A DNA stretch of 64,000 bases, taken from Mesorhizobium sp. YM1C-6-2. Its GTDB lineage: Bacteria > Pseudomonadota > Alphaproteobacteria > Rhizobiales > Rhizobiaceae. The stretch's first letter is position 1; every line of letters starts with the position of its first letter. The DNA lies in the NCBI RefSeq assembly GCF_003666685.1, contig NZ_RCIZ01000007.1, positions 62,001-126,000 on the forward strand, read 5' to 3'. Below are positions 1-64,000 of the stretch, in pieces. Below the pieces are notes generated by a model that saw nothing but the letters and a program-made list of their open reading frames with translations, searched no databases and was not told where the DNA came from. The position numbers and the translations under genes were made by a program.

Positions 1-80
1 TCGACGACCTCTCCGTCGGCGACCCGCTTGCAGTCGGCTGGCCCGAAGAGGCGGCAATCATCCTCGGGGAGGACGCGTGA
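1..80 (+). CDS. ABC transporter ATP-binding protein, C-terminal end (partial)
   Basis: The window opens inside a reading frame (frame of base 3) that ends at the TGA at 78-80. The 25 visible residues (DDLSVGDPLAVGWP, then a short acidic tail) resemble the end of the TOBE domain of importer ATPases of the PotA/UgpC type, where a 'GD.v.v.w' strand closes the protein. The stop overlaps the next ATG by one base (TGATG), so transporter and amidohydrolase are probably translated together. This suggests that the operon imports its substrate by ABC transport. The family call rests on a very short fragment. Confidence 0.55.
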   Translation, partial: DDLSVGDPLAVGWPEEAAIILGEDA

Positions 81-1564
81 TGGACGCCAAGAAGAAATGC
101 GCGCTGCTCGTTCGCAACGGCTACGTCATCACCATGGACGACGACGCCACCATCTATGAGCACGGCGCGGTGGCGGTCGGCGAGAACGGCCGCATCCTGG
201 AAGTCGGCGACGACGCGGAAATCTCGGCGCGGTACGACCCCGGCAGGGAGATCGATGCGCAAGGCGCACCCGTACATCCGGGCTTCGTCGAATGCCACCT
301 CCACGCATCCTACCATCTGTTCCGCGGCGTGCTGCCGGACCAGCTCGTGGAAAGCGAGTCCTTCGACACGTTCGAGGGCCATTTCTACAACACGGTGAAC
401 GACGAAGAGGAGTATCTCTCGGTCCTGCTCGCCTGCATGGAGCTGGTGCGCAATGGCAGCACCTGCTTCATGGAAGCCGGGACCATCCTGACGCCCGAGA
501 TGGCGGCGCGCGCGGCCAGGGAGGTCGGCGTCCGCGCCATATTGGGCGACGCCTTCATCTGGGATCAGCCGCAGGGCTTTGCGCAAGGCAAGACGGACGC
601 GGCCGAAGACGGCTGCTTGACGTGCGCGGCCCAGGCGAAGCTGCACACCGAGCTGCGGCGCGCGCCGAAGACCCGCGCCGAGGCGCTGGCCTCGCTGGGC
701 ACCGAGCTCCAGCGGAATTCGGATCCGGACGCGCTGGTGACCGGGCATGTCGCGGTGCTCGGCCTGGGCACGGCCAGCGAAGAACTGATGATGGAGGCCA
801 AGGCCTGCGCGGACGCCGCGTCGGTGACGCTGAACATCCATCAGTCCTACAGCCCGGCCGACACCGAGGCGGACCGCAAGCGGTTCGGAAAGGACCCTCT
901 CGTCCATCTGTTCGAGACGGGTTTCCTCGACCGCAATGTCACCTTCGGACATGCCAATCACCTGACTGACGCCGAATGCGAGGCCCTGCTGGACAGGGGC
1001 ACGTCGATCGCATGGGCTCCGGCAGCCTCGATGATGTGGGGGCACGGCAGCTCGCTGCACGGACGCCATGCGGAACTGTGGCGGCGCGGCGCCAACATCG
1101 CGCTCGGCTCGGACTCTCCCAACTGGTCGAACGACTTCGACCTCTGGCGGCAGGCGAACCTGGCCGTCATGGCGGCCCGCGACGTCCATATGGACCGCAC
1201 CTTCCTGATCGCCGAAGACGGCCTCTATATGGCCACGCGCGGCGGCGCGCGGGCGGTCGGGCTCGAGAAGCAAGTCGGCTCGCTGGATGCCGGCAAGCGG
1301 GCCGACATCGTCATCCATACGCTCGATCGCCCGGAGATGGTGCCGAGCACCAACATGATCCGCAACCTGTTCTACGCGTCGCGGTCGAAGTCCGTGCATA
1401 CGGTCATCATCGACGGACGCGTGATCCTGGAGGAAGGGCGTTTCACCAAGCTCGACGAGCGCGCCATCTACGCGGAAGTGCGCAAGGCTTCGCAGTCGCT
1501 GCTCTCCCGGATGGGCCATACGGTCGAAGCCAACTCAGTGCCGCGCATGCGGCGCCCTGCCTGA
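80..1564 (+). CDS. Amidohydrolase family protein (AtzA/TrzN/SsnA-like)
   Basis: A 494-residue metal-dependent hydrolase of the cyclic amidohydrolase/deaminase group. The HxH motif of strand 1 is at about residues 73-75 (CHLHASYH). Later metal or active-site residues are His ~254 (NIHQSYS), His ~291 (GHANHL) and Asp ~345 (GSDSPNW), so the metal ligands are all present. The Glu that usually follows the third His as HxxE in triazine hydrolases and cytosine/guanine deaminases is Tyr here, so an ordinary deaminase reaction is doubtful. ATG at 80 overlaps the upstream stop; a GTG at 77 is an alternative start. It is the first enzyme of the operon and probably opens or hydrolyses the imported substrate (inference). 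Confidence 0.85.
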   Translation: MDAKKKCALLVRNGYVITMDDDATIYEHGAVAVGENGRILEVGDDAEISARYDPGREIDAQGAPVHPGFVECHLHASYHLFRGVLPDQLVESESFDTFEGHFYNTVNDEEEYLSVLLACMELVRNGSTCFMEAGTILTPEMAARAAREVGVRAILGDAFIWDQPQGFAQGKTDAAEDGCLTCAAQAKLHTELRRAPKTRAEALASLGTELQRNSDPDALVTGHVAVLGLGTASEELMMEAKACADAASVTLNIHQSYSPADTEADRKRFGKDPLVHLFETGFLDRNVTFGHANHLTDAECEALLDRGTSIAWAPAASMMWGHGSSLHGRHAELWRRGANIALGSDSPNWSNDFDLWRQANLAVMAARDVHMDRTFLIAEDGLYMATRGGARAVGLEKQVGSLDAGKRADIVIHTLDRPEMVPSTNMIRNLFYASRSKSVHTVIIDGRVILEEGRFTKLDERAIYAEVRKASQSLLSRMGHTVEANSVPRMRRPA

Positions 1565-1575
1565 CGAAAACCCAG

Positions 1576-2667
1576 ATGCCGACCAATCCCGTATCCATCG
1601 AACTGCACGAGCGGATGTTCACCGAGACCGAAACGCTGCTCGCCGCAAGCGGCGCGCTTCGCGTCACCGCCTTCCGCTATCGTTCGGGCGTCGCCGCGCT
1701 GCGCGTCGAGAACGGGGCCGGGACGGCGATCCTGCTTCCCTTCCAGGGGCAGCAGATCTGGGACGCGGAATTCCTAGGCCGCCGGCTGACCATGCGCTCG
1801 ATGTTCGACGAGCCGTTGCCGACGCGCGATTATCTCAGGACCTACGGGGCGTTCTTCATCCATTGCGGCGGAACGTCGATGGGCAACCCGGGGCCGGACG
1901 ACACGCATCCACTGCATGGCGAACTGCCGAATCTCTCCTATCAGAAGGCGACGCTTGCGTTCGGCGAGGATGCGGCCGGGCCTTATGTCGAACTCAGTGG
2001 GGCAGGACGCGACACCGAAGCCTTCCACCATGACTTCGTGGCGCTTCCGCGCCTGCGGCTCCACGCAGGAGGGACATCGTTCAGTGCGGCGATCGAGGTC
2101 GAGAACCGCTCAGGCAAGCCGATGCCGTTCCTCTATCTCGCGCATATCAACTTCCTGCCCGCCAACGGCGGCGTCCTGATCGACACGGTCGGCGACGACC
2201 GGACCGATGCGGCCATTCGCGTGCCCGCGCTTGGTCCCGAGGCCAGCCATGCGGTGCGCGCTTATCACGACGCGGTGTCCGCCGATCCCTCGTCGCACAG
2301 GTCGCTGCAGGCCGGCGTGCCGGTCGAGCCCGAGCTGGTGCTGACCATGACGGCAAGAGCCGGACAGGACGGCTGGACCCATGCGCTGCATCGTCGCCCG
2401 GACGGGAGCGGCGATTTCGTGAGCTATAAGCCGTCCGAACTGCCCTATGCCGTGCGCTGGATCACGCGCAGCGAGGATCAGGACGCGCTCGGCCTCGTTC
2501 TCCCGGCGACGGCGCCGCCGGACGGGCTCGCCGCCGCGAAGCGCAATGGCCACATCGTGTGGATCGAGCCGGGCGGCTCGTTCCGGACGGAGATGACCTT
2601 CGGCGCGCTCGACCCGAAAGCGGCGGACAACCTTTCGAACATCATAGCTTCAATCCGCGGCCGTTAA
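1576..2667 (+). CDS. DUF4432 family protein (aldose 1-epimerase-like)
   Basis: A 363-residue protein that looks like DUF4432, a beta-sandwich family related to aldose-1-epimerase (galactose mutarotase). Features seen are IWDAEFLGRRLTMRSMF near residue 60, the FFIHCGGTSMGNPGPDD segment around residue 100, and a mid-protein FLYLAHINFLPANGG strand typical of mutarotase-like folds. Members often sit in sugar or polyol catabolic operons, but their reaction is rarely defined. It starts 11 bases after the amidohydrolase stop. An epimerase-like protein suggests a cyclic hemiacetal or sugar-like intermediate in the pathway (inference). Confidence 0.75.
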   Translation: MPTNPVSIELHERMFTETETLLAASGALRVTAFRYRSGVAALRVENGAGTAILLPFQGQQIWDAEFLGRRLTMRSMFDEPLPTRDYLRTYGAFFIHCGGTSMGNPGPDDTHPLHGELPNLSYQKATLAFGEDAAGPYVELSGAGRDTEAFHHDFVALPRLRLHAGGTSFSAAIEVENRSGKPMPFLYLAHINFLPANGGVLIDTVGDDRTDAAIRVPALGPEASHAVRAYHDAVSADPSSHRSLQAGVPVEPELVLTMTARAGQDGWTHALHRRPDGSGDFVSYKPSELPYAVRWITRSEDQDALGLVLPATAPPDGLAAAKRNGHIVWIEPGGSFRTEMTFGALDPKAADNLSNIIASIRGR

Positions 2668-2696
2668 TCCCAGGCCGCCAACACAAGACGGATGCC

Positions 2697-3719
2697 ATGC
2701 TCGACACTCCGCAGCACTACAACGGAAACGCCTTCACCAGTATCGATTTCGACAAGCCGGGCCGGCAGGTCGGCTTCGTCAGCATTCCCCACTCACCGCA
2801 TGACGATGCCTGGGGCGTGACGCGTATCCCGATCGCGGTGGTTGCGAACGGGACCGGCCCGACGGTGATCCTGGAGGGAGGCAATCACGGCGACGAGTAT
2901 GAGGGCCCGATCGTGATCGGCGAACTCGCCCGCGATCTGGATCCGGGCTCGATACAGGGCCGGCTGATCCTGATGCCGGCCAACAACGTCCATGCCGTGC
3001 GCGCAGCGACGCGCACGTCGCCCGTCGACGGGCTGAACTTCAATCGCGTCTGGCCGGGCGACGGGATGGGGACGATCACCCAGCAGATCGCCGCCTATGT
3101 TTCGCAATGCATCTTCCCGATGGCCGACGCGTTCCTCGACCTGCATTCCGGCGGATCGTCGCTGGACATCCTGCCGAGCGCGATCATCGAGCCGACGACC
3201 GATGCGGATCTGCATCGCCGCAACATCGCCGCCGTACAGGCCTTCGACGCGCCCTACACGGTCGTCGTCTCCAATCTCGGCGACCAGCGGACAGCCACGG
3301 CGACGGCCTGTCGCGCAGGCCTGGTCACAGTCGGCACCGAGATGCGGGGCTGCGGCACGGTCTCGCTCGACGCCCTCGAGATCTGCCGCCGCGGGGTGCA
3401 CAATGTGCTGACGCATCTCGGCGTGATGGAAGGCAGCGCCAGCCGCAGCAAGGACGGCCCCGTGCTCGAGATCGCCGGCGTCGACGCCTATGTCTACGCG
3501 CCCGTCGACGGCATATTCGAGGCCTTCCACGCCAACGGCGAAAGCGTTTCGGCCGGACAGCCGGCCGGACGCATCCACCAGACCTGGGATCTCACCGCCG
3601 AGCCGCTGACATTGCATTACCGGGTCGACGGGATCGTCTATGGCAAGCGCCATCCGGGCCGCGTGTCGCCCGGCAATTGCTGCGTCGTCGTCGCTTCGCC
3701 ATACGGGAAAGTCGCATGA
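2697..3719 (+). CDS. Succinylglutamate desuccinylase/aspartoacylase-family deacylase (DoeB-like)
   Basis: A 340-residue zinc-dependent deacylase of the M14-like AstE/ASPA family. The HxxE zinc pair lies in GGNHGDEYEG, the third ligand in DLHSGG, and the arginine region in AATRTSPVDGLNFNR. The pattern is closest, from memory, to N-acetyl-diaminobutyrate deacetylase DoeB of ectoine breakdown and related proteins. The ectoine genes doeA and eutC are not nearby, so ectoine itself is not supported. The enzyme should remove an acyl group from an amino-acid-like intermediate. Its stop overlaps the next ATG by four bases (ATGA at 3716). Confidence 0.8.
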   Translation: MLDTPQHYNGNAFTSIDFDKPGRQVGFVSIPHSPHDDAWGVTRIPIAVVANGTGPTVILEGGNHGDEYEGPIVIGELARDLDPGSIQGRLILMPANNVHAVRAATRTSPVDGLNFNRVWPGDGMGTITQQIAAYVSQCIFPMADAFLDLHSGGSSLDILPSAIIEPTTDADLHRRNIAAVQAFDAPYTVVVSNLGDQRTATATACRAGLVTVGTEMRGCGTVSLDALEICRRGVHNVLTHLGVMEGSASRSKDGPVLEIAGVDAYVYAPVDGIFEAFHANGESVSAGQPAGRIHQTWDLTAEPLTLHYRVDGIVYGKRHPGRVSPGNCCVVVASPYGKVA

Positions 3720-4660
3720 TCACGATAGCCGACATCGAGGCCGCCCGGGATCGCATCACCCCCTATGTGAGGCGCACCCCGATTCTCGAGGCATCGCTCG
3801 CGCGCGATCCAATCCCCCTGCAGGCAAGCGTGGTGATGAAGCTCGAGCTCAATCAGGTCACCGGGTCCTTCAAGGCGCGAGGCGCGATGAACCGCCTGCT
3901 CGGCACGCCGCAGGAGGAGATCAGCAAGGGCATCGTCACCGCCTCGGGCGGCAACCATGGTCTGGCAGTGGCGCGCACGGCCAAGGTGGCCGGGGTGCCG
4001 GCGGTCGTGTTCGTCCCGGAAACGGTCTCTCCTGCCAAGGTGGAAAAGATGCGCAGATGGGACGCCGACGTTCGCGTCGTTGGCACCGAGTGGAGCGTCT
4101 CCAACGACGCCGCGCACGACTATGCCCGCACCAGCGGCGCCTCTTATTTCCATCCCTTTGCCGACCCGCTGGTCGTCGCCGGACAGGGTACGCTCGGCCT
4201 CGAGATCCTGGACCAGGCATGGGATTTCGACACGATCGTCGTCGCCATTGGCGGCGGCGGACTGGTCTCGGGCCTGTCGACGGCGATCAAGGCGCGGCGG
4301 CCCGATATCCGGGTGGTCGCCGTCGAGCCCATCGGCTCGCCGACGATAAAGGCGAGCCTCGATGCCGGCGAGGTGGTGACGCTCCCCGAGGTGACGAGCC
4401 GGGTCGCCACCATGAGCTGCCGGCGCACGGACGAGCGGCTGTTCGAGATAGCGCGACGCAACATCGCCGAAGTCGTCCTGGTGTCCGACGAGGCGATGCT
4501 GGACGCATCGCGCTGGCTGTGGTTCGAATTCGGCATCGCAGCCGACCTCTCCGGCGCGGCCTCGATCGCCGCCCTCCAGAGCGGCCATCCCGCATTCAAG
4601 GACAGCAAGCGCATCTGCGCGATCATCTGCGGGGCCGGGGCGGAAGGGACGGTGTCGTGA
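3716..4660 (+). CDS. PLP-dependent threonine/serine dehydratase-like enzyme (EutB-like)
   Basis: A 314-residue fold-type II PLP enzyme. The PLP lysine is in GSFKARGA (about residue 53), the substrate-carboxylate loop is ASGGNHG, and the phosphate-binding glycine loop is GGGGLVSG. The length fits catabolic threonine dehydratases and EutB without a regulatory ACT domain. It probably carries out beta-elimination/deamination of a hydroxy or substituted amino acid released by the upstream deacylase. It is translationally coupled on both sides (ATGA at 3716, GTGA at 4657). Serine racemase or diaminopropionate-lyase activity cannot be excluded. Confidence 0.85.
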   Translation: MITIADIEAARDRITPYVRRTPILEASLARDPIPLQASVVMKLELNQVTGSFKARGAMNRLLGTPQEEISKGIVTASGGNHGLAVARTAKVAGVPAVVFVPETVSPAKVEKMRRWDADVRVVGTEWSVSNDAAHDYARTSGASYFHPFADPLVVAGQGTLGLEILDQAWDFDTIVVAIGGGGLVSGLSTAIKARRPDIRVVAVEPIGSPTIKASLDAGEVVTLPEVTSRVATMSCRRTDERLFEIARRNIAEVVLVSDEAMLDASRWLWFEFGIAADLSGAASIAALQSGHPAFKDSKRICAIICGAGAEGTVS

Positions 4661-5583
4661 AGATATTGGTGGCGGGGGGCGGTGCATTCGGCAAGGAGCA
4701 CCTGAAGACGCTCACCGCGATCGGCGGCCTGACGCTCGCGGTGGCCGAGCCCCGCCACGACGAATTGGCGGCGCTGCGGCGCACATTCGGGCTTACCGAC
4801 GGAGATGCGGACGCGTTCGCGCTGCTCGAAAGGTTCGAGCCGGACGGGATCGTCATTGCGACGCCTGCCAAGGCGCACGCCCCGCTTGCCACCGAAGCGC
4901 TGAAGCGCGCAATACCCGTCCTCGTCGAAAAGCCGGTCGCGCCCGACGCCGCCACCATGCGCCTTCTTGTCGATGCGGCCGCGGCCAGCCGGGCCTTCCT
5001 CCTGCCGGGTCACATCCTGCGTTTCTCTTCTGCCCACCGCCGCCTGCGCGACATCCTCGCCGGCGGCGAGATCGGCACGCTCTTGCAGTTCAACTCGCGC
5101 CGCTACCGGGATGCCAGCCACGCGGAACGCTATACAGACGTCGATCCGGTGCTGATGACCATGATCCACGATATCGACCTGGCGCTCTGGTTCAGCGGCG
5201 CGCCGGCCGTGTCGGCCGACGCCTTCCGGCGCCCGGCCGGAACGGCGCGTTCGATAACGACGGCGCAGTTGCATACTTCGAGCGGCGCGACCTGGCAGCT
5301 CTCCACGGCCTGGCTTCATCCCGGGCCGGACTGCCCGCCCGACAGAGTCGAGATCGTCGGAACGAAGGGAATCGCCGAACTCGCGGCCGGAAGCCATATT
5401 GACATCTACGGAGCGGAATACCGCCGCATCCCTTTGGAGGACATCGACGATCCGCTGCGCGCGGAACTCGACTGTTTCCTCCAGAGCATCCGTTCCGGAA
5501 AACCCAGCGCGCCGGTCGGGCCGCAGGACGCCTATGAAGGGCTGCTCGCCGCCGAAATGGTCGTCGAGGCGCTCTCGCGATGA
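4657..5583 (+). CDS. Gfo/Idh/MocA family oxidoreductase
   Basis: A 308-residue NAD(P)-dependent dehydrogenase. The N-terminal Rossmann fold carries GGGAFG (about residues 7-12). The family EKP motif appears as VLVEKPVA near residue 90, with the catalytic lysine, and a helix with HDIDLALW follows near residue 170. The family oxidises sugars, polyols and amino-sugar derivatives to ketones or lactones. The GTG start overlaps the previous stop (GTGA) and the stop overlaps the next ATG (ATGA). Followed by a lactonase-like enzyme, it fits an oxidation-then-lactone-hydrolysis step. Confidence 0.85.
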   Translation: MKILVAGGGAFGKEHLKTLTAIGGLTLAVAEPRHDELAALRRTFGLTDGDADAFALLERFEPDGIVIATPAKAHAPLATEALKRAIPVLVEKPVAPDAATMRLLVDAAAASRAFLLPGHILRFSSAHRRLRDILAGGEIGTLLQFNSRRYRDASHAERYTDVDPVLMTMIHDIDLALWFSGAPAVSADAFRRPAGTARSITTAQLHTSSGATWQLSTAWLHPGPDCPPDRVEIVGTKGIAELAAGSHIDIYGAEYRRIPLEDIDDPLRAELDCFLQSIRSGKPSAPVGPQDAYEGLLAAEMVVEALSR

Positions 5584-6419
5584 TCGTCGATGCGCACCTG
5601 CATCTCTTCCGCCACGGCTACGGCCAGTTCGGCTCCGGAAAATCGCCGCTCGGCGAACTGTCCGACCTGGAGGCCTACGAAGGCCTGCGGGAGCGACACG
5701 GCATTGGAGCCGGATTGGTCGTCTGTTACGAGGACCACGGCATCGATCCGGCGAACAACGCCTATGTCCGTGAACTCGCCGCCGGGCGGCCGTGGATACA
5801 CAGCGTCGCCTATCTCCGCCCCTCGCCAGCTCCCACACGCCGGCAGCTGGAGAGCCTGATCGCGGCGGGGCATTGCGGCATCGCGCTCTATCTGCCGGAC
5901 GAAGCCGCCGCAGTGGCGGTTCTCGAATGGCCTGCGGAGCTTTGGCAGGCGCTTTCCGACGTCCACGCCGTCATTTCGCTCAATGCGCGCCCGGAGGGGA
6001 CGAAACGCCTGCGCCCGCTTGTCGAGCAGTTCGGGAACTGTGCATTCATATTCTCGCATCTCGGCCTGCCCGGGCGGCACGAAACGGCGCCTGACCCGAC
6101 AGCAGCGGCGGAACGCCTGGGTCCACTGATCGACCTTGCAGCCCTCCCCAATGTGGGCGTCAAGCTCTCCGGCCTTTATGCGATCGACCCTCGTCCGCCG
6201 CATGCCACCGCGCTGCCTTTCATCGACCTCCTGCTGGAGCGGTTCGATGCTTCCAACCTGCATTGGGGCTCGGATTTCAGCCCGGCACTGGAGTTCGTCT
6301 CGTTCGAGGAGACGATGGAGCTGCCGAGACTGGCGTCACTGCCGGAGCGGGACCGCGCGCTGATTCTGGGTGACGGCTTGTCGATCAAATTGCGGCGAGC
6401 CGGGCAGGCAAACCCCTAG
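5580..6419 (+). CDS. Amidohydrolase-2 family protein (lactonase-like)
   Basis: A 279-residue TIM-barrel hydrolase of the amidohydrolase-2 (PF04909) type. The N-terminal metal motif is DAHLHLF, with later residues in IFSHLGLPGRHE, VKLSGLY and the terminal LHWGSDFSP (final Asp). The family includes lactonases of sugar-acid pathways and pyrone-dicarboxylate hydrolases as well as decarboxylases. It is the last gene of the operon: 196 bases follow before the next gene on the same strand. Placement after the Gfo/Idh dehydrogenase favours lactone hydrolysis (inference). Confidence 0.8.
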   Translation: MIVDAHLHLFRHGYGQFGSGKSPLGELSDLEAYEGLRERHGIGAGLVVCYEDHGIDPANNAYVRELAAGRPWIHSVAYLRPSPAPTRRQLESLIAAGHCGIALYLPDEAAAVAVLEWPAELWQALSDVHAVISLNARPEGTKRLRPLVEQFGNCAFIFSHLGLPGRHETAPDPTAAAERLGPLIDLAALPNVGVKLSGLYAIDPRPPHATALPFIDLLLERFDASNLHWGSDFSPALEFVSFEETMELPRLASLPERDRALILGDGLSIKLRRAGQANP

Positions 6420-6615
6420 CGTAAAGCCACGTCGAATGTGGGGCCTGTCGGTTCGAGGCCTCTGCCTGCCACGTCTTACATAGGGCAAGGCACCGCTGCG
6501 GCTTATGCGCGCAATTCCATGTGATCAGGGCCCTGGCGCCGTGCTTCGTGGCTGTGCCGCCATTGTGCAGCGCGCAAAATCTTCCTAAACACGCTGGTCC
6601 TCACGGGAATCCCGA

Positions 6616-7209
6616 ATGCTTCGCAGACTCTACGACTGGACGCTGTCGCTCGCCGCGCGCAAATCCGCCGAATACTGGCTTGCCTTCATCGCCTTCATCG
6701 AAAGCTCGGTCTTCCTCGTCCCGGCCGACGTTCTCTATTTGCCGATGGCGATCGCCCGGCCGGACCGCGCCTATCGCTACGCCATCGTGGCGACGATCGC
6801 CTCGGTGCTCGGCGGCATCGCCGGCTGGATGATCGGGCACTATGCCTATGAGGCGTTCGCGAAGCCTGTGCTGGAATTCTACGGCAAGCTCGACGACTTC
6901 GAGGCGCTGATGCCTACCGACGGCTCGGCGACCGGCTTCATCCTGCTGATGCTGGTGACCTCAGGCCTCGCCCACCTGCCGCCGATCAAGGTGGTCACCA
7001 TCCTCGCCGGCGTCATCAGTTTCCCGCTCGGCTGGTTCATCCTGTCGGCGATCATCGCGCGCGGTGCGCGCTTCCTGTTCCTGGCATGGCTGCTGCGCCG
7101 GTATGGCGAGCCGATCCGGCATTTCGTCGAGGAGAGGCTCGGACTGCTGGCCGCCGCCGCCGCCGCCGTCCTCATTTTGCTCTACTTGCTCGTCAGATAC
7201 CTGCACTGA
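6616..7209 (+). CDS. YqaA/DedA-type membrane protein
   Basis: A 197-residue inner-membrane protein resembling the YqaA branch of the DedA/VTT family. It has an amphipathic N-terminus, the ESSVFLVPADVLYLPMA segment near residue 30 (the conserved E...P.D re-entrant motif) and hydrophobic helices near residues 55-75, 100-120, 130-155 and 175-195. DedA-family proteins take part in lipid carrier recycling and membrane homeostasis. The dsbB-like gene follows after 38 bases on the same strand. The 196-base gap upstream (6420-6615) shows no gene or RNA that I can recognise. Confidence 0.8.
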   Translation: MLRRLYDWTLSLAARKSAEYWLAFIAFIESSVFLVPADVLYLPMAIARPDRAYRYAIVATIASVLGGIAGWMIGHYAYEAFAKPVLEFYGKLDDFEALMPTDGSATGFILLMLVTSGLAHLPPIKVVTILAGVISFPLGWFILSAIIARGARFLFLAWLLRRYGEPIRHFVEERLGLLAAAAAAVLILLYLLVRYLH

Positions 7210-7247
7210 CACTGCCGGCCCTAGCCGCAACCGCCCGGATCAGACCG

Positions 7248-7757
7248 ATGACGTCATACGCCCCCGCCGACAACCAGCAGCGCAACACAGCAATCTTCCT
7301 GACCGTCGCGATGGCGGCGGTGGTCGGCGGAGCGCTCGGCTTCGAGCACATCGGCCACTACATTCCCTGCAAGCTCTGCCTGGAGCAACGCATTCCCTAC
7401 TATGTCGGCGTGCCGGTCATGGCGCTCGCCGCGATCTCGGCCACGCTGCGCTGGCCGCCGGTGGTGACCCGCCTGCTGCTGCTCGTCGGCGGCTTGCTGA
7501 TGGCCTGGGGACTGTTCCTGGCCGTGCAGCACTCCGGCGTCGAGTGGGGCTGGTGGGCTGGCCCGACGGATTGCGGCGTGGTCGCCCCCGTCGATACGGG
7601 CGGCAAAGGCGTGCTCGACGCCATCAACACTTTCGTGCCGCCCTCCTGCGACCAGGCGGCGCTGCGCGTGCTCGGCCTTTCCTTCGCGGGGTGGAATGCG
7701 ATCGCCAGCCTGATCCTCGCCGTCGTGGCGTTCAGGGGCGCTTTCAAGAAAGCCTGA
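7248..7757 (+). CDS. dsbB: Disulfide bond formation protein B family
   Basis: A 169-residue four-helix quinone reductase of the DsbB family. The quinone-proximal CxxC is at 41-44 (PCKLC) followed by EQR; the second periplasmic pair is Cys109 and Cys134 in the loop between helices 3 and 4. DsbB reoxidises periplasmic DsbA and passes electrons to ubiquinone. No dsbA lies nearby. The ATG at 7248 was chosen because the longer upstream frame is only a shadow of the YqaA gene. It converges on the HNH gene, with 13 bases between stops. Confidence 0.85.
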   Translation: MTSYAPADNQQRNTAIFLTVAMAAVVGGALGFEHIGHYIPCKLCLEQRIPYYVGVPVMALAAISATLRWPPVVTRLLLLVGGLLMAWGLFLAVQHSGVEWGWWAGPTDCGVVAPVDTGGKGVLDAINTFVPPSCDQAALRVLGLSFAGWNAIASLILAVVAFRGAFKKA

Positions 7758-7770
7758 AGGGAGCCGCCGG

Positions 7771-8328
7771 TCAGGGCTCCAGTTCGACATCCCAGTAGAG
7801 ATAGTCCATCCAGCTTTCGTGCAGATAGTTGGGCGGGAACAGCCGGCCGTTATTGTGCAGGTCGTGCACGGTCGGCTTGTAGGGCTTCTGCAGCGGCCAC
7901 ATCTTCGCGTGAGCCGGCATCATGCCGCCCTTCCTGAGATTGCAGGGCGAGCAGGCGGCGACCACGTTCTCCCACGTCGTCGCGCCGCCCCTGTGGCGGG
8001 GGACCACATGGTCGAAGGTCAGGTCCTCCGGCGTGCCGCAATACTGGCACTGGAAACGGTCGCGCAGGAAGACGTTGAAACGCGTGAATGCCGGATGGCG
8101 GGACGGCTTCACATAGCTCTTCAGGCTGACGACGCTCGGCAGCCGCATCGAGAAGGTGGGCGAGGACACCTGATGCTCGTATTCGGCGACGATGTTCACG
8201 CGGTCGAGAAAGACCGCCTTGATGACATCCTGCCAGGACCAGAGCGACAAGGGGTAGTAGCTGAGCGGCCGATAGTCGGCGTTCAGGACCAGCGCAGGCA
8301 GCCCGTCTGGGGACACCGCGATCGTCAC
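7771..8328 (-). CDS. HNH endonuclease family protein
   Basis: A 185-residue protein with a C-terminal HNH beta-beta-alpha-metal domain. Structural zinc cysteines are 94/97 and 126/129. The catalytic DH pair is at 106-107 (FDHVVPRHRGG), Asn at 121 (WENVV), and the last motif residue is Asn130 (PCNLRKG). The N-terminal ADYRPLSYYPLSLWSWQDVIKAVF block is typical of a widely conserved housekeeping HNH subfamily rather than of phage terminases. The biological role is unknown; no methylase or phage genes are near. Confidence 0.85.
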   Translation of the reverse strand: MTIAVSPDGLPALVLNADYRPLSYYPLSLWSWQDVIKAVFLDRVNIVAEYEHQVSSPTFSMRLPSVVSLKSYVKPSRHPAFTRFNVFLRDRFQCQYCGTPEDLTFDHVVPRHRGGATTWENVVAACSPCNLRKGGMMPAHAKMWPLQKPYKPTVHDLHNNGRLFPPNYLHESWMDYLYWDVELEP

Positions 8329-8458
8329 TGGCGATATCCTCCTTTGGCCTCAATGCGATGCGCGCAGATATTGTAGGCAGGAGGTGACAGAAATGTGAAG
8401 CGGTCCGCGCGCCACACGTACCGGAAAAAAGTCACAAATCTGGCCGTTCCAGCGCAAT

Positions 8459-9100
8459 TTACGAAGGCGGCGCGCCCTCCCTTCCTTTGATTTCACGATA
8501 ATAAGCCCAGAAAAGGCGTGACGCCACCCCCCGCCAGGGGGACCATGATTCGGCGATTTCGATGAGCGCCTTCTCGCCCGGCCGGGGATCGATGCCGAGC
8601 GCATGACCGACCGCGCTCTGCAGCGCGACGTCGCGGGCGGGGAAAACGTCGGGATGGCCGGCAGCGGACAACAGATAGACTTCGGCGGTCCAAAGCCCGA
8701 CGCCGGGAACGGCGGTCATGGCGTCGATCGCAGCCTTTGCGTCGAGATCGCAGAGGCCGGCGAGGTCGAGGCCGTCCCGCACGGCCATGGACACGGCAAG
8801 CACGGCGCGCTGCTTGGGACGGGAGAGACCCGCCTCGCGGAAAAGCCCCTCGCCCGCGGCAAGCAGCACCTCAGGAGTGAGCGGATCGGCAAGCCTCACA
8901 AGCCGGCCGAAGATCGCATCGGCGCTGGCGCGGGAAACCTGCTGCGAGACGACGATCGAGACCAGGCTCGCGAAGCCGGGTTCGCTGCGGCGCAGCTGCA
9001 CCTCCCCCGCGGCGGCGCGCACGCGCACCAGCCGGGGGTCGGCCGCGCACAAGGCGTCCAGCCCGGCTGCTATGTCGTCGAGGGTCGATATACGCTGCAT
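8459..9100 (-). CDS. DNA-3-methyladenine glycosylase II (AlkA family)
   Basis: A 213-residue base-excision DNA glycosylase of the helix-hairpin-helix superfamily. The HhH motif is near residues 128-144 (VPGVGLWTAE) and the catalytic Asp is 157 (PARDVAL). It lacks the extra N-terminal domain of E. coli AlkA, as is common in alphaproteobacteria. The ATG at 9100 was chosen because residues encoded upstream are low-complexity arginine-rich read-through without similarity to the family. It diverges from gluQ across 95 bases. It should remove alkylated purines from DNA. Confidence 0.85.
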   Translation of the reverse strand: MQRISTLDDIAAGLDALCAADPRLVRVRAAAGEVQLRRSEPGFASLVSIVVSQQVSRASADAIFGRLVRLADPLTPEVLLAAGEGLFREAGLSRPKQRAVLAVSMAVRDGLDLAGLCDLDAKAAIDAMTAVPGVGLWTAEVYLLSAAGHPDVFPARDVALQSAVGHALGIDPRPGEKALIEIAESWSPWRGVASRLFWAYYREIKGREGAPPS

Positions 9101-9195
9101 CGCGCTTCCGGTGGGTCCTTGTGAAGTCCGGACGCGAGAGATAGCAATCCGTCGATAACGGCAACAACCCGAAACCGCGTCACTCCTGACAGGCG

Positions 9196-10071
9196 ATGAC
9201 CAGGCCAACCTTCCGCTTCGCGCCGAGCCCGAACGGGGAACTGCATCTCGGCCATGCATATTCGGCGCTGCTCAACGCAGCGATGGCGCGGAAGACCGGC
9301 GGCAGACTGCTGCTGCGCATCGAGGATATCGACCTGACGCGCTGCACGCCGGAATTCGAGGCCGGCATCTTTCGCGATCTGGAATGGCTCGGGATCGAGT
9401 GGGAAGAGCCGGTGCGCCGCCAGTCCGAGCACCTCGCCGAATATGGCGGGCTGCTCGATCGCCTGATCGCCTGGGAACTCGTCTATCCAGCCTTCATGAG
9501 CCGGGGCGAGACGCGCGCCCACATCGCGCAGGCGGAAGAAAGCGGCAGGACATGGCCGCGCGACCCGGACGGCGTGCCGCTCTATCCCGGCCTGGACAAG
9601 GCGCTCAGCGCATCCGAACGCAAGAAGCGGATGGCGAACGGCGAACCGTTCGCCTGGCGGCTTGACACTGCCGCCGCGATGGCGCGTGTCGACAAGCCGC
9701 TGACATGGACGGAGTTCGCCGGCCCGGACATGGATACGGCACGGAAGGTCGAAGCAAGGCCGGATTTGTGGGGCGACGTGGTGCTGGCCCGCCGTGACGT
9801 GCCGACCAGCTACCACCTATCCGTCGTCGCCGACGACGCGCTGCAGAGCATAACCCATGTGGTGCGCGGCCTGGACCTCTTTGCCGCTACCGGCATTCAT
9901 CGGCTTTTGCAGGAACTGCTGGAACTGCCGGAGCCGGCTTATTTCCACCACCGCCTGATCCCCGGCCCGGATGGGCGCAAGCTCTCCAAGAGCTTTCGCG
10001 ACACCGGGCTTTCCGCGCTGAGGAGCGCCGGGCGGACGCCGGACGAAATCAAGGCAATGCTCGAAGCGTGA
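9196..10071 (+). CDS. gluQ: Glutamyl-Q tRNA(Asp) synthetase
   Basis: A 291-residue truncated GluRS paralogue without an anticodon-binding domain. It has the class I signature HLGH at 17-20 and the KMSKS-like KLSKS near residue 263. GluQ attaches glutamate to queuosine at position 34 of tRNA-Asp, which links it to the queuosine-precursor transporter at 46592. The zinc knuckle of E. coli GluQ (C-x-C after YP) is absent: the segment here reads YPAFMSR, so the enzyme is probably zinc-free. The stop abuts the convergent downstream gene. Confidence 0.92.
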   Translation: MTRPTFRFAPSPNGELHLGHAYSALLNAAMARKTGGRLLLRIEDIDLTRCTPEFEAGIFRDLEWLGIEWEEPVRRQSEHLAEYGGLLDRLIAWELVYPAFMSRGETRAHIAQAEESGRTWPRDPDGVPLYPGLDKALSASERKKRMANGEPFAWRLDTAAAMARVDKPLTWTEFAGPDMDTARKVEARPDLWGDVVLARRDVPTSYHLSVVADDALQSITHVVRGLDLFAATGIHRLLQELLELPEPAYFHHRLIPGPDGRKLSKSFRDTGLSALRSAGRTPDEIKAMLEA

Positions 10072-10359
10072 TCAGATGCGGGCCGCGGCGGCCTTGATCA
10101 GCGCCAGCAGGCTCACGGTCGTGAAGGCGCCGCCAAGTCCCCAGGCGACCGCAAGCTTCAGATCCCGCAGGCTGATGCCCCAGCTATTGGCAATGATGAC
10201 CGCCAGGAAGAAACCTAACGTGAAGAGCATCATGTTGCCGGTCGGGCCGAACCCGTCCTCGTGCATGATCGCGTCGAGCGCCGCCCCGAAAAAGAACGCA
10301 AGGACGGCAACGGTCGCCACCGCCATCATCAGCCAGCCTGGCTCCAGGTTCCAGATCAT
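10072..10359 (-). CDS. Small three-helix membrane protein, unknown function
   Basis: A 95-residue hydrophobic protein with predicted membrane segments near residues 9-28, 41-60 and 68-90, separated by a short acidic loop (MHEDGFGPTGN). I do not recognise a family. Its stop lies directly against the gluQ stop (convergent, no gap). The ATG at 10359 is followed by a plausible first helix. Coding is supported by composition and good membrane topology, not by similarity. Confidence 0.65.
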   Translation of the reverse strand: MIWNLEPGWLMMAVATVAVLAFFFGAALDAIMHEDGFGPTGNMMLFTLGFFLAVIIANSWGISLRDLKLAVAWGLGGAFTTVSLLALIKAAAARI

Positions 10360-10524
10360 GTCCGCCCCCTTCCGGCGCGCGCGGCACGTATCGCAACCCT
10401 GAACCCGTGATGTGCTTGGGGTTCAATCCTCCTTATAGTATGGATCAATTGTTTCGCTTTGCTTGACCGATTGATCGGCATTAGAGCGAACCGGTCCACG
10501 TTTCTCCAACCTTCCGCGCCAGCC

Positions 10525-11412
10525 ATGATCACCGCCAGGGGGCTCGTACCCGCACTTTTCGTGTTTCTCTGGGCGACCGGTTTCATCGGCGCGCGCTACG
10601 CCATGCCCTGGGCGGAACCGTTCAGCTTCCTGGCGGTGCGGTTCGTGCTGGCATTCGCCATGCTGGAGGTTGCGGCCGCGCTGTTCAGCAAGCGCCGGCT
10701 CGCATGGCCGGACATCCTGCATGCCGGCGTCGCGGGGGTACTGATGCACGGCGTCTATCTCGGCGGGGTGTTCTGGGCCATCCACCGCGGCCTGCCGGCC
10801 GGGCTTTCGGCGCTGATCGTCGGCCTGCAGCCGCTGCTCACCGCGATCCTCGCCGGCAGACTGCTCGGCGAACGCATCCTGCCGCGCCACTGGGCCGGGC
10901 TGGCGGCAGGCTTCGTCGGCGTCGCCATCGTGCTGGCGCCGAAGCTCGGCGCGATCCAGGACGGCGTCACCTGGGCGACGCTCGCGGCATCCGTCGTCGC
11001 GGTGATAGGCATGAGCGTCGGAACGATCTGGCAGAAGCGCTTCCTTGCCGGCAGCGACCTCATCGCCGGCACCTGCTGGCAATATGCCGGCGGCGCGCTG
11101 GTGATGATCATCCTCTCCTTCGCCTTCGAGACCCAACAGTTCACGCTCAACGGCGAACTCGTCTTCGCCATGGCCTGGCTGGTGCTCGTCCTGTCGATCG
11201 GCGCCATCGGACTGCTGATGCTGATGATCCGCGACGGTGAGATGTCCAAGGTCTCGTCGCTCTTCTACCTGGTGCCGGCGGTGACGGCGCTGATCGCCTG
11301 GGCGCTGTTCGGCGAAGAACTGACGCTGGTGCAGATCGGCGGCATGGCGCTGGCGACCTTCGGCGTCGCGCTCGCCACCCGGCGCACTCCCGCGCCCAGC
11401 GCTGCCGCCTAG
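10525..11412 (+). CDS. EamA/DMT-family transporter
   Basis: A 295-residue protein with about ten hydrophobic helices arranged as two EamA repeats. Landmarks are FLWATGFIGARYAMP at the start (repeat 1), LQPLLTAILAGRLLGERI, and ALFGEELTLVQIGGMALATFG (repeat 2). Members export amino acids or other metabolites; the substrate is not predictable. ATG at 10525 matches the normal EamA N-terminus; the frame extends upstream to a TTG at 10459 but adds a non-hydrophobic leader. Its end overlaps the convergent YihY gene by four bases. Confidence 0.85.
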   Translation: MITARGLVPALFVFLWATGFIGARYAMPWAEPFSFLAVRFVLAFAMLEVAAALFSKRRLAWPDILHAGVAGVLMHGVYLGGVFWAIHRGLPAGLSALIVGLQPLLTAILAGRLLGERILPRHWAGLAAGFVGVAIVLAPKLGAIQDGVTWATLAASVVAVIGMSVGTIWQKRFLAGSDLIAGTCWQYAGGALVMIILSFAFETQQFTLNGELVFAMAWLVLVLSIGAIGLLMLMIRDGEMSKVSSLFYLVPAVTALIAWALFGEELTLVQIGGMALATFGVALATRRTPAPSAAA

Positions 11413-12260
11413 CCGGGCACCCTCGCCCGCGCCTCGAAATAGCGGCTGATCGCGGCGTTGAGTTCGCCGCCGAGGATGAAGACCATGGAGATGATGTAGA
11501 GGAAGACGACCGCGATCATGATCGAGGCAAGCCCCGCATAGGTCGTCACGTAGGATGAGAAATTATCGAGATAGGTGGCAAAGACCGTGGACCCTACAAG
11601 CCAGCCCACCAGCGTGAAGATGATGCCCGGCACGATGTCGACGAACCGCCGGTGCCCCGCCGGCAGCCAGATGTGGACCGCGATCAGGCCGAGGACGATG
11701 ACGACGGAGGCGACGACGTAGCGCCACAGCGTGATTGTGCCCAGATAGGGCTCCAGCCCCTGGAAGTTCGCCAGCGCCAGCCGCACGATGATCGGCGCGA
11801 AGACCAGAAGCACGCTGATGACGAGGAAGCTGATCGTCGCGATGAAGACGAAGGCGAGGCTCTGGATGCGCCGGTAGACGAAGGAACGGGTTTCGACGAC
11901 GCGATACGCGCGGTTGAGCGCGGTGCGCAGCGATTCGATGCCGTTCGAGGCGAAGAAGGCGGCAAGCAGCACGCCATAGGTCAGAAGGTCGCTGCGCTGC
12001 ACGGTGAGCACGTTGACGACTTCGCGCGAGATGGGTTCCGCGATCTGGGCCGGCCATGTGTCGAAGACGAGATGCACGGCCGTCTCGGCGAAAGCCTCGG
12101 CGCCGAGGAAACTGGCGAGCGTCGTAGCGAAGATCAGGAAGGGGAACAACGCCATCAGCGCGGTGATCGCCAGATGGCTCGCCATCGACCAGCCGTCGTC
12201 GTAATTGAAGTGGCCGAGCGCGTCGTAGAGGATACGCTTGAGCGCGACGATCTTGCGCAT
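11409..12260 (-). CDS. YihY/virulence factor BrkB family membrane protein
   Basis: A 283-residue inner-membrane protein with the YihY/BrkB layout. It has the SMASHLAITALMALFPFLIF first helix (about residues 24-45), the ASNGIESLRTALNRAYRV motif near residue 105, and four further helices. Most of the family have unknown function; the older label ribonuclease BN is wrong for this family. It is divergent from the SDR gene across 130 bases that show no additional gene. Confidence 0.88.
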   Translation of the reverse strand: MRKIVALKRILYDALGHFNYDDGWSMASHLAITALMALFPFLIFATTLASFLGAEAFAETAVHLVFDTWPAQIAEPISREVVNVLTVQRSDLLTYGVLLAAFFASNGIESLRTALNRAYRVVETRSFVYRRIQSLAFVFIATISFLVISVLLVFAPIIVRLALANFQGLEPYLGTITLWRYVVASVVIVLGLIAVHIWLPAGHRRFVDIVPGIIFTLVGWLVGSTVFATYLDNFSSYVTTYAGLASIMIAVVFLYIISMVFILGGELNAAISRYFEARARVPG

Positions 12261-12390
12261 TCAGAGTGCTTCCGCGGCCGGTTGAACCAGAAACACCCCG
12301 CGGCCCTCCATCTTCCTTGTCGTCATTGTTTCCCCGGCCCGAATATGGGAAGGGATTCATTCAAATGGCAAGTCAACAACGGCCAATGGC

Positions 12391-13224
12391 ATGAACGAGT
12401 TGCGTACGATCATCGTGACGGGAACCTCGTCCGGGATCGGCGCCCATTGCGCCCGCGCCCTGAAGACTGAGGGCTGGCGCGTGTTCGCGACGGCGCGCAG
12501 GCCCGAGGACATCACGGCGCTGGAAGCCGACGGGCTGGAAGCCTTCTATCTCGACTACCGCGAGCCGGACTCGATCGCAAGGCTGGTGGAAGACGTGCTG
12601 GCGCGGACCGGCGGCCGGCTGGACGCGCTTTTCAACAATGGCGGCTATTCGCAGCCGGGGGCGGTCGAGGACATCTCCGTGGCCGCGCTGCGCGAGCAGT
12701 TCGAGGCGAATTTCTTCGGCTGGCACGACCTGACGACGCGTATCGTCCCGGTGATGCGCGCGCAGGGCCACGGCCGGATCGTGCACTGCTCGTCGATCAT
12801 GGGACTGGCGCCGTTCAAGTATCGCGGCCCGTATGCCGCGTCAAAACATGCGGTCGAGGGCCTGATGCTCTGCATGCGTTCCGAACTGCTGGGAAGCGGC
12901 ATCCATGTCTCGCTGATCGAACCGGGACCGATAAAATCGAAGATCGCCACCAACGCGCTGACATGGTTCCTGAAGAATGTGGACCATGAGAATTCGGTAC
13001 ATAAGGCCGCCTACCAGGAGCAGCTCGACCGGCTGAACGCCGGCGGCAGCGTATCGCGGATGAAGCCGGGGCCGGAAGCCGTGCATGCGGTCTTGCGCCA
13101 CGCCCTCCTTTCCTCGAAGCCGCGGCCGCATTATGTGGTGACCTTGCCGGCGAAGATGGGGGCGGCCATGAGGCGCTTTCTGCCGGCGGCCATGTTCTAC
13201 CGCATTCTCGCGACACGTTCCTAA
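12391..13224 (+). CDS. SDR family oxidoreductase
   Basis: A 277-residue classical short-chain dehydrogenase. The cofactor motif TGTSSGIG is at 10-17, NNGGYSQPG replaces the usual NNAG, catalytic Ser lies in CSSIMG, and the YxxxK pair in YAASKH. The LIEPGPIKSKIATN segment and the extended C-terminus resemble bacterial relatives of 17-beta-hydroxysteroid/retinol-type SDRs. The substrate is unknown. It is followed after 26 bases by the HIG1 and PduO genes on the same strand. Confidence 0.85.
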   Translation: MNELRTIIVTGTSSGIGAHCARALKTEGWRVFATARRPEDITALEADGLEAFYLDYREPDSIARLVEDVLARTGGRLDALFNNGGYSQPGAVEDISVAALREQFEANFFGWHDLTTRIVPVMRAQGHGRIVHCSSIMGLAPFKYRGPYAASKHAVEGLMLCMRSELLGSGIHVSLIEPGPIKSKIATNALTWFLKNVDHENSVHKAAYQEQLDRLNAGGSVSRMKPGPEAVHAVLRHALLSSKPRPHYVVTLPAKMGAAMRRFLPAAMFYRILATRS

Positions 13225-13250
13225 CCAACCGACGACGACAGGATCAGCCG

Positions 13251-13445
13251 ATGGCAACCGTTTTCAACATACTGGCTATCGTCGTCATGTTCGCGGTGGT
13301 GGTCGTGCTGATCCGCGGCCTCATCAACATGATGCGCGGCGGCTCCGGCAGCACCTCCAACAAGCTGATGCAGGCGCGCGTGCTGCTGCAGTTCGTGGCG
13401 CTGGTGCTGATCCTGCTCGGCGCCTACGTGGCCGGCCGGTACTGA
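13251..13445 (+). CDS. HIG1-domain twin-transmembrane protein
   Basis: A 64-residue protein with two membrane helices (about residues 5-26 and 42-62) around a short loop GGSGSTSNKLMQARVLLQ. The NKLM.ARVLLQ signature is that of HIG1 domain proteins, which in mitochondria and alphaproteobacteria associate with respiratory complexes such as cytochrome oxidase. No oxidase genes are in the window. It sits in a probable operon with the SDR (26-base gap) and PduO (10-base gap). Confidence 0.8.
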   Translation: MATVFNILAIVVMFAVVVVLIRGLINMMRGGSGSTSNKLMQARVLLQFVALVLILLGAYVAGRY

Positions 13446-13455
13446 CGGGTCCATC

Positions 13456-14037
13456 ATGGTCAAGCTCAACAAGATCTACACACGCACCGGAGACGACGGC
13501 ACGACCGGGCTGGGCAGCGGCGAGCGGCGGCTGAAGTCGGACCTGCGCGTCGAGGCCTACGGAACCGTGGACGAGGCCAATGCCTGCATCGGCCTCGCCC
13601 GCCTGCACACGGCGCAGGCGCATCCCGAGCTCGACACCATGCTCGGCCGCATCCAGAACGACCTCTTCGACCTCGGCGCCGACCTCAGCGTGCCCGACAC
13701 CGGCAAGAAACTCGACTACGAACCGCTGCGCATCATCGCCGCCCAGACCGCCCGGGTGGAGGCCGACATCGACGGGCTCAACAAGAACCTGCAGCCGCTG
13801 AGGTCCTTCATCCTGCCGGGAGGCTCGCCGGCGGCGGCCGCTCTTCATCTCGCCCGCACGGTGACGCGGCGCGCCGAGCGCATGATGGTGGCGCTGGCGC
13901 AGAACCCGGAAGAGCACGTCAACCGCGAGGGCATCCGCTACATCAACCGGGTCTCCGACTTCCTGTTCGTCGCCGGTCGGGTGGTCAATGACAATGGAAA
14001 CGCCGACGTGCTATGGGTGCCGGGCCAGAACCGATAG
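13456..14037 (+). CDS. pduO: Cob(I)yrinic acid a,c-diamide adenosyltransferase, PduO type
   Basis: A 193-residue PduO-type ATP:cob(I)alamin adenosyltransferase. It has the N-terminal TRTGDDGTTGLGSGER ATP-binding loop (about residues 9-24), VDEANACIG, and the C-terminal RRAERMM and INRVSDFLFVAGR motifs with the conserved Arg and Asp. It makes adenosylcobalamin, and so complements cobS-cobT further along the window. The rhomboid gene follows within 37 bases. Confidence 0.93.
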   Translation: MVKLNKIYTRTGDDGTTGLGSGERRLKSDLRVEAYGTVDEANACIGLARLHTAQAHPELDTMLGRIQNDLFDLGADLSVPDTGKKLDYEPLRIIAAQTARVEADIDGLNKNLQPLRSFILPGGSPAAAALHLARTVTRRAERMMVALAQNPEEHVNREGIRYINRVSDFLFVAGRVVNDNGNADVLWVPGQNR

Positions 14038-14074
14038 CGCCTTACACGAGGGATTCCGGAGCGCGAAACCAGAG

Positions 14075-14845
14075 ATGTTCATCCCGCTCCACGACGCCAA
14101 CAGCCTGAAGCGCATCAAGCTGCAATACGTCACCATCGGCCTGATCGCGGCCAATGTGATCGTCTATTTCTTCACCACCCTGGGTTCGGAACAGTTCGCC
14201 ACCGCCGCAGTATATGCGTTCGGCTACATACCCTCCGTCGTTTTCGACTATGCCGACCTGCCGCCGGAATTGACGATCCTTCCCGAGGATCTGACCTATA
14301 TCTCCTACTCCTTCCTGCACGGCGACATCTTCCACCTCGGCGGCAACATGCTGTTCCTCTGGGTGTTCGGTGACAATGTCGAGGACGCGCTGGGGCACAT
14401 CAAGTTCCTGATCTTCTACGCGCTCTGCGCGGTCGCCGGCGCGCTCCTCCACGGGCTGATCGCGCCGGAATCGCAGGTCCCGCTGATCGGCGCCTCCGGC
14501 GCCATCGCCGGCGTCGTCACCGCCTACCTGATGCTGCACCCCCGGGTGAAAGTCTGGATCCTCGCCTTTGGCCGCATCCCGCTGCGCATCCCGGCCTACA
14601 TCACGCTGGCGCTGTGGATCCTGTTCCAGTTCGTGATGTTCGCCGTCGGCGGCGACGAGCAGATCTCCTTCGCCTGCCATGTCGGCGGCATCATCGCCGG
14701 CGCGGTGCTCGTTCTCGTCCTGCGCAGCCGCGACGTGCCGCTGTTCGACCGCGAGATCGTCACGCCGCGCGCCGTGGTGGTGAAGCAGCCGAGCGCTGTC
14801 CGCCCGGTCGAGGCCGAACCCGCGCCGCGGTGGGGCCGGCAATAG
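14075..14845 (+). CDS. Rhomboid family intramembrane serine protease
   Basis: A 256-residue membrane protein with six core helices of the rhomboid fold. The oxyanion-region HxxxN motif is HLGGNMLFL (about residue 90), the catalytic serine is in GASGAIAG (about residue 150), and the catalytic histidine is in SFACHVGGIIAG (about residue 210). ATG at 14075 was chosen: the longer frame begins inside pduO and adds no membrane sequence. The last 40 residues are a soluble tail. The substrate is unknown. Confidence 0.9.
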   Translation: MFIPLHDANSLKRIKLQYVTIGLIAANVIVYFFTTLGSEQFATAAVYAFGYIPSVVFDYADLPPELTILPEDLTYISYSFLHGDIFHLGGNMLFLWVFGDNVEDALGHIKFLIFYALCAVAGALLHGLIAPESQVPLIGASGAIAGVVTAYLMLHPRVKVWILAFGRIPLRIPAYITLALWILFQFVMFAVGGDEQISFACHVGGIIAGAVLVLVLRSRDVPLFDREIVTPRAVVVKQPSAVRPVEAEPAPRWGRQ

Positions 14846-14882
14846 AGTTTCGATCTGAACCGATTTGACGCATTCGGCGATA

Positions 14883-14911
14883 TTGACGCATCAGGCAGGC
14901 CAAACTAGGGT
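14883..14911 (+). promoter_or_regulatory. Candidate promoter of etfBA
   Basis: A TTGACG hexamer at 14883-14888, a 17-base spacer and TAGGGT at 14906-14911 lie about 140 bases before etfB. A second copy of TTGACGCAT at 14865-14873 stands exactly 18 bases upstream as a direct repeat. The -35 element is strong and the -10 element weak. Confidence 0.45.
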
Positions 14912-15049
14912 CCGCCCGCTTTTCAAGGCCGCAAGGTCGGAAAAACCGCTGAACAGGTCTGTTTTGATGCCGGGAATGTCGGCTATCGACAATCAGGCTG
15001 CGCGTGGCGCTGATAGACGCGCCGGAAATCTACGGAGAGGCATGCGTCC

Positions 15050-15796
15050 ATGAAAGTGTTGGTCCCGGTTAAGCGGGTAGTCGACTACAACGTCAAGATC
15101 CGCGTGAAGGGTGACGGGTCTGGGGTTGAGCTTGCGAATGTTAAGATGTCGATGAACCCGTTCGACGAGATCGGGGTCGAGGAGGCGATCCGGCTGAAGG
15201 AGGCCGGCAAGGCCGAGGAGATCGTGGTGGTGTCGATCGGACCGGCGCAGGCGGCCGAGACGCTGCGCACCGCGCTTGCGATGGGTGCGGACCGCGCGAT
15301 CCTGGTCAAGGTCGACGACCTGGTCGAGCCGCTCGGTGTGGCCAAGGTCCTGAAGGGGGTGGTCGAGGCGGAGAAGCCGGGGCTTGTCATTCTGGGCAAG
15401 CAGGCGATCGACGACGACGCCAACCAGACCGGGCAGATGCTGGCCGCACTGCTCGGCTGGAGCCAGGCGACGTTCGCCTCCAAGGTCGAGATCGAGGGCG
15501 ACAAGGCCAAGGTGACGCGCGAGGTCGACGGCGGGTTGCAGGTGGTCGAGGTGAAGCTGCCGACGATCGTGACGACGGACCTTCGCCTGAACCAGCCGCG
15601 TTATGCGTCGCTGCCCAACATCATGAAGGCGAAGAAGAAGCCGCTGGAGGAGAAGACGGCGGCCGATTTCGGCGCCGACGTGGCGCCGCGGCTCAAGGTC
15701 GTGAAGACCGAGGAGCCTGAAGGCCGCAAGGCGGGCGTCAAGGTGAAGGACGTGGCCGAACTGGTGTCCAGCCTGAAGACGGCCGGCGTATTGTAA
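15050..15796 (+). CDS. etfB: Electron transfer flavoprotein subunit beta
   Basis: A 248-residue ETF small subunit with the N-terminal [16 protein letters not shown] strand, the [18 protein letters not shown] signature, and [16 protein letters not shown], the AMP/adenine-binding region. The EtfAB heterodimer collects electrons from acyl-CoA and other dehydrogenases and passes them to ETF-ubiquinone oxidoreductase. etfA follows after 18 bases. The ATG at 15050 is preceded by GGAGAGG, a good ribosome-binding site. Confidence 0.96.
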
Positions 15797-15814
15797 GGCG
15801 AAAGGAAAGACAAA

Positions 15815-16744
15815 ATGGCAATTCTGCTCATCGCCGAACACGACAACCAGAGCCTGTCGGACCAGACCGCCAAGGCGCTGTCGGCGGCCTCCAGGATCGG
15901 TTCCGACATCGACGTTCTGGTCGCCGGCAACGGTGCGAAGGCCGCGGCCGATGCGGCGGCGAAGCTGTCGGGCGTCCGCAAGGTGCTCTTGGCCGAGGCT
16001 CCCGCATTGGAGAACCGGCTGGCGGAGCCGCTTGCGGCGCTGATCGTCAGCCTCGCTCCCGGCTACGACACCATCGTGGCGCCGGCCACCACCTCCGGCA
16101 AGAACGTCATGCCGCGGGTTGCGGCGCTGCTCGACGTCATGCAGGTCTCGGAGATCGTCGAGGTCGTGTCATCAGACACGTTCAAGCGGCCGATCTATGC
16201 CGGCAACGCGATCCAGACGGTGCAGTCGACCGACGCCAAGAAGGTGATCACGGTGCGCACCGCCTCCTTCCAGGCGGCGCCCGAGGGTGGCGCGGCTGCG
16301 GTCGAGACGGTTCCTGCGGCGGCCGATCCGGGCCTCTCTTCCTTTGTCGAGAACCGGCTGTCGGGCGGCGAGCGGCCTGAGCTGACCTCGGCGAAGATCA
16401 TCATCTCGGGCGGCCGGGCGCTTGGCTCGTCGGAGAAGTTCCAGGAGGTCATCCTGCCGGTCGCCGACAAGCTGGGTGCCGCCGTCGGCGCCTCCCGGGC
16501 GGCGGTCGACGCCGGCTATGCGCCGAACGACTGGCAGGTCGGGCAGACCGGCAAGGTGGTGGCGCCCGACCTCTACATCGCGGTCGGCATCTCCGGCGCC
16601 ATCCAGCATCTGGCCGGCATGAAGGATTCGAAGGTCATCGTCGCCATCAACAAGGACGAGGAGGCCCCCATCTTCCAGGTCGCAGACTACGGCCTCGTCG
16701 GTGACCTCTTCACTATCCTACCAGAACTCCAAAAGGCGCTTTGA
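15815..16744 (+). CDS. etfA: Electron transfer flavoprotein subunit alpha
   Basis: A 309-residue ETF large subunit. The C-terminal FAD domain shows [12 protein letters not shown], the [19 protein letters not shown] block with the ETF-alpha signature, and [20 protein letters not shown] followed by [10 protein letters not shown]. Together with etfB it forms the soluble electron carrier of beta-oxidation. A rho-independent terminator follows 29 bases after the stop, separating the pair from the dehydrogenase gene. Confidence 0.96.
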
Positions 16745-16772
16745 CGCTTTTCGAGCCATCGTATTAAATTCG

Positions 16773-16808
16773 AAGGGCCGGGGTGGACGAAGTCGCCCCG
16801 GCCCTTTA
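16773..16808 (+). terminator. Rho-independent terminator after etfA
   Basis: A perfect 11-base inverted repeat (AAGGGCCGGGG at 16773-16783, CCCCGGCCCTT at 16796-16806) with a 12-base loop is followed by a short, interrupted T tract. It lies between etfA and the hydroxybutyryl-CoA dehydrogenase gene. Confidence 0.75.
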
Positions 16809-16859
16809 GTTTGCACTGCACAAAAAGGGCCACGAAGGCCCTGTGACGGGATCAGTGTG

Positions 16860-17735
16860 ATGGCAATCGAGACTGTGGGCATCATCGGCGCCGGGCAGAT
16901 GGGCGGCGGCATCGCCCAGGTGGCCGCGATGGCGGGCTTCAAGGTGCTGCTCTACGACATTTCGGCGGACCGCATCGAGAAGGGGCTGGCGACTGTCAGC
17001 GGCAACCTGGCCCGCATGGTAGCGCACGACAAGCTCACCGAGGACGCCCGCAAGGCGGCGCTCGGCAACATCTCCGCCGCAAACGAGATGAGCGACCTCG
17101 CCGGAGCCGATCTCGTCATCGAGGCGGCGACCGAGGACGAGAGCGTCAAGCGCAAAATCTACACCCAGCTCTGCCCCCAGCTCAATCCGGAGGCGATCCT
17201 CGCCACCAACACCTCGTCGATCTCGATCACTCGCCTCGCGGCGGCGACCGACCGGCCGGAACGCTTCATGGGCGTGCACTTCATGAACCCGGTGCCGGTG
17301 ATGAAGCTGGTCGAGCTGGTGCGCGGCATCGCCACCGACGACGCCACTTTCGAGGCGGCGAAGGTATTCGCGGCGAAGCTCGACAAGACGGTTACCGTGT
17401 CGGAGGACTTCCCGGCCTTCATCGTCAACCGCATCCTGCTGCCGATGATCAACGAGGCGATCTACACGCTCTATGAAGGCGTCGGCACGGTAGACGCGAT
17501 CGACACCGCCATGAAGCTCGGCGCCAACCATCCGATGGGGCCGCTGCAGCTCGCCGATTTCATCGGCCTCGACACCTGTCTCTCGATCATGCAGGTGCTG
17601 CATGACGGCCTGTCGGACTCGAAATACCGGCCCTGCCCGCTGCTGGTGAAATATGTCGAAGCCGGCTGGCTCGGCCGCAAGACCGGCCGCGGCTTCTACG
17701 ATTATCGCGGCGAGCACCCGGTGCCGACGCGTTAG
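16860..17735 (+). CDS. 3-hydroxybutyryl-CoA dehydrogenase
   Basis: A 291-residue dehydrogenase of the Hbd/FadB-C type. The NAD motif is GAGQMGGG (about residues 10-17), [10 protein letters not shown] is at about residue 117, and the catalytic His lies in [15 protein letters not shown]. The C-terminal helix carries the [16 protein letters not shown] signature and a terminal [11 protein letters not shown]. It interconverts acetoacetyl-CoA and 3-hydroxybutyryl-CoA. Proximity to etfBA fits a short-chain acyl-CoA or PHB role, although the terminator upstream indicates a separate transcript. ATG at 16860 gives the standard family N-terminus. Confidence 0.94.
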
Positions 17736-17755
17736 GAACCGGGAGCTCTTCCTAT

Positions 17756-17783
17756 CCGGGGCAGTCGACGTTCGACGCCCCGG
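17756..17783. terminator. Hairpin between convergent genes (probable bidirectional terminator)
   Basis: CCGGGGC at 17756-17762 pairs with GCCCCGG at 17777-17783, and GTCGA with TCGAC inside, leaving one bulged A and a three-base loop. It lies between the convergent stops at 17735 and 17791. There is no clear T tract, so function as a terminator is inferred from position and stability. Confidence 0.5.
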
Positions 17784-17790
17784 GGCCGGG

Positions 17791-18126
17791 TCAGTCTTCG
17801 GTCAGAAGCCGTTCCGCGATCTCGATATCCTTGGTGAACAGCTCCGCCCAGGATTCCCCGAATCCCTTGCCGTCCGTGAGTTCCAGGAAGCCGCGCAGCA
17901 GCGTGACTTCATCGGCGAAGGTTTTGCGGAATGAGCCGTCCTCATCTGCAATGGACTCGCCATTCAGTCTCTGCAGCTTGTCAAAGGACCCCGCCCAGTC
18001 GAGGGCGATGAATTCGCCGAGCGAGCCGGGCTTCAACGTCTTGGCGTAGTTCATCGTCTCCGTCAGCAAGATCGACAACAGCTGGTTTTCTTCCTCAAGC
18101 GCGTTCTTCGAATTCCCGTAAGCCAT
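17791..18126 (-). CDS. Small soluble protein of unknown function
   Basis: A 111-residue acidic, helix-rich protein. No motif or signal peptide is visible. ATG at 18126 was preferred over the longer frame, which begins inside the preceding gene. It starts only 10 bases after the stop of the pentein gene, and so is probably the third gene of the cyclase-pentein operon. I do not recognise the family. Confidence 0.65.
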   Translation of the reverse strand: MAYGNSKNALEEENQLLSILLTETMNYAKTLKPGSLGEFIALDWAGSFDKLQRLNGESIADEDGSFRKTFADEVTLLRGFLELTDGKGFGESWAELFTKDIEIAERLLTED

Positions 18127-18136
18127 GACTTCCTCC

Positions 18137-19153
18137 TCAGGGCTGTCTGGTTGGCCTCTCGTCATTCAGTCGCATCACGAGGCAGGAGAGCGCTGCCCCG
18201 GACTTCAGGAATTCGGACAGATTGAAGATGCGCAGTTCGAGCCCGCGCGCGGTGCAGATCTTCTCGAGCTTGGCGATCTTGCGCTTCTCGCTCGGATAAT
18301 AGGGATGGGTCCGGTCGATGCCTTCGAGCGGCGAATCGCACAGCAGGCAATCTCCCAGCATGAGGCCGTTCGTCATGCCGGAGCGGACATTTTCGACCGA
18401 TGCATCCACGACGTTGCAATGCCGCTCGATCGCCCGCAGTGCTTCCGGGGCGGTCTTCTTCCGCGACAGGATCACCTCCTGGTCGTTGAGGAAGAACAGG
18501 CAGCAGTCGAGGTGATAGAGATGGTCGTCGAGGATCGGGTAGGCGATCACCTCCATGTCGAATTTCTCGGCGAACCAGGAAAGCGCGCTCCGGGACGTGC
18601 GCATCCCGTGGGCGCCGATGTAGAGGTTGCCGCGTACATGCTTGAGGTCGGCCTCGCCCTCGAAATGAAGCGGCTGCCGGCGAAACGTCGCGGGCGGAAC
18701 CTGAATGTCGAACTCGAACAGGCGCAGGAAATCGGTTCCAACGGCGGCCTCGCCGATGCGCGGTGACGAGCGGAAGCGCGAGACGACGATCGTCTCGCGC
18801 TCGAGATGGGGCAGCACGACGCCGAGATTGGCGACATAGGGTTGGTCCTGCAGGCCGGGTCGGCTCGGCAACAGGTAGACCACCGCGCGCGACGCCATGA
18901 ATTGATAGAGATCCAGGAACTGCGCCATCGCCTTGCGGCGGTCGATGCGGCGCTCCCGTTCGCTCATGGCCGCCATCAGCACGTTGTTCGGCTCTTCAGT
19001 CGACAGGAAAAGCGGCAGGCTCATCAGGAATGCCGGTCTGCCGAGCGTCCGCAGCGACGCCCGTTCGGGCGCTGGCGCCACGTCGAGCGGCTGAGCGGTA
19101 ACAGCTTCGCCCAACCCAAGATCCAGCACGCCGGCCATCCCCTCCCTTCGCAT
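18137..19153 (-). CDS. Pentein-fold hydrolase (arginine deiminase/DDAH/amidinotransferase superfamily)
   Basis: A 338-residue protein with a pentein pattern. FEGEAD is at 164-169, in place of the usual EGGD acid motif, GMRTS at about 183-187, the catalytic His is 214 (YHLDCC), TNGLML at about 261, and the catalytic Cys is 324 (SGAALSCLVMRLN) near the C-terminus. Superfamily members hydrolyse or transfer guanidino groups of arginine, methylarginines or related compounds. The altered acid motif leaves the substrate open. The start overlaps the stop of the upstream cyclase gene (TGATG at 19151-19155), so the two are co-translated. The first ~35 residues are variable and the true start may be slightly downstream. 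Confidence 0.75.
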   Translation of the reverse strand: MRREGMAGVLDLGLGEAVTAQPLDVAPAPERASLRTLGRPAFLMSLPLFLSTEEPNNVLMAAMSERERRIDRRKAMAQFLDLYQFMASRAVVYLLPSRPGLQDQPYVANLGVVLPHLERETIVVSRFRSSPRIGEAAVGTDFLRLFEFDIQVPPATFRRQPLHFEGEADLKHVRGNLYIGAHGMRTSRSALSWFAEKFDMEVIAYPILDDHLYHLDCCLFFLNDQEVILSRKKTAPEALRAIERHCNVVDASVENVRSGMTNGLMLGDCLLCDSPLEGIDRTHPYYPSEKRKIAKLEKICTARGLELRIFNLSEFLKSGAALSCLVMRLNDERPTRQP

Positions 19154-21099
19154 CACGGCGGCAGCCCCACCCTTTGAAAAGCGACGATCCACTTGTCGAT
19201 CAGATCGACCGATTTGTACGGAAGGGTCTCCTCCTGGTATTTTCGGTGCGCCGCCATCGAGAAGCCCGGGTCCAGCGCCAGGATCTTGGCCGCCACGGCG
19301 TGCGCCTCGTCCATCTTGTTGACGGCAGGATCGGCATCGCAGGCTGCGAGAATGCGCAGCAGCCACAGATCCGTCTGGACCGGCTGCGGATCGACGACCT
19401 TCATCGTGTCCACGCATTCCTTGGCCATTCCGGCTTCCTGGTAGGCCCAGCCGAGATATTCGAGATACCAGCGATCGTGGAACGGATTGCGTCGGATCGC
19501 TTCCCGCAGTTGCTCTACCGCCTGCTTTGGCCGGCCGACATAGATGAGCATGCTCGCCATCTCCGCCATCAGTTCGGCGTCGTTGGGGTTCATCTGCCGG
19601 GCCTTGTTGTAGGCAGCCTCGGCCTTCTCGTGCTCCCAACTGTAGAGGTAGGACCAGCCGAGCGCCCAGTAGCCGCGATAGTCCTTCTCGTCGAGTTCGA
19701 CGGCCTTTTTGGACAGCGCGAGGGCCTTTGCCACCGTCTCCTCGTACTGGTCCGTCCATTCGTATTCGTAGTCGAGCGCATAGGTCCAGGCGAGGCCCGC
19801 ATATACGCGCGCATAGGTGGGGTCGGCCTTGCCGGCGATCTCGAAGAGACGCCGCGCCTCCTTGTTGCTTTCCGGCGTGAATTTGTACCATTCGTGCCAG
19901 CCCTGCATGAGGTAGTCGTAGGCAATCCAGTTGTTGGCGGGCTTGCGCGCCAGCCGCCTGAGTTCGGCTTCGGCGAGCAGGCCCGTCGTGCCCATGAGCG
20001 TGCCTGCTATGGACTTCGTGATGTCGTCCTGAATCTCGAATATATGCTCCGGATTGCGGTCGTACCGCTCCGCCCAAAGGTTCTCGCCGCTCGCGGCGTC
20101 GATCAGCTGGACGGTGATGCGCACTGCCTTGTCGGACTTCTGGATGCCTCCCTCGAGCACGTAGTTCACGCCCAGATCGCTGCTCACGAGTTGCACCGGC
20201 GCGGGCTTGTCCTTGTAGTAATCGGACGCGCTGCGCGACGCGACGTAGAGGCCCGGGAACTTGGCGAGATCGGTAATCAGATCCTCGTTCATCCCTTCCG
20301 CGAAATAGTCCTGGGAAACGTCGGCACTAAGGTTCCGGAACGGCATCACGGCGATGGAAGGCTTGCTGGCAGGCATTGAGACTTCGCCCATCCCCAGCAG
20401 ATCGAAGCGCCAGGCCGCGACCAGGCCGAGGAGCAGAACGAGCGGCAAGACGCCCACCACCAGAAGCCAGCGACGGGACCGAAAATGGCGACGCAGTATG
20501 AAAGGACCGGCGCCGGCCTCCGCGGTCACGCGATAGACCTCCACTGGGTCTATGATGTTCTTCGCGCTGCGCTCTCCGACATAGGCAAAGCCGAGGCCGC
20601 CGCGATTGCCCACCTGCTCGACGACCGCCGACGAGACGAAGATGGCGCCCGGATCGCACATGGCCTGCAGCCGCGCGGCGACGATCACGCCGGTGCCATA
20701 GATGTCCTGTTCGTCGACGATCACCTCGCCGAGATTGATGCCGACGCGAAAGACGATCCGGCGGTCGTCGGGCCGCTCGGCGTTCCAGATTTCCGCCTGC
20801 TGCTGGATCTCAAAGGAGCAGCGGACCGCATCGACCGCGCTCGGGAATTCGAGCAGCGCCCCGTCGCCGGTCAGCTTGACGATGCGGCCGTGGTACTCGG
20901 CAATCAGGGGTTCGACGGTACTGCGACGGAACTGCGTCAGCGCCTCATGGGTTCCCGCCTCGTCGGCTTCCATGAGGCGGCTGTAGCCGACGACATCGAC
21001 CGACACGATAGCCGCGAGACGATGACTGGACACCGCTCCGCTCGCGCTGGCTACGGCGGGGTCGACCGGTCCAACATTGGGCGGCAGCTGGTTCGCCAT
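19153..21099 (-). CDS. Class III adenylate/guanylate cyclase with TolB-like and TPR domains
   Basis: A 648-residue protein. Residues ~28-190 form a class III nucleotidyl cyclase domain with both metal aspartates (D35 in SVDVVGYS, D79 in LTGDGALLEF) and the GINLGEVIVD motif. One membrane helix follows near 212-232, then a TolB/FlgO-like segment (SIAVMPFRNLSAD...YFAEGMNEDLITDL) at about 245-370, and TPR repeats to the end. This is a multi-copy cyclase class in rhizobia. It should make cAMP and could sense through the TPR/TolB part. It leads the operon with the pentein and the small protein. Confidence 0.9.
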   Translation of the reverse strand: MANQLPPNVGPVDPAVASASGAVSSHRLAAIVSVDVVGYSRLMEADEAGTHEALTQFRRSTVEPLIAEYHGRIVKLTGDGALLEFPSAVDAVRCSFEIQQQAEIWNAERPDDRRIVFRVGINLGEVIVDEQDIYGTGVIVAARLQAMCDPGAIFVSSAVVEQVGNRGGLGFAYVGERSAKNIIDPVEVYRVTAEAGAGPFILRRHFRSRRWLLVVGVLPLVLLLGLVAAWRFDLLGMGEVSMPASKPSIAVMPFRNLSADVSQDYFAEGMNEDLITDLAKFPGLYVASRSASDYYKDKPAPVQLVSSDLGVNYVLEGGIQKSDKAVRITVQLIDAASGENLWAERYDRNPEHIFEIQDDITKSIAGTLMGTTGLLAEAELRRLARKPANNWIAYDYLMQGWHEWYKFTPESNKEARRLFEIAGKADPTYARVYAGLAWTYALDYEYEWTDQYEETVAKALALSKKAVELDEKDYRGYWALGWSYLYSWEHEKAEAAYNKARQMNPNDAELMAEMASMLIYVGRPKQAVEQLREAIRRNPFHDRWYLEYLGWAYQEAGMAKECVDTMKVVDPQPVQTDLWLLRILAACDADPAVNKMDEAHAVAAKILALDPGFSMAAHRKYQEETLPYKSVDLIDKWIVAFQRVGLPP

Positions 21100-21196
21100 C
21101 GTCGCGGTCCCTCAGGTCCGCATCTACGGATGAAACATTCTCCCGCCGACGAGGCTAGCAGATCGCGAACCTGCTGAGAACTCCCGGAACGCCCCG

Positions 21197-21892
21197 CTAT
21201 CCGGCCCGCCCGATCGCTGCTTCGATCAGCCGCTTTGCATCGGCGGCGGCCCAGTCGGCCGGACCGTTCATATGGCCGAGCAGGCAGCCCTCGTCGTCGA
21301 TCAGCAGCGTGACGGGAAGGCCGAGCGCCAGGCCGCGCTTCTTGAGATCGTTGAAGAGGGCGAGCGTGTTGTCGCGGTAGTAGCCCAGCGCCTCGATGCC
21401 GGTCTCGGCAAGGAATTTCTTCGGCTTCACGTCGTCGCCGGTATCGACATTGACGGCGATCACCTCGAATTTCTCTCCGCCCAGTTCCTTTTGCAGCGCG
21501 TCGAGCGCCGGCATCTCCTCGCGGCATGGCGCGCACCATGTCGCCCAGAGGTTGAGGAGAACGGTCTTGCCTGCACGCTCCGCGAGCGTCATCGGCCTGC
21601 CGTCGGGCGTGTTGAAGGCGAGCGCCCGTACCGACTGCGGCGGATCGGCCGGCAGCACGGCCGCGACATCGCCGGTGGCGGAGGCCGCGACCTCCTTCGC
21701 GATATCGGTCTTGGCCGCGCAGGCCGCAACGTCGGCTTCGCTGACGGAGGTCGCCGACGTTTCGGCGCCGTTGTTGCCAGCAGGGCGGCTGGTGACATAT
21801 ACCGCGACCGCGCCAGCAAGCGCGCCCGCCACGGCCGCGAGCAGGATCAGGCGCAGCGCGGGAAACATCGATTTTTTCTTCTCTTCGGCCAT
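21197..21892 (-). CDS. TlpA-like membrane-anchored thioredoxin
   Basis: A 231-residue protein with a short positive N-terminus and one membrane anchor (about residues 10-32). A periplasmic TlpA/ResA-type thioredoxin domain follows, with active-site WCAPC (C120/C123) and the cis-proline region GLPVTLLID. Such proteins reduce disulfides for cytochrome c or copper-centre assembly. An acidic, alanine-rich linker with one extra Cys (58) precedes the domain. It is divergent from argH with 39 bases between starts, a neighbourhood typical of Rhizobiales. Confidence 0.9.
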
Positions 21893-21931
21893 AGACGATC
21901 CAACAGCACGAACTCAGGTCCGGTTACCACG

Positions 21932-23332
21932 ATGAACGATGACAAGACCAGTAACCAGATGTGGGGCGGACGTTTTGCCTCGGGTCCGGCGGCGATCATG
22001 CAGGCGATCAACGCCTCGATCTCCTTCGACAAGAAACTCTATGCGGAAGACATACGCGGCTCGATCGCACATTCCGAAATGCTGGCCGAGCGGGGCATCA
22101 TCACCAAGGCCGACCAGAAGAAGATCGCCAAGGGGCTGAAGACCATCCTCGGAGAAATCGAGTCCGGGAAGTTCGAGTTCTCGGAAAAACTCGAGGACAT
22201 CCACATGAATGTGGAGGCGAGGCTCGCCGAGCTGATCGGACCGGCAGCGGGCCGGCTGCACACGGCGCGTTCGCGCAACGACCAGGTGGCCGTCGACTTC
22301 CGGCTGTGGGTGAAGAACGAGTTCCTGCGCGTGGCGCAAGCGCTGAAGGATCTGATCGCGGCCTTCCTGGAGCGCGCGGAAGAGCATGCGGCGACGGTGA
22401 TGCCCGGCTTCACCCACATGCAGGCGGCGCAGCCGGTGACCTTCGGCCATCACTGCATGGCCTATGTCGAGATGTTCTCACGCGACCTCAGCCGCGTCCG
22501 CGACGCGATCGAGCGCATGGACGAGAGCCCGCTCGGCGCGGCGGCGCTTGCCGGCACCGGCTTCCCCGTGGACCGGCACATGACGGCGAAGGCGCTCGGC
22601 TTCCGCGACCCGACGCGCAACTCGCTGGATTCGGTGTCAGACCGCGACTTCGCGCTGGAATTCCTCTCGGTCGCCGCGATCTCGGGCACACACCTGTCGC
22701 GGCTGGCCGAAGAAATCGTCATCTGGTCGACGCCGCAGTTCGGCTTCGTGAAGCTTTCCGATTCCTTCTCGACCGGCTCCTCGATCATGCCGCAGAAGAA
22801 GAACCCGGACGCGGCCGAGCTGGTACGCGCCAAGATCGGCCGCATCAACGGCAATCTGGTCGCCCTGCTCACCGTCATGAAGGGCCTGCCGCTGACCTAT
22901 TCGAAGGACATGCAGGAGGACAAGGAAGCGGTGTTCGACGCGGCCGAGACGCTCGACCTGATGCTCGCGGCGATGACGGGCATGGTGCGCGACATGACGG
23001 TGGATGCTGCGGCGATGAAACGCGCGGCAGGCGCCGGCTATTCGACCGCCACCGACCTCGCCGACTGGCTGGTCAGGACGTTGGGATTGCCCTTCCGCGA
23101 GGCGCACCACGTGACCGGCCGGGCGGTGGCGCTGGCCGAACAGAAGAAGGTCGGGTTGGAGAAACTTGCCCTGGCCGATCTCAAGGCGATCCATCCCGGC
23201 ATCACCGAGGACGTGTTCTCGGTGTTGTCGGTGCAGAATTCGGTGAAGAGCCGCACCAGCTACGGCGGCACCGCGCCATCGGAGGTGAAGAAACAGATAC
23301 GCGCCTGGAAGAAGCGGCTGGCGAAAGCCTGA
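21932..23332 (+). CDS. argH: Argininosuccinate lyase
   Basis: A 466-residue enzyme of the fumarase/aspartase superfamily that releases arginine and fumarate in the last step of arginine synthesis. It starts with the family-typical MWGGRF block, has ARSRNDQVA near residue 115, and the superfamily signature [12 protein letters not shown] near residue 285 with the catalytic serine loop. ATG at 21932 gives the usual N-terminus. The lptM and lysA genes follow on the same strand. Confidence 0.97.
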
Positions 23333-23425
23333 GCAGAGCGTTGGCGGCTCGATTTGCCGGGTGCAAAGCGGGAAATTATTCGCTACAAGCTGCGGACGGA
23401 TTTTTCCACCGGACGGATGGGCTCG

Positions 23426-23632
23426 ATGAACGGCAGCAGGGTTTTCGCGGCGATCACTTTGGTTCTGGCCGTTGCGCTGGTCGCCGGCTGCGGCCGCAAG
23501 TCGAACCTCGACACGCCCTACCAGGCTCAGGTGGACGCCCGCAAGGAAGCCGAGAAGACTGGCGGGCCAATGCCGCCGGAGCCGCAGAAACCGCGCAACG
23601 ACAAGCCGTTCATCCTCGATCCATTGCTTTGA
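23426..23632 (+). CDS. lptM: LPS translocon maturation chaperone LptM-like lipoprotein
   Basis: A 68-residue lipoprotein: signal peptide with a hydrophobic core, lipobox VAGC (Cys at about residue 22), then a short GRKSNLDTP segment and a proline-rich tail. This matches LptM/YifL, a small lipoprotein that helps LptD mature and is often encoded just upstream of lysA or dapF. lysA follows after 19 bases. ATG at 23426 was chosen because it starts the signal peptide. Confidence 0.8.
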   Translation: MNGSRVFAAITLVLAVALVAGCGRKSNLDTPYQAQVDARKEAEKTGGPMPPEPQKPRNDKPFILDPLL

Positions 23633-23651
23633 CCGTTTCCGCGCCGACCAC

Positions 23652-24917
23652 ATGAACCATTTCCACTATCGCGACGGCGTGCTCCACGCCGAGGACGTCG
23701 CCATTCCGGAGATCGCCGCAGTCGTCGGAACGCCCTTCTATTGTTATTCGACGGCGACGCTGACGCGACACTACAAGGTCTTCTCCAAGGCCTTTTCAGG
23801 CATGGACAGCCTGGTCTGCTATGCGTTGAAGGCGAACTCCAACCAGGCGGTGCTGCGCGTGCTGGCGAAGCTCGGCGCCGGCGCCGACGTGGTGTCGGAA
23901 GGCGAGATGCGCCGCGCGCTTGCCGCCGGCATACCGGCCAGCAAGATCGTCTTCTCCGGCGTCGGCAAGACGGCGCGGGAAATGGACTTTGCACTCGACG
24001 CCGGCATCTTCTGCTTCAATGTCGAATCCGAGCCGGAACTGGAACTGCTGTCGGCGCGCGCAATGCGGCTGGGCGCCACCGCGCCGGTTTCCCTGCGCAT
24101 CAATCCGGACGTCGACGCGAAGACCCACAAGAAGATCTCGACCGGCAAGGCGGAGAACAAGTTCGGCATCCCGTGGCAGCGCGCCCGGACCGTCTACAAG
24201 CGTGCTGCGGAACTGCCGGGGATCAAGGTGACCGGCATCGACATGCATATCGGCAGCCAGATCACCGAGCTGCAGCCTTTCGACGACGCCTTCGCGCTGC
24301 TGGCCGAACTGGTGGGAACGCTGAAGGCTGACGGCCATGCGATCGATCATGTCGATCTCGGCGGCGGGCTCGGCATCCCCTACCGCACCGACAACGATCC
24401 GCCGCCGCTGCCCGACGCCTATGCCGAGATCGTCAGCAAGCGCATCGCGCCGCTCGGCCTGAAGGTCATGTTCGAGCCGGGCCGGCTGATCGTCGGCAAT
24501 GCCGGCATACTGGTCACGCAGGTCATCTACGCCAAGGAAGGCAACGCCAAGAACTTCCTCATCGTCGACGCGGCTATGAACGATCTGATCCGGCCGACGC
24601 TCTACGACGCCTTCCACGACATCCGCCCGGTGCTGGAGGCGAAGCCCGACGCGCCGCGCATGACGGCCGACGTCGTCGGCCCGGTCTGCGAAACCGGCGA
24701 TTTCCTCGGCCTCGACCGCGACCTGCCGAAGCTGAAGTCGGACGACCTGATCGCGGTGGGCACCGCCGGCGCCTATGGCGCGGTACAGGCCGGCACCTAC
24801 AACTCGCGTCTCCTGGTGCCGGAAGTGCTCGTAGACGGCGACCGCTTCCATGTCGTGCGCCCACGCGGCACCTACGAGGAACTGATCGCGCTGGATTCGG
24901 TTCCGGAGTGGCTATAG
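23652..24917 (+). CDS. lysA: Diaminopimelate decarboxylase
   Basis: A 421-residue fold-type III PLP enzyme making lysine from meso-diaminopimelate. The PLP lysine is K60 (CYALKANSNQ), the phosphate-binding glycine motif is DLGGGLGIPY, FEPGR lies in the barrel, and the catalytic CETGD cysteine motif and the GTAGAYG loop are near the C-terminus. It is part of the argH-lptM-lysA run. The downstream 107 bases before the next gene hold no obvious terminator. Confidence 0.97.
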   Translation: MNHFHYRDGVLHAEDVAIPEIAAVVGTPFYCYSTATLTRHYKVFSKAFSGMDSLVCYALKANSNQAVLRVLAKLGAGADVVSEGEMRRALAAGIPASKIVFSGVGKTAREMDFALDAGIFCFNVESEPELELLSARAMRLGATAPVSLRINPDVDAKTHKKISTGKAENKFGIPWQRARTVYKRAAELPGIKVTGIDMHIGSQITELQPFDDAFALLAELVGTLKADGHAIDHVDLGGGLGIPYRTDNDPPPLPDAYAEIVSKRIAPLGLKVMFEPGRLIVGNAGILVTQVIYAKEGNAKNFLIVDAAMNDLIRPTLYDAFHDIRPVLEAKPDAPRMTADVVGPVCETGDFLGLDRDLPKLKSDDLIAVGTAGAYGAVQAGTYNSRLLVPEVLVDGDRFHVVRPRGTYEELIALDSVPEWL

Positions 24918-25024
24918 CCGCCCGGTGACGGCCAATCACGATTTCCGGAAGCGCCTCGCCTTTGCCGCACTTACTGCTATCTTAAGGCATCGGCCGCGTC
25001 ACAGCGCGGTAACTGGAAGGGCCG

Positions 25025-27709
25025 ATGACGGAAACGAATGCGGCAGGAACTGACCTCGGTCTGACGACCAGGCTGGCGCGGACGCGCTTTGCGGTCCGTG
25101 CGGCGATGGTCGTCGAACGCGGCTGGCCGCTCGTCCTTCCCCTGCTGCTGGTCGCTGTCCTCTTCCTGAGCCTCTCCTGGCTCGGCGTCTTCCGCGTCCT
25201 GCCCGATCTTGCTCGGCTTGCCGTCGTGGTCGGCTTCGGCATTGCCGCCCTCGCCTCGCTGTATCCGTTGCGCTTCTACCGCCACCCGACATCGGGCGAG
25301 ATCGATCGTCGCATCGAGCGCGCCAACGAACTCGTCCACACGCCCGTTCTGGTGCAGACCGATCGGCCGGTCGGGCGAGCAGAGGGCCAGGGCGGCGGCG
25401 CCTTCGCTGAGGCGCTGTGGCGCGAGCATCAGCGCCGCATGGCGGCGAGCCTCGGCGGCGTCGGCGGCGACCTCCCGCGCACCCGCGTTCCCGAGCGCGA
25501 CCCGTGGGGCATCCGCGCTGTCGCCGCGCTGTTGCTGGTCACCGCCTTCGCCTTCTCCTTCGGACCGTTCGGCGGCTCGCTCCGCGATGGCTTCAAGGCG
25601 CATGGCTGGATGGAGACTGTGCCGCCGCGCATCGACGCCTGGGTGACGCCGCCGGCCTACACCGGCAAGGCGCCGGTGTTCCTGACCTCGAACAGCAATG
25701 CACCGGCGAGTGGCCAGGCGGCCAACCCGTCCGCCGATCAGGCGGTGCGCCCGCCGCCCTCCACCTTCACCGTGCCTGAGAACAGCGAGCTGTCGCTTCG
25801 CGTGACGGGCGGCTCAGGCGAGGAGACGCTTGCCTTCACCGACGCTGCAGGCAACACCCGGGACATCGCGCCACAGGGCGCGCCGGCCGGACAGGATAAC
25901 GAAGCCGCAGACGCTGAGCCGGCTGCAGCGCCCACCGCCACGACGGGCCTGCGCCAGTTTACGGGCAAGCTGACGACGGACGGCGTTCTTACGCTGAAGT
26001 CTGGCGACCGCGACATTTCCAGCTGGACCTTTGCGGTGACGCCGGACCGCGCTCCGGTGATCCGCTTCTCCGACGAGCCGAAACGCGCGGCGAACGGCGC
26101 GCTGGAACTCGCCTATGAGGTCGAGGACGACTACGGCGCGACCGAAGCGTTCGCGGATTTCGAGCTGGAGGAAACACCGTCAGCCGAAGCGCACCCGCTC
26201 TATGGCGCGCCCGAGATGAAGCTCACCCTGCCGCGCCGCGACGCCAAGGGGCCGGCGGCGAAGACGTCGCGCGACCTGACCGAACATGTCTGGTCGGGAT
26301 CGCGGATAAAGCTGACGCTGAAGGCCAAGGACGCCGCCGGCCAGGAAGCGTCGAGCGAAACCAAGACCTTCGTGATGCCGGAGAAGATCTTCACCAATCC
26401 GCTTGCCAGGGCGGTGGTCGAGCACGGCAAGATCTTCTCGCTGGACACCAACCGCAAGCAGGACACGCTCAACCTTATCGACGCCATCACGATCAGGCCG
26501 GAGGACACGTTCGAGAACCCCTCGCACTATCTCGGCATCATGGCCGGGCGCACCCAGCTCGAGATGGCCGCTACCGACGAGCAGTTGCGCGAGGTCGCCG
26601 ACTATATGTGGGAGATGGCGCTGTCGATCGAGGACGGCGACCTGTCGGCCGCCGAGAAGCGCCTGCGCCAGGCACAGGAGGCGCTGCAGCAGGCGCTTGA
26701 GAACAACGCCTCCGAGGAAGAGATCGACAAGCTGATGGCCGAGCTGCGCGAGGCCATGGACGAGTTCCTGCGCGAATTCGCCGAGCGGGCGATGCAGAAC
26801 CCGAACATGGCCGAGAACATGCCGCAGAACGGCCAGGAGCTGCGCCAGAACGACCTGCAGCGCATGCTCGACCAGATCGAGAACCTGGCGAAATCAGGCA
26901 ACCGCGACCAGGCCAAGGACCTGCTCGCGCAGTTGCAGGAGATGATGAACAACCTGCAGGCGGGCCGCCAGCAGCCCGGCCAGGATGGGCAGCAGAACTC
27001 CGAGATGCGCCAGCAGATGGACAAGCTCGGCGAGATCATGCGCCGCCAGCAGGAGATGATGAACGAGACGTTCCGCATGGATCAGATGCAGCGCGGACAG
27101 CAGCAGCAAGGTCCGGGCGGCGAGCAGCAGCAGGGCGAGAATGGCGAGGGCCAGCAGCCCGGACAGCAGGGGCAAGGCCAGCAGCCGGGCCAGGGCCAGC
27201 CGATGACGCCGGAAGAATTCGCCGAGGCGATGCGCCAGTTGCAGCAGGGCCAGGGCCAGTTGCAGGGCGAGCTCGAGGCGCTGATGAAGGGCCTCGAAGG
27301 CATGGGCATGCAGCCCGGCGAAGGGTTTGGCGAGGCCGGCGACGCGATGGGCGAGGCGGAAGGCTCGCTCGGGCGCGGCGAAGGCGACCGCGCCGTCGGC
27401 CAGCAGGGCCGTGCGCTGGAAGCCCTGCGCAAGGGCGCGCAGGACATGATGAACCAGATGATGCAGGCCCAGCAGGGCGAGGAAGGCGGCGGCCAGGAAG
27501 GCGGCCGTCAGCAGAATGCCGACCGCGACCCGCTTGGCCGTCCGCGCGCCACGCGAGGCCCGGATTTCGGCGACTCCGTCACCGTGCCCGACGAGATCGA
27601 CGTGCAGCGTGCCCGCCAGATCCTGGAAGCCATTCGCAAGCGGCTCGGCAACGCGCTCAGCCCCGAACTGGAGCGGAGCTACCTCGAGCGGCTGCTGGAG
27701 ATGAAATAG
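25025..27709 (+). CDS. TIGR02302 family protein (DUF4175-like) with Gln/Gly-rich C-terminal region
   Basis: An 894-residue protein typical of alphaproteobacteria. There are two N-terminal membrane helices (about residues 35-55 and 62-80) and a third near 160-180. A beta-rich extracytoplasmic part follows, with the conserved WVTPPAYTGKAPVFL segment near 207. A long alpha-helical, Gln- and Met-rich low-complexity region (about 500-840) follows and ends in a conserved VPDEIDVQRARQILEAIRKR block. The function is unknown; a cell-envelope role is likely from topology. The repeat-like composition of 26,900-27,500 reflects this coding region and is not a DNA repeat array. Confidence 0.9.
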   Translation: MTETNAAGTDLGLTTRLARTRFAVRAAMVVERGWPLVLPLLLVAVLFLSLSWLGVFRVLPDLARLAVVVGFGIAALASLYPLRFYRHPTSGEIDRRIERANELVHTPVLVQTDRPVGRAEGQGGGAFAEALWREHQRRMAASLGGVGGDLPRTRVPERDPWGIRAVAALLLVTAFAFSFGPFGGSLRDGFKAHGWMETVPPRIDAWVTPPAYTGKAPVFLTSNSNAPASGQAANPSADQAVRPPPSTFTVPENSELSLRVTGGSGEETLAFTDAAGNTRDIAPQGAPAGQDNEAADAEPAAAPTATTGLRQFTGKLTTDGVLTLKSGDRDISSWTFAVTPDRAPVIRFSDEPKRAANGALELAYEVEDDYGATEAFADFELEETPSAEAHPLYGAPEMKLTLPRRDAKGPAAKTSRDLTEHVWSGSRIKLTLKAKDAAGQEASSETKTFVMPEKIFTNPLARAVVEHGKIFSLDTNRKQDTLNLIDAITIRPEDTFENPSHYLGIMAGRTQLEMAATDEQLREVADYMWEMALSIEDGDLSAAEKRLRQAQEALQQALENNASEEEIDKLMAELREAMDEFLREFAERAMQNPNMAENMPQNGQELRQNDLQRMLDQIENLAKSGNRDQAKDLLAQLQEMMNNLQAGRQQPGQDGQQNSEMRQQMDKLGEIMRRQQEMMNETFRMDQMQRGQQQQGPGGEQQQGENGEGQQPGQQGQGQQPGQGQPMTPEEFAEAMRQLQQGQGQLQGELEALMKGLEGMGMQPGEGFGEAGDAMGEAEGSLGRGEGDRAVGQQGRALEALRKGAQDMMNQMMQAQQGEEGGGQEGGRQQNADRDPLGRPRATRGPDFGDSVTVPDEIDVQRARQILEAIRKRLGNALSPELERSYLERLLEMK

Positions 27710-27771
27710 GTCTGCCTCGAAATGCAGGGATACCTGCTGCGCGGCAGCCTCGCCACGCAAGTTTCGATAAT

Positions 27772-28413
27772 TCAGGGCGACGGCAGGCCCGGGTCGCTCT
27801 TGCGCAGAGACGGCCAATCCGAGAACGCGGTCCACCATTCCGCCAGCTTGGGATGGCGGCTGAGTTCGGCGTTGCCCTCCTCCGCGGCGGTGAAATAGGC
27901 GATCATCGCGCCGAGATGCAGGTCGGCAAGCGACAGGGCGTCGCCTACGAGGAAACGCCCGCCGGTCGCCAGACCGTCCAGCGCAGCGAGCACGCGGGCC
28001 GATGTCTCGACACCTTCCGCGATCGTCGCCTCATCTCCCGTCCCGCCTGAAGCCGGCCTGAACACGCGTTGCGCGAAGACTTGCCGAACCATAGGCCAGT
28101 AGCCGTAGGAATCCGCGACGGCGATGATCTGGTTCATGCGCGCCCGTTTTTCCGGCTCGACGGGCTGAAGCAAGATGCCAGCGAAGGCCTCATCGATGTA
28201 ACGGGTGATCGCCGTCGTCTCGTAGAGCACGAAGCCGTCATGAACCAGCGTCGGCACGCGGCCGAAGGGATTAAGCGCGAGATAAGCGTCGGGGATTGGC
28301 TCGTCGAAGGGATCGACCTCGACATGGGTCCAGTCGAGATCCTTCTCGATCAGCGTCATCGCGGCGATGCGCAGATAGACGCTGTAGCGATAGCCGTGCA
28401 GTTCGAGGATCAT
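27772..28413 (-). CDS. Glutathione S-transferase family protein
   Basis: A 213-residue protein with an N-terminal thioredoxin-like GST domain (YSVYLRIAAMTLIEKDL at the active-site strand, LNPFGRVPTLVHDG with cis-Pro, LYETTAITRYIDE for the gamma-glutamyl site). An all-helical C-terminal domain carries the N-capping motif SLADLHLGAM. It could detoxify electrophiles; the substrate is unknown. ATG at 28413 lies five bases after the end of hpt, on the same strand. Confidence 0.88.
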   Translation of the reverse strand: MILELHGYRYSVYLRIAAMTLIEKDLDWTHVEVDPFDEPIPDAYLALNPFGRVPTLVHDGFVLYETTAITRYIDEAFAGILLQPVEPEKRARMNQIIAVADSYGYWPMVRQVFAQRVFRPASGGTGDEATIAEGVETSARVLAALDGLATGGRFLVGDALSLADLHLGAMIAYFTAAEEGNAELSRHPKLAEWWTAFSDWPSLRKSDPGLPSP

Positions 28414-28418
28414 GCTCC

Positions 28419-28961
28419 TCAGGCGTCGCCCTTGACGATGCCGACGAAGGGCAGCTCGCGGAAGGCATGCGCCACGTCCATACCGTAGCCGACGACGAAG
28501 TAGTCCGGGCACTGGAAGCCGACATAATCGGCGTCGAGGGTCGTCTGGCGGCGCATGTACTTGTCAAGCAGCACGGCGATCGAGCAGCTTTTGGCGCCGC
28601 GCGACAGCATCAGCTCGCGCGTGAACTTCAGCGTCTTGCCCGATTCCAGTATGTCGTCGATCAGGAGCACGTCGCGGCCTGCGACCTCATTGTCGATGTC
28701 GCGCAGCACCCGCACCTCGCCGCTGCTCGTGCCTGCGCCATAGCTGGAGATGAAGATGAACTCGACCTCCGGCGACAGGCCGACATCGTGCATGGCGCGA
28801 ATGAGGTCTGCAGCGAAGATGAAGGAACCCTTGAGGATCGAGATGACCAGCAGGTCGTGATAGTCCTTGCCGGCGATCTCCTTGGCGAGTTCCAGATTGC
28901 GCCGCGCGATGGCTGATGCGGAGAACAGGACCTCGATCTCCTTGCCCCTGACAACCGGCAT
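28419..28961 (-). CDS. hpt: Hypoxanthine phosphoribosyltransferase
   Basis: A 180-residue purine salvage enzyme converting hypoxanthine and guanine to IMP and GMP. The PRPP-binding loop is at about 98-110 (VLLIDDILESGKT), the flexible-loop serine-tyrosine pair is in ISSYGAGTSS, the pyrophosphate loop is SILKGSFIFA, and the C-terminal purine-contact segment is DYVGFQCPDYFVVGYGMD. The neighbours are a GST gene downstream and a DUF3426-like gene 10 bases upstream. Confidence 0.95.
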   Translation of the reverse strand: MPVVRGKEIEVLFSASAIARRNLELAKEIAGKDYHDLLVISILKGSFIFAADLIRAMHDVGLSPEVEFIFISSYGAGTSSGEVRVLRDIDNEVAGRDVLLIDDILESGKTLKFTRELMLSRGAKSCSIAVLLDKYMRRQTTLDADYVGFQCPDYFVVGYGMDVAHAFRELPFVGIVKGDA

Positions 28962-28971
28962 TGATGCACTC

Positions 28972-29634
28972 CTACTCCGCGAAGGCGACCGAAACGGTCT
29001 TCACTCCGTTCTTAGGGACATCGAGACGGCTGGAAAAGGCGAATGTTTCGCCGGGCGACAAAGGACGGCCCGATGTCCCCAGCCTGTAGCGGGTGATGAT
29101 GCCGTCATTGCCGGTGACGGCTATCTCCAGCGCGGGCAGATGCTCCGTCGCCGTGCCGTCATTCGCCGCCTCGCCATCGACGAGCAGGATGGCCTTCGCC
29201 CCGGACGTGTCGACGCGGGACGTGACGCCGGAGATGCGCAGCGCGCTTCGCGGCGCCTCGGTTGCCGCGAACTGACCGCCGCGCACCAGCGTGTAGCCAC
29301 CGGAAACCCAGAAGGAGGCGAGCACGAGGCCGAGGCCCACCGTCCAGAAGAGCGGCCCGCCACGGGCAGGTTTCCGGGGCGCGGCTGATGGTTCCGGCCG
29401 GCGCAGCATGTCCATGCCGCCGGCTGGCGGGGCGGCCGATCCGATAGACGGCGCCGGCTCCTGCGATTTCAGGCTTTCGGAGGATTTCGATTCGGCACGC
29501 GGCGGCTCGGAAGGAAGGCTTATGTATTCGGCGTCGATGACGTCGCCGGCCGGCGACGCGCTGCCGGCCGCACCTTCCGGCGAGTCGGTCATGATTTCGC
29601 CCGAAACGGCGCGTGGCTTCGACCCGTCAGCCAT
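28972..29634 (-). CDS. DUF3426-like membrane protein lacking a zinc ribbon
   Basis: A 220-residue protein. The first ~85 residues are disordered and rich in Ser, Pro, Glu and Ala. One membrane helix follows at about 92-115, then a beta-sandwich-like C-terminal domain (LRISGVTSRVD..., LPALEIAVTG, LSPGETFAF). The C-terminal pattern resembles DUF3426 proteins, which normally begin with an MJ0042 CxxC zinc ribbon; no such cysteines occur here. It faces ftsE across a 185-base intergenic region with a CtrA box. The family assignment is tentative. Confidence 0.7.
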   Translation of the reverse strand: MADGSKPRAVSGEIMTDSPEGAAGSASPAGDVIDAEYISLPSEPPRAESKSSESLKSQEPAPSIGSAAPPAGGMDMLRRPEPSAAPRKPARGGPLFWTVGLGLVLASFWVSGGYTLVRGGQFAATEAPRSALRISGVTSRVDTSGAKAILLVDGEAANDGTATEHLPALEIAVTGNDGIITRYRLGTSGRPLSPGETFAFSSRLDVPKNGVKTVSVAFAE

Positions 29635-29723
29635 CAGCCGGCCATCCTTTCGAACCCCGAGTCATCTGCAGGTAGACCGAAATGGTTAACGCTTCGCGAC
29701 CAACCCGTCTCCAAGGCCCAAAA

Positions 29724-29739
29724 TTAACCGATGATTAAC
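29724..29739. promoter_or_regulatory. CtrA-binding box upstream of ftsEX
   Basis: The site TTAACCGATGATTAAC is a perfect match to the CtrA consensus TTAA-N7-TTAA(C): TTAA at 29724-29727 and 29735-29738. It lies 81 bases before the TTG start of ftsE and 90 bases before the divergent gene at 29634. CtrA is the master cell-cycle regulator of alphaproteobacteria. Confidence 0.75.
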
Positions 29740-29819
29740 CATACGGGACCAATGGTCGATCCTAGCCGAACGGCCGAAATCATGAAATTGGCGAAGCCGC
29801 AATCGAGGTTATCCAGCAC

Positions 29820-30479
29820 TTGATCCGCTTTGAAAATGTCGGGCTGCGGTATGGGATGGGCGCGGAAATCCTGCGCGACCTGTCCTTCGACATACCCGCG
29901 CGCTCGTTTCAGTTCCTGAGCGGACCGTCGGGGGCCGGCAAGACGACGCTGCTGCGCCTCCTCTTCCTGTCGCTGAAGCCGACACGCGGCCTCATTTCGG
30001 TGTTCGGCAAGGACCGCGCGCGGATCAGCCGGCGCGAACTGCCCTACATCCGCAGACGCATCGGCGTCGTGTTCCAGGACTTCCGCCTGCTCGACCACAT
30101 GACGACCTACGAGAACGTGGCCCTGCCCCTGCGCGTGCGCGGGCGGGAGGAGGCGAGCTACAGGAACGACGTGACCGAGCTTCTCAAATGGGTGGGGCTC
30201 GGCGAGCGCATGCATGTGCTGCCGCCGGTGCTGTCGGGCGGCGAGAAGCAGCGCGCGGCAATCGCGCGCGCCCTGATCGAACAGCCGGAGATCCTGCTTG
30301 CCGATGAGCCGACCGGCAACGTCGACCCGCCGCTGGCGCGCCGGCTCTTGCGACTCTTCATCGAGCTCAACCGGCTGGGTACGGCGGTGGTGATCGCCAC
30401 CCACGATCTCGGCCTCATGGAACAGGTCGACGCCAGGCGCATGATTCTGTCCGGCGGAAGGCTCGATATCTATGACTGA
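29820..30479 (+). CDS. ftsE: Cell division ATP-binding protein FtsE
   Basis: A 219-residue ABC ATPase. Walker A is GPSGAGKT at about 35-42, the Q-loop is in VVFQDFRLL, the signature LSGGEKQRAAIARAL, Walker B ILLADEPTGNVD and the switch His in VIATHD. With FtsX it controls septal peptidoglycan hydrolases. The start is a TTG at 29820, needed to keep the universally conserved IRFENVGLRYG N-terminus; no ATG or GTG is available in frame close by. It overlaps ftsX by eight bases. Confidence 0.95.
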   Translation: MIRFENVGLRYGMGAEILRDLSFDIPARSFQFLSGPSGAGKTTLLRLLFLSLKPTRGLISVFGKDRARISRRELPYIRRRIGVVFQDFRLLDHMTTYENVALPLRVRGREEASYRNDVTELLKWVGLGERMHVLPPVLSGGEKQRAAIARALIEQPEILLADEPTGNVDPPLARRLLRLFIELNRLGTAVVIATHDLGLMEQVDARRMILSGGRLDIYD

Positions 30480-31461
30480 GACGGTTTCCGGCGCGAGCTT
30501 CACCGAAGACGGCATCGCCGACGAGGCCGACACGCTGCCGCGTGCCCAGCGCCGCACGGCGCCGATCGTGCCGGCGCAGAACGTCGCCGGACGGGCCCTG
30601 GTGTCGGTCATCGCCATCATGACCTTCCTGTCCTGCCTGACGCTCGGCGCCGTCACGCTGGTGCGCGATACGGCTTCCATGTGGGAAAGCCAGATCTCGC
30701 GCGAGGCGACGATCCAGATCAAGCCGGGTGAGGGCCTGGACATGGAAGCCGCGCTCGAGCGCGCCGCCGAGATCGCCAGCGGCTTCCCGGGCATCACCGG
30801 CACGCGCATCGTCGACCGCGAAGCGACCGCCAGGCTGCTGGCGCCCTGGCTGGGCAGCGGCCTCAACATCGACGAGCTGCCGGTTCCCAGGCTGGTGATC
30901 GTGACCATCAACGAAGACTACCCGCCGAATTTCGCGCGGCTGCGCGAGACGATCACGGCCGAGGTGCCGCAGGCCTCGCTCGACGACCACCGCACCTGGG
31001 TCGACCGGCTGGTGACCATGGCGCGCACCACGGTGACGATCGGCATTGCGGCGCTTGCGCTGATGCTGACGGCGACGGTGCTGTCGGTGGTGTTCGCGAC
31101 GCGCGGCGCCATGGCCGGCAACGGCCACATCATCGAGGTGCTGCATTTCGTCGGCGCCGAGGCGCGCTTCATAGCGAAAGAATTCCGGCGGCATTTTCTG
31201 GTCACCGGCATGAAGGGGGCGGCGGGTGGCGGCATCGCCGCCATCGTGGTCTTCATCGTGGTGTCCTTCTGGTCGGCGCGCAACCTGGCGACGCCTCAGG
31301 CCGACCAGGCGACGGCGCTGTTCGGCAATTTCGCCATCGGGGCAAGCGGCTATGCCGGCGTGGCGCTGATCGTGCTCCTGGTCGGCGTGCTGACCGCGGC
31401 CACCTCGCACGTCACCGTCGTCGCCTATCTGACAGACATCGAGACCCGCCAGACGGATTAG
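30472..31461 (+). CDS. ftsX: Cell division permease FtsX
   Basis: A 329-residue permease with the FtsX topology: a cytoplasmic N-terminus of ~40 residues, helix 1 at about 45-65, an extracytoplasmic domain to about 175, then three helices (about 185-210, 240-265, 290-315) with the conserved EVLHFVGAEARFIAKEFRRHF coupling loop between helices 2 and 3. The start lies inside the end of ftsE, so the subunits are translationally coupled. Confidence 0.94.
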   Translation: MTETVSGASFTEDGIADEADTLPRAQRRTAPIVPAQNVAGRALVSVIAIMTFLSCLTLGAVTLVRDTASMWESQISREATIQIKPGEGLDMEAALERAAEIASGFPGITGTRIVDREATARLLAPWLGSGLNIDELPVPRLVIVTINEDYPPNFARLRETITAEVPQASLDDHRTWVDRLVTMARTTVTIGIAALALMLTATVLSVVFATRGAMAGNGHIIEVLHFVGAEARFIAKEFRRHFLVTGMKGAAGGGIAAIVVFIVVSFWSARNLATPQADQATALFGNFAIGASGYAGVALIVLLVGVLTAATSHVTVVAYLTDIETRQTD

Positions 31462-31541
31462 CGAGCGATGTTCGATCTGCCCGATTGCGCCATGGATAAC
31501 CGGACGATGCTCCTACACATCGCCGCAATTCGGCGCTACTC

Positions 31542-32276
31542 ATGCTGGCGATGAAGGGACATCATCTCGACGAAGCGTCCGGCGCGGGGCCCGGGCGCGG
31601 CTTTGAGGCGTCCGCGCGGAAGCGTCGGCTGCCCGGTTCCCTGCGCGCGGCCGGCTTCGCGATCCTCGGCATGGTCCTGGTGTTCGTCGGCGGCTTCGCG
31701 CTCTTCGCCACCCATGTCAGTCGGCTGTCGACGCCCGAGGACCCTCCCGTGGCAGACGCCATCATCGTGCTGACGGGTGGCCAGGCGCGGCTCGACGCGG
31801 CGATCGGGCTGCTGAAGCTCGGCAAGGGCGAGCGGCTGCTGATCAGCGGCGTGCATCCCTCGACGAGCAGCGGGATGCTGCAGGCGGCGACGGGCGGCGA
31901 CAAGGCGCTGTTCTCCTGCTGCGTGGACATCGACCGGGCCGCGCTCGACACCGTCGGCAATGCCGAGGAGAGCGTCAAATGGGTGCGCACGCACGCCTAC
32001 GGCCGGGTGATCCTCGTCACCAACAACTACCACATGCCGCGCAGCCTGCTGGAGTTGGGCAGATTGCTCGACAGGGAGGAGTTAGAGCCCTACCCCGTCG
32101 TCAACGCCAACCTCGAGAATGGCGGCTGGATGGTGAGGCCGGACGCGCTTCGCGTGCTGTTCACCGAATACAACAAGTACCTCGTGGCGCTGGCGCGCGG
32201 CGTGGTGCCATCTCATCCAGCCGACAGCGTCCCGGTGATCAACGCTTCCGCGGCCGCGCAATCCCAACAGAATTAG
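31542..32276 (+). CDS. YdcF/DUF218 family protein
   Basis: A 244-residue protein with a membrane helix at about 35-57 and a DUF218 domain: ADAIIVLTGGQARLDAAIGLLKLG, then the LLISGVHP strand and VTNNYHMPRSLLEL motif. The family (YdcF, SanA, ElyC) has roles in envelope or peptidoglycan-precursor metabolism that are partly understood. It follows ftsX after 80 bases and precedes plsC by 78, on the same strand. The first ~30 residues are disordered, so the start is uncertain. Confidence 0.85.
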   Translation: MLAMKGHHLDEASGAGPGRGFEASARKRRLPGSLRAAGFAILGMVLVFVGGFALFATHVSRLSTPEDPPVADAIIVLTGGQARLDAAIGLLKLGKGERLLISGVHPSTSSGMLQAATGGDKALFSCCVDIDRAALDTVGNAEESVKWVRTHAYGRVILVTNNYHMPRSLLELGRLLDREELEPYPVVNANLENGGWMVRPDALRVLFTEYNKYLVALARGVVPSHPADSVPVINASAAAQSQQN

Positions 32277-32354
32277 ACGGCGCGGCTGAACGGCGTTTCC
32301 CTTTGCGCGCGACTGGTGTAACCAACAGCCGCTTCATCACCGGGCTCCGCGCGC

Positions 32355-33158
32355 ATGCTCTACATCCGTTCGCTGGCGTTCAATTTCGTCTTCTACGTCA
32401 GCCTGATCGTCCAGATGATCGTCTGGAGCCCGCTTTATTTCCTGTCGCCGCGCCACAAGGCTTGGTTCGTACCGAAGTTCTGGGCGCGCAGCAGCCTGTG
32501 GCTGCACGCGAACATCGCAGGCACTAGGAACAGGATAACGGGCACGGAGAACCTGCCGGAAGGCTCCTTCATCCTGGCGCCGAAGCACCAGTCCTTCTGG
32601 GACGCGATCGCCTTCTTTCCCTATCTCGACGACCCGATCTATATCCTCAAGCGCGAGCTGACCTGGATACCCTTTTTCGGCTGGTACATCCTGAAGATGC
32701 GCATGATCCCGGTCGATCGCGGCAGCCGCGCCAGGGCTTTGAAGGCGGTGGTGGCGGCGACCAAGGAAGAGCTGGAGCGCAATCCGCGCCAGCTGATCAT
32801 CTATCCCGAGGGCACGCGGCGCGCGCCGGGCGACGAGCCTGCCTACAAATACGGCATCGTCGAGCTCTATGCGCAGCTCGGCCTGCCGGTGGTGCCGGTG
32901 GCGCATGTCGCCGGCCTCTACTGGCCGCGCCGGAAATTCCTGCGCTATCCAGGCACCATCCACGCCCGTTTCCTGCCGCCGATCCCGCCAGGGCTCGGCA
33001 AGGACGAGTTCATGCGGCGACTGATATCGGAGACGGAGGCCGGCTGCGACGAGCTTCTGGTCGAGGCAGCACGAACCGACAGTCCGCCGCTTCCGCCGAC
33101 GGCAGTGAAAAGGCTGCGGGAGCTCGGCGCATTGCCGTCCGAGCCCCTGAGCAGTTAG
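32355..33158 (+). CDS. plsC: 1-acyl-sn-glycerol-3-phosphate acyltransferase
   Basis: A 267-residue PlsC-family enzyme that makes phosphatidic acid. Motif I HxxxxD is H78-D83 (KHQSFWD), motif III is YPEGTRR near residue 153, and an N-terminal membrane helix lies at about 8-30. VPVAHVAGLYWPR is motif IV-like. It is read in the same direction as ftsEX and ydcF. Convergent with the aldo/keto reductase gene. Confidence 0.92.
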   Translation: MLYIRSLAFNFVFYVSLIVQMIVWSPLYFLSPRHKAWFVPKFWARSSLWLHANIAGTRNRITGTENLPEGSFILAPKHQSFWDAIAFFPYLDDPIYILKRELTWIPFFGWYILKMRMIPVDRGSRARALKAVVAATKEELERNPRQLIIYPEGTRRAPGDEPAYKYGIVELYAQLGLPVVPVAHVAGLYWPRRKFLRYPGTIHARFLPPIPPGLGKDEFMRRLISETEAGCDELLVEAARTDSPPLPPTAVKRLRELGALPSEPLSS

Positions 33159-33194
33159 CGGAAAAACGGAACCTCTCTAAGCAATGCCGCGAAG

Positions 33195-34166
33195 CTACGC
33201 GCTGGCTTGATCGAGGTCCCTGATGTCGGCGGCCTTGAGCTGCAGCGATGCCGCCCGGATCAGGCTGTCGGTCTGCTCGACGGACGTGGCGCTGGCGATC
33301 GGCGCAGTGACGCCGGGGCGTGCGATGACCCAGGCGAGCGCAACTTCCGCCTGCGTCGCCCCGTGACGCGCGGACACCGCGTCGAGCGCGGCGAGGATAC
33401 GCTTTCCCCGCGCGTCCAGATAATTGCCAATGCCGCCGCCGCGCGGACTTTTGCCGAGATCGGCCTCGCTGCGATACTTGCCGGACAGGAAGCCCTTGGC
33501 GAGAGAGAAGTATGTGATGACGCCGATCTCCTCCCTGACGCAAAGGTCGCGCAAGGCTCCGTCGAAGCTCGACCGGTCGTAGAGATTGTATTCGGGCTGA
33601 AGCACCTCGTAGCGCGGCAGTTTTCTCTGGCTCGCCACCTTGAGCGCCGCTTCGAGGCGGCCGGCATCGAGGTTGGAGGCGCCGCACCAGCGGATCTTTC
33701 CCTGCTCGATCAGCCGCTGATAGGCACCGAGCGTTTCGTCATAGGGCACGGTGTCGTCCGCCCAATGCGAGAGGTAGAGGTCGATAGCGTCGACCTGCAG
33801 GCGTTTCAGCGAATCCTCGACGGCCCGGGCGATGTAGGCGGCCGAAAGGTCCTTCTTGCCCTGCCCCATGTCTGAGCCCACCTTGGTGATGACGACGACA
33901 CGGTCGCGGTTTTTCCGGCTCTTCATCCATTTGCCGATGATGGTCTCCGATTCGCCGCCCTTGTTGCCGTCGACCCAGCGCGAATACGAATCTGCGGTGT
34001 CGATGGCATTCAGCCCGGCATCGAGGAAACGGTCGAGAATGTCGAACGAGGTCTTCTCGTCGGCGGTCCAGCCGAACACGTTACCGCCCAGCACCAGCGG
34101 AGCGATATCGAGGTCGGTTCTACCCAGGCGGCGTTTCTGCAAGGCACTTCTCCGTAGTCTGTCCAA
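33195..34166 (-). CDS. Aldo/keto reductase
   Basis: A 323-residue NADPH-dependent aldo/keto reductase with the tetrad Asp and Tyr in NAIDTADSYSRW, Lys in VVVITKVG and His in YLSHWAD. The C-terminal cofactor region IARPGVTAPIASATSVEQ is also present. It is closest to the YajO/YghZ-like group. The ATG at 34166 gives eight extra residues; a TTG at 34142 (LQKRRLGRTDL) may be the true start. The substrate is unknown. Confidence 0.9.
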   Translation of the reverse strand: MDRLRRSALQKRRLGRTDLDIAPLVLGGNVFGWTADEKTSFDILDRFLDAGLNAIDTADSYSRWVDGNKGGESETIIGKWMKSRKNRDRVVVITKVGSDMGQGKKDLSAAYIARAVEDSLKRLQVDAIDLYLSHWADDTVPYDETLGAYQRLIEQGKIRWCGASNLDAGRLEAALKVASQRKLPRYEVLQPEYNLYDRSSFDGALRDLCVREEIGVITYFSLAKGFLSGKYRSEADLGKSPRGGGIGNYLDARGKRILAALDAVSARHGATQAEVALAWVIARPGVTAPIASATSVEQTDSLIRAASLQLKAADIRDLDQASA

Positions 34167-34262
34167 CCGGCCGACATGCGGCCGGCGGCACCCTAGTCCG
34201 CGGCCCTGCCGAGTTCAAATCACGCGCCTGAACAATCCACTCGCCAGAAAGTGACTTGCCTG

Positions 34263-34778
34263 TCACGAGACGAGCCGGCCGACCTCTTCCAGCCAGTGGT
34301 CGCGAATCCCGAGCGCCTTCAGGTGGGCGACGGTGTTGAGCACATATTCCTCGTTGGGACCGGCCTGGCCGACCGCGCCGGACACGATTCTTGCCGCCGC
34401 AACTTCGTCGAGGCTTCCGGCATACTGCTCATGCGTCCGGTCGACGACATAGGCGACGGCGACCGCGCTCTCGCCGCTTTCCAGCCTGATCGGCAGCATG
34501 CGCTCGAGATAGACGCTGGTGATGAGTTCGCGGTCGCGCAGATAGGCGAGCGCCTCGTCGCGCAGTTCATGCGGCACGCGGAAGGCCATGCCGACGCAAG
34601 ATCCGCCCCGATCGAGCCCGAGCACCAGGCCCGGTCTGTCACGCGTGCCGCGATAGATGTGGGACGTGACGCAGAGCGAACGGCGGAACCCGTGCAGGCG
34701 CGCGCGCTGCGTCTGCGTATGCGCGAAGCCCGGGCGCCACATCAGCGAGCCATAGCCAAAAACCCAAAAATCGCCCAT
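34263..34778 (-). CDS. ChaC-like gamma-glutamylcyclotransferase
   Basis: A 171-residue protein opening with the family motif FGYGSLMW (about residues 6-13), followed by RLHGFRRSLCV and, near residue 80, the YLRDRELITSVY segment with the conserved Glu used in catalysis. ChaC enzymes split glutathione into 5-oxoproline and Cys-Gly. It is divergent from the DUF2125 gene with 109 bases between starts. Confidence 0.9.
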   Translation of the reverse strand: MGDFWVFGYGSLMWRPGFAHTQTQRARLHGFRRSLCVTSHIYRGTRDRPGLVLGLDRGGSCVGMAFRVPHELRDEALAYLRDRELITSVYLERMLPIRLESGESAVAVAYVVDRTHEQYAGSLDEVAAARIVSGAVGQAGPNEEYVLNTVAHLKALGIRDHWLEEVGRLVS

Positions 34779-34887
34779 ATCGCCAAGCCAATGTCTGTTG
34801 CGCCACGATGGCGCAGAGGAAACGACTAGCGCATGATCGCCGAAAGGTTGAGGCCTTTCGCGTTGGAACGGGGCGACAGGGGGAACA

Positions 34888-35871
34888 ATGACGGCGACAG
34901 ATCGAAAGCCACCGAACTACGGCCGGCGCATCCTGTGGCTTGGCGTCTTCGTCGTCGTCCTGTTCGGCGGCTACAGCGCCGGCTGGTTCTATCTCGCTGA
35001 CCGGCTGGTGACAAACGCCAGGGCGGCGATCGCCGAGGCCAATCGGGACGGCGTGACGGTCGAATGCGACAATCCGATCGCGCGCGGCTTTCCGTTCCGG
35101 CTCGGCGTCTATTGCGACCGCATCGCCTATGCCAATGCCGTGGAGGCGCTTGGCCTGACCGCTGGAAACCTGAGAACGGCCGGACAAATCTATGATCCGA
35201 CGCGTTTTATCGCTGAGCTCGACGGGCCGGCGACGGTCGCGACGCCGCGCAACGGCATGCTCAATCTCGACTGGGAAAAGCTGCGCGCCAGCGTGCGCTG
35301 GGCAAGGCCGCTGCCCGAGCGCGTGTCGCTCGAAGGGGGAGGGCTCGCGGCGACCACCGCGACGGGTACGCCGCTTGCCACCATCGGCGCCTTCGAGGCG
35401 CATATGCGCCCCAACGGCCAGGATTTGGACCTGGCGAGCAGCTTCGAAGACCTCGCCCTCGACCCGGCGCTGGTGGAGGGGCGTACCCTGCCGGCCCTGT
35501 CGGGCCAGTCGGACCTCACGATCAACGGCGGCGCCGACCTGCGCAGCGTCCGCCTGGAGAACCTGCGGGGCCGCTCGGGCACGATCCGCAACGCCGAATT
35601 GTCGGTCGACGGAAAGTCGGGGGTTACCGTCAACGGCACGTTCTCGTTCAGCGAGGACGGACTTCTCGATGCCGACCTGAAGCTGACGGTGCGCGATCCC
35701 AACGGCCTGTCCGCCGTCCTGTCGAAAGCTTTCCCGGAGAAACGCAGGGAGATACGCAACGTGACGTCGGCGCTCACCTTCATGGGCAACGATCCAACGC
35801 TGCCGCTGCTGATCGAACGCGGCGAGGCAAGGCTCGCCTTCTTCACGATCGCCGAGATACCGCCGATCTGA
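34888..35871 (+). CDS. DUF2125 domain-containing protein
   Basis: A 327-residue protein with one N-terminal membrane anchor (about residues 14-36) and an extracytoplasmic DUF2125 domain. The CDNPIARGFPFRLGVYCDRIAY motif near residue 63 is the family hallmark, with two cysteines that could form a disulfide. Function is unknown; it resembles AsmA-like beta-rich envelope proteins. ATG at 34888 was chosen for the positive-then-hydrophobic N-terminus. Confidence 0.88.
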   Translation: MTATDRKPPNYGRRILWLGVFVVVLFGGYSAGWFYLADRLVTNARAAIAEANRDGVTVECDNPIARGFPFRLGVYCDRIAYANAVEALGLTAGNLRTAGQIYDPTRFIAELDGPATVATPRNGMLNLDWEKLRASVRWARPLPERVSLEGGGLAATTATGTPLATIGAFEAHMRPNGQDLDLASSFEDLALDPALVEGRTLPALSGQSDLTINGGADLRSVRLENLRGRSGTIRNAELSVDGKSGVTVNGTFSFSEDGLLDADLKLTVRDPNGLSAVLSKAFPEKRREIRNVTSALTFMGNDPTLPLLIERGEARLAFFTIAEIPPI

Positions 35872-35937
35872 GCGGTTCCAGATAGGGCGTCCTGCAAGGC
35901 CCCGTCGGCGGCGAGCCCTGAAGAATACCCGGCGAAG

Positions 35938-36870
35938 CTAGCTCTTCGGGTGCTCGACGGCCTGGCGGCCAAAGTCGGGCGCGTCGATGTCCTGGCCGGC
36001 CTCGATGATCGAGCGGCGGACCGCCCGCGTACGGGTGAAGAGGTCGAACAGCTTGTCCCCCTCCCCCCAGCGGATCGCCCGCTGCAGCGATGCCAGGTCT
36101 TCGGAAAAACGCGCCAGCATCTCGAGGATGGCGTCCTTGTTGTGCAGGCAGACGTCGCGCCACATGGTCGGGTCCGAAGCCGCCAGACGGGTGAAATCGC
36201 GGAAACCCGAGGCGGAATATTTGATCACCTCGGACTTGGTCACCGTCTCCAGATCGTCCGCCGTGCCGACGATGTTGTAGGCGATGATGTGCGGCAGGTG
36301 AGAGACGATGGCGAGCGTCCTGTCATGATGCTCGGCGTCCATAGTGTCGATGTTGGAGCCGCAGCGCCGCCAGAACTCGGACAGCTTTTCCAGCGCGGCC
36401 GGATCGGTGCCGGGCAGCGGCGTGAAGATGCACCAGCGATTTTCGAAAAGTTCGGCAAAGCCCGCATCCGGGCCGGACTTCTCGGTGCCGGCCAGCGGAT
36501 GGCCTGGGATGAAATGCACGCCTTCCGGCACGTGCGGCTGCATCTGTGCAATCACCGAAGACTTGGTCGAGCCGACGTCGGTGAGGATCGCGCCCTTTTT
36601 CAAGGCGGGTGCGATCTCCTTCGCCACCGCCTCCGACGAGCCTACCGGCACGGAGACGATGACCAGGTCGGCATCCTTCACCGCCTCCGCCGCATCGGTG
36701 GTGTAGCTGTCGCCCAGTGCCAGTTCCCCGGCGCGGGCCAGCGTCTCCTCGCTGCGCGTGGAGATGGCGATGTGACGGGCGATGTTCTCGCGGCGCACGA
36801 CACGGGCGAGCGACGAGCCGATGAGGCCGATGCCGACCAGCGCGATTCTGTCGAAGAGAGGTTCGGCCAT
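35938..36870 (-). CDS. tyrC: Prephenate/arogenate dehydrogenase
   Basis: A 310-residue NAD-dependent enzyme of tyrosine synthesis. The nucleotide motif is GIGLIGSS at about 13-20, followed by DVGSTKSSVI and the substrate-binding HFIPGHPLAGTEKSGPDAG block with catalytic His. A helical dimer domain with SHLPHIIAYNIV follows. It lies four bases downstream of hisC, a pairing known from many rhizobia and consistent with HisC also serving as aromatic aminotransferase. Confidence 0.93.
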   Translation of the reverse strand: MAEPLFDRIALVGIGLIGSSLARVVRRENIARHIAISTRSEETLARAGELALGDSYTTDAAEAVKDADLVIVSVPVGSSEAVAKEIAPALKKGAILTDVGSTKSSVIAQMQPHVPEGVHFIPGHPLAGTEKSGPDAGFAELFENRWCIFTPLPGTDPAALEKLSEFWRRCGSNIDTMDAEHHDRTLAIVSHLPHIIAYNIVGTADDLETVTKSEVIKYSASGFRDFTRLAASDPTMWRDVCLHNKDAILEMLARFSEDLASLQRAIRWGEGDKLFDLFTRTRAVRRSIIEAGQDIDAPDFGRQAVEHPKS

Positions 36871-36874
36871 GACG

Positions 36875-37984
36875 TCAGCTTTTCAGAAAATCGGCAAGTG
36901 CTGCGACCACGCCGCGGTTGGCTTCCTCGGTGCCGACCGTCATCCGCAACGCGTTGGGAAAGCCGTAGGCCGCGACGCGGCGCAGGATATAGCCTCGTTC
37001 CGAAAGCCAGGCGTCGGCCCTGGCCGCCGAATGCTTCTCGGCCTCCGGGAAGTGGATCAGGATGAAATTGCCGACGCTCGGCGTGACGCGCAGGCCAAGC
37101 TTCGGCAATTCCCCGGCAAGCCACGAGAGCCAGCGCTCGTTGTGCGCGACGGTGCGCTCGACATGCGCCCGGTCGCCCATCGCGGCAATGCCCGCCTCGA
37201 TGGCGGCGGCGTTGACGTTGAAGGGGCCGCGCATGCGGTTGATGGCGTCGACGATGTGGGCAGGCCCGTACATCCAGCCGATGCGCAGGCCGCCGAGGCC
37301 GTGGATCTTGGAGAAGGTGCGCGTCATCACCACGTTCTGCGCGTTGCCGACGAGTTCGACGCCCGCTTCGTAATCGTTGCGGCGGACATATTCGGCATAG
37401 GCTGCGTCAAGCACCAGGAGCACATGCTTCGGCAGGCTGGCGTGCAGGCGGCGGACCTCCTCGAACGGCAGGTAGGTGCCGGTCGGGTTGTTGGGGTTGG
37501 CGAGGAAGACGATCTTCGTCTTCGCCGTCACCGCGGCGAGGATGGCGTCGACGTCGGCGCGTTCCTCTGTCTCCCTGACCGAGACCGGAACGGCGCCCGC
37601 GGCTTGGATGTAGATCTTGTAGACCAGGAAGCCGTGCTCGGTGAAGATCGCCTCGTCACCCGGCGATAGATAGGTCTGGGCGAGCAGGCCGAGGATTTCG
37701 TCGGACCCGTTCGAGCAGACGATGTTGGCTGGATTGAGCCCGTGCGCCTGGCCGATCGCCTCGCGCAGCCTGGTCGCGGCGCCGTCGGGATAGAACTCCA
37801 GCCTGCCCGCGACCTCGCGCACCGCTTCGACGACTTTCGGCGAGGAGCCGAGGGGATTCTCGTTCGACGACAGCTTATGGACCTTGGCAGCGCCGTGTGC
37901 AGCGCTCTTGCCGGGCACGTAGGCCTCGATGTCCATGACGCCGGCGCGCGGCTGCGGACGTGAGAGATCGGTTGCCTTGGTCAT
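36875..37984 (-). CDS. hisC: Histidinol-phosphate aminotransferase
   Basis: A 369-residue fold-type I PLP aminotransferase. It has [13 protein letters not shown] near residue 40, [24 protein letters not shown] with the PLP Asp/Tyr, and the Schiff-base lysine in [16 protein letters not shown]. It acts in histidine synthesis and, next to tyrC, probably also in phenylalanine/tyrosine transamination. ATG at 37984 was chosen; the frame extends 32 codons further but adds nothing family-like. Confidence 0.93.
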
Positions 37985-38084
37985 GATGCAGGTCCGGAAG
38001 TGCCTCGAAAGGGAGAATGGCAGCGGAATACAGGCCGCCGCCGCCCTTGTCGAGACTGCCGCCGGGCCTGTACCGTCCACCCCG

Positions 38085-38113
38085 TTGACGCGGGGGGCGG
38101 CGAGGCATAGAAG
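38085..38113 (+). promoter_or_regulatory. Promoter of the SAM-II riboswitch/metA transcript
   Basis: TTGACG at 38085-38090, a 17-base spacer and TAGAAG at 38108-38113 place a start site near 38120, directly at the 5' edge of the aptamer. The -35 is near consensus. Confidence 0.6.
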
Positions 38114-38120
38114 ACAGACT

Positions 38121-38178
38121 TGGTCCGTGGTGATTTGGCCGGTCGGCTTGCAGCCACGTTAAACAACTCGCTAAAGGG
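38121..38178 (+). promoter_or_regulatory. SAM-II (metA motif) riboswitch
   Basis: The segment carries the SAM-II consensus: stem P1 CGTGG (38126-38130) with CCACG (38154-38158), the conserved TGATTTG entering the loop, GGCTTGCAGCC just before the second P1 strand, and the 3' strand GCTAAAGGGCC that folds back to form the H-type pseudoknot. SAM-II riboswitches bind S-adenosylmethionine and are found before metA, metX and metC in alphaproteobacteria. Here the aptamer is followed by an intrinsic terminator and metA, so high SAM should reduce metA expression. Confidence 0.93.
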
Positions 38179-38193
38179 CCGTTTGCACATCGT

Positions 38194-38227
38194 AACCGGC
38201 TTTGCGCGAGCAAAGGCCGGTTTTTTT
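38194..38227 (+). terminator. Intrinsic terminator between SAM-II aptamer and metA
   Basis: AACCGGC (38194-38200) pairs with GCCGGTT (38216-38222), and TTTGC with GCAAA inside, closing a GCGA tetraloop with one bulged G at 38215; a run of seven T follows (38221-38227). It stands before the metA start at 38243, so it is probably a conditional attenuator. Its 5' arm ACCGGC can alternatively pair with GCCGGT in the aptamer loop (38138-38143), a possible antiterminator. Confidence 0.8.
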
Positions 38228-38242
38228 GTTTTGGAGTTTGCG

Positions 38243-39181
38243 ATGCCGATCAAGATACCCGATCAGCTGCCCGCACACGAAATCCTCGTGCGCGAGGGCG
38301 TATCCGTCATGGACGAGCGGACGGCGCTGCGCCAGGACATCCGCCCGCTGCAGATCGGGCTCCTGAACCTGATGCCCAACAAGATCCGCACGGAAACGCA
38401 ATTCGCACGCCTGATCGGCGCGTCTCCCCTCCAGGTCGAACTGACGCTTGTGCGCATCGGCGGCCACAAGGCGAAGAACACGCCGGAAGAACACCTGATT
38501 GCCTTCTACCAGACATGGGAAGAAGTCGCGGACCGCAAGTTCGACGGCTTCATCATCACGGGCGCCCCCATCGAGCTGCTGCCGTTCGAAGAGGTTTCGT
38601 ACTGGAACGAATTGACGCGCATCCTCGACTGGACGACGACCAACGTTCACTCCTCCTTCTTCATCTGCTGGGGAGCGATGGCGGCCGCCTGGCATTTCCA
38701 CCGCATCCCCAAATACACGCTCGACAAGAAGGCCTTCGGGGTGTTCCGCCACAGCAACAACGCCCCGGCCTCGCCCTATCTGGCAGGCTTCTCGGACGAT
38801 TTCGCAATTCCGGTGTCGCGGTGGACGGAAGTGAGGTCTCCCGACATCCGCGCGGTTCAAGGCCTCGAACTGCTCATGGAGTCCGAAGTGACCGGCCCCA
38901 GCCTTGTCGCCGAAAGGACCGGCAACCGCCTCTATATGTTCAATCACATCGAGTACGACTCGACGTCATTGAAGGAAGAGTACGATCGCGACGTGGCTGC
39001 CGGCACCCAGATCGCGGTGCCGCACGGCTACTATCCGGATGACGACCCGAGCCGACCGCCGCTCAACCGCTGGCGTTCGCACGCCCACCTGCTGTTCGGC
39101 AACTGGATCAACCAGGTCTACCAGACGACGTCCTTCGACCTCGAGGGGATCGGCCAGCGCCCTTCCCTCGTGATGTCCTGA
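38243..39181 (+). CDS. metA: Homoserine O-acetyltransferase, MetA type
   Basis: A 312-residue MetA-family acyltransferase for methionine synthesis. The catalytic Cys is 142 ([11 protein letters not shown]), with His235 and Glu237 (FNHIEY), the same numbering as E. coli MetA. Residue 111 is Glu (GAPIELL); in this family Glu111 goes with acetyl-CoA and Gly111 with succinyl-CoA, so this should be an acetyltransferase despite its MetA fold. Expression is controlled by the SAM-II element and terminator directly upstream. The ATG at 38243 follows a TTGGAG ribosome-binding site. Confidence 0.94.
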
Positions 39182-39185
39182 GACG

Positions 39186-39590
39186 CTACTCCGCTCCGAG
39201 CAACTCGGCCCTCGCCTGCCGGTTGACCTCCCCATAGGGCGAGGATGCTACATAGACCAGTTCGGTGTCCTCGTCGGTGCGGAAGCTGCCGGGCGTACCG
39301 GCCGGCAGGTAGACGACTTCGCCAACCGTCATGGTGACGCTGCGGCCGGCGGAAACGACGGTGCAGACGCCCTTCGTCACCACCAGAACCTCGTCATAGG
39401 CGAATTCGAAATTCGTGGTCACGCCCTTTGGCGCACGGAGGAACCCCACGGCCCCGAGCTTGACCTCCGGCATCTCGTCCTCGTTGACCACGTCGGCGAG
39501 AGCCACGCCTTCCCATACCATCCAGTCGCGCGCCTCGCCGATCGTGTATTTGCGAACGGCGCGGGGCTGCTTGGCGGCTTGGTTCTGCAT
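39186..39590 (-). CDS. Small cupin-domain protein (EutQ-like)
   Basis: A 134-residue single-domain cupin. The beta-barrel strands include FEFAYDEVLVVTKGVCTVVSAG and VGEVVYLPAGTPGSFRTDEDTELVYV. The metal-binding His residues of enzymatic cupins are mostly replaced, so it may bind a ligand rather than a metal. It resembles EutQ and related cupins. ATG at 39590 follows an AAGGAG site. The promoter at 39623-39653 has SoxR/MerR geometry. It converges on metA with four bases between stops. Confidence 0.75.
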   Translation of the reverse strand: MQNQAAKQPRAVRKYTIGEARDWMVWEGVALADVVNEDEMPEVKLGAVGFLRAPKGVTTNFEFAYDEVLVVTKGVCTVVSAGRSVTMTVGEVVYLPAGTPGSFRTDEDTELVYVASSPYGEVNRQARAELLGAE

Positions 39591-39622
39591 CGTTTCACTC
39601 CTTGTCCCGATTTGGAGGCGAG

Positions 39623-39653
39623 GTTCTAGAACCTCAACATTAGTTGAGGTCAA
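39623..39653 (-). promoter_or_regulatory. SoxR-type (MerR-family) promoter of the cupin gene
   Basis: On the minus strand, TTGACC (39648-39653) and TAGAAC (39623-39628) are separated by 19 bases, the elongated spacer of MerR-family promoters. Between them lies an 18-base palindrome, CCTCAAC-4-GTTGAGG (39632-39649), very close to the SoxR box. No soxR gene is in the window. Confidence 0.7.
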
Positions 39654-39675
39654 CTCCCCCTGAGTGCGCGGGCCC

Positions 39676-40497
39676 TCACTTGTCCAGTTGCGGATAATAG
39701 GGATCCGAGAAGAGCCGCCGCTCGCGCTCTCCACGTTCGCAGTCCATCGGCTCCGTTGCCTCTACGGGAACGGCGCGCTCAGCGATCGGCGCACCGCTGA
39801 CCTCCAGGATCAGCTTGCGGCGGATGGCGGCGGCGAATTCCGACGCCTGCCTGATCGGCAGGACAAAAGAGCCCGGCCCGCCGACGACGCATTCGGCATA
39901 GTAGCGGTCGAGATCGCGCATGGTGGACGACGGCCGGATCAGGATGGGCAGGCCGTTGACGGTGATGCCGTCCATCACCGCCGCATCGCGCGCGAAAACG
40001 ACAGGGGGGCCCGTGTTGTTCGGTCCGTCGCCGGAGATGTCGATGACCTTGCGGTAGCCGTCGAATGCATTGTCGTCGAAAAGGCCGGCGCCATACGTCA
40101 GCGCGCCCGAAATCGACGTGCCGCGGAAGCTGCGCACGGGCCGGCTCTCCAAGAGGGCGGCAAAGGCGTCGGCTGTCTCGGCGCTGTCGATCGCCTGCCA
40201 GCGCACCTCGGTCTCGGCGCGCACCGTGCCCGCCCACTCGAAATAGGTGAGAGCGATGCGGCCATGACTGCCCGAGCGCACGGCTTTGACGAAATCGGGA
40301 TGACGCAGCGCGGCGACATAGCCTGCGCGCTGCAGCGCGAACTCTTCCGAATCCATCGAACGGGAAATGTCGACCGCAAGCACCAGCTCGACATCAACCG
40401 GCTCGGCCGCGACCAGAGCGGGCTTGGCCGTCAGCTCACAGCCCAGGCAAAGAAACACACCGAGCAAGGCCATCATCCGGGCACAAGCCTCCCGCAC
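39676..40497 (-). CDS. DUF1194 domain-containing (von Willebrand factor A-like) secreted protein
   Basis: A ~273-residue protein. A signal-peptide-like stretch (RMMALLGVFLCLGCELTAKPALVAAEP) precedes the DUF1194 vWA-like domain: MIDAS motif AVDISRSMD, the FRGTSISGALTYGA strand and VIDISGDGPNNTGPPV. The domain would bind a divalent metal and a partner; function is unknown. A GTG at 40497 was taken as start because it supplies a charged N-terminus; ATG codons at 40476 or 40473 are alternatives. Confidence 0.82.
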   Translation of the reverse strand: MREACARMMALLGVFLCLGCELTAKPALVAAEPVDVELVLAVDISRSMDSEEFALQRAGYVAALRHPDFVKAVRSGSHGRIALTYFEWAGTVRAETEVRWQAIDSAETADAFAALLESRPVRSFRGTSISGALTYGAGLFDDNAFDGYRKVIDISGDGPNNTGPPVVFARDAAVMDGITVNGLPILIRPSSTMRDLDRYYAECVVGGPGSFVLPIRQASEFAAAIRRKLILEVSGAPIAERAVPVEATEPMDCERGERERRLFSDPYYPQLDK

Positions 40498-40622
40498 AAT
40501 GCGACCATGGCAGGTTCGGCAGTGATAGGGGCGAATTGAAGGCCGGCCGCTATATCGGGAAGAAAGCACCGACCAGCAGCGTTGGAAGAGGTCGGGACCT
40601 TGCTCGGCGGATCGGAGCAAAC

Positions 40623-41723
40623 ATGCTGGCGATCACGGACCATCTCGCTGAAGAAAAGCTGGCACGCCGCGCGGACGGCGTGTCCATCCTGTCGCTCGCC
40701 ACCGCGGTGCCGGACCATATCGTCACGCAGAAGGAAGTCGCCGAGCGGGCGAGAGCCGTCTGGCCGCAATTCTACAAGCTGGAGCAGCTTTTTGCGAACA
40801 CCGGCATCGAACGCCGCTACGCCTGCGAACCGGAGGAATGGTATCTGGAGCGGCATGGCTGGGAGGATCGCTCGGACACCTTCTGCCGGCACGCCCTGGA
40901 CCTTCTGGAACAGGCCGCCAGGGATGCGGTAGCGGCCGCAGGCATCGCAGTCGGCGATATCGACATGCTGATGGTCAACACGATCACCGGCATTGCAGTG
41001 CCCAGTCTCGATGCCCGGCTGGCCGAGAAAATGGGTTTCCGCAGTGACGTCGAGCGACTGCCGCTCTTCGGATTCGGCTGCGGCGGCGGGGTGGCCGGCC
41101 TGTCGCGCGCCGCGCGGCTGGCGCAATCGATCCCCGGTGCGAACGTTCTCTTCCTGACCGTCGACCTCTGCTCGCTCTGTCTGCGCATCGACGATCCGAG
41201 CATCGAGATGTTCGTGTCGGCGGCGCTCTTCGGCGACGGGGCGGTTGGCGTCGTGCTGCGCAGCGAGCCGCAAGGCGGGGTCGACGCTTCGGCTCGGCCG
41301 GCCCGGATCGGAGCGACCGGCGAGCACCTCTGGCGCGGCACGGGGCGTATCATGGGCTGGGACATGAAGCATGACGGCTTTGGCGTCGTGTTGTCGCCCG
41401 AGCTGCCGGTATTGATGCAGGAGCATCTGGGAGAGGCCCTGGCAGGTTTTCTCGACCGGCATGGGTTGGCGCTCGAGGAATTCGACGGTTTTCTCGTCCA
41501 TCCCGGCGGACGCAAGGTGCTGGAGACCGCCCGGGACGTGCTGGGGGTGGGCGAGCAGGACCTGCGGCATTCGTGGAGCGTGTTGCGCAACTACGGCAAC
41601 ATGTCTTCCGCAACCGCGCTCTTCGTGCTCGACGAAGCGCTTAGCCGCAGCGCGCGCGGCCGCCATCTGCTGACGGCGTTCGGTCCGGGTTTCTCCGCCT
41701 ATTTCGCCGTGCTGGAGCTTTGA
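40623..41723 (+). CDS. Type III polyketide synthase
   Basis: A 366-residue chalcone/stilbene-synthase-like enzyme. The triad is complete: Cys153 (FGFGCGGG), His293 (VHPGGRKV) and Asn326 (NYGNMSSAT), with GFGVVLSPELP before the His. Bacterial members make alkylresorcinols, alkylpyrones or phloroglucinols from fatty acyl-CoA and malonyl-CoA. ATG at 40623 was chosen over an upstream ATG (40536). Its 3' end overlaps the convergent ICMT-like gene by 25 bases. Confidence 0.93.
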   Translation: MLAITDHLAEEKLARRADGVSILSLATAVPDHIVTQKEVAERARAVWPQFYKLEQLFANTGIERRYACEPEEWYLERHGWEDRSDTFCRHALDLLEQAARDAVAAAGIAVGDIDMLMVNTITGIAVPSLDARLAEKMGFRSDVERLPLFGFGCGGGVAGLSRAARLAQSIPGANVLFLTVDLCSLCLRIDDPSIEMFVSAALFGDGAVGVVLRSEPQGGVDASARPARIGATGEHLWRGTGRIMGWDMKHDGFGVVLSPELPVLMQEHLGEALAGFLDRHGLALEEFDGFLVHPGGRKVLETARDVLGVGEQDLRHSWSVLRNYGNMSSATALFVLDEALSRSARGRHLLTAFGPGFSAYFAVLEL

Positions 41724-42235
41724 GCGGCGCGGCGTTCCGAAAGCGCCGCGTCCTCAAGTTCGATCTTGTAGCGGATCACGGCCGTCCATACCGCGGCCAT
41801 GATGACGCCAAGTGCGAAAGCACCGAAGACGGCGGGCAGGAGCAATGTCTCGGCGATGGTGACCGCGTAATTCGGATGTTTCAGGTAGCGGTACGGGCCG
41901 GCTTTCACGACCGGAGCCGTATCCAGCGTGATGATGCGGTGCGTCCAGTAGCGGCCGAGCGTGCCGATCACCCAATAGCGGACAATCTGGAGCAGCAGGA
42001 AAAGCGCGAGCAGCGGCCAGATCACCGGTGCATCGGCCGGGATCAGGAAGAAGATGGAGGCGATCCAGGCGAGATGCGCGACGGCGACGACGAAATAGTA
42101 GCTGCGTCCCGCCTCCGCCGCGCCCTCGGCGAGCAGCGCCCGCGTATGGCGCTGCGAATGAAGCTCCTCGAGACCGCGCTGGAGAAGCACAAGCAGCGCC
42201 GCGACCTGCGGGGGTCCTAGCCAGTCGGCATGCAT
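41699..42235 (-). CDS. Isoprenylcysteine carboxyl methyltransferase (ICMT) family protein
   Basis: A 178-residue integral membrane methyltransferase with about five helices and the SAM-binding C-terminal motif GPYRYLKHPNYA near residue 115, followed by the E-rich YKIELEDAALSER region. Bacterial ICMT-like proteins next to type III PKS genes O-methylate alkylresorcinols or pyrones (for example SrsB with SrsA of Streptomyces), which is the probable role here. It overlaps the methyltransferase gene upstream by 19 bases and the PKS convergently by 25. Confidence 0.85.
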   Translation of the reverse strand: MHADWLGPPQVAALLVLLQRGLEELHSQRHTRALLAEGAAEAGRSYYFVVAVAHLAWIASIFFLIPADAPVIWPLLALFLLLQIVRYWVIGTLGRYWTHRIITLDTAPVVKAGPYRYLKHPNYAVTIAETLLLPAVFGAFALGVIMAAVWTAVIRYKIELEDAALSERRAAQSSSTAK

Positions 42236-43011
42236 GGCGGATCACCACCGGCAGGCTTCGAGCCTGCCGCGGCAAACAGATTGCGCGTGGCGGCTCCCTG
42301 CGGCGACAGCACCGGCACGAAGACGCGGCGCGAGGCGCGCTTGGCGACAGGCAGGCCTTGATAGAGGCGCTTCTGCGCCTCCACCACGATGACGCCCGAG
42401 AAGATCGGCCACAGGCGGCGGCCGGTGCGCTCGAGGATGCCGTGGAAGCGCATCATGAAGCGGCGCTTCGAGGGCGGAAAGAACAGCGCGTCGGCCCAGC
42501 TCGACGGCGTGAAATTGGCATCACGCAGCAATTCGTTGAGCTGGCCGCGCGAAAAGGGCCGACCGGTTCCGAAGGGGGTGTGCTCGAAACGCGCCCACAC
42601 ACCGCGCCGGTTGGGAACGACGATGACGACGCGGCCGGCCGGCGACAACACGCGCCAGATCTCCTTCAGCGTCTCGCGCGGGTTCTCGGCATGCTCCAGC
42701 GAATGGACGAGCAGCATGCGGTCGATCGAGGAATCGACCAGCGGCAGCTCCTCGTCGAACACCAGCGCCGTCGCGGAAGGTCCGGCGGCGGGCCAGACGA
42801 CGGCTCCCTGCGTGGCGGGCATGAAGGCGAAGACGCGTTCGGAATCGGCGCCGAACCGGTCAAGCCAGGGCAGCGTGTAGCCGAGCCCAACCAGTCTTTC
42901 GTTCGGCAGGTTGGCCCAGACGGAGGAGATCGCCATAGTGATCGAGCGCTCGGCGAGGCGTCCGAGCACCGACGAATAGAACGAACGCAGATTGACGATG
43001 TCCGAATTCAT
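42217..43011 (-). CDS. Class I SAM-dependent methyltransferase
   Basis: A 264-residue protein of the Methyltransf_11 type. It keeps the post-I acidic strand ([23 protein letters not shown]) and [20 protein letters not shown]; motif I is degenerate ([11 protein letters not shown] rather than GxGxG), as in a conserved rhizobial group. It is placed divergently from gloB (107 bases) and overlaps the ICMT-like gene. It may be a housekeeping neighbour of gloB or a further tailoring enzyme of the polyketide cluster. Confidence 0.8.
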
Positions 43012-43118
43012 GCGGCGGACCCTACTGCATCGGCCCGAAAACCGGAATCGGTTTTCGCCGGGTGACAGCAGGGGTTCGCCGCCCTATGTTCCGCCCGAAA
43101 AGATTGGAGTTTCTTCGA

Positions 43119-43880
43119 ATGGTATTGCAGATCGACCAGTTCATGTGCCGGGAAGACAATTTCGGCGTCCTCATCCACGATCCCAAGAGCGGCGAGACGG
43201 CGCTGATCGACGCGCCGGAGGAAAGGCCTATCCTGGCCGCGATCGAGCGGACCGGCTGGAAGCCGACCATGATCCTGACGACGCATCACCATCAGGACCA
43301 TGTCGAGGCTAACCTGGCGCTGAAGGAGCGATTCGGCCTGAAGATCTTCGGACCCAAGGATTCGAAGATACCGGGGATCGACGTCGAGTTGTCGGAGGGC
43401 TCAAAGTTCGAGTTTGCCGGACAGCCGGCCGAGATCATCGAGACGCCGGGCCACACGGCCGACCACATCTGCTACTACCTGCCGAAGTCGCATGTCGCCT
43501 TCGTGGCCGACACGCTGTTCGCCATGGGCTGCGGCAGGCTCCTGGAAAAGCCGGCATCAGTGATGTTCCAGTCGCTGAAGAAGCTGGTGGCGCTGCCGGC
43601 AGCGACCACGCTCTATTGCGGCCATGAATATACGCTGGCCAACGCCCGTTTCGCGCTCACCATCGATCCGACCAACTCGGCGCTGAAGGAACGCGCGGCG
43701 AAGGTGGAAAAGCTGCGCGCCGACGGCAAGCCGACGCTGCCGACGACGCTTGCCGAAGAGCTTGCGACCAATCCGTTCATCCGCTGGCACGATCCGGCGA
43801 TCCGCAAAAATCTCGGCATGGAGAACGCGACCGACGCCGAGGTCTTCGCCGAAATCCGCAAGCGCAAGGACAATTTCTAG
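43119..43880 (+). CDS. gloB: Hydroxyacylglutathione hydrolase (glyoxalase II)
   Basis: A 253-residue metallo-beta-lactamase-fold enzyme. The metal motif is THHHQDH at 55-61, later ligands are His in TPGHTADH, Asp in VADTLFAMG and His in YCGHEYT, and the glutathione-binding C-terminal helices follow. It hydrolyses S-lactoylglutathione to lactate in methylglyoxal detoxification. ATG at 43119 follows a TTGGAG ribosome-binding site. Confidence 0.94.
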
Positions 43881-43884
43881 GCGA

Positions 43885-44313
43885 ATGACGGCCGCCGGGA
43901 TCATTGCGGCTCTCGGCATGCAACGCCACCCCGAAGGTGGCTGGTATGCCGAGACCTTTCGTGACAATCCGGGCGGCGGGCGCGGCCATTCGACGGCGAT
44001 CTACTTCCTGCTTGAAAAGGGCGACGTGTCGGCCTGGCACAGGGTGAAGGATGCCGCCGAGGTCTGGCATCACTACGCCGGCGCGCCGCTCGAACTCGAC
44101 CTCTTCGACGAGGCGCAGGGCGCGGCCTCGTTCGTTCTGGGCACCGACCTCGGTGCGGGTGAGCGGCCGCAGGCGGTGGTACCTGCGAACTGCTGGCAGA
44201 CGGCGCGCAGCCTGGGCGACTGGACGCTGGTCGGCTGCACCGTGGCGCCCGGCTTCGACTTTGCGCAATTCGAGCTGGCCGAGCCCGGCTGGAGGCCCGA
44301 CGTCCCGGCCTAG
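43885..44313 (+). CDS. DUF985 cupin-domain protein
   Basis: A 142-residue cupin of the DUF985 (Cupin_5) family: N-terminal LGMQRHPEGGWYAETFR, the STAIYFLLEKGDVSAWHRV core and the closing LVGCTVAPGFDFAQFELAEP. These proteins are often epimerase-like cupins with unknown substrates. It begins four bases after the gloB stop, so the two are co-transcribed, and its stop abuts the convergent EamA transporter gene. Confidence 0.9.
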   Translation: MTAAGIIAALGMQRHPEGGWYAETFRDNPGGGRGHSTAIYFLLEKGDVSAWHRVKDAAEVWHHYAGAPLELDLFDEAQGAASFVLGTDLGAGERPQAVVPANCWQTARSLGDWTLVGCTVAPGFDFAQFELAEPGWRPDVPA

Positions 44314-45216
44314 CTATGCCGCGGCGTTGTCGGCCGCAGCCTCGGGTGTCGCATTGCGGCCGGACAGCATCGACTTCGCCGCAAGTACCGCCCCGCCTGT
44401 GATCAGCACGCAGGCAGCGAGGATGCGCAGGGTCGGCTCGGCGAAGCCGGCGACGACCAGGATAAGCGTCGACAGCAGCGGCGCGGCATAGCTCGCAGCG
44501 CCGAGAACCTGGATGTTGCCGCGCTTCACGCCGATATCCCACGCGTAGAAGGCAGCGCCCACCGGCATCAGGCCGAGGCCGAGAACGGCCAGCCACTGGC
44601 CGGTCGTGGCCGGAAGCACGGTTTCCTCCAGGGCGAAGTGGCAGAGCAGCGAAAGTGCCGAGGTGGCGGCACAGAACCAGGTGACGATGCTGGTCGGCAC
44701 CGCCGGGAACCGGCGGGACAGGAGCGAATAGGCCGACCACAGCAGGGCGCAGACGCCCGCCATCGCATAGCCGAAGGCGTAGCGGCTCTCGAAGGCGAGG
44801 CCGCCGCCCTTGGTGACGATCAGCGCCGTGCCGGCAAGCCCGAGCAGAGCGCCAGCCATGTGGTTCCAGCGCAGCCTTTCGCCCGGCATCAGCGCCGAGC
44901 CGAGCACGATGAGCAGCGGCCAGAGATAGGCGATCAGGCTCGCCTCCACCGCCGGCGCGTTGCGCAGCGCGGTGAAGTAGAAGAAATGGTAGCCGAAGAG
45001 CCCGCCGATGCCGACGACCCAGACCTGGAACGGAATTTTGGCCGGCCGCTCGGGCGCGGGCATGAAGAGCCGGGCGACGAGCCCCACCATCGTGCCGATG
45101 GCGAAGGTGATCGCCGACAGCAGGAATGGCGGCGTCTTGCCCGACGCGTCGGTCAGGAGCGCAAGCAGCGCCCACATTGCGACTGCCGAGAAGCCGATCA
45201 GGGTAGCGCGCGCCAT
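44314..45216 (-). CDS. EamA/DMT-family transporter (YddG-like)
   Basis: A 300-residue protein with ten predicted helices. GYHFFYFTALRNAPAVEASLIAYLWPLLIVL near residue 75 and SLLSRRFPAVPTSIVTWFCA near 165 are the pattern of the YddG aromatic amino acid exporter group. It could export aromatic or other amino acids. It lies 32 bases downstream of the DUF3108 gene start region, on the same strand as that gene's opposite neighbour; operon status is unclear. Confidence 0.85.
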   Translation of the reverse strand: MARATLIGFSAVAMWALLALLTDASGKTPPFLLSAITFAIGTMVGLVARLFMPAPERPAKIPFQVWVVGIGGLFGYHFFYFTALRNAPAVEASLIAYLWPLLIVLGSALMPGERLRWNHMAGALLGLAGTALIVTKGGGLAFESRYAFGYAMAGVCALLWSAYSLLSRRFPAVPTSIVTWFCAATSALSLLCHFALEETVLPATTGQWLAVLGLGLMPVGAAFYAWDIGVKRGNIQVLGAASYAAPLLSTLILVVAGFAEPTLRILAACVLITGGAVLAAKSMLSGRNATPEAAADNAAA

Positions 45217-45248
45217 ATGAAATCTCCGGCGCGGGGTGCCTCCGGCGC

Positions 45249-46025
45249 CTACAAGGCCTCGAAACGCCGCGCCCGGACCGTGATCGTACCGATCTGCGTG
45301 CCGATCGTGGCGTGGACCGGCGCGTATACGCCGGTTTCGCCGATCTGGGCAAATGTCACCATGATCCGGCTCTTGGTCCTGAGGAATTCAAGCGCCTTGC
45401 GGCCCTTGCGATAGCCGGCCGCTGGGGTGAATTTCAGTCGGCAGGTGATGGTCGGCCCCTCAAAACCCGTGAACGACACCTCGCCCGTCTTGACGTAGGA
45501 GAGCGACAGATCCGCGCGCAACTCGCCGTCGAACATGCGCGCGCCGCCCTTGCAGACATCCTCCAGCCTGTCGGCCTTGACCAGCGTCGCGGCGATCGGA
45601 TCGACGGCCGACTTGAGATCGGCCGGCTTGATCGGCACCCAGTTCTTGCCGCGCTTCTTCAGTGGCGGGTCGTTGACGACTTCGACGACATCGCCGCCGG
45701 CAAAGCGGATGTCGACCAGAGTCGGCTTCTGGTTGTAACGGTATTCGGCGCGGAAGCGGTCCGCCTCGATGCCCTTGGTGAAGCGGCCGGAGGCGGTGAG
45801 CTTGCCGGTCGTGTCATAGAAGAATGCGCCAAGCCCGGAGGCCGATGCTTCGCCGTCGATCGAGTAGCTCTTGTTGTCGATGCGGCTCTCGAAATTCACC
45901 CGCCCGACGGGCAGGCCGAGGAAGGAAAGCGAATATTCGGTGCGGTAGAGCGGCGCACGGTAGGCGGCCGAGCCCGGAACGATGGTAGCGAGGACAAGAG
46001 CGCCTACGGCGAGGGTTCGGAACAT
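45249..46025 (-). CDS. DUF3108 domain-containing periplasmic protein
   Basis: A 258-residue protein with a signal peptide (about residues 1-21, cleavage near GSAA-YRA) and a beta-rich DUF3108 domain: the YSLSFLGLPVGRVNFESRI start and KKRGKNW mid-segment are typical. Two Cys (VCKGG and TITCRLKF) may pair. The family is thought to be outer-envelope related; function is unknown. It is divergent from rpmB across 216 bases, a conserved arrangement in Rhizobiales. Confidence 0.88.
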   Translation of the reverse strand: MFRTLAVGALVLATIVPGSAAYRAPLYRTEYSLSFLGLPVGRVNFESRIDNKSYSIDGEASASGLGAFFYDTTGKLTASGRFTKGIEADRFRAEYRYNQKPTLVDIRFAGGDVVEVVNDPPLKKRGKNWVPIKPADLKSAVDPIAATLVKADRLEDVCKGGARMFDGELRADLSLSYVKTGEVSFTGFEGPTITCRLKFTPAAGYRKGRKALEFLRTKSRIMVTFAQIGETGVYAPVHATIGTQIGTITVRARRFEAL

Positions 46026-46241
46026 GCAGTCACCAGTATCGACAAGGCTTGATGGCCTCCTGGCGCGATCCTGCCCGGAAATCCGGCCATTCTGTGGAGA
46101 CCCGCGGCTGCCGGCGCGCTTGACGCAAGCCGCAAATGCAACTATGGAACCCCGACTTTTCCAAAAGGCCGCTCGCAGCGACTGCGCGCCAGCATCCCGG
46201 TGCGCCGCTTCCTGGCCGTTGTAGACCTGAAGGTACGAAAA

Positions 46242-46535
46242 ATGTCCCGTATGTGCGAACTGACCGGCAAAGCCGTTTTGACCGGCAACAATGTCAGCCA
46301 CGCCAACAACAAGACGAAGCGCCGCTTCCTGCCGAATCTCGTCAACGTGACGCTGATCTCGGAAGCGCTGAACCAGAACGTGCGCCTGCGCATCTCGGCC
46401 AACGCGCTGCGTTCGGTGGAGCATCGCGGCGGCCTCGACGCTTTCCTCGCCAAGGCAGATGCTGCGGAGCTTTCGCAGCGTGCGCGCCTGCTCAAGAAGC
46501 AGATTGCCAAGAAGGTTGCCGAACAGGCTGCCTGA
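46242..46535 (+). CDS. rpmB: 50S ribosomal protein L28
   Basis: A 97-residue ribosomal protein with the family start [21 protein letters not shown] and the TKRRFLPNL motif. As usual in alphaproteobacteria, rpmB stands apart from rpmG. It is followed 56 bases downstream by the queuosine-precursor transporter. The 216-base region upstream (46026-46241) holds its promoter but no further gene that I can see. Confidence 0.97.
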
Positions 46536-46591
46536 CCTGGCTTTCGGGCGGTTTCCGCCGCCCGGCTGGTTCCATCACCCAGGATAAAAAA

Positions 46592-47269
46592 ATGTCCCGG
46601 CTTTCCTCCTATGTGCCCTTCGTGGTGGCCATGTCGCTTGTCGTCGTGGCCTCGAACGTGCTCGTCCAGTTCCCGGTGAACGGCGAGATCGGCGGCCTCG
46701 CGCTCGCCGACATCCTGACCTGGGGCGCCTTCACCTACCCCTTCGCCTTCCTGGTGACCGATCTCGCCAACCGTCGCTACGGGCCGACGGTGGCCCGGCG
46801 GATCGTCTTCGTCGGCTTCACGCTGGCGATCATCTGCTCGATCGTCGCGCCGCCGCTGCTGTTCAAATACGGCTATATTCCATACGAAACCGCCGCGGGC
46901 CGGCTGGTGAGAATCGCGATCGCCTCGGGCGCGGCTTTCCTGACGGCGCAATTGCTGGACATCACCGTCTTCAACTGGCTGCGCAGGCAGTCCTGGTGGC
47001 GGGCGCCGGTGTTCGGCTCTCTGGCGGGTTCGGTGCTGGATACGGCGATATTCTTCGGCGTGGCCTTCTCGGCGGCATTCGCCCTCATCGGCCCGAACGA
47101 CGCCTTCGCCCTTGAAAACGCAAGGCTTCTCGGCTTCCTCCCGGTCGAGACGGCGCGCTGGATCTCGTGGGCTCTGGGCGACCTGACGGTGAAGCTCCTG
47201 ATCGCCGTCTTCGCGCTCATCCCCTACCGGCTGATCGCCGCGAAATGGTCACAGCCCATCCTCGCATGA
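46592..47269 (+). CDS. Queuosine precursor transporter (YhhQ family)
   Basis: A 225-residue protein with about six helices of the VUT/YhhQ (ECF-type) family. Features are SNVLVQFPV at helix 1, WGAFTYPFAFLVTDLANRRYG with the conserved D, QLLDITVFNWLRR and the final WALGDLTVKLLIAVFALIPYR. It imports preQ0/preQ1 or queuine for tRNA queuosine. This matches gluQ at 9196, whose product needs Q-modified tRNA-Asp. Confidence 0.92.
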   Translation: MSRLSSYVPFVVAMSLVVVASNVLVQFPVNGEIGGLALADILTWGAFTYPFAFLVTDLANRRYGPTVARRIVFVGFTLAIICSIVAPPLLFKYGYIPYETAAGRLVRIAIASGAAFLTAQLLDITVFNWLRRQSWWRAPVFGSLAGSVLDTAIFFGVAFSAAFALIGPNDAFALENARLLGFLPVETARWISWALGDLTVKLLIAVFALIPYRLIAAKWSQPILA

Positions 47270-47390
47270 CTTCCGGCGGGCGTGGAAAGACATGCCGCCC
47301 GCGGCTTAATGCACCCGAATAAAACAGAGGCCGATCAAAGGCTTGACAGGACGGGCACTCGACGCGGCCCGGAATTTGTTCACACGGCGC

Positions 47391-48449
47391 TCAGGGAGCC
47401 TTGGCCGGCAGCGGTTCGGCCTCGTCGTGCAGCACGAATTCCAGATAGAGATTGCGCTGCAGGATCGAATGGTTGTCGTCGGAGATGAGCGACACCATCT
47501 GGGCGCCGTCGGAGCGGGTCCAGACGTCGAGCCCCTCCATATTGTCGATCTGGTAGCTCATGTTCGCCTCGAAGAGCACAGGCCCGTCGGCCACCGCGCC
47601 CTTGGCGATGCTCTCGCCGTAGAGCCGCCGCAACCGCATCTTGACGCCGGTGGCCATCGAGAAGCTGCGCTCGAGGATGAGCAGGTCGCCGTCCGGCAGG
47701 AAGGCGCCGTCGGTGATGTCGAACTCGCCGTTGCGCCGGACCGTGAAGATGCCCTTGTTCGGGCCTTCGATGATGGCGGCGAAGATATTGCCTTGCTTGT
47801 CGAGGCTCTTTTCCGAGACGATGACGAGCGCGCCCTCGTGCTGGCCCTGGGGATGGGCATGGGCGACGGTCTCGAAGCCGCGGTTCATCCTCAACTCGCG
47901 CTGCGGAATGAGGAAGTCGAGATCGACGACCGCAGCCTTCATGTCGTCCGGCTCGATCCGGAACTGGGCGACGCGGTGATCGCGCTCGAAGCCTACCGTG
48001 GCGATGCCGTCCTTGATGGCGAGGCCCTCGGCGTCGACTTCCCATTTGCGGTTGGAGACGTTTCCCGACCGGTCGAACATCTCCTGCATGCGGAAGTTCC
48101 CGATGCCGGCCGGTTTGCCGTCCGCATCGCGCGTGATGGCGCCGAAGAACCAGAAGCCGGTATCGGCGACGCCGATGAAGTCCTCGCCCGGCGTCAGGAA
48201 GCGGAAGGACGACAGCGCGCCGAGATGGCGCGAGGTGGAGGTGAGCTCAAGCCCGCCGACGAATTCGAGCGGCCCGAAACGGGTCTCGTCGCTGCCGATG
48301 CGGAAATAGCGGATCGGGCGCGCGGAAATCTCCAGCCGCTCGATGGCGGCGGTTGCCGCCCTGGCCGGCTGCTCGACGGCGAAGGCACCGAGCGCGGCCG
48401 CCGCGACGGCGAGCGCAAGGGAGAGCGACCTCGCGCGAAGCCGCGTCAT
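47391..48449 (-). CDS. Esterase-like activity of phytase family protein
   Basis: A 352-residue secreted protein. It has a signal peptide to about residue 31 (ARA/ATA), then the phytase-like beta-propeller with [40 protein letters not shown] and [21 protein letters not shown]. The family name reflects PF13449 and does not prove phytase activity. Its ATG overlaps the stop of cobT by four bases (48446-48449), so it is the last gene of the cobS-cobT operon. Confidence 0.87.
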
Positions 48450-50344
48450 CCGGCGCGACGCAGGCCGCCGCGTCGCGTGTCGCGCGGCGTTTCCTCGCCG
48501 AAGAGCGAAGCGAGCTGCTCGGTCATGGCGCCGGCAAGCTCCTCGGCATCGACGATGGTGACGGCGCGGCGATAATAGCGCGTGACGTCATGGCCGATGC
48601 CGATGGCAAGCAGTTCGACCGGCGACCTTGTCTCGATCAGCTCGATGACGGCGCGCAGATGCCGTTCGAGATAGTTGCCGGGGTTCACCGAAAGCGTCGA
48701 ATCGTCGACCGGCGCGCCGTCCGAGATCATCATCAGGATCTTGCGCTGCTCGGGCCGGCCGATCAGGCGCTGATGCGCCCACAGCAGCGCTTCACCGTCG
48801 ATGTTCTCCTTGAGCAGCCCCTCGCGCATCATCAGGCCGAGATTGCGCCGGGCACGCCGCCAAGGCTGGTCAGCCGACTTGTAGATGATGTGCCGGAGAT
48901 CGTTGAGCCGGCCGGGGTTGGCCGGCTTGCCGTCCTTCAGCCATTTCTCGCGCGCCTGCCCGCCCTTCCACGCACGGGTGGTGAAGCCGAGGATTTCGAC
49001 CGAGACGCCGCAGCGTTCGAGCGTGCGCGCCAGTATGTCGGCGCAGGTGGCGGCGACCGTGATCGGGCGGCCGCGCATCGATCCCGAATTGTCCAGCACC
49101 AGGCTGACCACCGTGTCGCGGAATTTCGTATCGCGTTCCTGCTTGAAGGACAGCGGCTGCATCGGATCGATGACGACGCGCACCAGCCTGGCCGGATCGA
49201 GATAGCCCTCTTCTAGGTCGAAGTCCCAGGAGCGGTTCTGCTGCGCCATCAGGCGGCGCTGCAGGCGGTTGGCGAGCCGGCCGACGACGCCCTGCAGATT
49301 GGCGAGCTGCTTGTCGAGGAAGGCGCGCAGACGGTCGAGCTCCTCTTCCTCGCAGAGCTCTTCCGCACCCACCGTCTCGTCGAACTGGGTGGTGAATACC
49401 TTGTAGTCGACCTGCTTCGGCAGGTCGGCGAAGGGATTGTCCTTGCGCTTGGCCTCGCCGGGGGTCTCGGCGTCGGGATCGTCCTCGTCGGAGAACTCGT
49501 CGGAAGCGGCGTCGGCAGCCTCCATCTCGCCCGCCTGCTCGTCCTCGGACGAGGAGTCCTGGTCGTCGGACTGCGACTGGTCGGCGCCGGAATCGTCCTC
49601 GCCGCCCTCCTCGCTCTGCTCCTCGCCCTGCGGCTGCGGATCCTCGCTGTCCTCGACGTCGTCCGACTGCTCCTCGTCGCCGAGATCCTCTGCCATCTCC
49701 ATGGAGGCGAGCATCTCGCGCACGACGCGGGCGAAGGCCTGCTGGTCGTCCACATTGCCGACGAGATGGTCGAGGTCGGCGCCGGCCTTCTCCTCGACCC
49801 ATTCACGCCAGAGGTTGACGACGCGCTCGCCGCTCTTCGGCGCCGGACGGCCGGTGAGCTTCTCGCGCACCATCAGCGCCAGCGCCTCCTCGACCGGCGC
49901 GTCGGCGCGGTCGCGCACGTCGGCAAGGTTGGCCTTAGCGTATTTGTCTTCGAGCATGTGGCCGATGTTGTCGCCGACGCCGGTCATCCTGAGCGCGCCG
50001 ATCGCCTCGACGCGCGCCTGCTCGACCGCGTCGAAGACGGCGCGCGCCTGTTTGCCCTCGGGCGCAAATTTCGTGTGGATGCGAAGGTCGTGACAAGCGC
50101 GCTTCAGCGCCATCGAATCGCCGAGGCCGCGGGTGACGGCTATGTCGACGGGCGACGGCTTCTTGGGGAGTTCCGGAAGCCGGGCCCGGTTGCCGGCGAG
50201 CGCCGGCTTGTCCTTGGCGAAGCCTACCTCCAGTTCGTTGTCGCCGGAAATGGCGCGCATGCAGACCGTCACCGCACGCTTGAAGGCGTCGGTGTCGGAG
50301 CCGTTTTTCGGCCTGTTACGGGTATTGTCGCCAGGACCGGCCAT
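48446..50344 (-). CDS. cobT: Aerobic cobaltochelatase subunit CobT
   Basis: A 632-residue subunit of the ATP-dependent cobaltochelatase that inserts cobalt into hydrogenobyrinic acid diamide. The middle (about residues 215-305) is an extremely acidic Asp/Glu/Ser linker. The C-terminal vWA domain has the MIDAS motif DNSGSMRG near residue 405 and the [10 protein letters not shown] strand. It works with CobS (AAA+) and CobN (not in window). It is separated by 12 bases from cobS upstream. Confidence 0.96.
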
Positions 50345-50356
50345 CGGCGCGCAAGC

Positions 50357-51343
50357 CTATCCCAGGACGACGTTCGCGGCTGATTCAGGCAGTTCCTGGC
50401 CGAAGGCGCGCTGGTAGAACTCGGCCACGATCGGGCGTTCGAGTTCGTCGCACTTGTTGAGGAAGGTCAGCCGGAAGGCGAGCCCGATGTCGCCGAAGAT
50501 TTCGGCATTTTCGGCCCAGGTGATGACCGTGCGCGGGCTCATCACCGTCGAAAGATCGCCGTTGATGAAGGCCTGACGCGTCATGTCGGCGACCCGCACC
50601 ATCTTGCCGACGATCTCCTTGCCCTTGGCGTCGCGGTAGTGCTTGGCCTTGGCGAGAACGATGCCCACCTCGTTGTCGTGCGGCAGGTAGTTCAGCGTGG
50701 TGACGATCGACCAGCGATCCATCTGCGCCTGGTTGATCTGCTGCGTGCCGTGATAGAGGCCGGTCGTGTCGCCGAGGCCCACCGTGTTGGCGGTGGCGAA
50801 GAGACGGAAGGCCGGATGCGGCCGAATGACGCGGCTCTGGTCGAGAAGCGTCAGGCGGCCGGACGATTCCAGGACGCGCTGGATGACGAACATCACGTCC
50901 GGGCGGCCGGCGTCGTACTCGTCGAAGCAGAGCGCGACATTGTGCTGGTAGGCCCAGGGCAGGATACCGTCGCGGAATTCCGTGACCTGCATGCCGTCCT
51001 TCACCACGATGGCGTCCTTGCCGACGAGATCGATACGGCTGACATGGCTGTCGAGGTTGACGCGCACGCAGGGCCAGTTGAGACGCGCGGCGACCTGCTC
51101 GATATGGGTCGACTTGCCGGTGCCGTGATAGCCGGAAACCATGACGCGGCGGTTGAAGGCGAAGCCGGCGAGGATGGCGAGCGTCGTCTGCTGGTCGAAC
51201 AGGTAGTCCGGATCGAAGTCCGGCACATGCTCGGTGGCGGCGGAATATGCCGGCACCACCATCTTGGACTCGAAGCCGAATTTTTCCTTTACCGACACCG
51301 TCGTGTCGGGGAGGTTGGCGATATCGCGGTCGACCTTGTTCAT
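50357..51343 (-). CDS. cobS: Aerobic cobaltochelatase subunit CobS
   Basis: A 328-residue AAA+ ATPase of the MoxR-like class. Walker A is GYHGTGKST near residue 75, Walker [13 protein letters not shown], and the sensor region [18 protein letters not shown]. It forms the ring that powers cobalt insertion with CobT. It is the first gene of a probable cobS-cobT-esterase operon; the J-domain gene upstream is 76 bases away on the same strand. Confidence 0.96.
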
Positions 51344-51419
51344 GACGTCCTCACGCGCGGCGCGTCATTGCGCCGGCAAATCCTATTTTGTTCCGGGGCG
51401 TCTTTAGCAGACCCTGCGC

Positions 51420-52037
51420 TCAGCACAAACCAGCTTGTTTGAGCACACGATAGGCCTGCAGCACATCGCGGAAACGATCTTCAGAACCCCTGTCGCCGCC
51501 ATTCGCATCGGGATGGTGGCGCTTCACCAGTTCCTTATAGCGCGCCTTGATGTCCTCGCCAGTCGCCCTTGCATCAAGGCCAAGCGTTTCCAGCGCCTTG
51601 GCCTCAAGCGGCTTGGCCTTGCGCTCACGCGGCTGGCGCGGGTCCTTCGGACCGTTGAACAGGTTGTAGGGGTCGCGCATGCGATTGTAGTAGCCGGCGC
51701 GGCCCGATCGCATCTGGGCCATGTCAGGCGACGAGCGCGAGCTGCCGTTCGCGCCCATCGTCCAGGTGGGGCGATGGCCGGTCAGCGCCTCCTTCTGGAA
51801 GCGCGCGATCTCCGAATCCGGCACACCCGAAAAATAGTTGAAGCCCTTGTTGTACTCACGCACGTGGTCGAGGCAGAACTTAAAATATTCGCCTTCCTTC
51901 ATGCGGCCGACCGGCGCGCGATGCGTGCCGGCCTCCTTGCAGCCGTCCCACTGGCAGATCGGCGCGCGCGACTTCAGCTCCGCATCCTTGTCGGGGCGGA
52001 TGCGGATTTTCTCGAAATATTTCGGATACGGCTTCAT
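51420..52037 (-). CDS. J-domain (DnaJ-like) protein with N-terminal Cys/His cluster
   Basis: A 205-residue protein. A C-terminal J domain (about 145-205) carries the HPD motif in KRHHPDANGG. The N-terminal half has C28, C33, C55 and H58 (ICQWDGC and FCLDH), which could bind a metal. J proteins stimulate Hsp70 ATPase, so this is probably a specialised co-chaperone. ATG at 52037 was chosen; a TTG lies two codons upstream. Divergent from bolA and upstream of cobS, as in many Rhizobiales. Confidence 0.9.
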   Translation of the reverse strand: MKPYPKYFEKIRIRPDKDAELKSRAPICQWDGCKEAGTHRAPVGRMKEGEYFKFCLDHVREYNKGFNYFSGVPDSEIARFQKEALTGHRPTWTMGANGSSRSSPDMAQMRSGRAGYYNRMRDPYNLFNGPKDPRQPRERKAKPLEAKALETLGLDARATGEDIKARYKELVKRHHPDANGGDRGSEDRFRDVLQAYRVLKQAGLC

Positions 52038-52245
52038 CTGCAAGCGTTATGGGCGCATCGATAGTGCGATACAAGAATTGACATTTGCGGGAAACGGCCC
52101 CTACCGGAGGCAAATCACCAAGTCGGAAGCGCCCGTGGCACTTTTATGGCGATCCGGCACTTCGATCGAGCATCGGACAATCCGAAAAACCGGATTCCAC
52201 TTTCCGGTCCGATGCACCAGCCATATATGGGCAGAGGAGACGCTT

Positions 52246-52548
52246 ATGTCGATACAGTCAAGCATCGAAAACAAGCTGAAAAGGGCCTTCTCGCCCGAAC
52301 GGCTGGCGGTGATCAACGAGAGCCACCTTCACGCCGGCCACCATCATGTCGAATCGGGCCATCACGTCGAGTTCGACGGCAAGGGCGAAACGCATTTCCG
52401 CGTGCGGCTGGTGTCGCCTGCATTCAGCGGCATGAGCCGCGTCGAGCGCCACCGCGCGGTAAACACCGCCCTCGCCGACGAGCTGAAAGCCGGCCTCCAC
52501 GCGCTGGCGATCGAGCCGTCCGCGCCGGGGGAAAAGACCAGGTGGTAG
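52246..52548 (+). CDS. bolA: BolA family protein
   Basis: A 100-residue BolA-fold protein. It has INESHLHAGHHHVESG (helix-turn with conserved His residues that can bind iron-sulfur ligands with a monothiol glutaredoxin), ETHFRVRLVSPAFSGMSRVERHRAVNTALADEL, and a short tail. BolA proteins act in iron-sulfur trafficking and iron regulation. The 208 bases before it, shared with the J-domain gene, show no further gene. Confidence 0.92.
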   Translation: MSIQSSIENKLKRAFSPERLAVINESHLHAGHHHVESGHHVEFDGKGETHFRVRLVSPAFSGMSRVERHRAVNTALADELKAGLHALAIEPSAPGEKTRW

Positions 52549-52566
52549 AAATCAGGCCACCGGCCT

Positions 52567-53463
52567 TCAGGTCACCGGCCTGATCCTGAGCCTGGCAATG
52601 CGGTTCTTGTCGCGCTTCATGACGAGGAAACGCTTGCCATGGAAGGTAAAGGCCTGGCGCTCCTCGGGGATCGACTGCGTCTCGTGGATGACCAGCCCGG
52701 CGATCGTCGTCGCCTCGTCGTCCGGCAGCGCCCAGTCGAGCGCCCGGTTGAGGTCGCGGATGGGAACGGTGCCGTCCACCACCACCGAGCCGTCGGCTTC
52801 CTGCTTCACGCCCTGAACGTCGATGTCGTGCTCGTCGGCGATGTCGCCGACGATCTCCTCGATGATGTCCTCAAGCGTGACCAGCCCCTCGACCTCGCCA
52901 TATTCGTCGACGACCAGCGCGAAATGCGCCTTGCGCCTGAGAAAGGCGTTGAGCTGATCGTGCAAGGTCGTGGTGTCGGGCACGAACCACGGCTTGGTGG
53001 CGATCTTCATCACGTCGATCCGTGAGAAGTCGTTCTCGGCCTCGTTGAGCGCGCGAAGCAGATCCTTGGCGTGCAGCACGCCGACGATGTTCTCGGTCGT
53101 TCCTTTCCACAGCGGCATGCGGGTGTGCGGGCTTTGCAGGATCTCGCGCACCAGCGCCTCCGGACGGCTGTCCGCGTTGAAGGAGCGCATGTTGGTGCGG
53201 TGGACCATGACATCCGACACTTCGAGTTCCTGAAGGTCGGCGATGGTGGCAAGACGGCTGCCGCCCTGCCCGGCCGCGACGTTGCCGCCGGGTTCGGCCG
53301 CTGACGCGCGCAGCTTTTCCTCGCGCTGGCCGCGCTGGGGACGCCTGCGCACGATGACGTAGCCGAAAGCGGCGAGCAGCCGGGCGCGGAGGAGAAAGGC
53401 GAGCCCGGCCAGGAGCAGGATGCCGGCGAGCATGCCGGCGACGATCCAGCCGGCCGCGTTCAT
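52567..53463 (-). CDS. CBS-domain/CorC_HlyC protein (hemolysin family) without DUF21
   Basis: A 298-residue protein. A single hydrophobic segment (about 5-27) and a basic, disordered linker (about 28-70) are followed by two CBS domains ([11 protein letters not shown]..., [32 protein letters not shown]) and a CorC_HlyC C-terminal domain. The DUF21/CNNM membrane domain normally found in this genomic position is missing, and no room for it exists because the start overlaps aroB (53460-53463). Soluble CorC/YbeX has similar length, but lacks the membrane anchor. Confidence 0.85.
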
Positions 53464-54572
53464 TCCGGCAGGTTCTCTTTCAGGAAGGCCAGCACCTCCG
53501 AGGACGGCACGTCCCTGGCGATGAAGGCCTGGCCGACGCCGTGGGTGAGGATGAAGGTGAGCGCGCCGCGCGTGACCTTCTTGTCCTGCGCGATATAGGC
53601 AAGCAGCCGCTCGGCATCCGGCAGGCCGCCCGGGATGTCGGACATCCGCCAGGGCAGGCCGACGGCCTTCAGATGCGCCTCGACGCGCAGCGCGTCGTCC
53701 ATGCTGCAGAGATTGAGGCGCGACGAGAAGCGGTGCGCCAACGCCATGCCGACGGCGACGCCCTCGCCATGGACGAGACGCCCGCTGTCGTAGCCGGTCG
53801 CCGCCTCCAGCGCATGGCCGAAGGTGTGGCCGAGATTGAGCAGCGCGCGGTCGCCGGTCTCGTATTCGTCGCGGGCGACGACGTCGGCCTTGGCGCGGCA
53901 GGATTCGGCGATCGCCCGTGTCCGGGCCGGACCGCCGGCGAAGATCTCCCGCCAGTTCGTCTCCAGCCAGGCGAAGAAGTCGGGACGGTCGATCAGCCCG
54001 TATTTGGCCACCTCGGCGTAGCCGGCGCGGAATTCCCGCTCGGGCAAGGTGTCGAGCACCGCAGTGTCGGCGAGCACGAGCTGCGGCTGGTGGAAGACGC
54101 CGACGAGGTTCTTGCCGTGGCTGCTGTTGATGCCGGTCTTGCCGCCGACCGAGGAATCGACCTGGGCGAGCAGCGAGGTCGGCATCTGCACGAAACGCAT
54201 GCCGCGCCTGACGATGCCCGAGGCGAAGCCGGCGAGATCGCCGATGACGCCGCCGCCGAGCGCGATGACGGCGTCGCCGCGCTCGAGGCGGGCGGCGAGG
54301 ATGCCGTCCACCACCTGCTGCAGGGCGTCGAAGCTCTTCGTCTTCTCGCCAGGCGGCAGCGTTATCACCGTGGAAGCGACACCCTCCCCGTCAAGACTGG
54401 CGACGAGGGGGGCGAGATGCGGCGCGGCGACGTTGGTGTCGGTGACGATCGCCACCCTGATGCCGGGCAGGCGCCTGGCTATCTCCTCGCCGGCACGCGC
54501 GACGAGGCCGGCGCCGATCAATATGTCGTAGGTCCGGTTGCCGAGCCGGACCGCGACTGTCTCAATGCTCAT
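53460..54572 (-). CDS. aroB: 3-dehydroquinate synthase
   Basis: A 370-residue NAD- and zinc-dependent enzyme, second step of the shikimate pathway. It has [10 protein letters not shown], the NAD loop [11 protein letters not shown] near 105, [20 protein letters not shown], and zinc ligands including [12 protein letters not shown] and HGEGVAVGM. Its start overlaps the stop of aroK by four bases, and its stop overlaps the CorC-like gene, giving a tightly coupled aroK-aroB-corC-like operon. Confidence 0.97.
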
Positions 54573-55183
54573 GATGTCGCCCCGCCGAAGCTCCTCTCGG
54601 CCGGCGCATGGCCCGCCAGATGCCGGCCGAGCGCCTCGATCACCTCGCCGGCGATAACTTCCTTGCGCTCGTCGCGCGTCGCCACGGTCACATCGGCGAG
54701 CGCATAGACCGGATAGCGCTCGGCCATCAGCCTTTCGAGCACGGCGCGCGGATCGGCGTTCCTGAGCAGCGGCCGGTTCTGCTTCTTGGAGACCCGGTCG
54801 AGCAGCGTGTCGACGTCGGCCTTCAGCCAGACCGACAGACCGCCGGCCGCGATGGCCTCCCTGGTCTGCTCGTTCATGAAGGCGCCGCCGCCGGTGGAAA
54901 GCACCTGCGGGCCGCTCTCCAGCACCCTGGCGATGACGCGCTGCTCCAGCGAACGGAACTCCGCCTCGCCGTAACGGTCGAAGAGGTCGGGGATGGTCAT
55001 GCGCGAAACGCTTTCGATCTCGTGGTCGCTGTCGGTGAACGGCAGGCCGAGCGTCGCCGCGACCTTGCGCCCGATGGCGGTCTTACCGGCGCCCATCAGG
55101 CCGACGAAGACGACGGAGCGCGGGCCCAGCCTGGCAAGCAGGTCAGCCGTGTTCTCCGCAGCCAGGGTAGAGGTCGCCGTCAT
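54569..55183 (-). CDS. aroK: Shikimate kinase
   Basis: A 204-residue P-loop kinase. Walker A GLMGAGKT is at 28-35, the shikimate-binding Asp in FTDSDHEIE, an FR pair in EAEFRSLE, the GGGAF motif, and the lid Arg in [10 protein letters not shown]. It phosphorylates shikimate. ATG at 55183 was chosen because the upstream extension is not family-like. It is divergent from the small membrane-protein gene at 55310. Confidence 0.96.
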
Positions 55184-55309
55184 GGCTGCGTTTCGACATG
55201 AAAAGGCAGTTTGCGTCAAGCAAACGATTGGGCCAGCGCCCTTGTCTTGGTCGAATTCGCGTCCCATAAGGGCGCGGGACGAAAATCAGGTGCGGGCGAA
55301 TCGGATTCG

Positions 55310-55462
55310 ATGCCGACGCTATTCAGGTTTGTAATCACTCTCTGCATTCTGGCAGCACTCGGCTACGGCGCAATGCTGGCGCTGGTCATCCTCGTCGAGC
55401 CCAACAAGGGCGAGATGAGCGAACGCATACCGTCCGAGAGAATCAATCCGCAGAACAGATGA
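55310..55462 (+). CDS. Small single-pass membrane protein, unknown function
   Basis: A 50-residue protein: [20 protein letters not shown] starts a single membrane helix (about 5-29), followed by a short hydrophilic tail ending in RINPQNR. It stops inside the xerD start (overlap of four bases, ATGA at 55459), so it is probably translated with xerD. The first part of the frame upstream of the ATG is not used. I do not recognise a named family. Confidence 0.7.
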
Positions 55463-56364
55463 ACAGCGCGGCGCGCATCGAGGCCTTCCTCGAAATGATG
55501 AGCGTCGAGCGCGGCGCCGCCGACAACACGCTGGCGAGCTATCGCCGCGACCTCGATGACGCCTCCGCCACCATCAAGGGCGGCCTCGCCGACGCAACGA
55601 GCGCCGACATCCGCGCCTATATCGGCGGCATCGCGGCGCAAGGCTTCGCGGCCTCCTCGCAGGCCCGGAAGCTGTCGACGCTGAGGCAGTTCTTCAAGTT
55701 CCTCTACGCCGAGAACCTGCGGCCCGACGACCCGACCGGCACGCTGGACAGCCCGCGCAGGGACCGCTCGCTGCCGAAAAGCATGGCGGAGGCCGAGACC
55801 GGCCGCCTGCTCGACCGCGCCGCGCTGGAAGCGTCCGAAGCCGGCGATGCGGTGGGGGCGAAGCGCATGCACGCGCTGGTCGAGGTCCTCTACGCCACCG
55901 GCTTGCGCGTTTCCGAACTGGTCAGCCTGCCGGTGACGGTGGCGCTGCGCGACGAACGCTTCTTCGTCGTGCGCGGCAAGGGAAACAAGGAGCGCATGGT
56001 GCCGCTGTCGTCCAAGGCGCGGGAAGCGATGCGCGGCTGGCTTACCGAGCGCAATGCCGACCCGCGCCTGAAGGAGAGCCCCTACCTTTTCCCGTCACCC
56101 TCCGAGAGCGGCCATTTGCCGAGGCAGGTCTTCGCCCGCGACCTCAAGGCGCTTGCCGCCCGCGCCGGCATAGCGGCGGCGAAAGTCTCGCCGCACGTGC
56201 TGCGCCACGCCTTCGCCAGCCATCTGCTGCAGAACGGCGCCGATCTCAGGGCGGTCCAGCAACTGCTCGGTCATGCCGACATTTCGACGACCCAGATCTA
56301 CACGCATGTGCTGGAAGAGCGGCTGGTGCGGCTGGTCAACGAGCATCACCCGCTTGCCGACTAG
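55459..56364 (+). CDS. xerD: Site-specific tyrosine recombinase XerD
   Basis: A 301-residue tyrosine recombinase. The N-terminal SAM-like domain is followed by the catalytic domain with Arg in [13 protein letters not shown], HxxR in [14 protein letters not shown], His in [11 protein letters not shown] and the nucleophile Tyr in IYTHV. It resolves chromosome dimers at dif with XerC. The chromosomal context (aroK-aroB opposite, accA downstream) is the usual alphaproteobacterial place of xerD and argues against a phage integrase. Confidence 0.95.
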
Positions 56365-56460
56365 ACGCCGTGACGTTATGTGAAGCTTGATTTCACGGCC
56401 CGGAAACCCGATTTCGGCGGTTTCTGCACATCCTCTTCCGGCGCATCGGTTCAATCACGC

Positions 56461-57411
56461 ATGTACAATTATCTCGATTTCGAAAAGCCGGTTCAGGACC
56501 TCGAAGGAAAAATCCTCGAGCTGAAGAAGCTTTCCGAGAGCGGAGAAGCCGTCGATGTCGGCGACGAGATCGCCAGGCTGGAAAAGCGCGTGCAGGAAGC
56601 CCTGCGCGAAATCTACCGGGCGCTGACGCCGTGGCAGAAGGTCCAGGTGGCGCGCCATGCCGACCGGCCGCATTGCCTGGATTACGTCAAATCGCTGTTC
56701 ACCGACTTCACGCCGCTCGCCGGCGACCGCAAGTTCGGCGAGGACGCGGCGATCGTCGGCGGCTTCGCGCGCTTCCGCGGCGAACCGGTGGCGGTGATCG
56801 GCCAGGAAAAGGGTTCCGACACCAAGAGCCGGCTAAAACACAATTTCGGCTCCGTGCGGCCGGAAGGCTACCGCAAGGCGGTGCGCATCATGGAACTGGC
56901 GGACCGTTTCAAGGTGCCCATGATCTCGCTGGTCGACACCGCCGGCGCCTATCCCGGCATCGGCGCGGAAGAACGCGGCCAGGCCGAGGCCATCGCCCGC
57001 TCGACCTCGGCCTGCCTGGCGCTCAGCGTACCGACCATGTCGGTGGTCATCGGCGAAGGCGGCTCAGGCGGCGCGATCGCCATCGCGACGGCGAACCGCG
57101 TCTACATGCTGGAGCACTCGGTCTATTCGGTGATCTCGCCCGAGGGCGCGGCGTCGATCCTGTGGCGCGACACCACGCGTTCCAAGGAAGCCGCGACCAA
57201 CATGAAGATCACGGCCCAGGACCTGCTCGATCTCAAGATCATCGACGGCATCATCCCCGAACCGATCGGCGGCGCCCAGCGCGCGCCCGATACGGTGGTC
57301 AAGGCGACCGGCGACCTGATTGCCCGCACGCTCGGCGAATTCGCCCAGTCGAACGCCGATTTTCGCGAACACCGGCGCGAGAAGTACCTCGCCATGGGCC
57401 GCTCGCTCTAG
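56461..57411 (+). CDS. accA: Acetyl-CoA carboxylase carboxyltransferase subunit alpha
   Basis: A 316-residue crotonase-fold subunit. The N-terminal NYLDFEKPVQDLEGKILELK helix is typical, then HADRPHCLDYV, GQEKGSDTKSR and the oxyanion region LVDTAGAYPGIGAEERGQAEAIA and IGEGGSGGAIAI. With AccD it carboxylates acetyl-CoA to malonyl-CoA, the building block also needed by the type III PKS. ATG at 56461 gives the standard start; xerD lies 96 bases upstream. Confidence 0.97.
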   Translation: MYNYLDFEKPVQDLEGKILELKKLSESGEAVDVGDEIARLEKRVQEALREIYRALTPWQKVQVARHADRPHCLDYVKSLFTDFTPLAGDRKFGEDAAIVGGFARFRGEPVAVIGQEKGSDTKSRLKHNFGSVRPEGYRKAVRIMELADRFKVPMISLVDTAGAYPGIGAEERGQAEAIARSTSACLALSVPTMSVVIGEGGSGGAIAIATANRVYMLEHSVYSVISPEGAASILWRDTTRSKEAATNMKITAQDLLDLKIIDGIIPEPIGGAQRAPDTVVKATGDLIARTLGEFAQSNADFREHRREKYLAMGRSL

Positions 57412-57628
57412 CGAGAAACCGTCTCGACTGCCCAAATTGTGACGTTTGGACTGCATTTCGCCACAAAAATGCCGAAGCCTGACTGTGGATTACGTCGGGG
57501 ATCGGGACAGCCGTTAACGCTTGTGGTAATCAATTTTCAAGGTTAACCGGCCTAAGCTGCCCGCCGATTTGCCAATTTGGCCGGCGCGAGGATGGAAAGC
57601 GCCGGCAGCCGGGGACGACGCAGACAGA

Positions 57629-58915
57629 ATGATCGCCAACTTGCTCCGCGCCGGATTGTTGACAGCCGCCCTCGCGATCGCAGGCTGCACGGGCTCCGAC
57701 GTCGATGCGCTGACCGCCGGCGGCGGCGCCAAGGCGGAGAAGCAGCTTTCTCCCAAAGTCCTCGCAGCGATGAAGACGAAGGGCATGTCCCGCAGTTCGC
57801 CGGTCATGGCGCGCATCTTCAAGGAAGAGGGCAAGCTCGAGATCTGGAAGCAGAAGACCAACGGCCGCTACGACATCATCGCGAGCTACGACATCTGCAA
57901 ATGGTCGGGCAAGCTTGGGCCGAAATTCATCGAGGGCGACCGCCAGGCGCCGGAGGGCTTCTACACCGTCCGCCCGGCCCAGATGAACCCGAGGTCGAGC
58001 TACCATCTTGCCTTCAACATGGGCTATCCCAACGCCTATGACCGCGCGAACGGCCGCACCGGCCAGCACCTGATGGTGCACGGCGCCTGCTCGTCCTCCG
58101 GCTGCTATGCGGTGACCGACGAGCAGATCGAGGAAATCTACGCCTTCGGCCGCGACGCCTTCCGCGGCGGCCAGACCGAATTCCAGATACAGGCCTTCCC
58201 CTTCCGCATGACGGCGGCCAACATGGCCCGGTACCGCAACGACCCGAACTTCCAGTTCTGGACGATGCTGAAGGAAGGCTACGACCAGTTCGAGCTCACC
58301 AAGGTGCCGCCGAAGGTCGATGTCTGCGAGAAGCGCTACGTCTTCAACCGCATTCCCGAGGGAACCGCGGCCTTCAGCCCGACCGGCGCCTGCCCGCCTT
58401 CGGCGCAGCCCGACACGCTGGTGACCGCCTACCAGTCCTACCAGAAGAGCTACGACGCGGCCTTCGCGGTCGCTGCCAAGAAGGGCGGCAAGCTGCCGCC
58501 CAAGCCATCGATCGCCGGACTGAACGAAGCCAATCTCGTCTCTGAATGGACGAAGAAGCGGGCCCGCGGCGAGCGTATCCCGATCGAGCCGCCGTCGCTC
58601 AATGCCGACGGCAGTGTGACGCAGACCGCCCGCATGGGCCGCATCGACTCGCCGGAAGGCAAGCGTCAGGCTGCGCTGGACGAGGCCGCCGCCAAGAAGG
58701 CGAAGGCCGAGGCCGACAAGCAGGCATTGGCCCTGGCCCAGGCCGAGGAAAAGAAGCGCCAGGCCGAGGCGGCCGAAGCGGCTGCCGCGCAGCCTGTCGT
58801 CGCCACCGGCACGATCGCTTCGGAAGCGGCGCCCGTGGCGGCAGCGCCTCCTGCCGAGAAGTCCGGGCTTTTCGGCAATGCACGCAAGCGGATCGCCAAT
58901 ATCTTCGGCAGTTGA
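57629..58915 (+). CDS. L,D-transpeptidase (YkuD) lipoprotein
   Basis: A 428-residue lipoprotein: lipobox IAGC with Cys20, then a YkuD-family catalytic domain with LMVHGACSSSGCYAVTDEQ (His151, Cys159). The last ~100 residues are Ala/Lys/Glu-rich and probably a coiled or disordered cell-wall-spanning tail. Such enzymes make 3-3 peptidoglycan crosslinks or attach proteins to peptidoglycan, which is frequent in polar-growing Rhizobiales. The D,D-carboxypeptidase at 60278 is functionally related. The 217 bases upstream contain GTTAAC half-sites but no full CtrA box. Confidence 0.9.
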   Translation: MIANLLRAGLLTAALAIAGCTGSDVDALTAGGGAKAEKQLSPKVLAAMKTKGMSRSSPVMARIFKEEGKLEIWKQKTNGRYDIIASYDICKWSGKLGPKFIEGDRQAPEGFYTVRPAQMNPRSSYHLAFNMGYPNAYDRANGRTGQHLMVHGACSSSGCYAVTDEQIEEIYAFGRDAFRGGQTEFQIQAFPFRMTAANMARYRNDPNFQFWTMLKEGYDQFELTKVPPKVDVCEKRYVFNRIPEGTAAFSPTGACPPSAQPDTLVTAYQSYQKSYDAAFAVAAKKGGKLPPKPSIAGLNEANLVSEWTKKRARGERIPIEPPSLNADGSVTQTARMGRIDSPEGKRQAALDEAAAKKAKAEADKQALALAQAEEKKRQAEAAEAAAAQPVVATGTIASEAAPVAAAPPAEKSGLFGNARKRIANIFGS

Positions 58916-58923
58916 TCCACGTC

Positions 58924-58952
58924 CCCGCCGCAATTGCGGCGGGAAGTCTTTT
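58924..58952 (+). terminator. Rho-independent terminator after the YkuD gene
   Basis: A perfect ten-base palindrome (CCCGCCGCAA at 58924-58933, TTGCGGCGGG at 58934-58943) is followed by AAGTC and a run of five T (58948-58952), eight bases after the stop codon. Confidence 0.8.
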
Positions 58953-59154
58953 TATGCGCTCAACCTCCGGTAGGCAAAAGACCCCACCAGGCGCCGTTCG
59001 ACTAAAAAAACCCGGTCCGCCACAAAAAAAATTATGAGGCCGGCGGAACCTTTATCCGGTGGGCGAGTTGTTGGTGGACGACGGGCTGTCCCCGACCCCC
59101 CCATTGGCTCGTCGTCTTCTGACTCCAGCCGGCCGCAAGGCCGGCTTTTCTTTT
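58953..59154 (+). ncRNA. Candidate small RNA bounded by two terminators
   Basis: About 200 non-coding bases lie between the YkuD terminator and a second strong plus-strand terminator at 59127-59154 that no annotated gene needs. The segment can form an arm GGTCCGCC (59014-59021) with GGCGGAACC (59042-59050, one bulge) and a second stem GACGACG (59077-59083) with CGTCGTC (59110-59116). No convincing promoter was found and no known RNA family was recognised. Confidence 0.3.
59127..59154 (+). terminator. Strong intrinsic terminator with GCAA tetraloop
   Basis: AGCCGGCC (59127-59134) pairs with GGCCGGCT (59139-59146) around a GCAA loop, followed by TTTTCTTTT on the plus strand. The downstream gene is on the opposite strand, so it ends either a small RNA or read-through from the YkuD gene. 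Confidence 0.75.
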
Positions 59155-59168
59155 GCCAAGACCAGTGT

Positions 59169-60281
59169 TCAGCGCATTCCGGATATGGCGAGCGGATTGC
59201 GCTCGAGTGCCGCGCGGTCGGGGGTATCGATATCAGGCGTGTTGGTGAAGGCCGCGAACATCCGGCGCACATAGTCTTCGGGCATGTCGAGCGTTATCAG
59301 CACCAGCCGCGTGCCCCTGACATCGTCCGGCCAGGACGGCAGCCGCGCCGGGGGATGCAGCAGCGACTGAACGCCGTGAATGACCAACGGCCGCGACGGA
59401 TCGTCCGCAAGCTCGATGATGCCCTTCATGCGCAGCAGCTTGTCGCCATGCGCCGAACCCAGGAGGTCGAGGAACATCTCGATGGTCGAGAAGGGGACCG
59501 GCCGGTCATGCAGCAGCGTGAACGTCCTTATGCGCTGGTCGTGGCGGTGATGGTCATGGCCTTCCTGATCATGGGCATGATCGTGGTGGTGATGGTGCCG
59601 TGCATGTTCGGCTTCTTCGCCGAGCCAGCGGCGGACGTCGGCGGTCTTTGTCTGGGGATTGTAGAGGCCGCATTCGAAAAGCGATGCATAGCCGGCCTCC
59701 GGCGCCTGGACGTCGACGATCGGAGCCGAAGGATTCAGGCTCTTCAGACGGTCTTTCAGGGCGGCGAGCGCCTGCGGGTCGGCCACGATATCGGTCTTGG
59801 CGAGCACGATGCGGTCGGCAACCGCGACCTGTTTCACCGCCTCGACATGATTGTCGAGCGCCGCCGCGCCGTTCACCGCGTCGACCAGCGCGATCACGCC
59901 ATCCAGCCGGTAGGCCTGCACCAGCACGGGATGAGCCATGATCGACTGCAGGACGGGAGCCGGATCGGCAAGGCCCGTGGTTTCGATGATCACCCGCTTC
60001 AGCGCGCCGATACGGCCCGTCTGCAGCCGGTCGACGAGATCGGCCAGCGTGTCGACGAGATCGCCGCGCACGGTGCAGCAGAGGCAGCCGTCGGCAAGCT
60101 GGATCACCCCGTCGGACGAACTCTCGACCAGAAGATGATCGATCGCCACATCGCCGAATTCGTTGATGATGACGGCCGTGTCGGCGAGCGCCGGATCCTT
60201 GAGCAGCCGGTTGAGCAGCGTCGTCTTGCCGGCGCCCAGGAAACCGGTCAGCACCGAGACCGGTATCGGGTGCGGGTTCAT
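59169..60281 (-). CDS. CobW/COG0523-family GTP-binding metallochaperone
   Basis: A 370-residue G3E GTPase. Walker A GFLGAGKTT is at about 13-21, the metal-binding GCLCC at 65-69, Walker B-like IIETTGLADP, and the NKxD-like AKTD. A histidine-rich stretch (about 226-248, roughly a dozen His) precedes the CobW C-terminal domain. COG0523 proteins deliver zinc or cobalt. It overlaps the D,D-carboxypeptidase gene by four bases and is not next to cobalamin genes, so a zinc role is as likely as a cobalt one. Confidence 0.92.
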   Translation of the reverse strand: MNPHPIPVSVLTGFLGAGKTTLLNRLLKDPALADTAVIINEFGDVAIDHLLVESSSDGVIQLADGCLCCTVRGDLVDTLADLVDRLQTGRIGALKRVIIETTGLADPAPVLQSIMAHPVLVQAYRLDGVIALVDAVNGAAALDNHVEAVKQVAVADRIVLAKTDIVADPQALAALKDRLKSLNPSAPIVDVQAPEAGYASLFECGLYNPQTKTADVRRWLGEEAEHARHHHHHDHAHDQEGHDHHRHDQRIRTFTLLHDRPVPFSTIEMFLDLLGSAHGDKLLRMKGIIELADDPSRPLVIHGVQSLLHPPARLPSWPDDVRGTRLVLITLDMPEDYVRRMFAAFTNTPDIDTPDRAALERNPLAISGMR

Positions 60282-61546
60282 TGGTCCAGCGTGACGATGT
60301 CGGGGTCCGGCGACGCGGTTTCCGTGTCCAGCGCGGCGGAATCGCCCAGCACCGCCGGCGCAGCACCGTCCGGGGTCGGCATGTCCGGACGCCAGGACGG
60401 CAGCGGGATTTCTGGGTCGAAGCCGGCCTCGATCGCCGCCGCTTTCTTCGCAGCTTCAGCGGCCTGGGCCGCCTTTTCGGCGGCATCCTGGGCAAGCAGT
60501 GCCGCGATCGCCGCGGGCGCCGGTCCGGTCGCCGTGCCGATGCTGACCGGCACAAGGTCACGCGGCTCGTCGCGCTTGGTGAGATAGGAGGCCGGCTCGG
60601 GCTTGCCCTCCTTCTTGCGTTGGGCAGCGGCCTCGCGCTCCTTCTTGCGGAGCGCCTCGCTGCCGGCCTTGGTGCAGAGCGCCTCGCGCATGTTGGTGGC
60701 CTGGTTGATGCCGGCGCCCGACGGTTTCATCGCCGCGAGCGTCACGCCGGACGCGGTGGGTTCCGAAAAGCCCTTCGCCAGCAGCCCTGCCGCCGCCTCG
60801 TTGCGCGACTTGACCGAGGTGGCGCCGATGACGACGGCCATCAGCGTGCGGCCGTCGCGCGTCGCCGAGGCGACGAGGTTGTAGCCCGCCGGGCAGGTGT
60901 AGCCGGTCTTCATGCCGTCGGCGCCGTCGAACTGGCCGATCAGCTTGTTGTGGCTGGGGATGACCTGCTTGCCGAAGGAAAGGCCTTCGATCGAGAAATA
61001 GCTCGCATATTGCGGATATTCGCGGCGCAGCGCCGAGGCGAGAATCGCGAGATCGTGCGCGGTGGTGTACTGCTCGTCATTGTGCAGGCCGTGCGCGTTG
61101 ACCCAGTGCGAGCCGGTCATGCCGAGGCGCTTCGATTCGGCGTTCATGCGCGTCGCGAAGGCTTCCTCGGAGCCCGCCAGGCTCTCGCCGATCGAGGTGG
61201 CGATGTCGTTCGCCGACTTCACCATGATGATCTTGATCGCGTCGTCGAGCGTGAGGACGGTGCCGACGGGATAGCCCATCTTGCTCGGCGGCTCGTTGGT
61301 CGCGTTGCGCGAAACCCTGACCGGCGACTGCAGCGTCACCTCGCCGGCGTCGACGGCGCGGAAGGCGACATAGGTGGTCATCAGCTTGGTGAGCGAGGCC
61401 GGATACCAGCGCGCGAAGGCGTCCTGGCTTTCGATCACCTGCCCCGTCTTGGCATCGAAGAGAAGTGACGGTCCGGCGACGGAAGAGGCCGTGGCCAACG
61501 CCATGAGCCCCAACGTTGCCATACCGAGAGAAAGCATGCGCCGCAT
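60278..61546 (-). CDS. D-alanyl-D-alanine carboxypeptidase (penicillin-binding protein, S11)
   Basis: A 422-residue S11 peptidase. The signal peptide ends near residue 25 (VAG). Serine motif SxxK is S51-K54 (ASLTK), SxN is 110-112 (SAN) and KTG 212-214 (MKTGYTCPAG). The C-terminal ~90 residues are Ala/Pro-rich and hydrophilic, replacing the usual amphipathic anchor. It trims pentapeptides in peptidoglycan, supplying tetrapeptide donors for YkuD enzymes. The stop overlaps the CobW-family start by four bases. Confidence 0.93.
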   Translation of the reverse strand: MRRMLSLGMATLGLMALATASSVAGPSLLFDAKTGQVIESQDAFARWYPASLTKLMTTYVAFRAVDAGEVTLQSPVRVSRNATNEPPSKMGYPVGTVLTLDDAIKIIMVKSANDIATSIGESLAGSEEAFATRMNAESKRLGMTGSHWVNAHGLHNDEQYTTAHDLAILASALRREYPQYASYFSIEGLSFGKQVIPSHNKLIGQFDGADGMKTGYTCPAGYNLVASATRDGRTLMAVVIGATSVKSRNEAAAGLLAKGFSEPTASGVTLAAMKPSGAGINQATNMREALCTKAGSEALRKKEREAAAQRKKEGKPEPASYLTKRDEPRDLVPVSIGTATGPAPAAIAALLAQDAAEKAAQAAEAAKKAAAIEAGFDPEIPLPSWRPDMPTPDGAAPAVLGDSAALDTETASPDPDIVTLDQ

Positions 61547-61731
61547 CGATCAGTCCGCCTCTTGCCCGCTGCCCGGCAGCGGGCGCGGCATGGAAAATGA
61601 ATGAAACGCGCGAGCCCGCCCCTCGGCATCGGAACCCGCATCGTTCGTGCTATCTAGCCTATGTGACGCCAAGATGGCAAAAAGCCCTGACGCGGGCAAC
61701 CGTCCACCCCTTCAAAACAATGGGAAGATTA

Positions 61732-62895
61732 ATGCCGATTCTGAACCGAGCCGCCGAAATGCAGGACGAGATCACCGGCTGGCGGCAGCACATCCACCGC
61801 ACGCCGGAGCTTGGCTTCGATCTGCACCAGACCGCCGATTTCGTCGCCGCGAGGCTGAAGGAGTTCGGCTGCGACGAGGTCGTCACCGGCATCGCCCGGA
61901 CGGGCGTCGTCGGCATCATCAAGGGCCGGCTCGGCCCGGGAGCGACGGTCGGCCTGCGCGCCGACATGGACGCCTTGCCGATCAAGGAGACGACGGGCAA
62001 GCCCTACGCCTCCACCGTTGCCGGCAAGATGCATGCCTGCGGCCATGACGGCCATACCGCGATGCTGCTCGGCGCGGCGAAATATCTCGCCGAGACGCGC
62101 AATTTCGCAGGGTCGGTGGCGGTCATCTTCCAGCCGGCCGAGGAAGGCGGCGGCGGCGGCCACGAGATGGTCAAGGAAGGCCTGATGGAGCGCTTCGCCA
62201 TTTCCCGCGTGTTCGGCATGCACAACATGCCGGGCCTGCCCGTCGGCCAGTTCGCCATCCGGCCCGGCCCGATCATGGCGGCGACCGCCGAGTTCACTAT
62301 CCGTGTCACCGGCCGCGGCGGCCACGCGGCCATGCCGCACCAGTCGATCGATCCGATCGTCGCGGCGAGCCAGATCGTGTTGGCGCTGCAGACCATCGCG
62401 GCAAGGACGATCGACCCGCTCGAAGCGGTCGTCGTCTCGGTGACCAAGTTCCACGGCGGCGACGCCTACAACGTCATTCCCGAACAGGTGGAGCTCGCCG
62501 GCACGGTGCGCACGCTGAAGAAGGAGGTGGCGGCGCTGACGCGCGAGCGCATGCAGACGATCTGCGAGGGCATCGCCAAGGCGAGCGGCACGGCCGTCGC
62601 CTTCCAGTACCATCCGAACTATCCGGTGACCGTCAACGCCGCCGACGAGGCCGTGTTCGCCGGAGACGTCGCCGCGACGGTGGCGGGCGAGGCTTCGATC
62701 CATCGCGCCATAGCCCCGCTGATGGGCGGCGAGGACTTCTCCTACATGCTGGACGCGCGGCCGGGCGCCTTCATCTTCATCGGCAACGGCGACACGGCGA
62801 ACCTGCACCACCCCGGCTACGACTTCAACGACGAGGCGATCCCGCACGGCGTCAGCTACTGGGTCAAGCTCGCCGAGACGGCGCTGGCGGCCTGA
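61732..62895 (+). CDS. M20 family amidohydrolase (hippurate hydrolase-like)
   Basis: A 387-residue metalloenzyme of the HipO/IAA-amino-acid hydrolase group. It has RADMDALP near 77, the metal motif HACGHDGHT at 101-109, catalytic EE at 137-138 (QPAEEGGGG), MHNMPGLPVGQ, and the C-terminal GGEDFSYML. It cleaves N-acyl amino acids such as hippurate or N-acetyl derivatives. ATG at 61732 is preceded by GGGAAG; the frame also contains an ATG at 61720. Confidence 0.92.
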   Translation: MPILNRAAEMQDEITGWRQHIHRTPELGFDLHQTADFVAARLKEFGCDEVVTGIARTGVVGIIKGRLGPGATVGLRADMDALPIKETTGKPYASTVAGKMHACGHDGHTAMLLGAAKYLAETRNFAGSVAVIFQPAEEGGGGGHEMVKEGLMERFAISRVFGMHNMPGLPVGQFAIRPGPIMAATAEFTIRVTGRGGHAAMPHQSIDPIVAASQIVLALQTIAARTIDPLEAVVVSVTKFHGGDAYNVIPEQVELAGTVRTLKKEVAALTRERMQTICEGIAKASGTAVAFQYHPNYPVTVNAADEAVFAGDVAATVAGEASIHRAIAPLMGGEDFSYMLDARPGAFIFIGNGDTANLHHPGYDFNDEAIPHGVSYWVKLAETALAA

Positions 62896-62930
62896 CCCCG
62901 CGGCAGGCGCCGAAAGTTCGACGGGACCGG

Positions 62931-62959
62931 TTGGCGAAGCGGCCGGAAACGGCTATGTG
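62931..62959 (+). promoter_or_regulatory. Promoter of tRNA-Arg
   Basis: TTGGCG at 62931-62936, a 17-base spacer and TATGTG at 62954-62959, ending 11 bases before the mature 5' end of the tRNA. Confidence 0.55.
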
Positions 62960-62970
62960 TCTCCGCGGCT

Positions 62971-63047
62971 GGTCCCGTAGCTCAGTAGGATAGAGCGGCA
63001 GATTCCTAATCTGTAGGTCACAGGTTCGATTCCTGTCGGGATCACCA
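62971..63047 (+). tRNA. tRNA-Arg (anticodon CCT)
   Basis: A complete cloverleaf: acceptor GGTCCCG/CGGGATC (one G-U pair), D stem GCTC/GAGC, anticodon stem GCAGA/TCTGT (one G-U pair) with loop TTCCTAA giving anticodon CCT, and T stem ACAGG/CCTGT with the TTCGATT loop. The CCA end is encoded. It reads AGG, a rare codon in this GC-rich genome. tRNA-Arg(CCT) genes are common targets of integrative elements, and a recombinase gene lies 220 bases downstream. Confidence 0.97.
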
Positions 63048-63267
63048 CTCAGTCCGGCAATTTTTCAGTCTCCCGCCTAGCACGGGAAATACGACGTCAT
63101 TTCCGCGACTTAGCACCGTATATCGGCGAACTGTTGAGAGAGAGACGCGGTGAGACGCCGGGATATCGGCCTATTCGCCGGATCGTCTCTACGGGCGGGG
63201 GAGCGTGTCCAATAGATTTCGGCAGCGATGGTTGTGACGTGCCATTTTAGGACTGGTCAAGCGCGCT

Positions 63268-64000
63268 TTAAATGCCGAACTGCTGAAGCTGATCGCTCCA
63301 GAGGTGGGGCAGGTCGTCGCGCATCAAGGCGCGGGCTGTGAGTTCGACCGGCTGGCGACCCCGCAGAATTGCGTCGGTGATCTTAGGCGCCAGGAAGGCG
63401 AGCGGGAGAATGCGGCTGACGTCGGCAACATGGATGCCCGTTTCGTTCGCCACTTCGGCGATGGTTCTGGCTGAGTCGTCGGTCAGCATACCAAGCATGA
63501 CATGAGCCTTGGCCAGTGCTTCAACGAGACCATCATCGGGTTTCCTGCTGGGCGATTGGCCTTCCAGAACAAGCTTTGCCTCGGCACCCCTGCGTCTCAG
63601 CGTCATCGGCACTGAGATAGTGACTGGGTCCCGTTCGGGTTGCTCGACATGATCGGAGCCCGCGCTGTATACCTCGCCGATCACCGCATGCGGATCGATA
63701 TTGAAGACGATTTCGCCGGGCTTCACGTGGATGGCGCGGACGAGACGCCTCAGCGAATATACCTGCTCTGGGGATGAGGTCTGGAGTACATCGCGGAACG
63801 CCCCTGCCATAGCGATGGCGGTATGCACCGGTATTGCGGGCACCATCATGCCGGCCCATTCGGACAGCCTGACGTCATCCCGAAGCATCGCGTCCAGTCG
63901 ATGCAGGACAGTCCGCTCCAGTTCGTCGGCCGGCAAGCGCCAACCGGAAGGATCGTTTCGGGTCGTAGTCTCTAGCCGGTTGGAGATGTAGTAGCGGTAG
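63268..64000 (-). CDS. Large serine recombinase, C-terminal part (continues beyond window)
   Basis: The frame is open to the window edge on the minus strand, giving about 244 visible residues, and codes for a family-like segment at its start (RYRYYISNRLETTT, then PSGWRLPADELE). The rest holds the conserved IHVKPGEIVFNID motif and a helix-turn-helix-like IAEVANETGIHVADVSRILPLAFLAP, ending in DDLPHLWSDQLQQFGI. This is the C-terminal half of alphaproteobacterial large serine recombinases; the catalytic N-terminal resolvase domain is outside. A TTG at 63936 is only an internal codon. Lower GC and AT-richer codons than the neighbours suggest transfer. The 220 bases between it and the tRNA show no gene. 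Confidence 0.8.
   Translation of the reverse strand, partial: YRYYISNRLETTTRNDPSGWRLPADELERTVLHRLDAMLRDDVRLSEWAGMMVPAIPVHTAIAMAGAFRDVLQTSSPEQVYSLRRLVRAIHVKPGEIVFNIDPHAVIGEVYSAGSDHVEQPERDPVTISVPMTLRRRGAEAKLVLEGQSPSRKPDDGLVEALAKAHVMLGMLTDDSARTIAEVANETGIHVADVSRILPLAFLAPKITDAILRGRQPVELTARALMRDDLPHLWSDQLQQFGI

Follow-up and report, generated by a model that had tools for sequence, protein, structure and literature searches.

The first 6,419 bases of the window (the whole 64,000-nucleotide stretch that was analysed) contained a genuine bacterial nutrient-use operon, to which we give an even chance of serving to take up an N-acylated 2-amino sugar, free or conjugated, and to degrade it by a non-phosphorylating oxidative route. 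In our preferred interpretation, the amino-acid-type and sugar-type enzymes would act on a single compound, a 2-(acylamino)-aldonic acid. What we observed directly was the gene content and order, their conservation, the active-site residues and the way in which the modules are associated.

Layout and recurrence of the operon

Six enzyme genes and the end of an ABC ATPase gene were present, all on the forward strand and with gaps of at most 29 bases:

1..80, + strand: 3' end of a PotA-like ABC ATPase gene (Pfam ABC_tran and TOBE_2; TIGR01187 passed)
80..1564, + strand: AmH1, a TRZ/ATZ-type amidohydrolase (Pfam Amidohydro_1; alignments to PDB relatives and orthologues)
1576..2667, + strand: DUF4432 protein, predicted sugar mutarotase (Pfam DUF4432; weak 3ty1 match; invariant His)
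2697..3719, + strand: AstE/AspA-type deacylase (Pfam AstE_AspA_cat; own clade apart from DoeB; residues)
3716..4660, + strand: PALP, a fold-type II PLP ammonia-lyase (Pfam PALP; PRK08246 score; PDB relatives; residues)
4657..5583, + strand: Gfo/Idh/MocA dehydrogenase, predicted C1 (lactone-forming) oxidation (Pfam GFO_IDH_MocA; nearest PDB chain PmdC; residues)
5580..6419, + strand: AmH2, an Amidohydro_2 enzyme, predicted sugar lactonase (Pfam; weak fuconolactonase-model and 4dlf matches; residues)

The ATPase stop and the AmH1 start overlapped (GTGATG, 77-82), gaps of 11 and 29 bases lay between AmH1 and DUF4432 and between DUF4432 and AstE, respectively, and the AstE/PALP, PALP/Gfo and Gfo/AmH2 junctions were 4-base overlaps. 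These measurements bore out the initial annotation, which had described seven genes in this order joined by short overlaps or gaps, and its family names held at the Pfam level (Amidohydro_1, DUF4432, AstE_AspA_cat, PALP, GFO_IDH_MocA and Amidohydro_2). Upstream extension, proposed there as a way to find a binding protein and a regulator, yielded both beyond the 5' edge of the window (L005:9211-14080, contig C51), as a PotD-like protein and a divergent IclR gene, together with the full ATPase and two permeases. From the overlaps and synteny, we infer that the operon genes are co-transcribed. The IclR protein, whose best curated match was a weak one to BhcR of the hydroxyaspartate cycle (68 versus 350 bits), would be the regulator of the operon.

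A search for the same gene order in other genomes, also suggested at the outset, detected it in two congeners (L022 and L029), with 62 to 93% identity per protein, and partly in another Rhizobiales genome (L036), in which the ATPase was absent and an SDR replaced the lactonase (44 to 78% identity). Because of this recurrence, the conservation of gene order exceeds chance.

Comparative genomics divided the operon into three modules: M1, comprising the Pot-type ABC transporter and the TRZ/ATZ-family amidohydrolase AmH1; M2, comprising the IclR regulator, the AstE-like deacylase and the PLP lyase (PALP); and M3, comprising DUF4432, the Gfo/Idh dehydrogenase and the Amidohydro_2 lactonase. Consecutive AstE, PALP, Gfo and AmH2 genes were found in L165 without AmH1 or a Pot transporter, while in L166 a Pot transporter, AstE, PALP, Gfo and AmH2 occurred together without AmH1, for which no match was detected in the whole L166 genome. 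L160 carried DUF4432-AmH2-Gfo as a separate stand-alone unit. M2 was common, often without M1, and its transporters were of sugar types (ribose and SBP_bac_1) or of the polar-amino-acid type. The distribution of M1 was patchy: the 397 genomes of the order contained five clear orthologues, and within one genus 2 of 14 genomes were positive. A phylum-wide search for AmH1 orthologues retrieved only the window's own from the genome sample searched.

Proposed route for an N-acylated amino sugar

We infer every reaction of the following scheme, as well as the substrate class and the regulation. The Pot-type ABC transporter would import the compound, and AmH1 might, as a guess, make an extra hydrolytic C-N cut on the imported form ahead of the main route. 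DUF4432 would interconvert the anomers, the Gfo/Idh dehydrogenase would oxidize C1 to give a lactone, and ring opening by AmH2 would give a 2-(acylamino)-aldonate. Deacylation by the AstE-like enzyme would follow, and a beta-elimination by the fold-type II PLP enzyme, with loss of water and ammonia, would yield a 2-keto-3-deoxyaldonate for Entner-Doudoroff metabolism. Oxidation and lactone hydrolysis are placed ahead of the loss of the acyl group and of ammonia, since it is only as the aldonic acid that the compound has the alpha-amino-beta-hydroxy acid structure required by the PLP lyase. The imported N-acyl amino-sugar acid suggested previously is near this favoured reading, but the order of steps given for it is changed here.

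On family resemblance alone, DUF4432 is a predicted sugar mutarotase: it had a weak match to 3ty1, a hypothetical aldose 1-epimerase structure (E 0.008), and invariant His residues. Its structure model (pLDDT 45) was too poor for comparison, and a literature search on DUF4432 gave nothing useful. The EKP and HDID motifs of the Gfo/Idh protein were invariant, and its nearest PDB chain was PmdC, a lactone-forming dehydrogenase. In AmH2, H6, H8, H160 and D232 were invariant, and weak matches were obtained to 4dlf and to a fuconolactonase model, the latter far under the model's cut-off. The predicted logic of M3, in which a cyclic hemiacetal becomes a lactone and the lactone is hydrolysed, is that of the mutarotase-dehydrogenase-lactonase series of oxidative aldose pathways (e.g., L-fucose, or PmdC with the PDC lactonase), but M3 is linked with a deacylase and with a PLP lyase where those pathways have a sugar-acid dehydratase.

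The catalytic residues of the M2 enzymes were intact as well. The deacylase scored 116 bits against AstE_AspA_cat (cut-off, 25) and had the catalytic domain, the H, E and H zinc ligands and the NR carboxylate motif of the AstE/AspA superfamily; H64, E67, H150, N116-R117 and E215 were invariant in 17 relatives. We take H64, E67 and H150 to be the Zn ligands, N116-R117 to bind the carboxylate and E215 to be the base. PALP retained K54, SGGNHG and the GGGG phosphate loop, and its PDB relatives were serine racemase and threonine deaminase.

The combined M2 and M3 rows in L165 and L166, the M3 unit in L160 and an enrichment of Gfo support the one-molecule reading. Gfo/Idh genes lay near M2 deacylases in 11 of 25 loci, compared with 3 of 39 near other AstE relatives (Fisher p 0.001), although the loci were partly related and the majority of M2 loci with polar-amino-acid transporters had no Gfo nearby, both of which count against an amino sugar. 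The occurrence of both sugar- and amino-acid-type transporters with M2 is predicted if the molecule is both a sugar acid and an amino acid. Furthermore, M2 was flanked by a fused NanE-NanK gene in Mesorhizobium, by a NagB-like gene and an amidohydrolase gene in L038, and, in seven loci, by a gene whose product has a GH20-type domain at its N terminus; these amino-sugar genes, with the intact catalytic residues, count for the amino-sugar reading. AstE/DoeB enzymes and fold-type II dehydratases usually act on 2S (L) amino acids. Since glucosaminate is 2R, GlcNAc itself is a poor candidate substrate; amino sugars of the ManNAc type or of the L series would be suitable.

Two further points count against an amino sugar: the scheme has no need of AmH1, and the binding protein is PotD-like, unlike a typical sugar binder. 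The transporter resembled PotABCD in subunit make-up, and its ATPase passed the polyamine-ATPase subfamily model TIGR01187 (360 bits; cut-off, 356). However, the binding protein fell far short of the PotD equivalog cut-off (70 versus 582 bits) and the system is set in a catabolic operon. Trp34, Asp168, Trp255 and Asp257 were retained and Tyr37 was lost; of the two amine-binding acidic positions, Asp168 was kept and Glu171 was replaced by Gly.

AmH1 scored 117 bits against Amidohydro_1 (cut-off, 25), and its invariant metal ligands (HxH, H and D; H73, H75, H254 and D345) placed it in the TRZ/ATZ amidohydrolase fold with MTA/SAH deaminase and AtzA. In contrast to those deaminases, the catalytic Glu of HxxE after the third metal ligand was absent, the sequence being HQSY with Tyr257 in 8 of 8 AmH1 orthologues; aligned deaminases carry Glu at this position. 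The predicted structure of AmH1 was poor (pLDDT 38). A bolder proposal, which we advance tentatively and regard as unlikely, is a new oxidative route that evolved independently of the ong pathway and degrades an amino-sugar conjugate so far unrecognized as a nutrient for bacteria (e.g., a cationic or amidine-bearing 2S amino sugar); it would be opened with a different hydrolysis by a TRZ/ATZ-fold enzyme that lost the deaminase Glu.

Comparison with the ong pathway

The ong cluster of Pseudoalteromonas prydzensis mediates GlcNAc1A catabolism in oxidative chitin use through the D-aminoacylase-like barrel OngB and the fold-type III PLP enzyme OngC (PMC9537276, PMC12017989), and deacetylation of the N-acetyl aldonate GlcNAc1A followed by PLP deamination has been proven (PMC9537276), a precedent that counts in favour of the amino-sugar reading. 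The absence of any described pathway with the window's set of enzymes, claimed initially, stood for the gene set but not for the core chemistry, which is known from ong (PMC9537276): ong, and by prediction the operon described here, first deacetylates an N-acetyl amino-aldonate and then forms a 2-keto-3-deoxy acid by PLP-dependent deamination. RidA genes occur both in ong and near M2 in L166. The two systems differ in that the window deacylase is of the AstE/DoeB type (AstE_AspA_cat) rather than the OngB family and the lyase is a fold-type II PALP enzyme rather than an OngC-type deaminase. Moreover, the operon adds a predicted dehydrogenase, lactonase and mutarotase, has an IclR regulator, and encodes a Pot-type ABC transporter where ong has an SSS symporter. 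It appears to represent the recently described oxidative chitin-sugar pathway of the ong type in a form put together independently, with unrelated deacylase and lyase folds. Literature searches on N-acetylglucosaminate/glucosaminate enzymes and on N-acylmannosamine dehydrogenase gave nothing useful.

In soil and sea, amino sugars count among the large pools of organic nitrogen. If correct, the amino-sugar reading would mean that N-acyl amino-aldonates are degraded by a second set of enzymes, not homologous to the first and widespread in Rhizobiales (Bosea, Methylobacterium, Microvirga, Devosia and Mesorhizobium), and that oxidative breakdown of amino sugars has more than one evolutionary origin. 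It would also suggest a role for DUF4432 and correct the annotations of enzymes hidden under such names as succinylglutamate desuccinylase, ectoine deacetylase and threonine dehydratase.

Alternative readings

A two-part substrate, in which a separate sugar or cyclitol is joined to an N-acylated amino acid with a beta-hydroxyl group (of the serine, threonine or hydroxyaspartate type), was judged improbable but worth weighing. AmH1 would cut the joint, which gives it a natural role; AstE and PALP would degrade the amino acid part, and the sugar would be left to DUF4432, Gfo and AmH2. The affinity of PALP with serine/threonine dehydratases, the weak BhcR match of the regulator and the occurrence of M2 with amino-acid transporters and without Gfo all point this way. 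However, L166, with the transporter, M2 and M3, would be missing the joint-cutting enzyme, two substrates are required where a single molecule suffices, and M2 adjoins amino-sugar genes.

Less probable still is an operon of independent neighbours, in which each of the three modules handles a nutrient of its own and their common promoter is a historical result of horizontal assembly. Each module exists apart, M1 is patchy and M2 is common without it, but overlaps span the module borders (PALP/Gfo and ATPase/AmH1) and at least four lineages (the window genus, L036, L165 and L166) have modules in combination.

An ectoine-like route was considered highly improbable. In it, the ring of a cyclic amidine would be opened by AmH1, AstE would carry out a DoeB-type deacetylation, and a hydroxylated diamino acid would be the substrate of an EutB-like PALP reaction. 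The deacylase and the fold-type II dehydratase belong to the same superfamilies as those of ectoine and hydroxyectoine catabolism (eutBCDE/doeAB), being distantly related to DoeB and EutB, and solved DoeB structures were among the best PDB matches of the deacylase. Nevertheless, the deacylase missed the DoeB/EutE equivalog cut-off (TIGR02994; 279.6 versus 402.7 bits), and PALP missed that of EutB (TIGR02991; 199.5 versus 413 bits), its closest curated model being the generic serine/threonine dehydratase PRK08246 (307 versus 331 bits). These scores refine the "AstE/DoeB-like" and "EutB-like PLP" labels of the initial annotation. In the tree, the AstE group was separate from EutD-adjacent deacylases, each group with 100/100 support. 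The operon has no EutD/DoeA or EutC, and neither EutD nor EutC was found beside M2, save one distant 27% EutD match, whereas EutD lay within 6 kb of ectoine-type loci. The same genome carries its own eutBCDE cluster elsewhere, which passed all four curated cut-offs (EutE, 610.8 bits; EutB, 537.5 bits). On the cut-offs, the tree and this cluster, the ectoine/hydroxyectoine pathway was rejected, and the ectoine-like heterocycle offered earlier as an alternative substrate is disfavoured.

Mycosporine-like amino acids, in which an imine bond joins serine or threonine to a cyclitol, were prompted by the amidohydrolase and dehydratase and were rejected: no catabolic literature was found, and they leave M2 beside amino-sugar genes unexplained. 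Breakdown of nucleosides or t6A, of aminoglycosides or of opines was likewise dropped, no gene pointing to it.

As a separate observation, GS-like, ALDH and Fe-ADH genes, absent beside the other M2 loci examined, adjoined M2 in L023 and suggested a possible gamma-glutamylated amino-alcohol route.

Operon structure and conservation of gene order

On the + strand, window positions 1-6419 comprised the 3' end of a gene for an ABC-transporter ATPase and, after it, six enzyme genes, encoding AmH1 (a TRZ/ATZ-type amidohydrolase), DUF4432, AstE, PALP, Gfo (a Gfo/Idh/MocA dehydrogenase) and AmH2 (a predicted sugar lactonase). Four gene junctions were 4-base overlaps, that between ATPase and AmH1 being readable as 1 or 4 bases, and the other two were gaps of 11 and 29 bases. 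Upstream on the same contig (C51; genome of 5.5 Mb), a binding protein and regulator, which the initial annotation had proposed to seek there, were both found: locus L005 contained a divergent IclR-family regulator, a PotD-like binding protein, two PotB/PotC-like permeases and the PotA-like ATPase. These genes complete the operon unit (starts of DUF4432, Gfo and the upstream genes were set by inspection). Among the upstream proteins the ATPase alone reached a curated cut-off, that of a generic polyamine-ATPase subfamily model, and the upstream genes matched no characterized pathway, in agreement with the earlier view that no described one with this gene set is known.

Two congeners, L022 and L021/L029 (Rhizobiaceae MAG), share the arrangement of all ten operon genes and the regulator. 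A partial version (L036; 44-78% identity) had the binding protein, permeases, AmH1, DUF4432, AstE, PALP and Gfo; the ATPase was absent and an SDR replaced AmH2. The genes 3' of the operon (6616-12260) were all ordinary, encoding a VTT membrane protein, DsbB-like protein, HNH endonuclease, DNA glycosylase, GluQ-tRNA synthetase-like protein, EamA-type transporter and YihY-like protein, all named by eye save the first, a weak VTT-domain match.

Modular composition and the role of AmH1

AmH1 orthologues (67-89%) were detected in five of 397 genomes of the order, including the window's own; a sixth match was only 34% identical. AmH1 lay directly 3' of a Pot-type ATPase (module M1) at every orthologue locus but L036, which has no ATPase gene. 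M1 was followed by DUF4432 in G428 and adjoined Gfo and an SDR in G296, while in G051 AmH2-like and DUF4432 genes lay within about 8 kb. DUF4432, AmH2 and Gfo (M3) were also grouped in G296 (L160), near another ABC transporter and SDR genes, the latter two named by eye. The AstE-PALP pair, mostly with a divergent IclR gene (M2), was much commoner than M1. L165 had an AstE-PALP-Gfo-AmH2 row without M1, and L166 combined a Pot transporter with AstE, PALP, Gfo and AmH2, no AmH1 match being found in its genome. The content of these two loci indicated that M2 and M3 form one set with the transporter, to which AmH1 is an addition. Given its absence from L166, AmH1 either acts on a substrate form unused by other carriers or is substituted by another enzyme there, a possible replacement being the cupin gene 3' of the ATPase. 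An SDR near the G051 AmH1 locus (L118:269-1012) exceeded the curated pyridoxal 4-dehydrogenase cut-off (418 versus 325 bits).

The TRZ/ATZ metal ligands of AmH1 (H73, H75, H254 and D345) were present, as was H291. Three positions after the third ligand, however, all eight AmH1 orthologues had Tyr257 where aligned MTA/SAH deaminase and atrazine chlorohydrolase have the catalytic Glu, and hence AmH1 is probably no ordinary deaminase. Relatives of AmH1 (L120-L142; 31-43% identical) were multicopy in one alphaproteobacterial family, with three or four copies in each of three genomes and two in a fourth, and mostly lacked the HxxE glutamate as well. In the binding protein, alignment with PotD showed Trp34, Asp168, Trp255 and Asp257 to be kept and Tyr37 and Glu171 to be lost; with residue roles presumed from general knowledge of PotD, this pattern gives a hint that the ligand is not a diamine but carries a single amine-like group.

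Candidate substrates

The deacylase of N-acyl amino acids (AstE) and the serine/threonine-type dehydratase (PALP) appear to clash with the predicted mutarotase (DUF4432), sugar dehydrogenase (Gfo) and lactonase (AmH2), a clash that is resolved if one molecule serves both sets, since a 2-amino sugar has as its aldonic acid an alpha-amino-beta-hydroxy acid. C1 oxidation and lactone opening would yield this acid, deacylation would free the amine and beta-elimination would give a 2-keto-3-deoxy acid. Such a molecule predicts a mix of sugar-type and amino-acid-type transporters beside M2; those observed were of polar-amino-acid, ribose, SBP_bac_1 sugar or Pot type, with a TRAP transporter in L023. 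Gfo/Idh genes occurred near 11 of 25 M2 loci versus 3 of 39 loci of other AstE relatives (Fisher P = 0.001, or about 0.003 once the loci were roughly dereplicated). Because the loci are partly related and four M3 sequences made up the profile, this is support rather than proof of a single substrate. A KDPG aldolase gene in all eight genomes tested is weak evidence that the end product could be used, as this enzyme is common.

In the ong cluster of Pseudoalteromonas prydzensis, GlcNAc1A is degraded by the deacetylase OngB, the PLP deaminase OngC and a KDG kinase, and a RidA protein is required (PMC9537276). OngB is a D-aminoacylase-like barrel (PMC12017989). OngC is a fold-type III enzyme, whereas the operon enzymes are of AstE/DoeB type and fold-type II; if our reading is right, the same chemistry is performed by unrelated enzymes. 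Stereochemistry calls for caution: glucosaminate is 2R, and AstE/DoeB enzymes and fold-II dehydratases mostly take 2S amino acids, which makes a 2S aldonate, for example one derived from ManNAc or from an L-amino sugar, a likelier candidate than GlcNAc1A. In L166, the product of a gene beside AstE-PALP-Gfo-AmH2 (L166:1411-2709) contains three RidA (L-PSP) stretches and recalls OngD of the ong cluster.

The window's genome has an ectoine cluster of its own:
About G000:C1:719,775-724,103 (L028:6276-10603), eutB-eutC-eutD-eutE, complete hydroxyectoine/ectoine cluster by equivalog models

An ectoine-like heterocycle, initially suggested as substrate, is disfavored, and the ectoine pathway was rejected: this separate cluster passed four of four equivalog cut-offs (EutB to EutE), the window proteins fell below those for DoeB and EutB, and a tree of 89 AstE-like proteins separated PALP-adjacent and EutD-adjacent groups, each set off by a branch with 100/100 support.

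Amino-sugar genes and other neighbors of M2

In keeping with an amino-sugar substrate, M2 had amino-sugar genes beside it in several genomes: a fused NanE-NanK in Mesorhizobium, and NagB-like and amidohydrolase genes in L038. Seven M2 loci encoded a conserved, otherwise unannotated protein of ~550 aa with a GH20-type N-terminal domain.

Genes for ~550-aa proteins adjoining AstE-PALP
L023:15378-17030, ~550-aa protein
L157:1936-3612, ~550-aa protein
L158:16096-17862, ~550-aa protein
L164:12812-14458, ~550-aa protein
L167:7329-9080, ~550-aa protein
L168:1596-3344, ~550-aa protein
L169:17038-18774, ~550-aa protein

Pfam matches were just under the cut-off, with none above it; the best PDB match was a beta-N-acetylhexosaminidase (E = 0.0003), and the likeness to GH20 beta-N-acetylhexosaminidases was confined to the N-terminal part. 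These proteins are possibly an undescribed intracellular glycosidase family. Directly 5' of AstE-PALP in L023 (4226-9419) were genes for a TRAP binding protein, a glutamine-synthetase-like protein, an aldehyde dehydrogenase and an Fe-alcohol dehydrogenase, a set suggestive of a gamma-glutamylated amino-alcohol route there.
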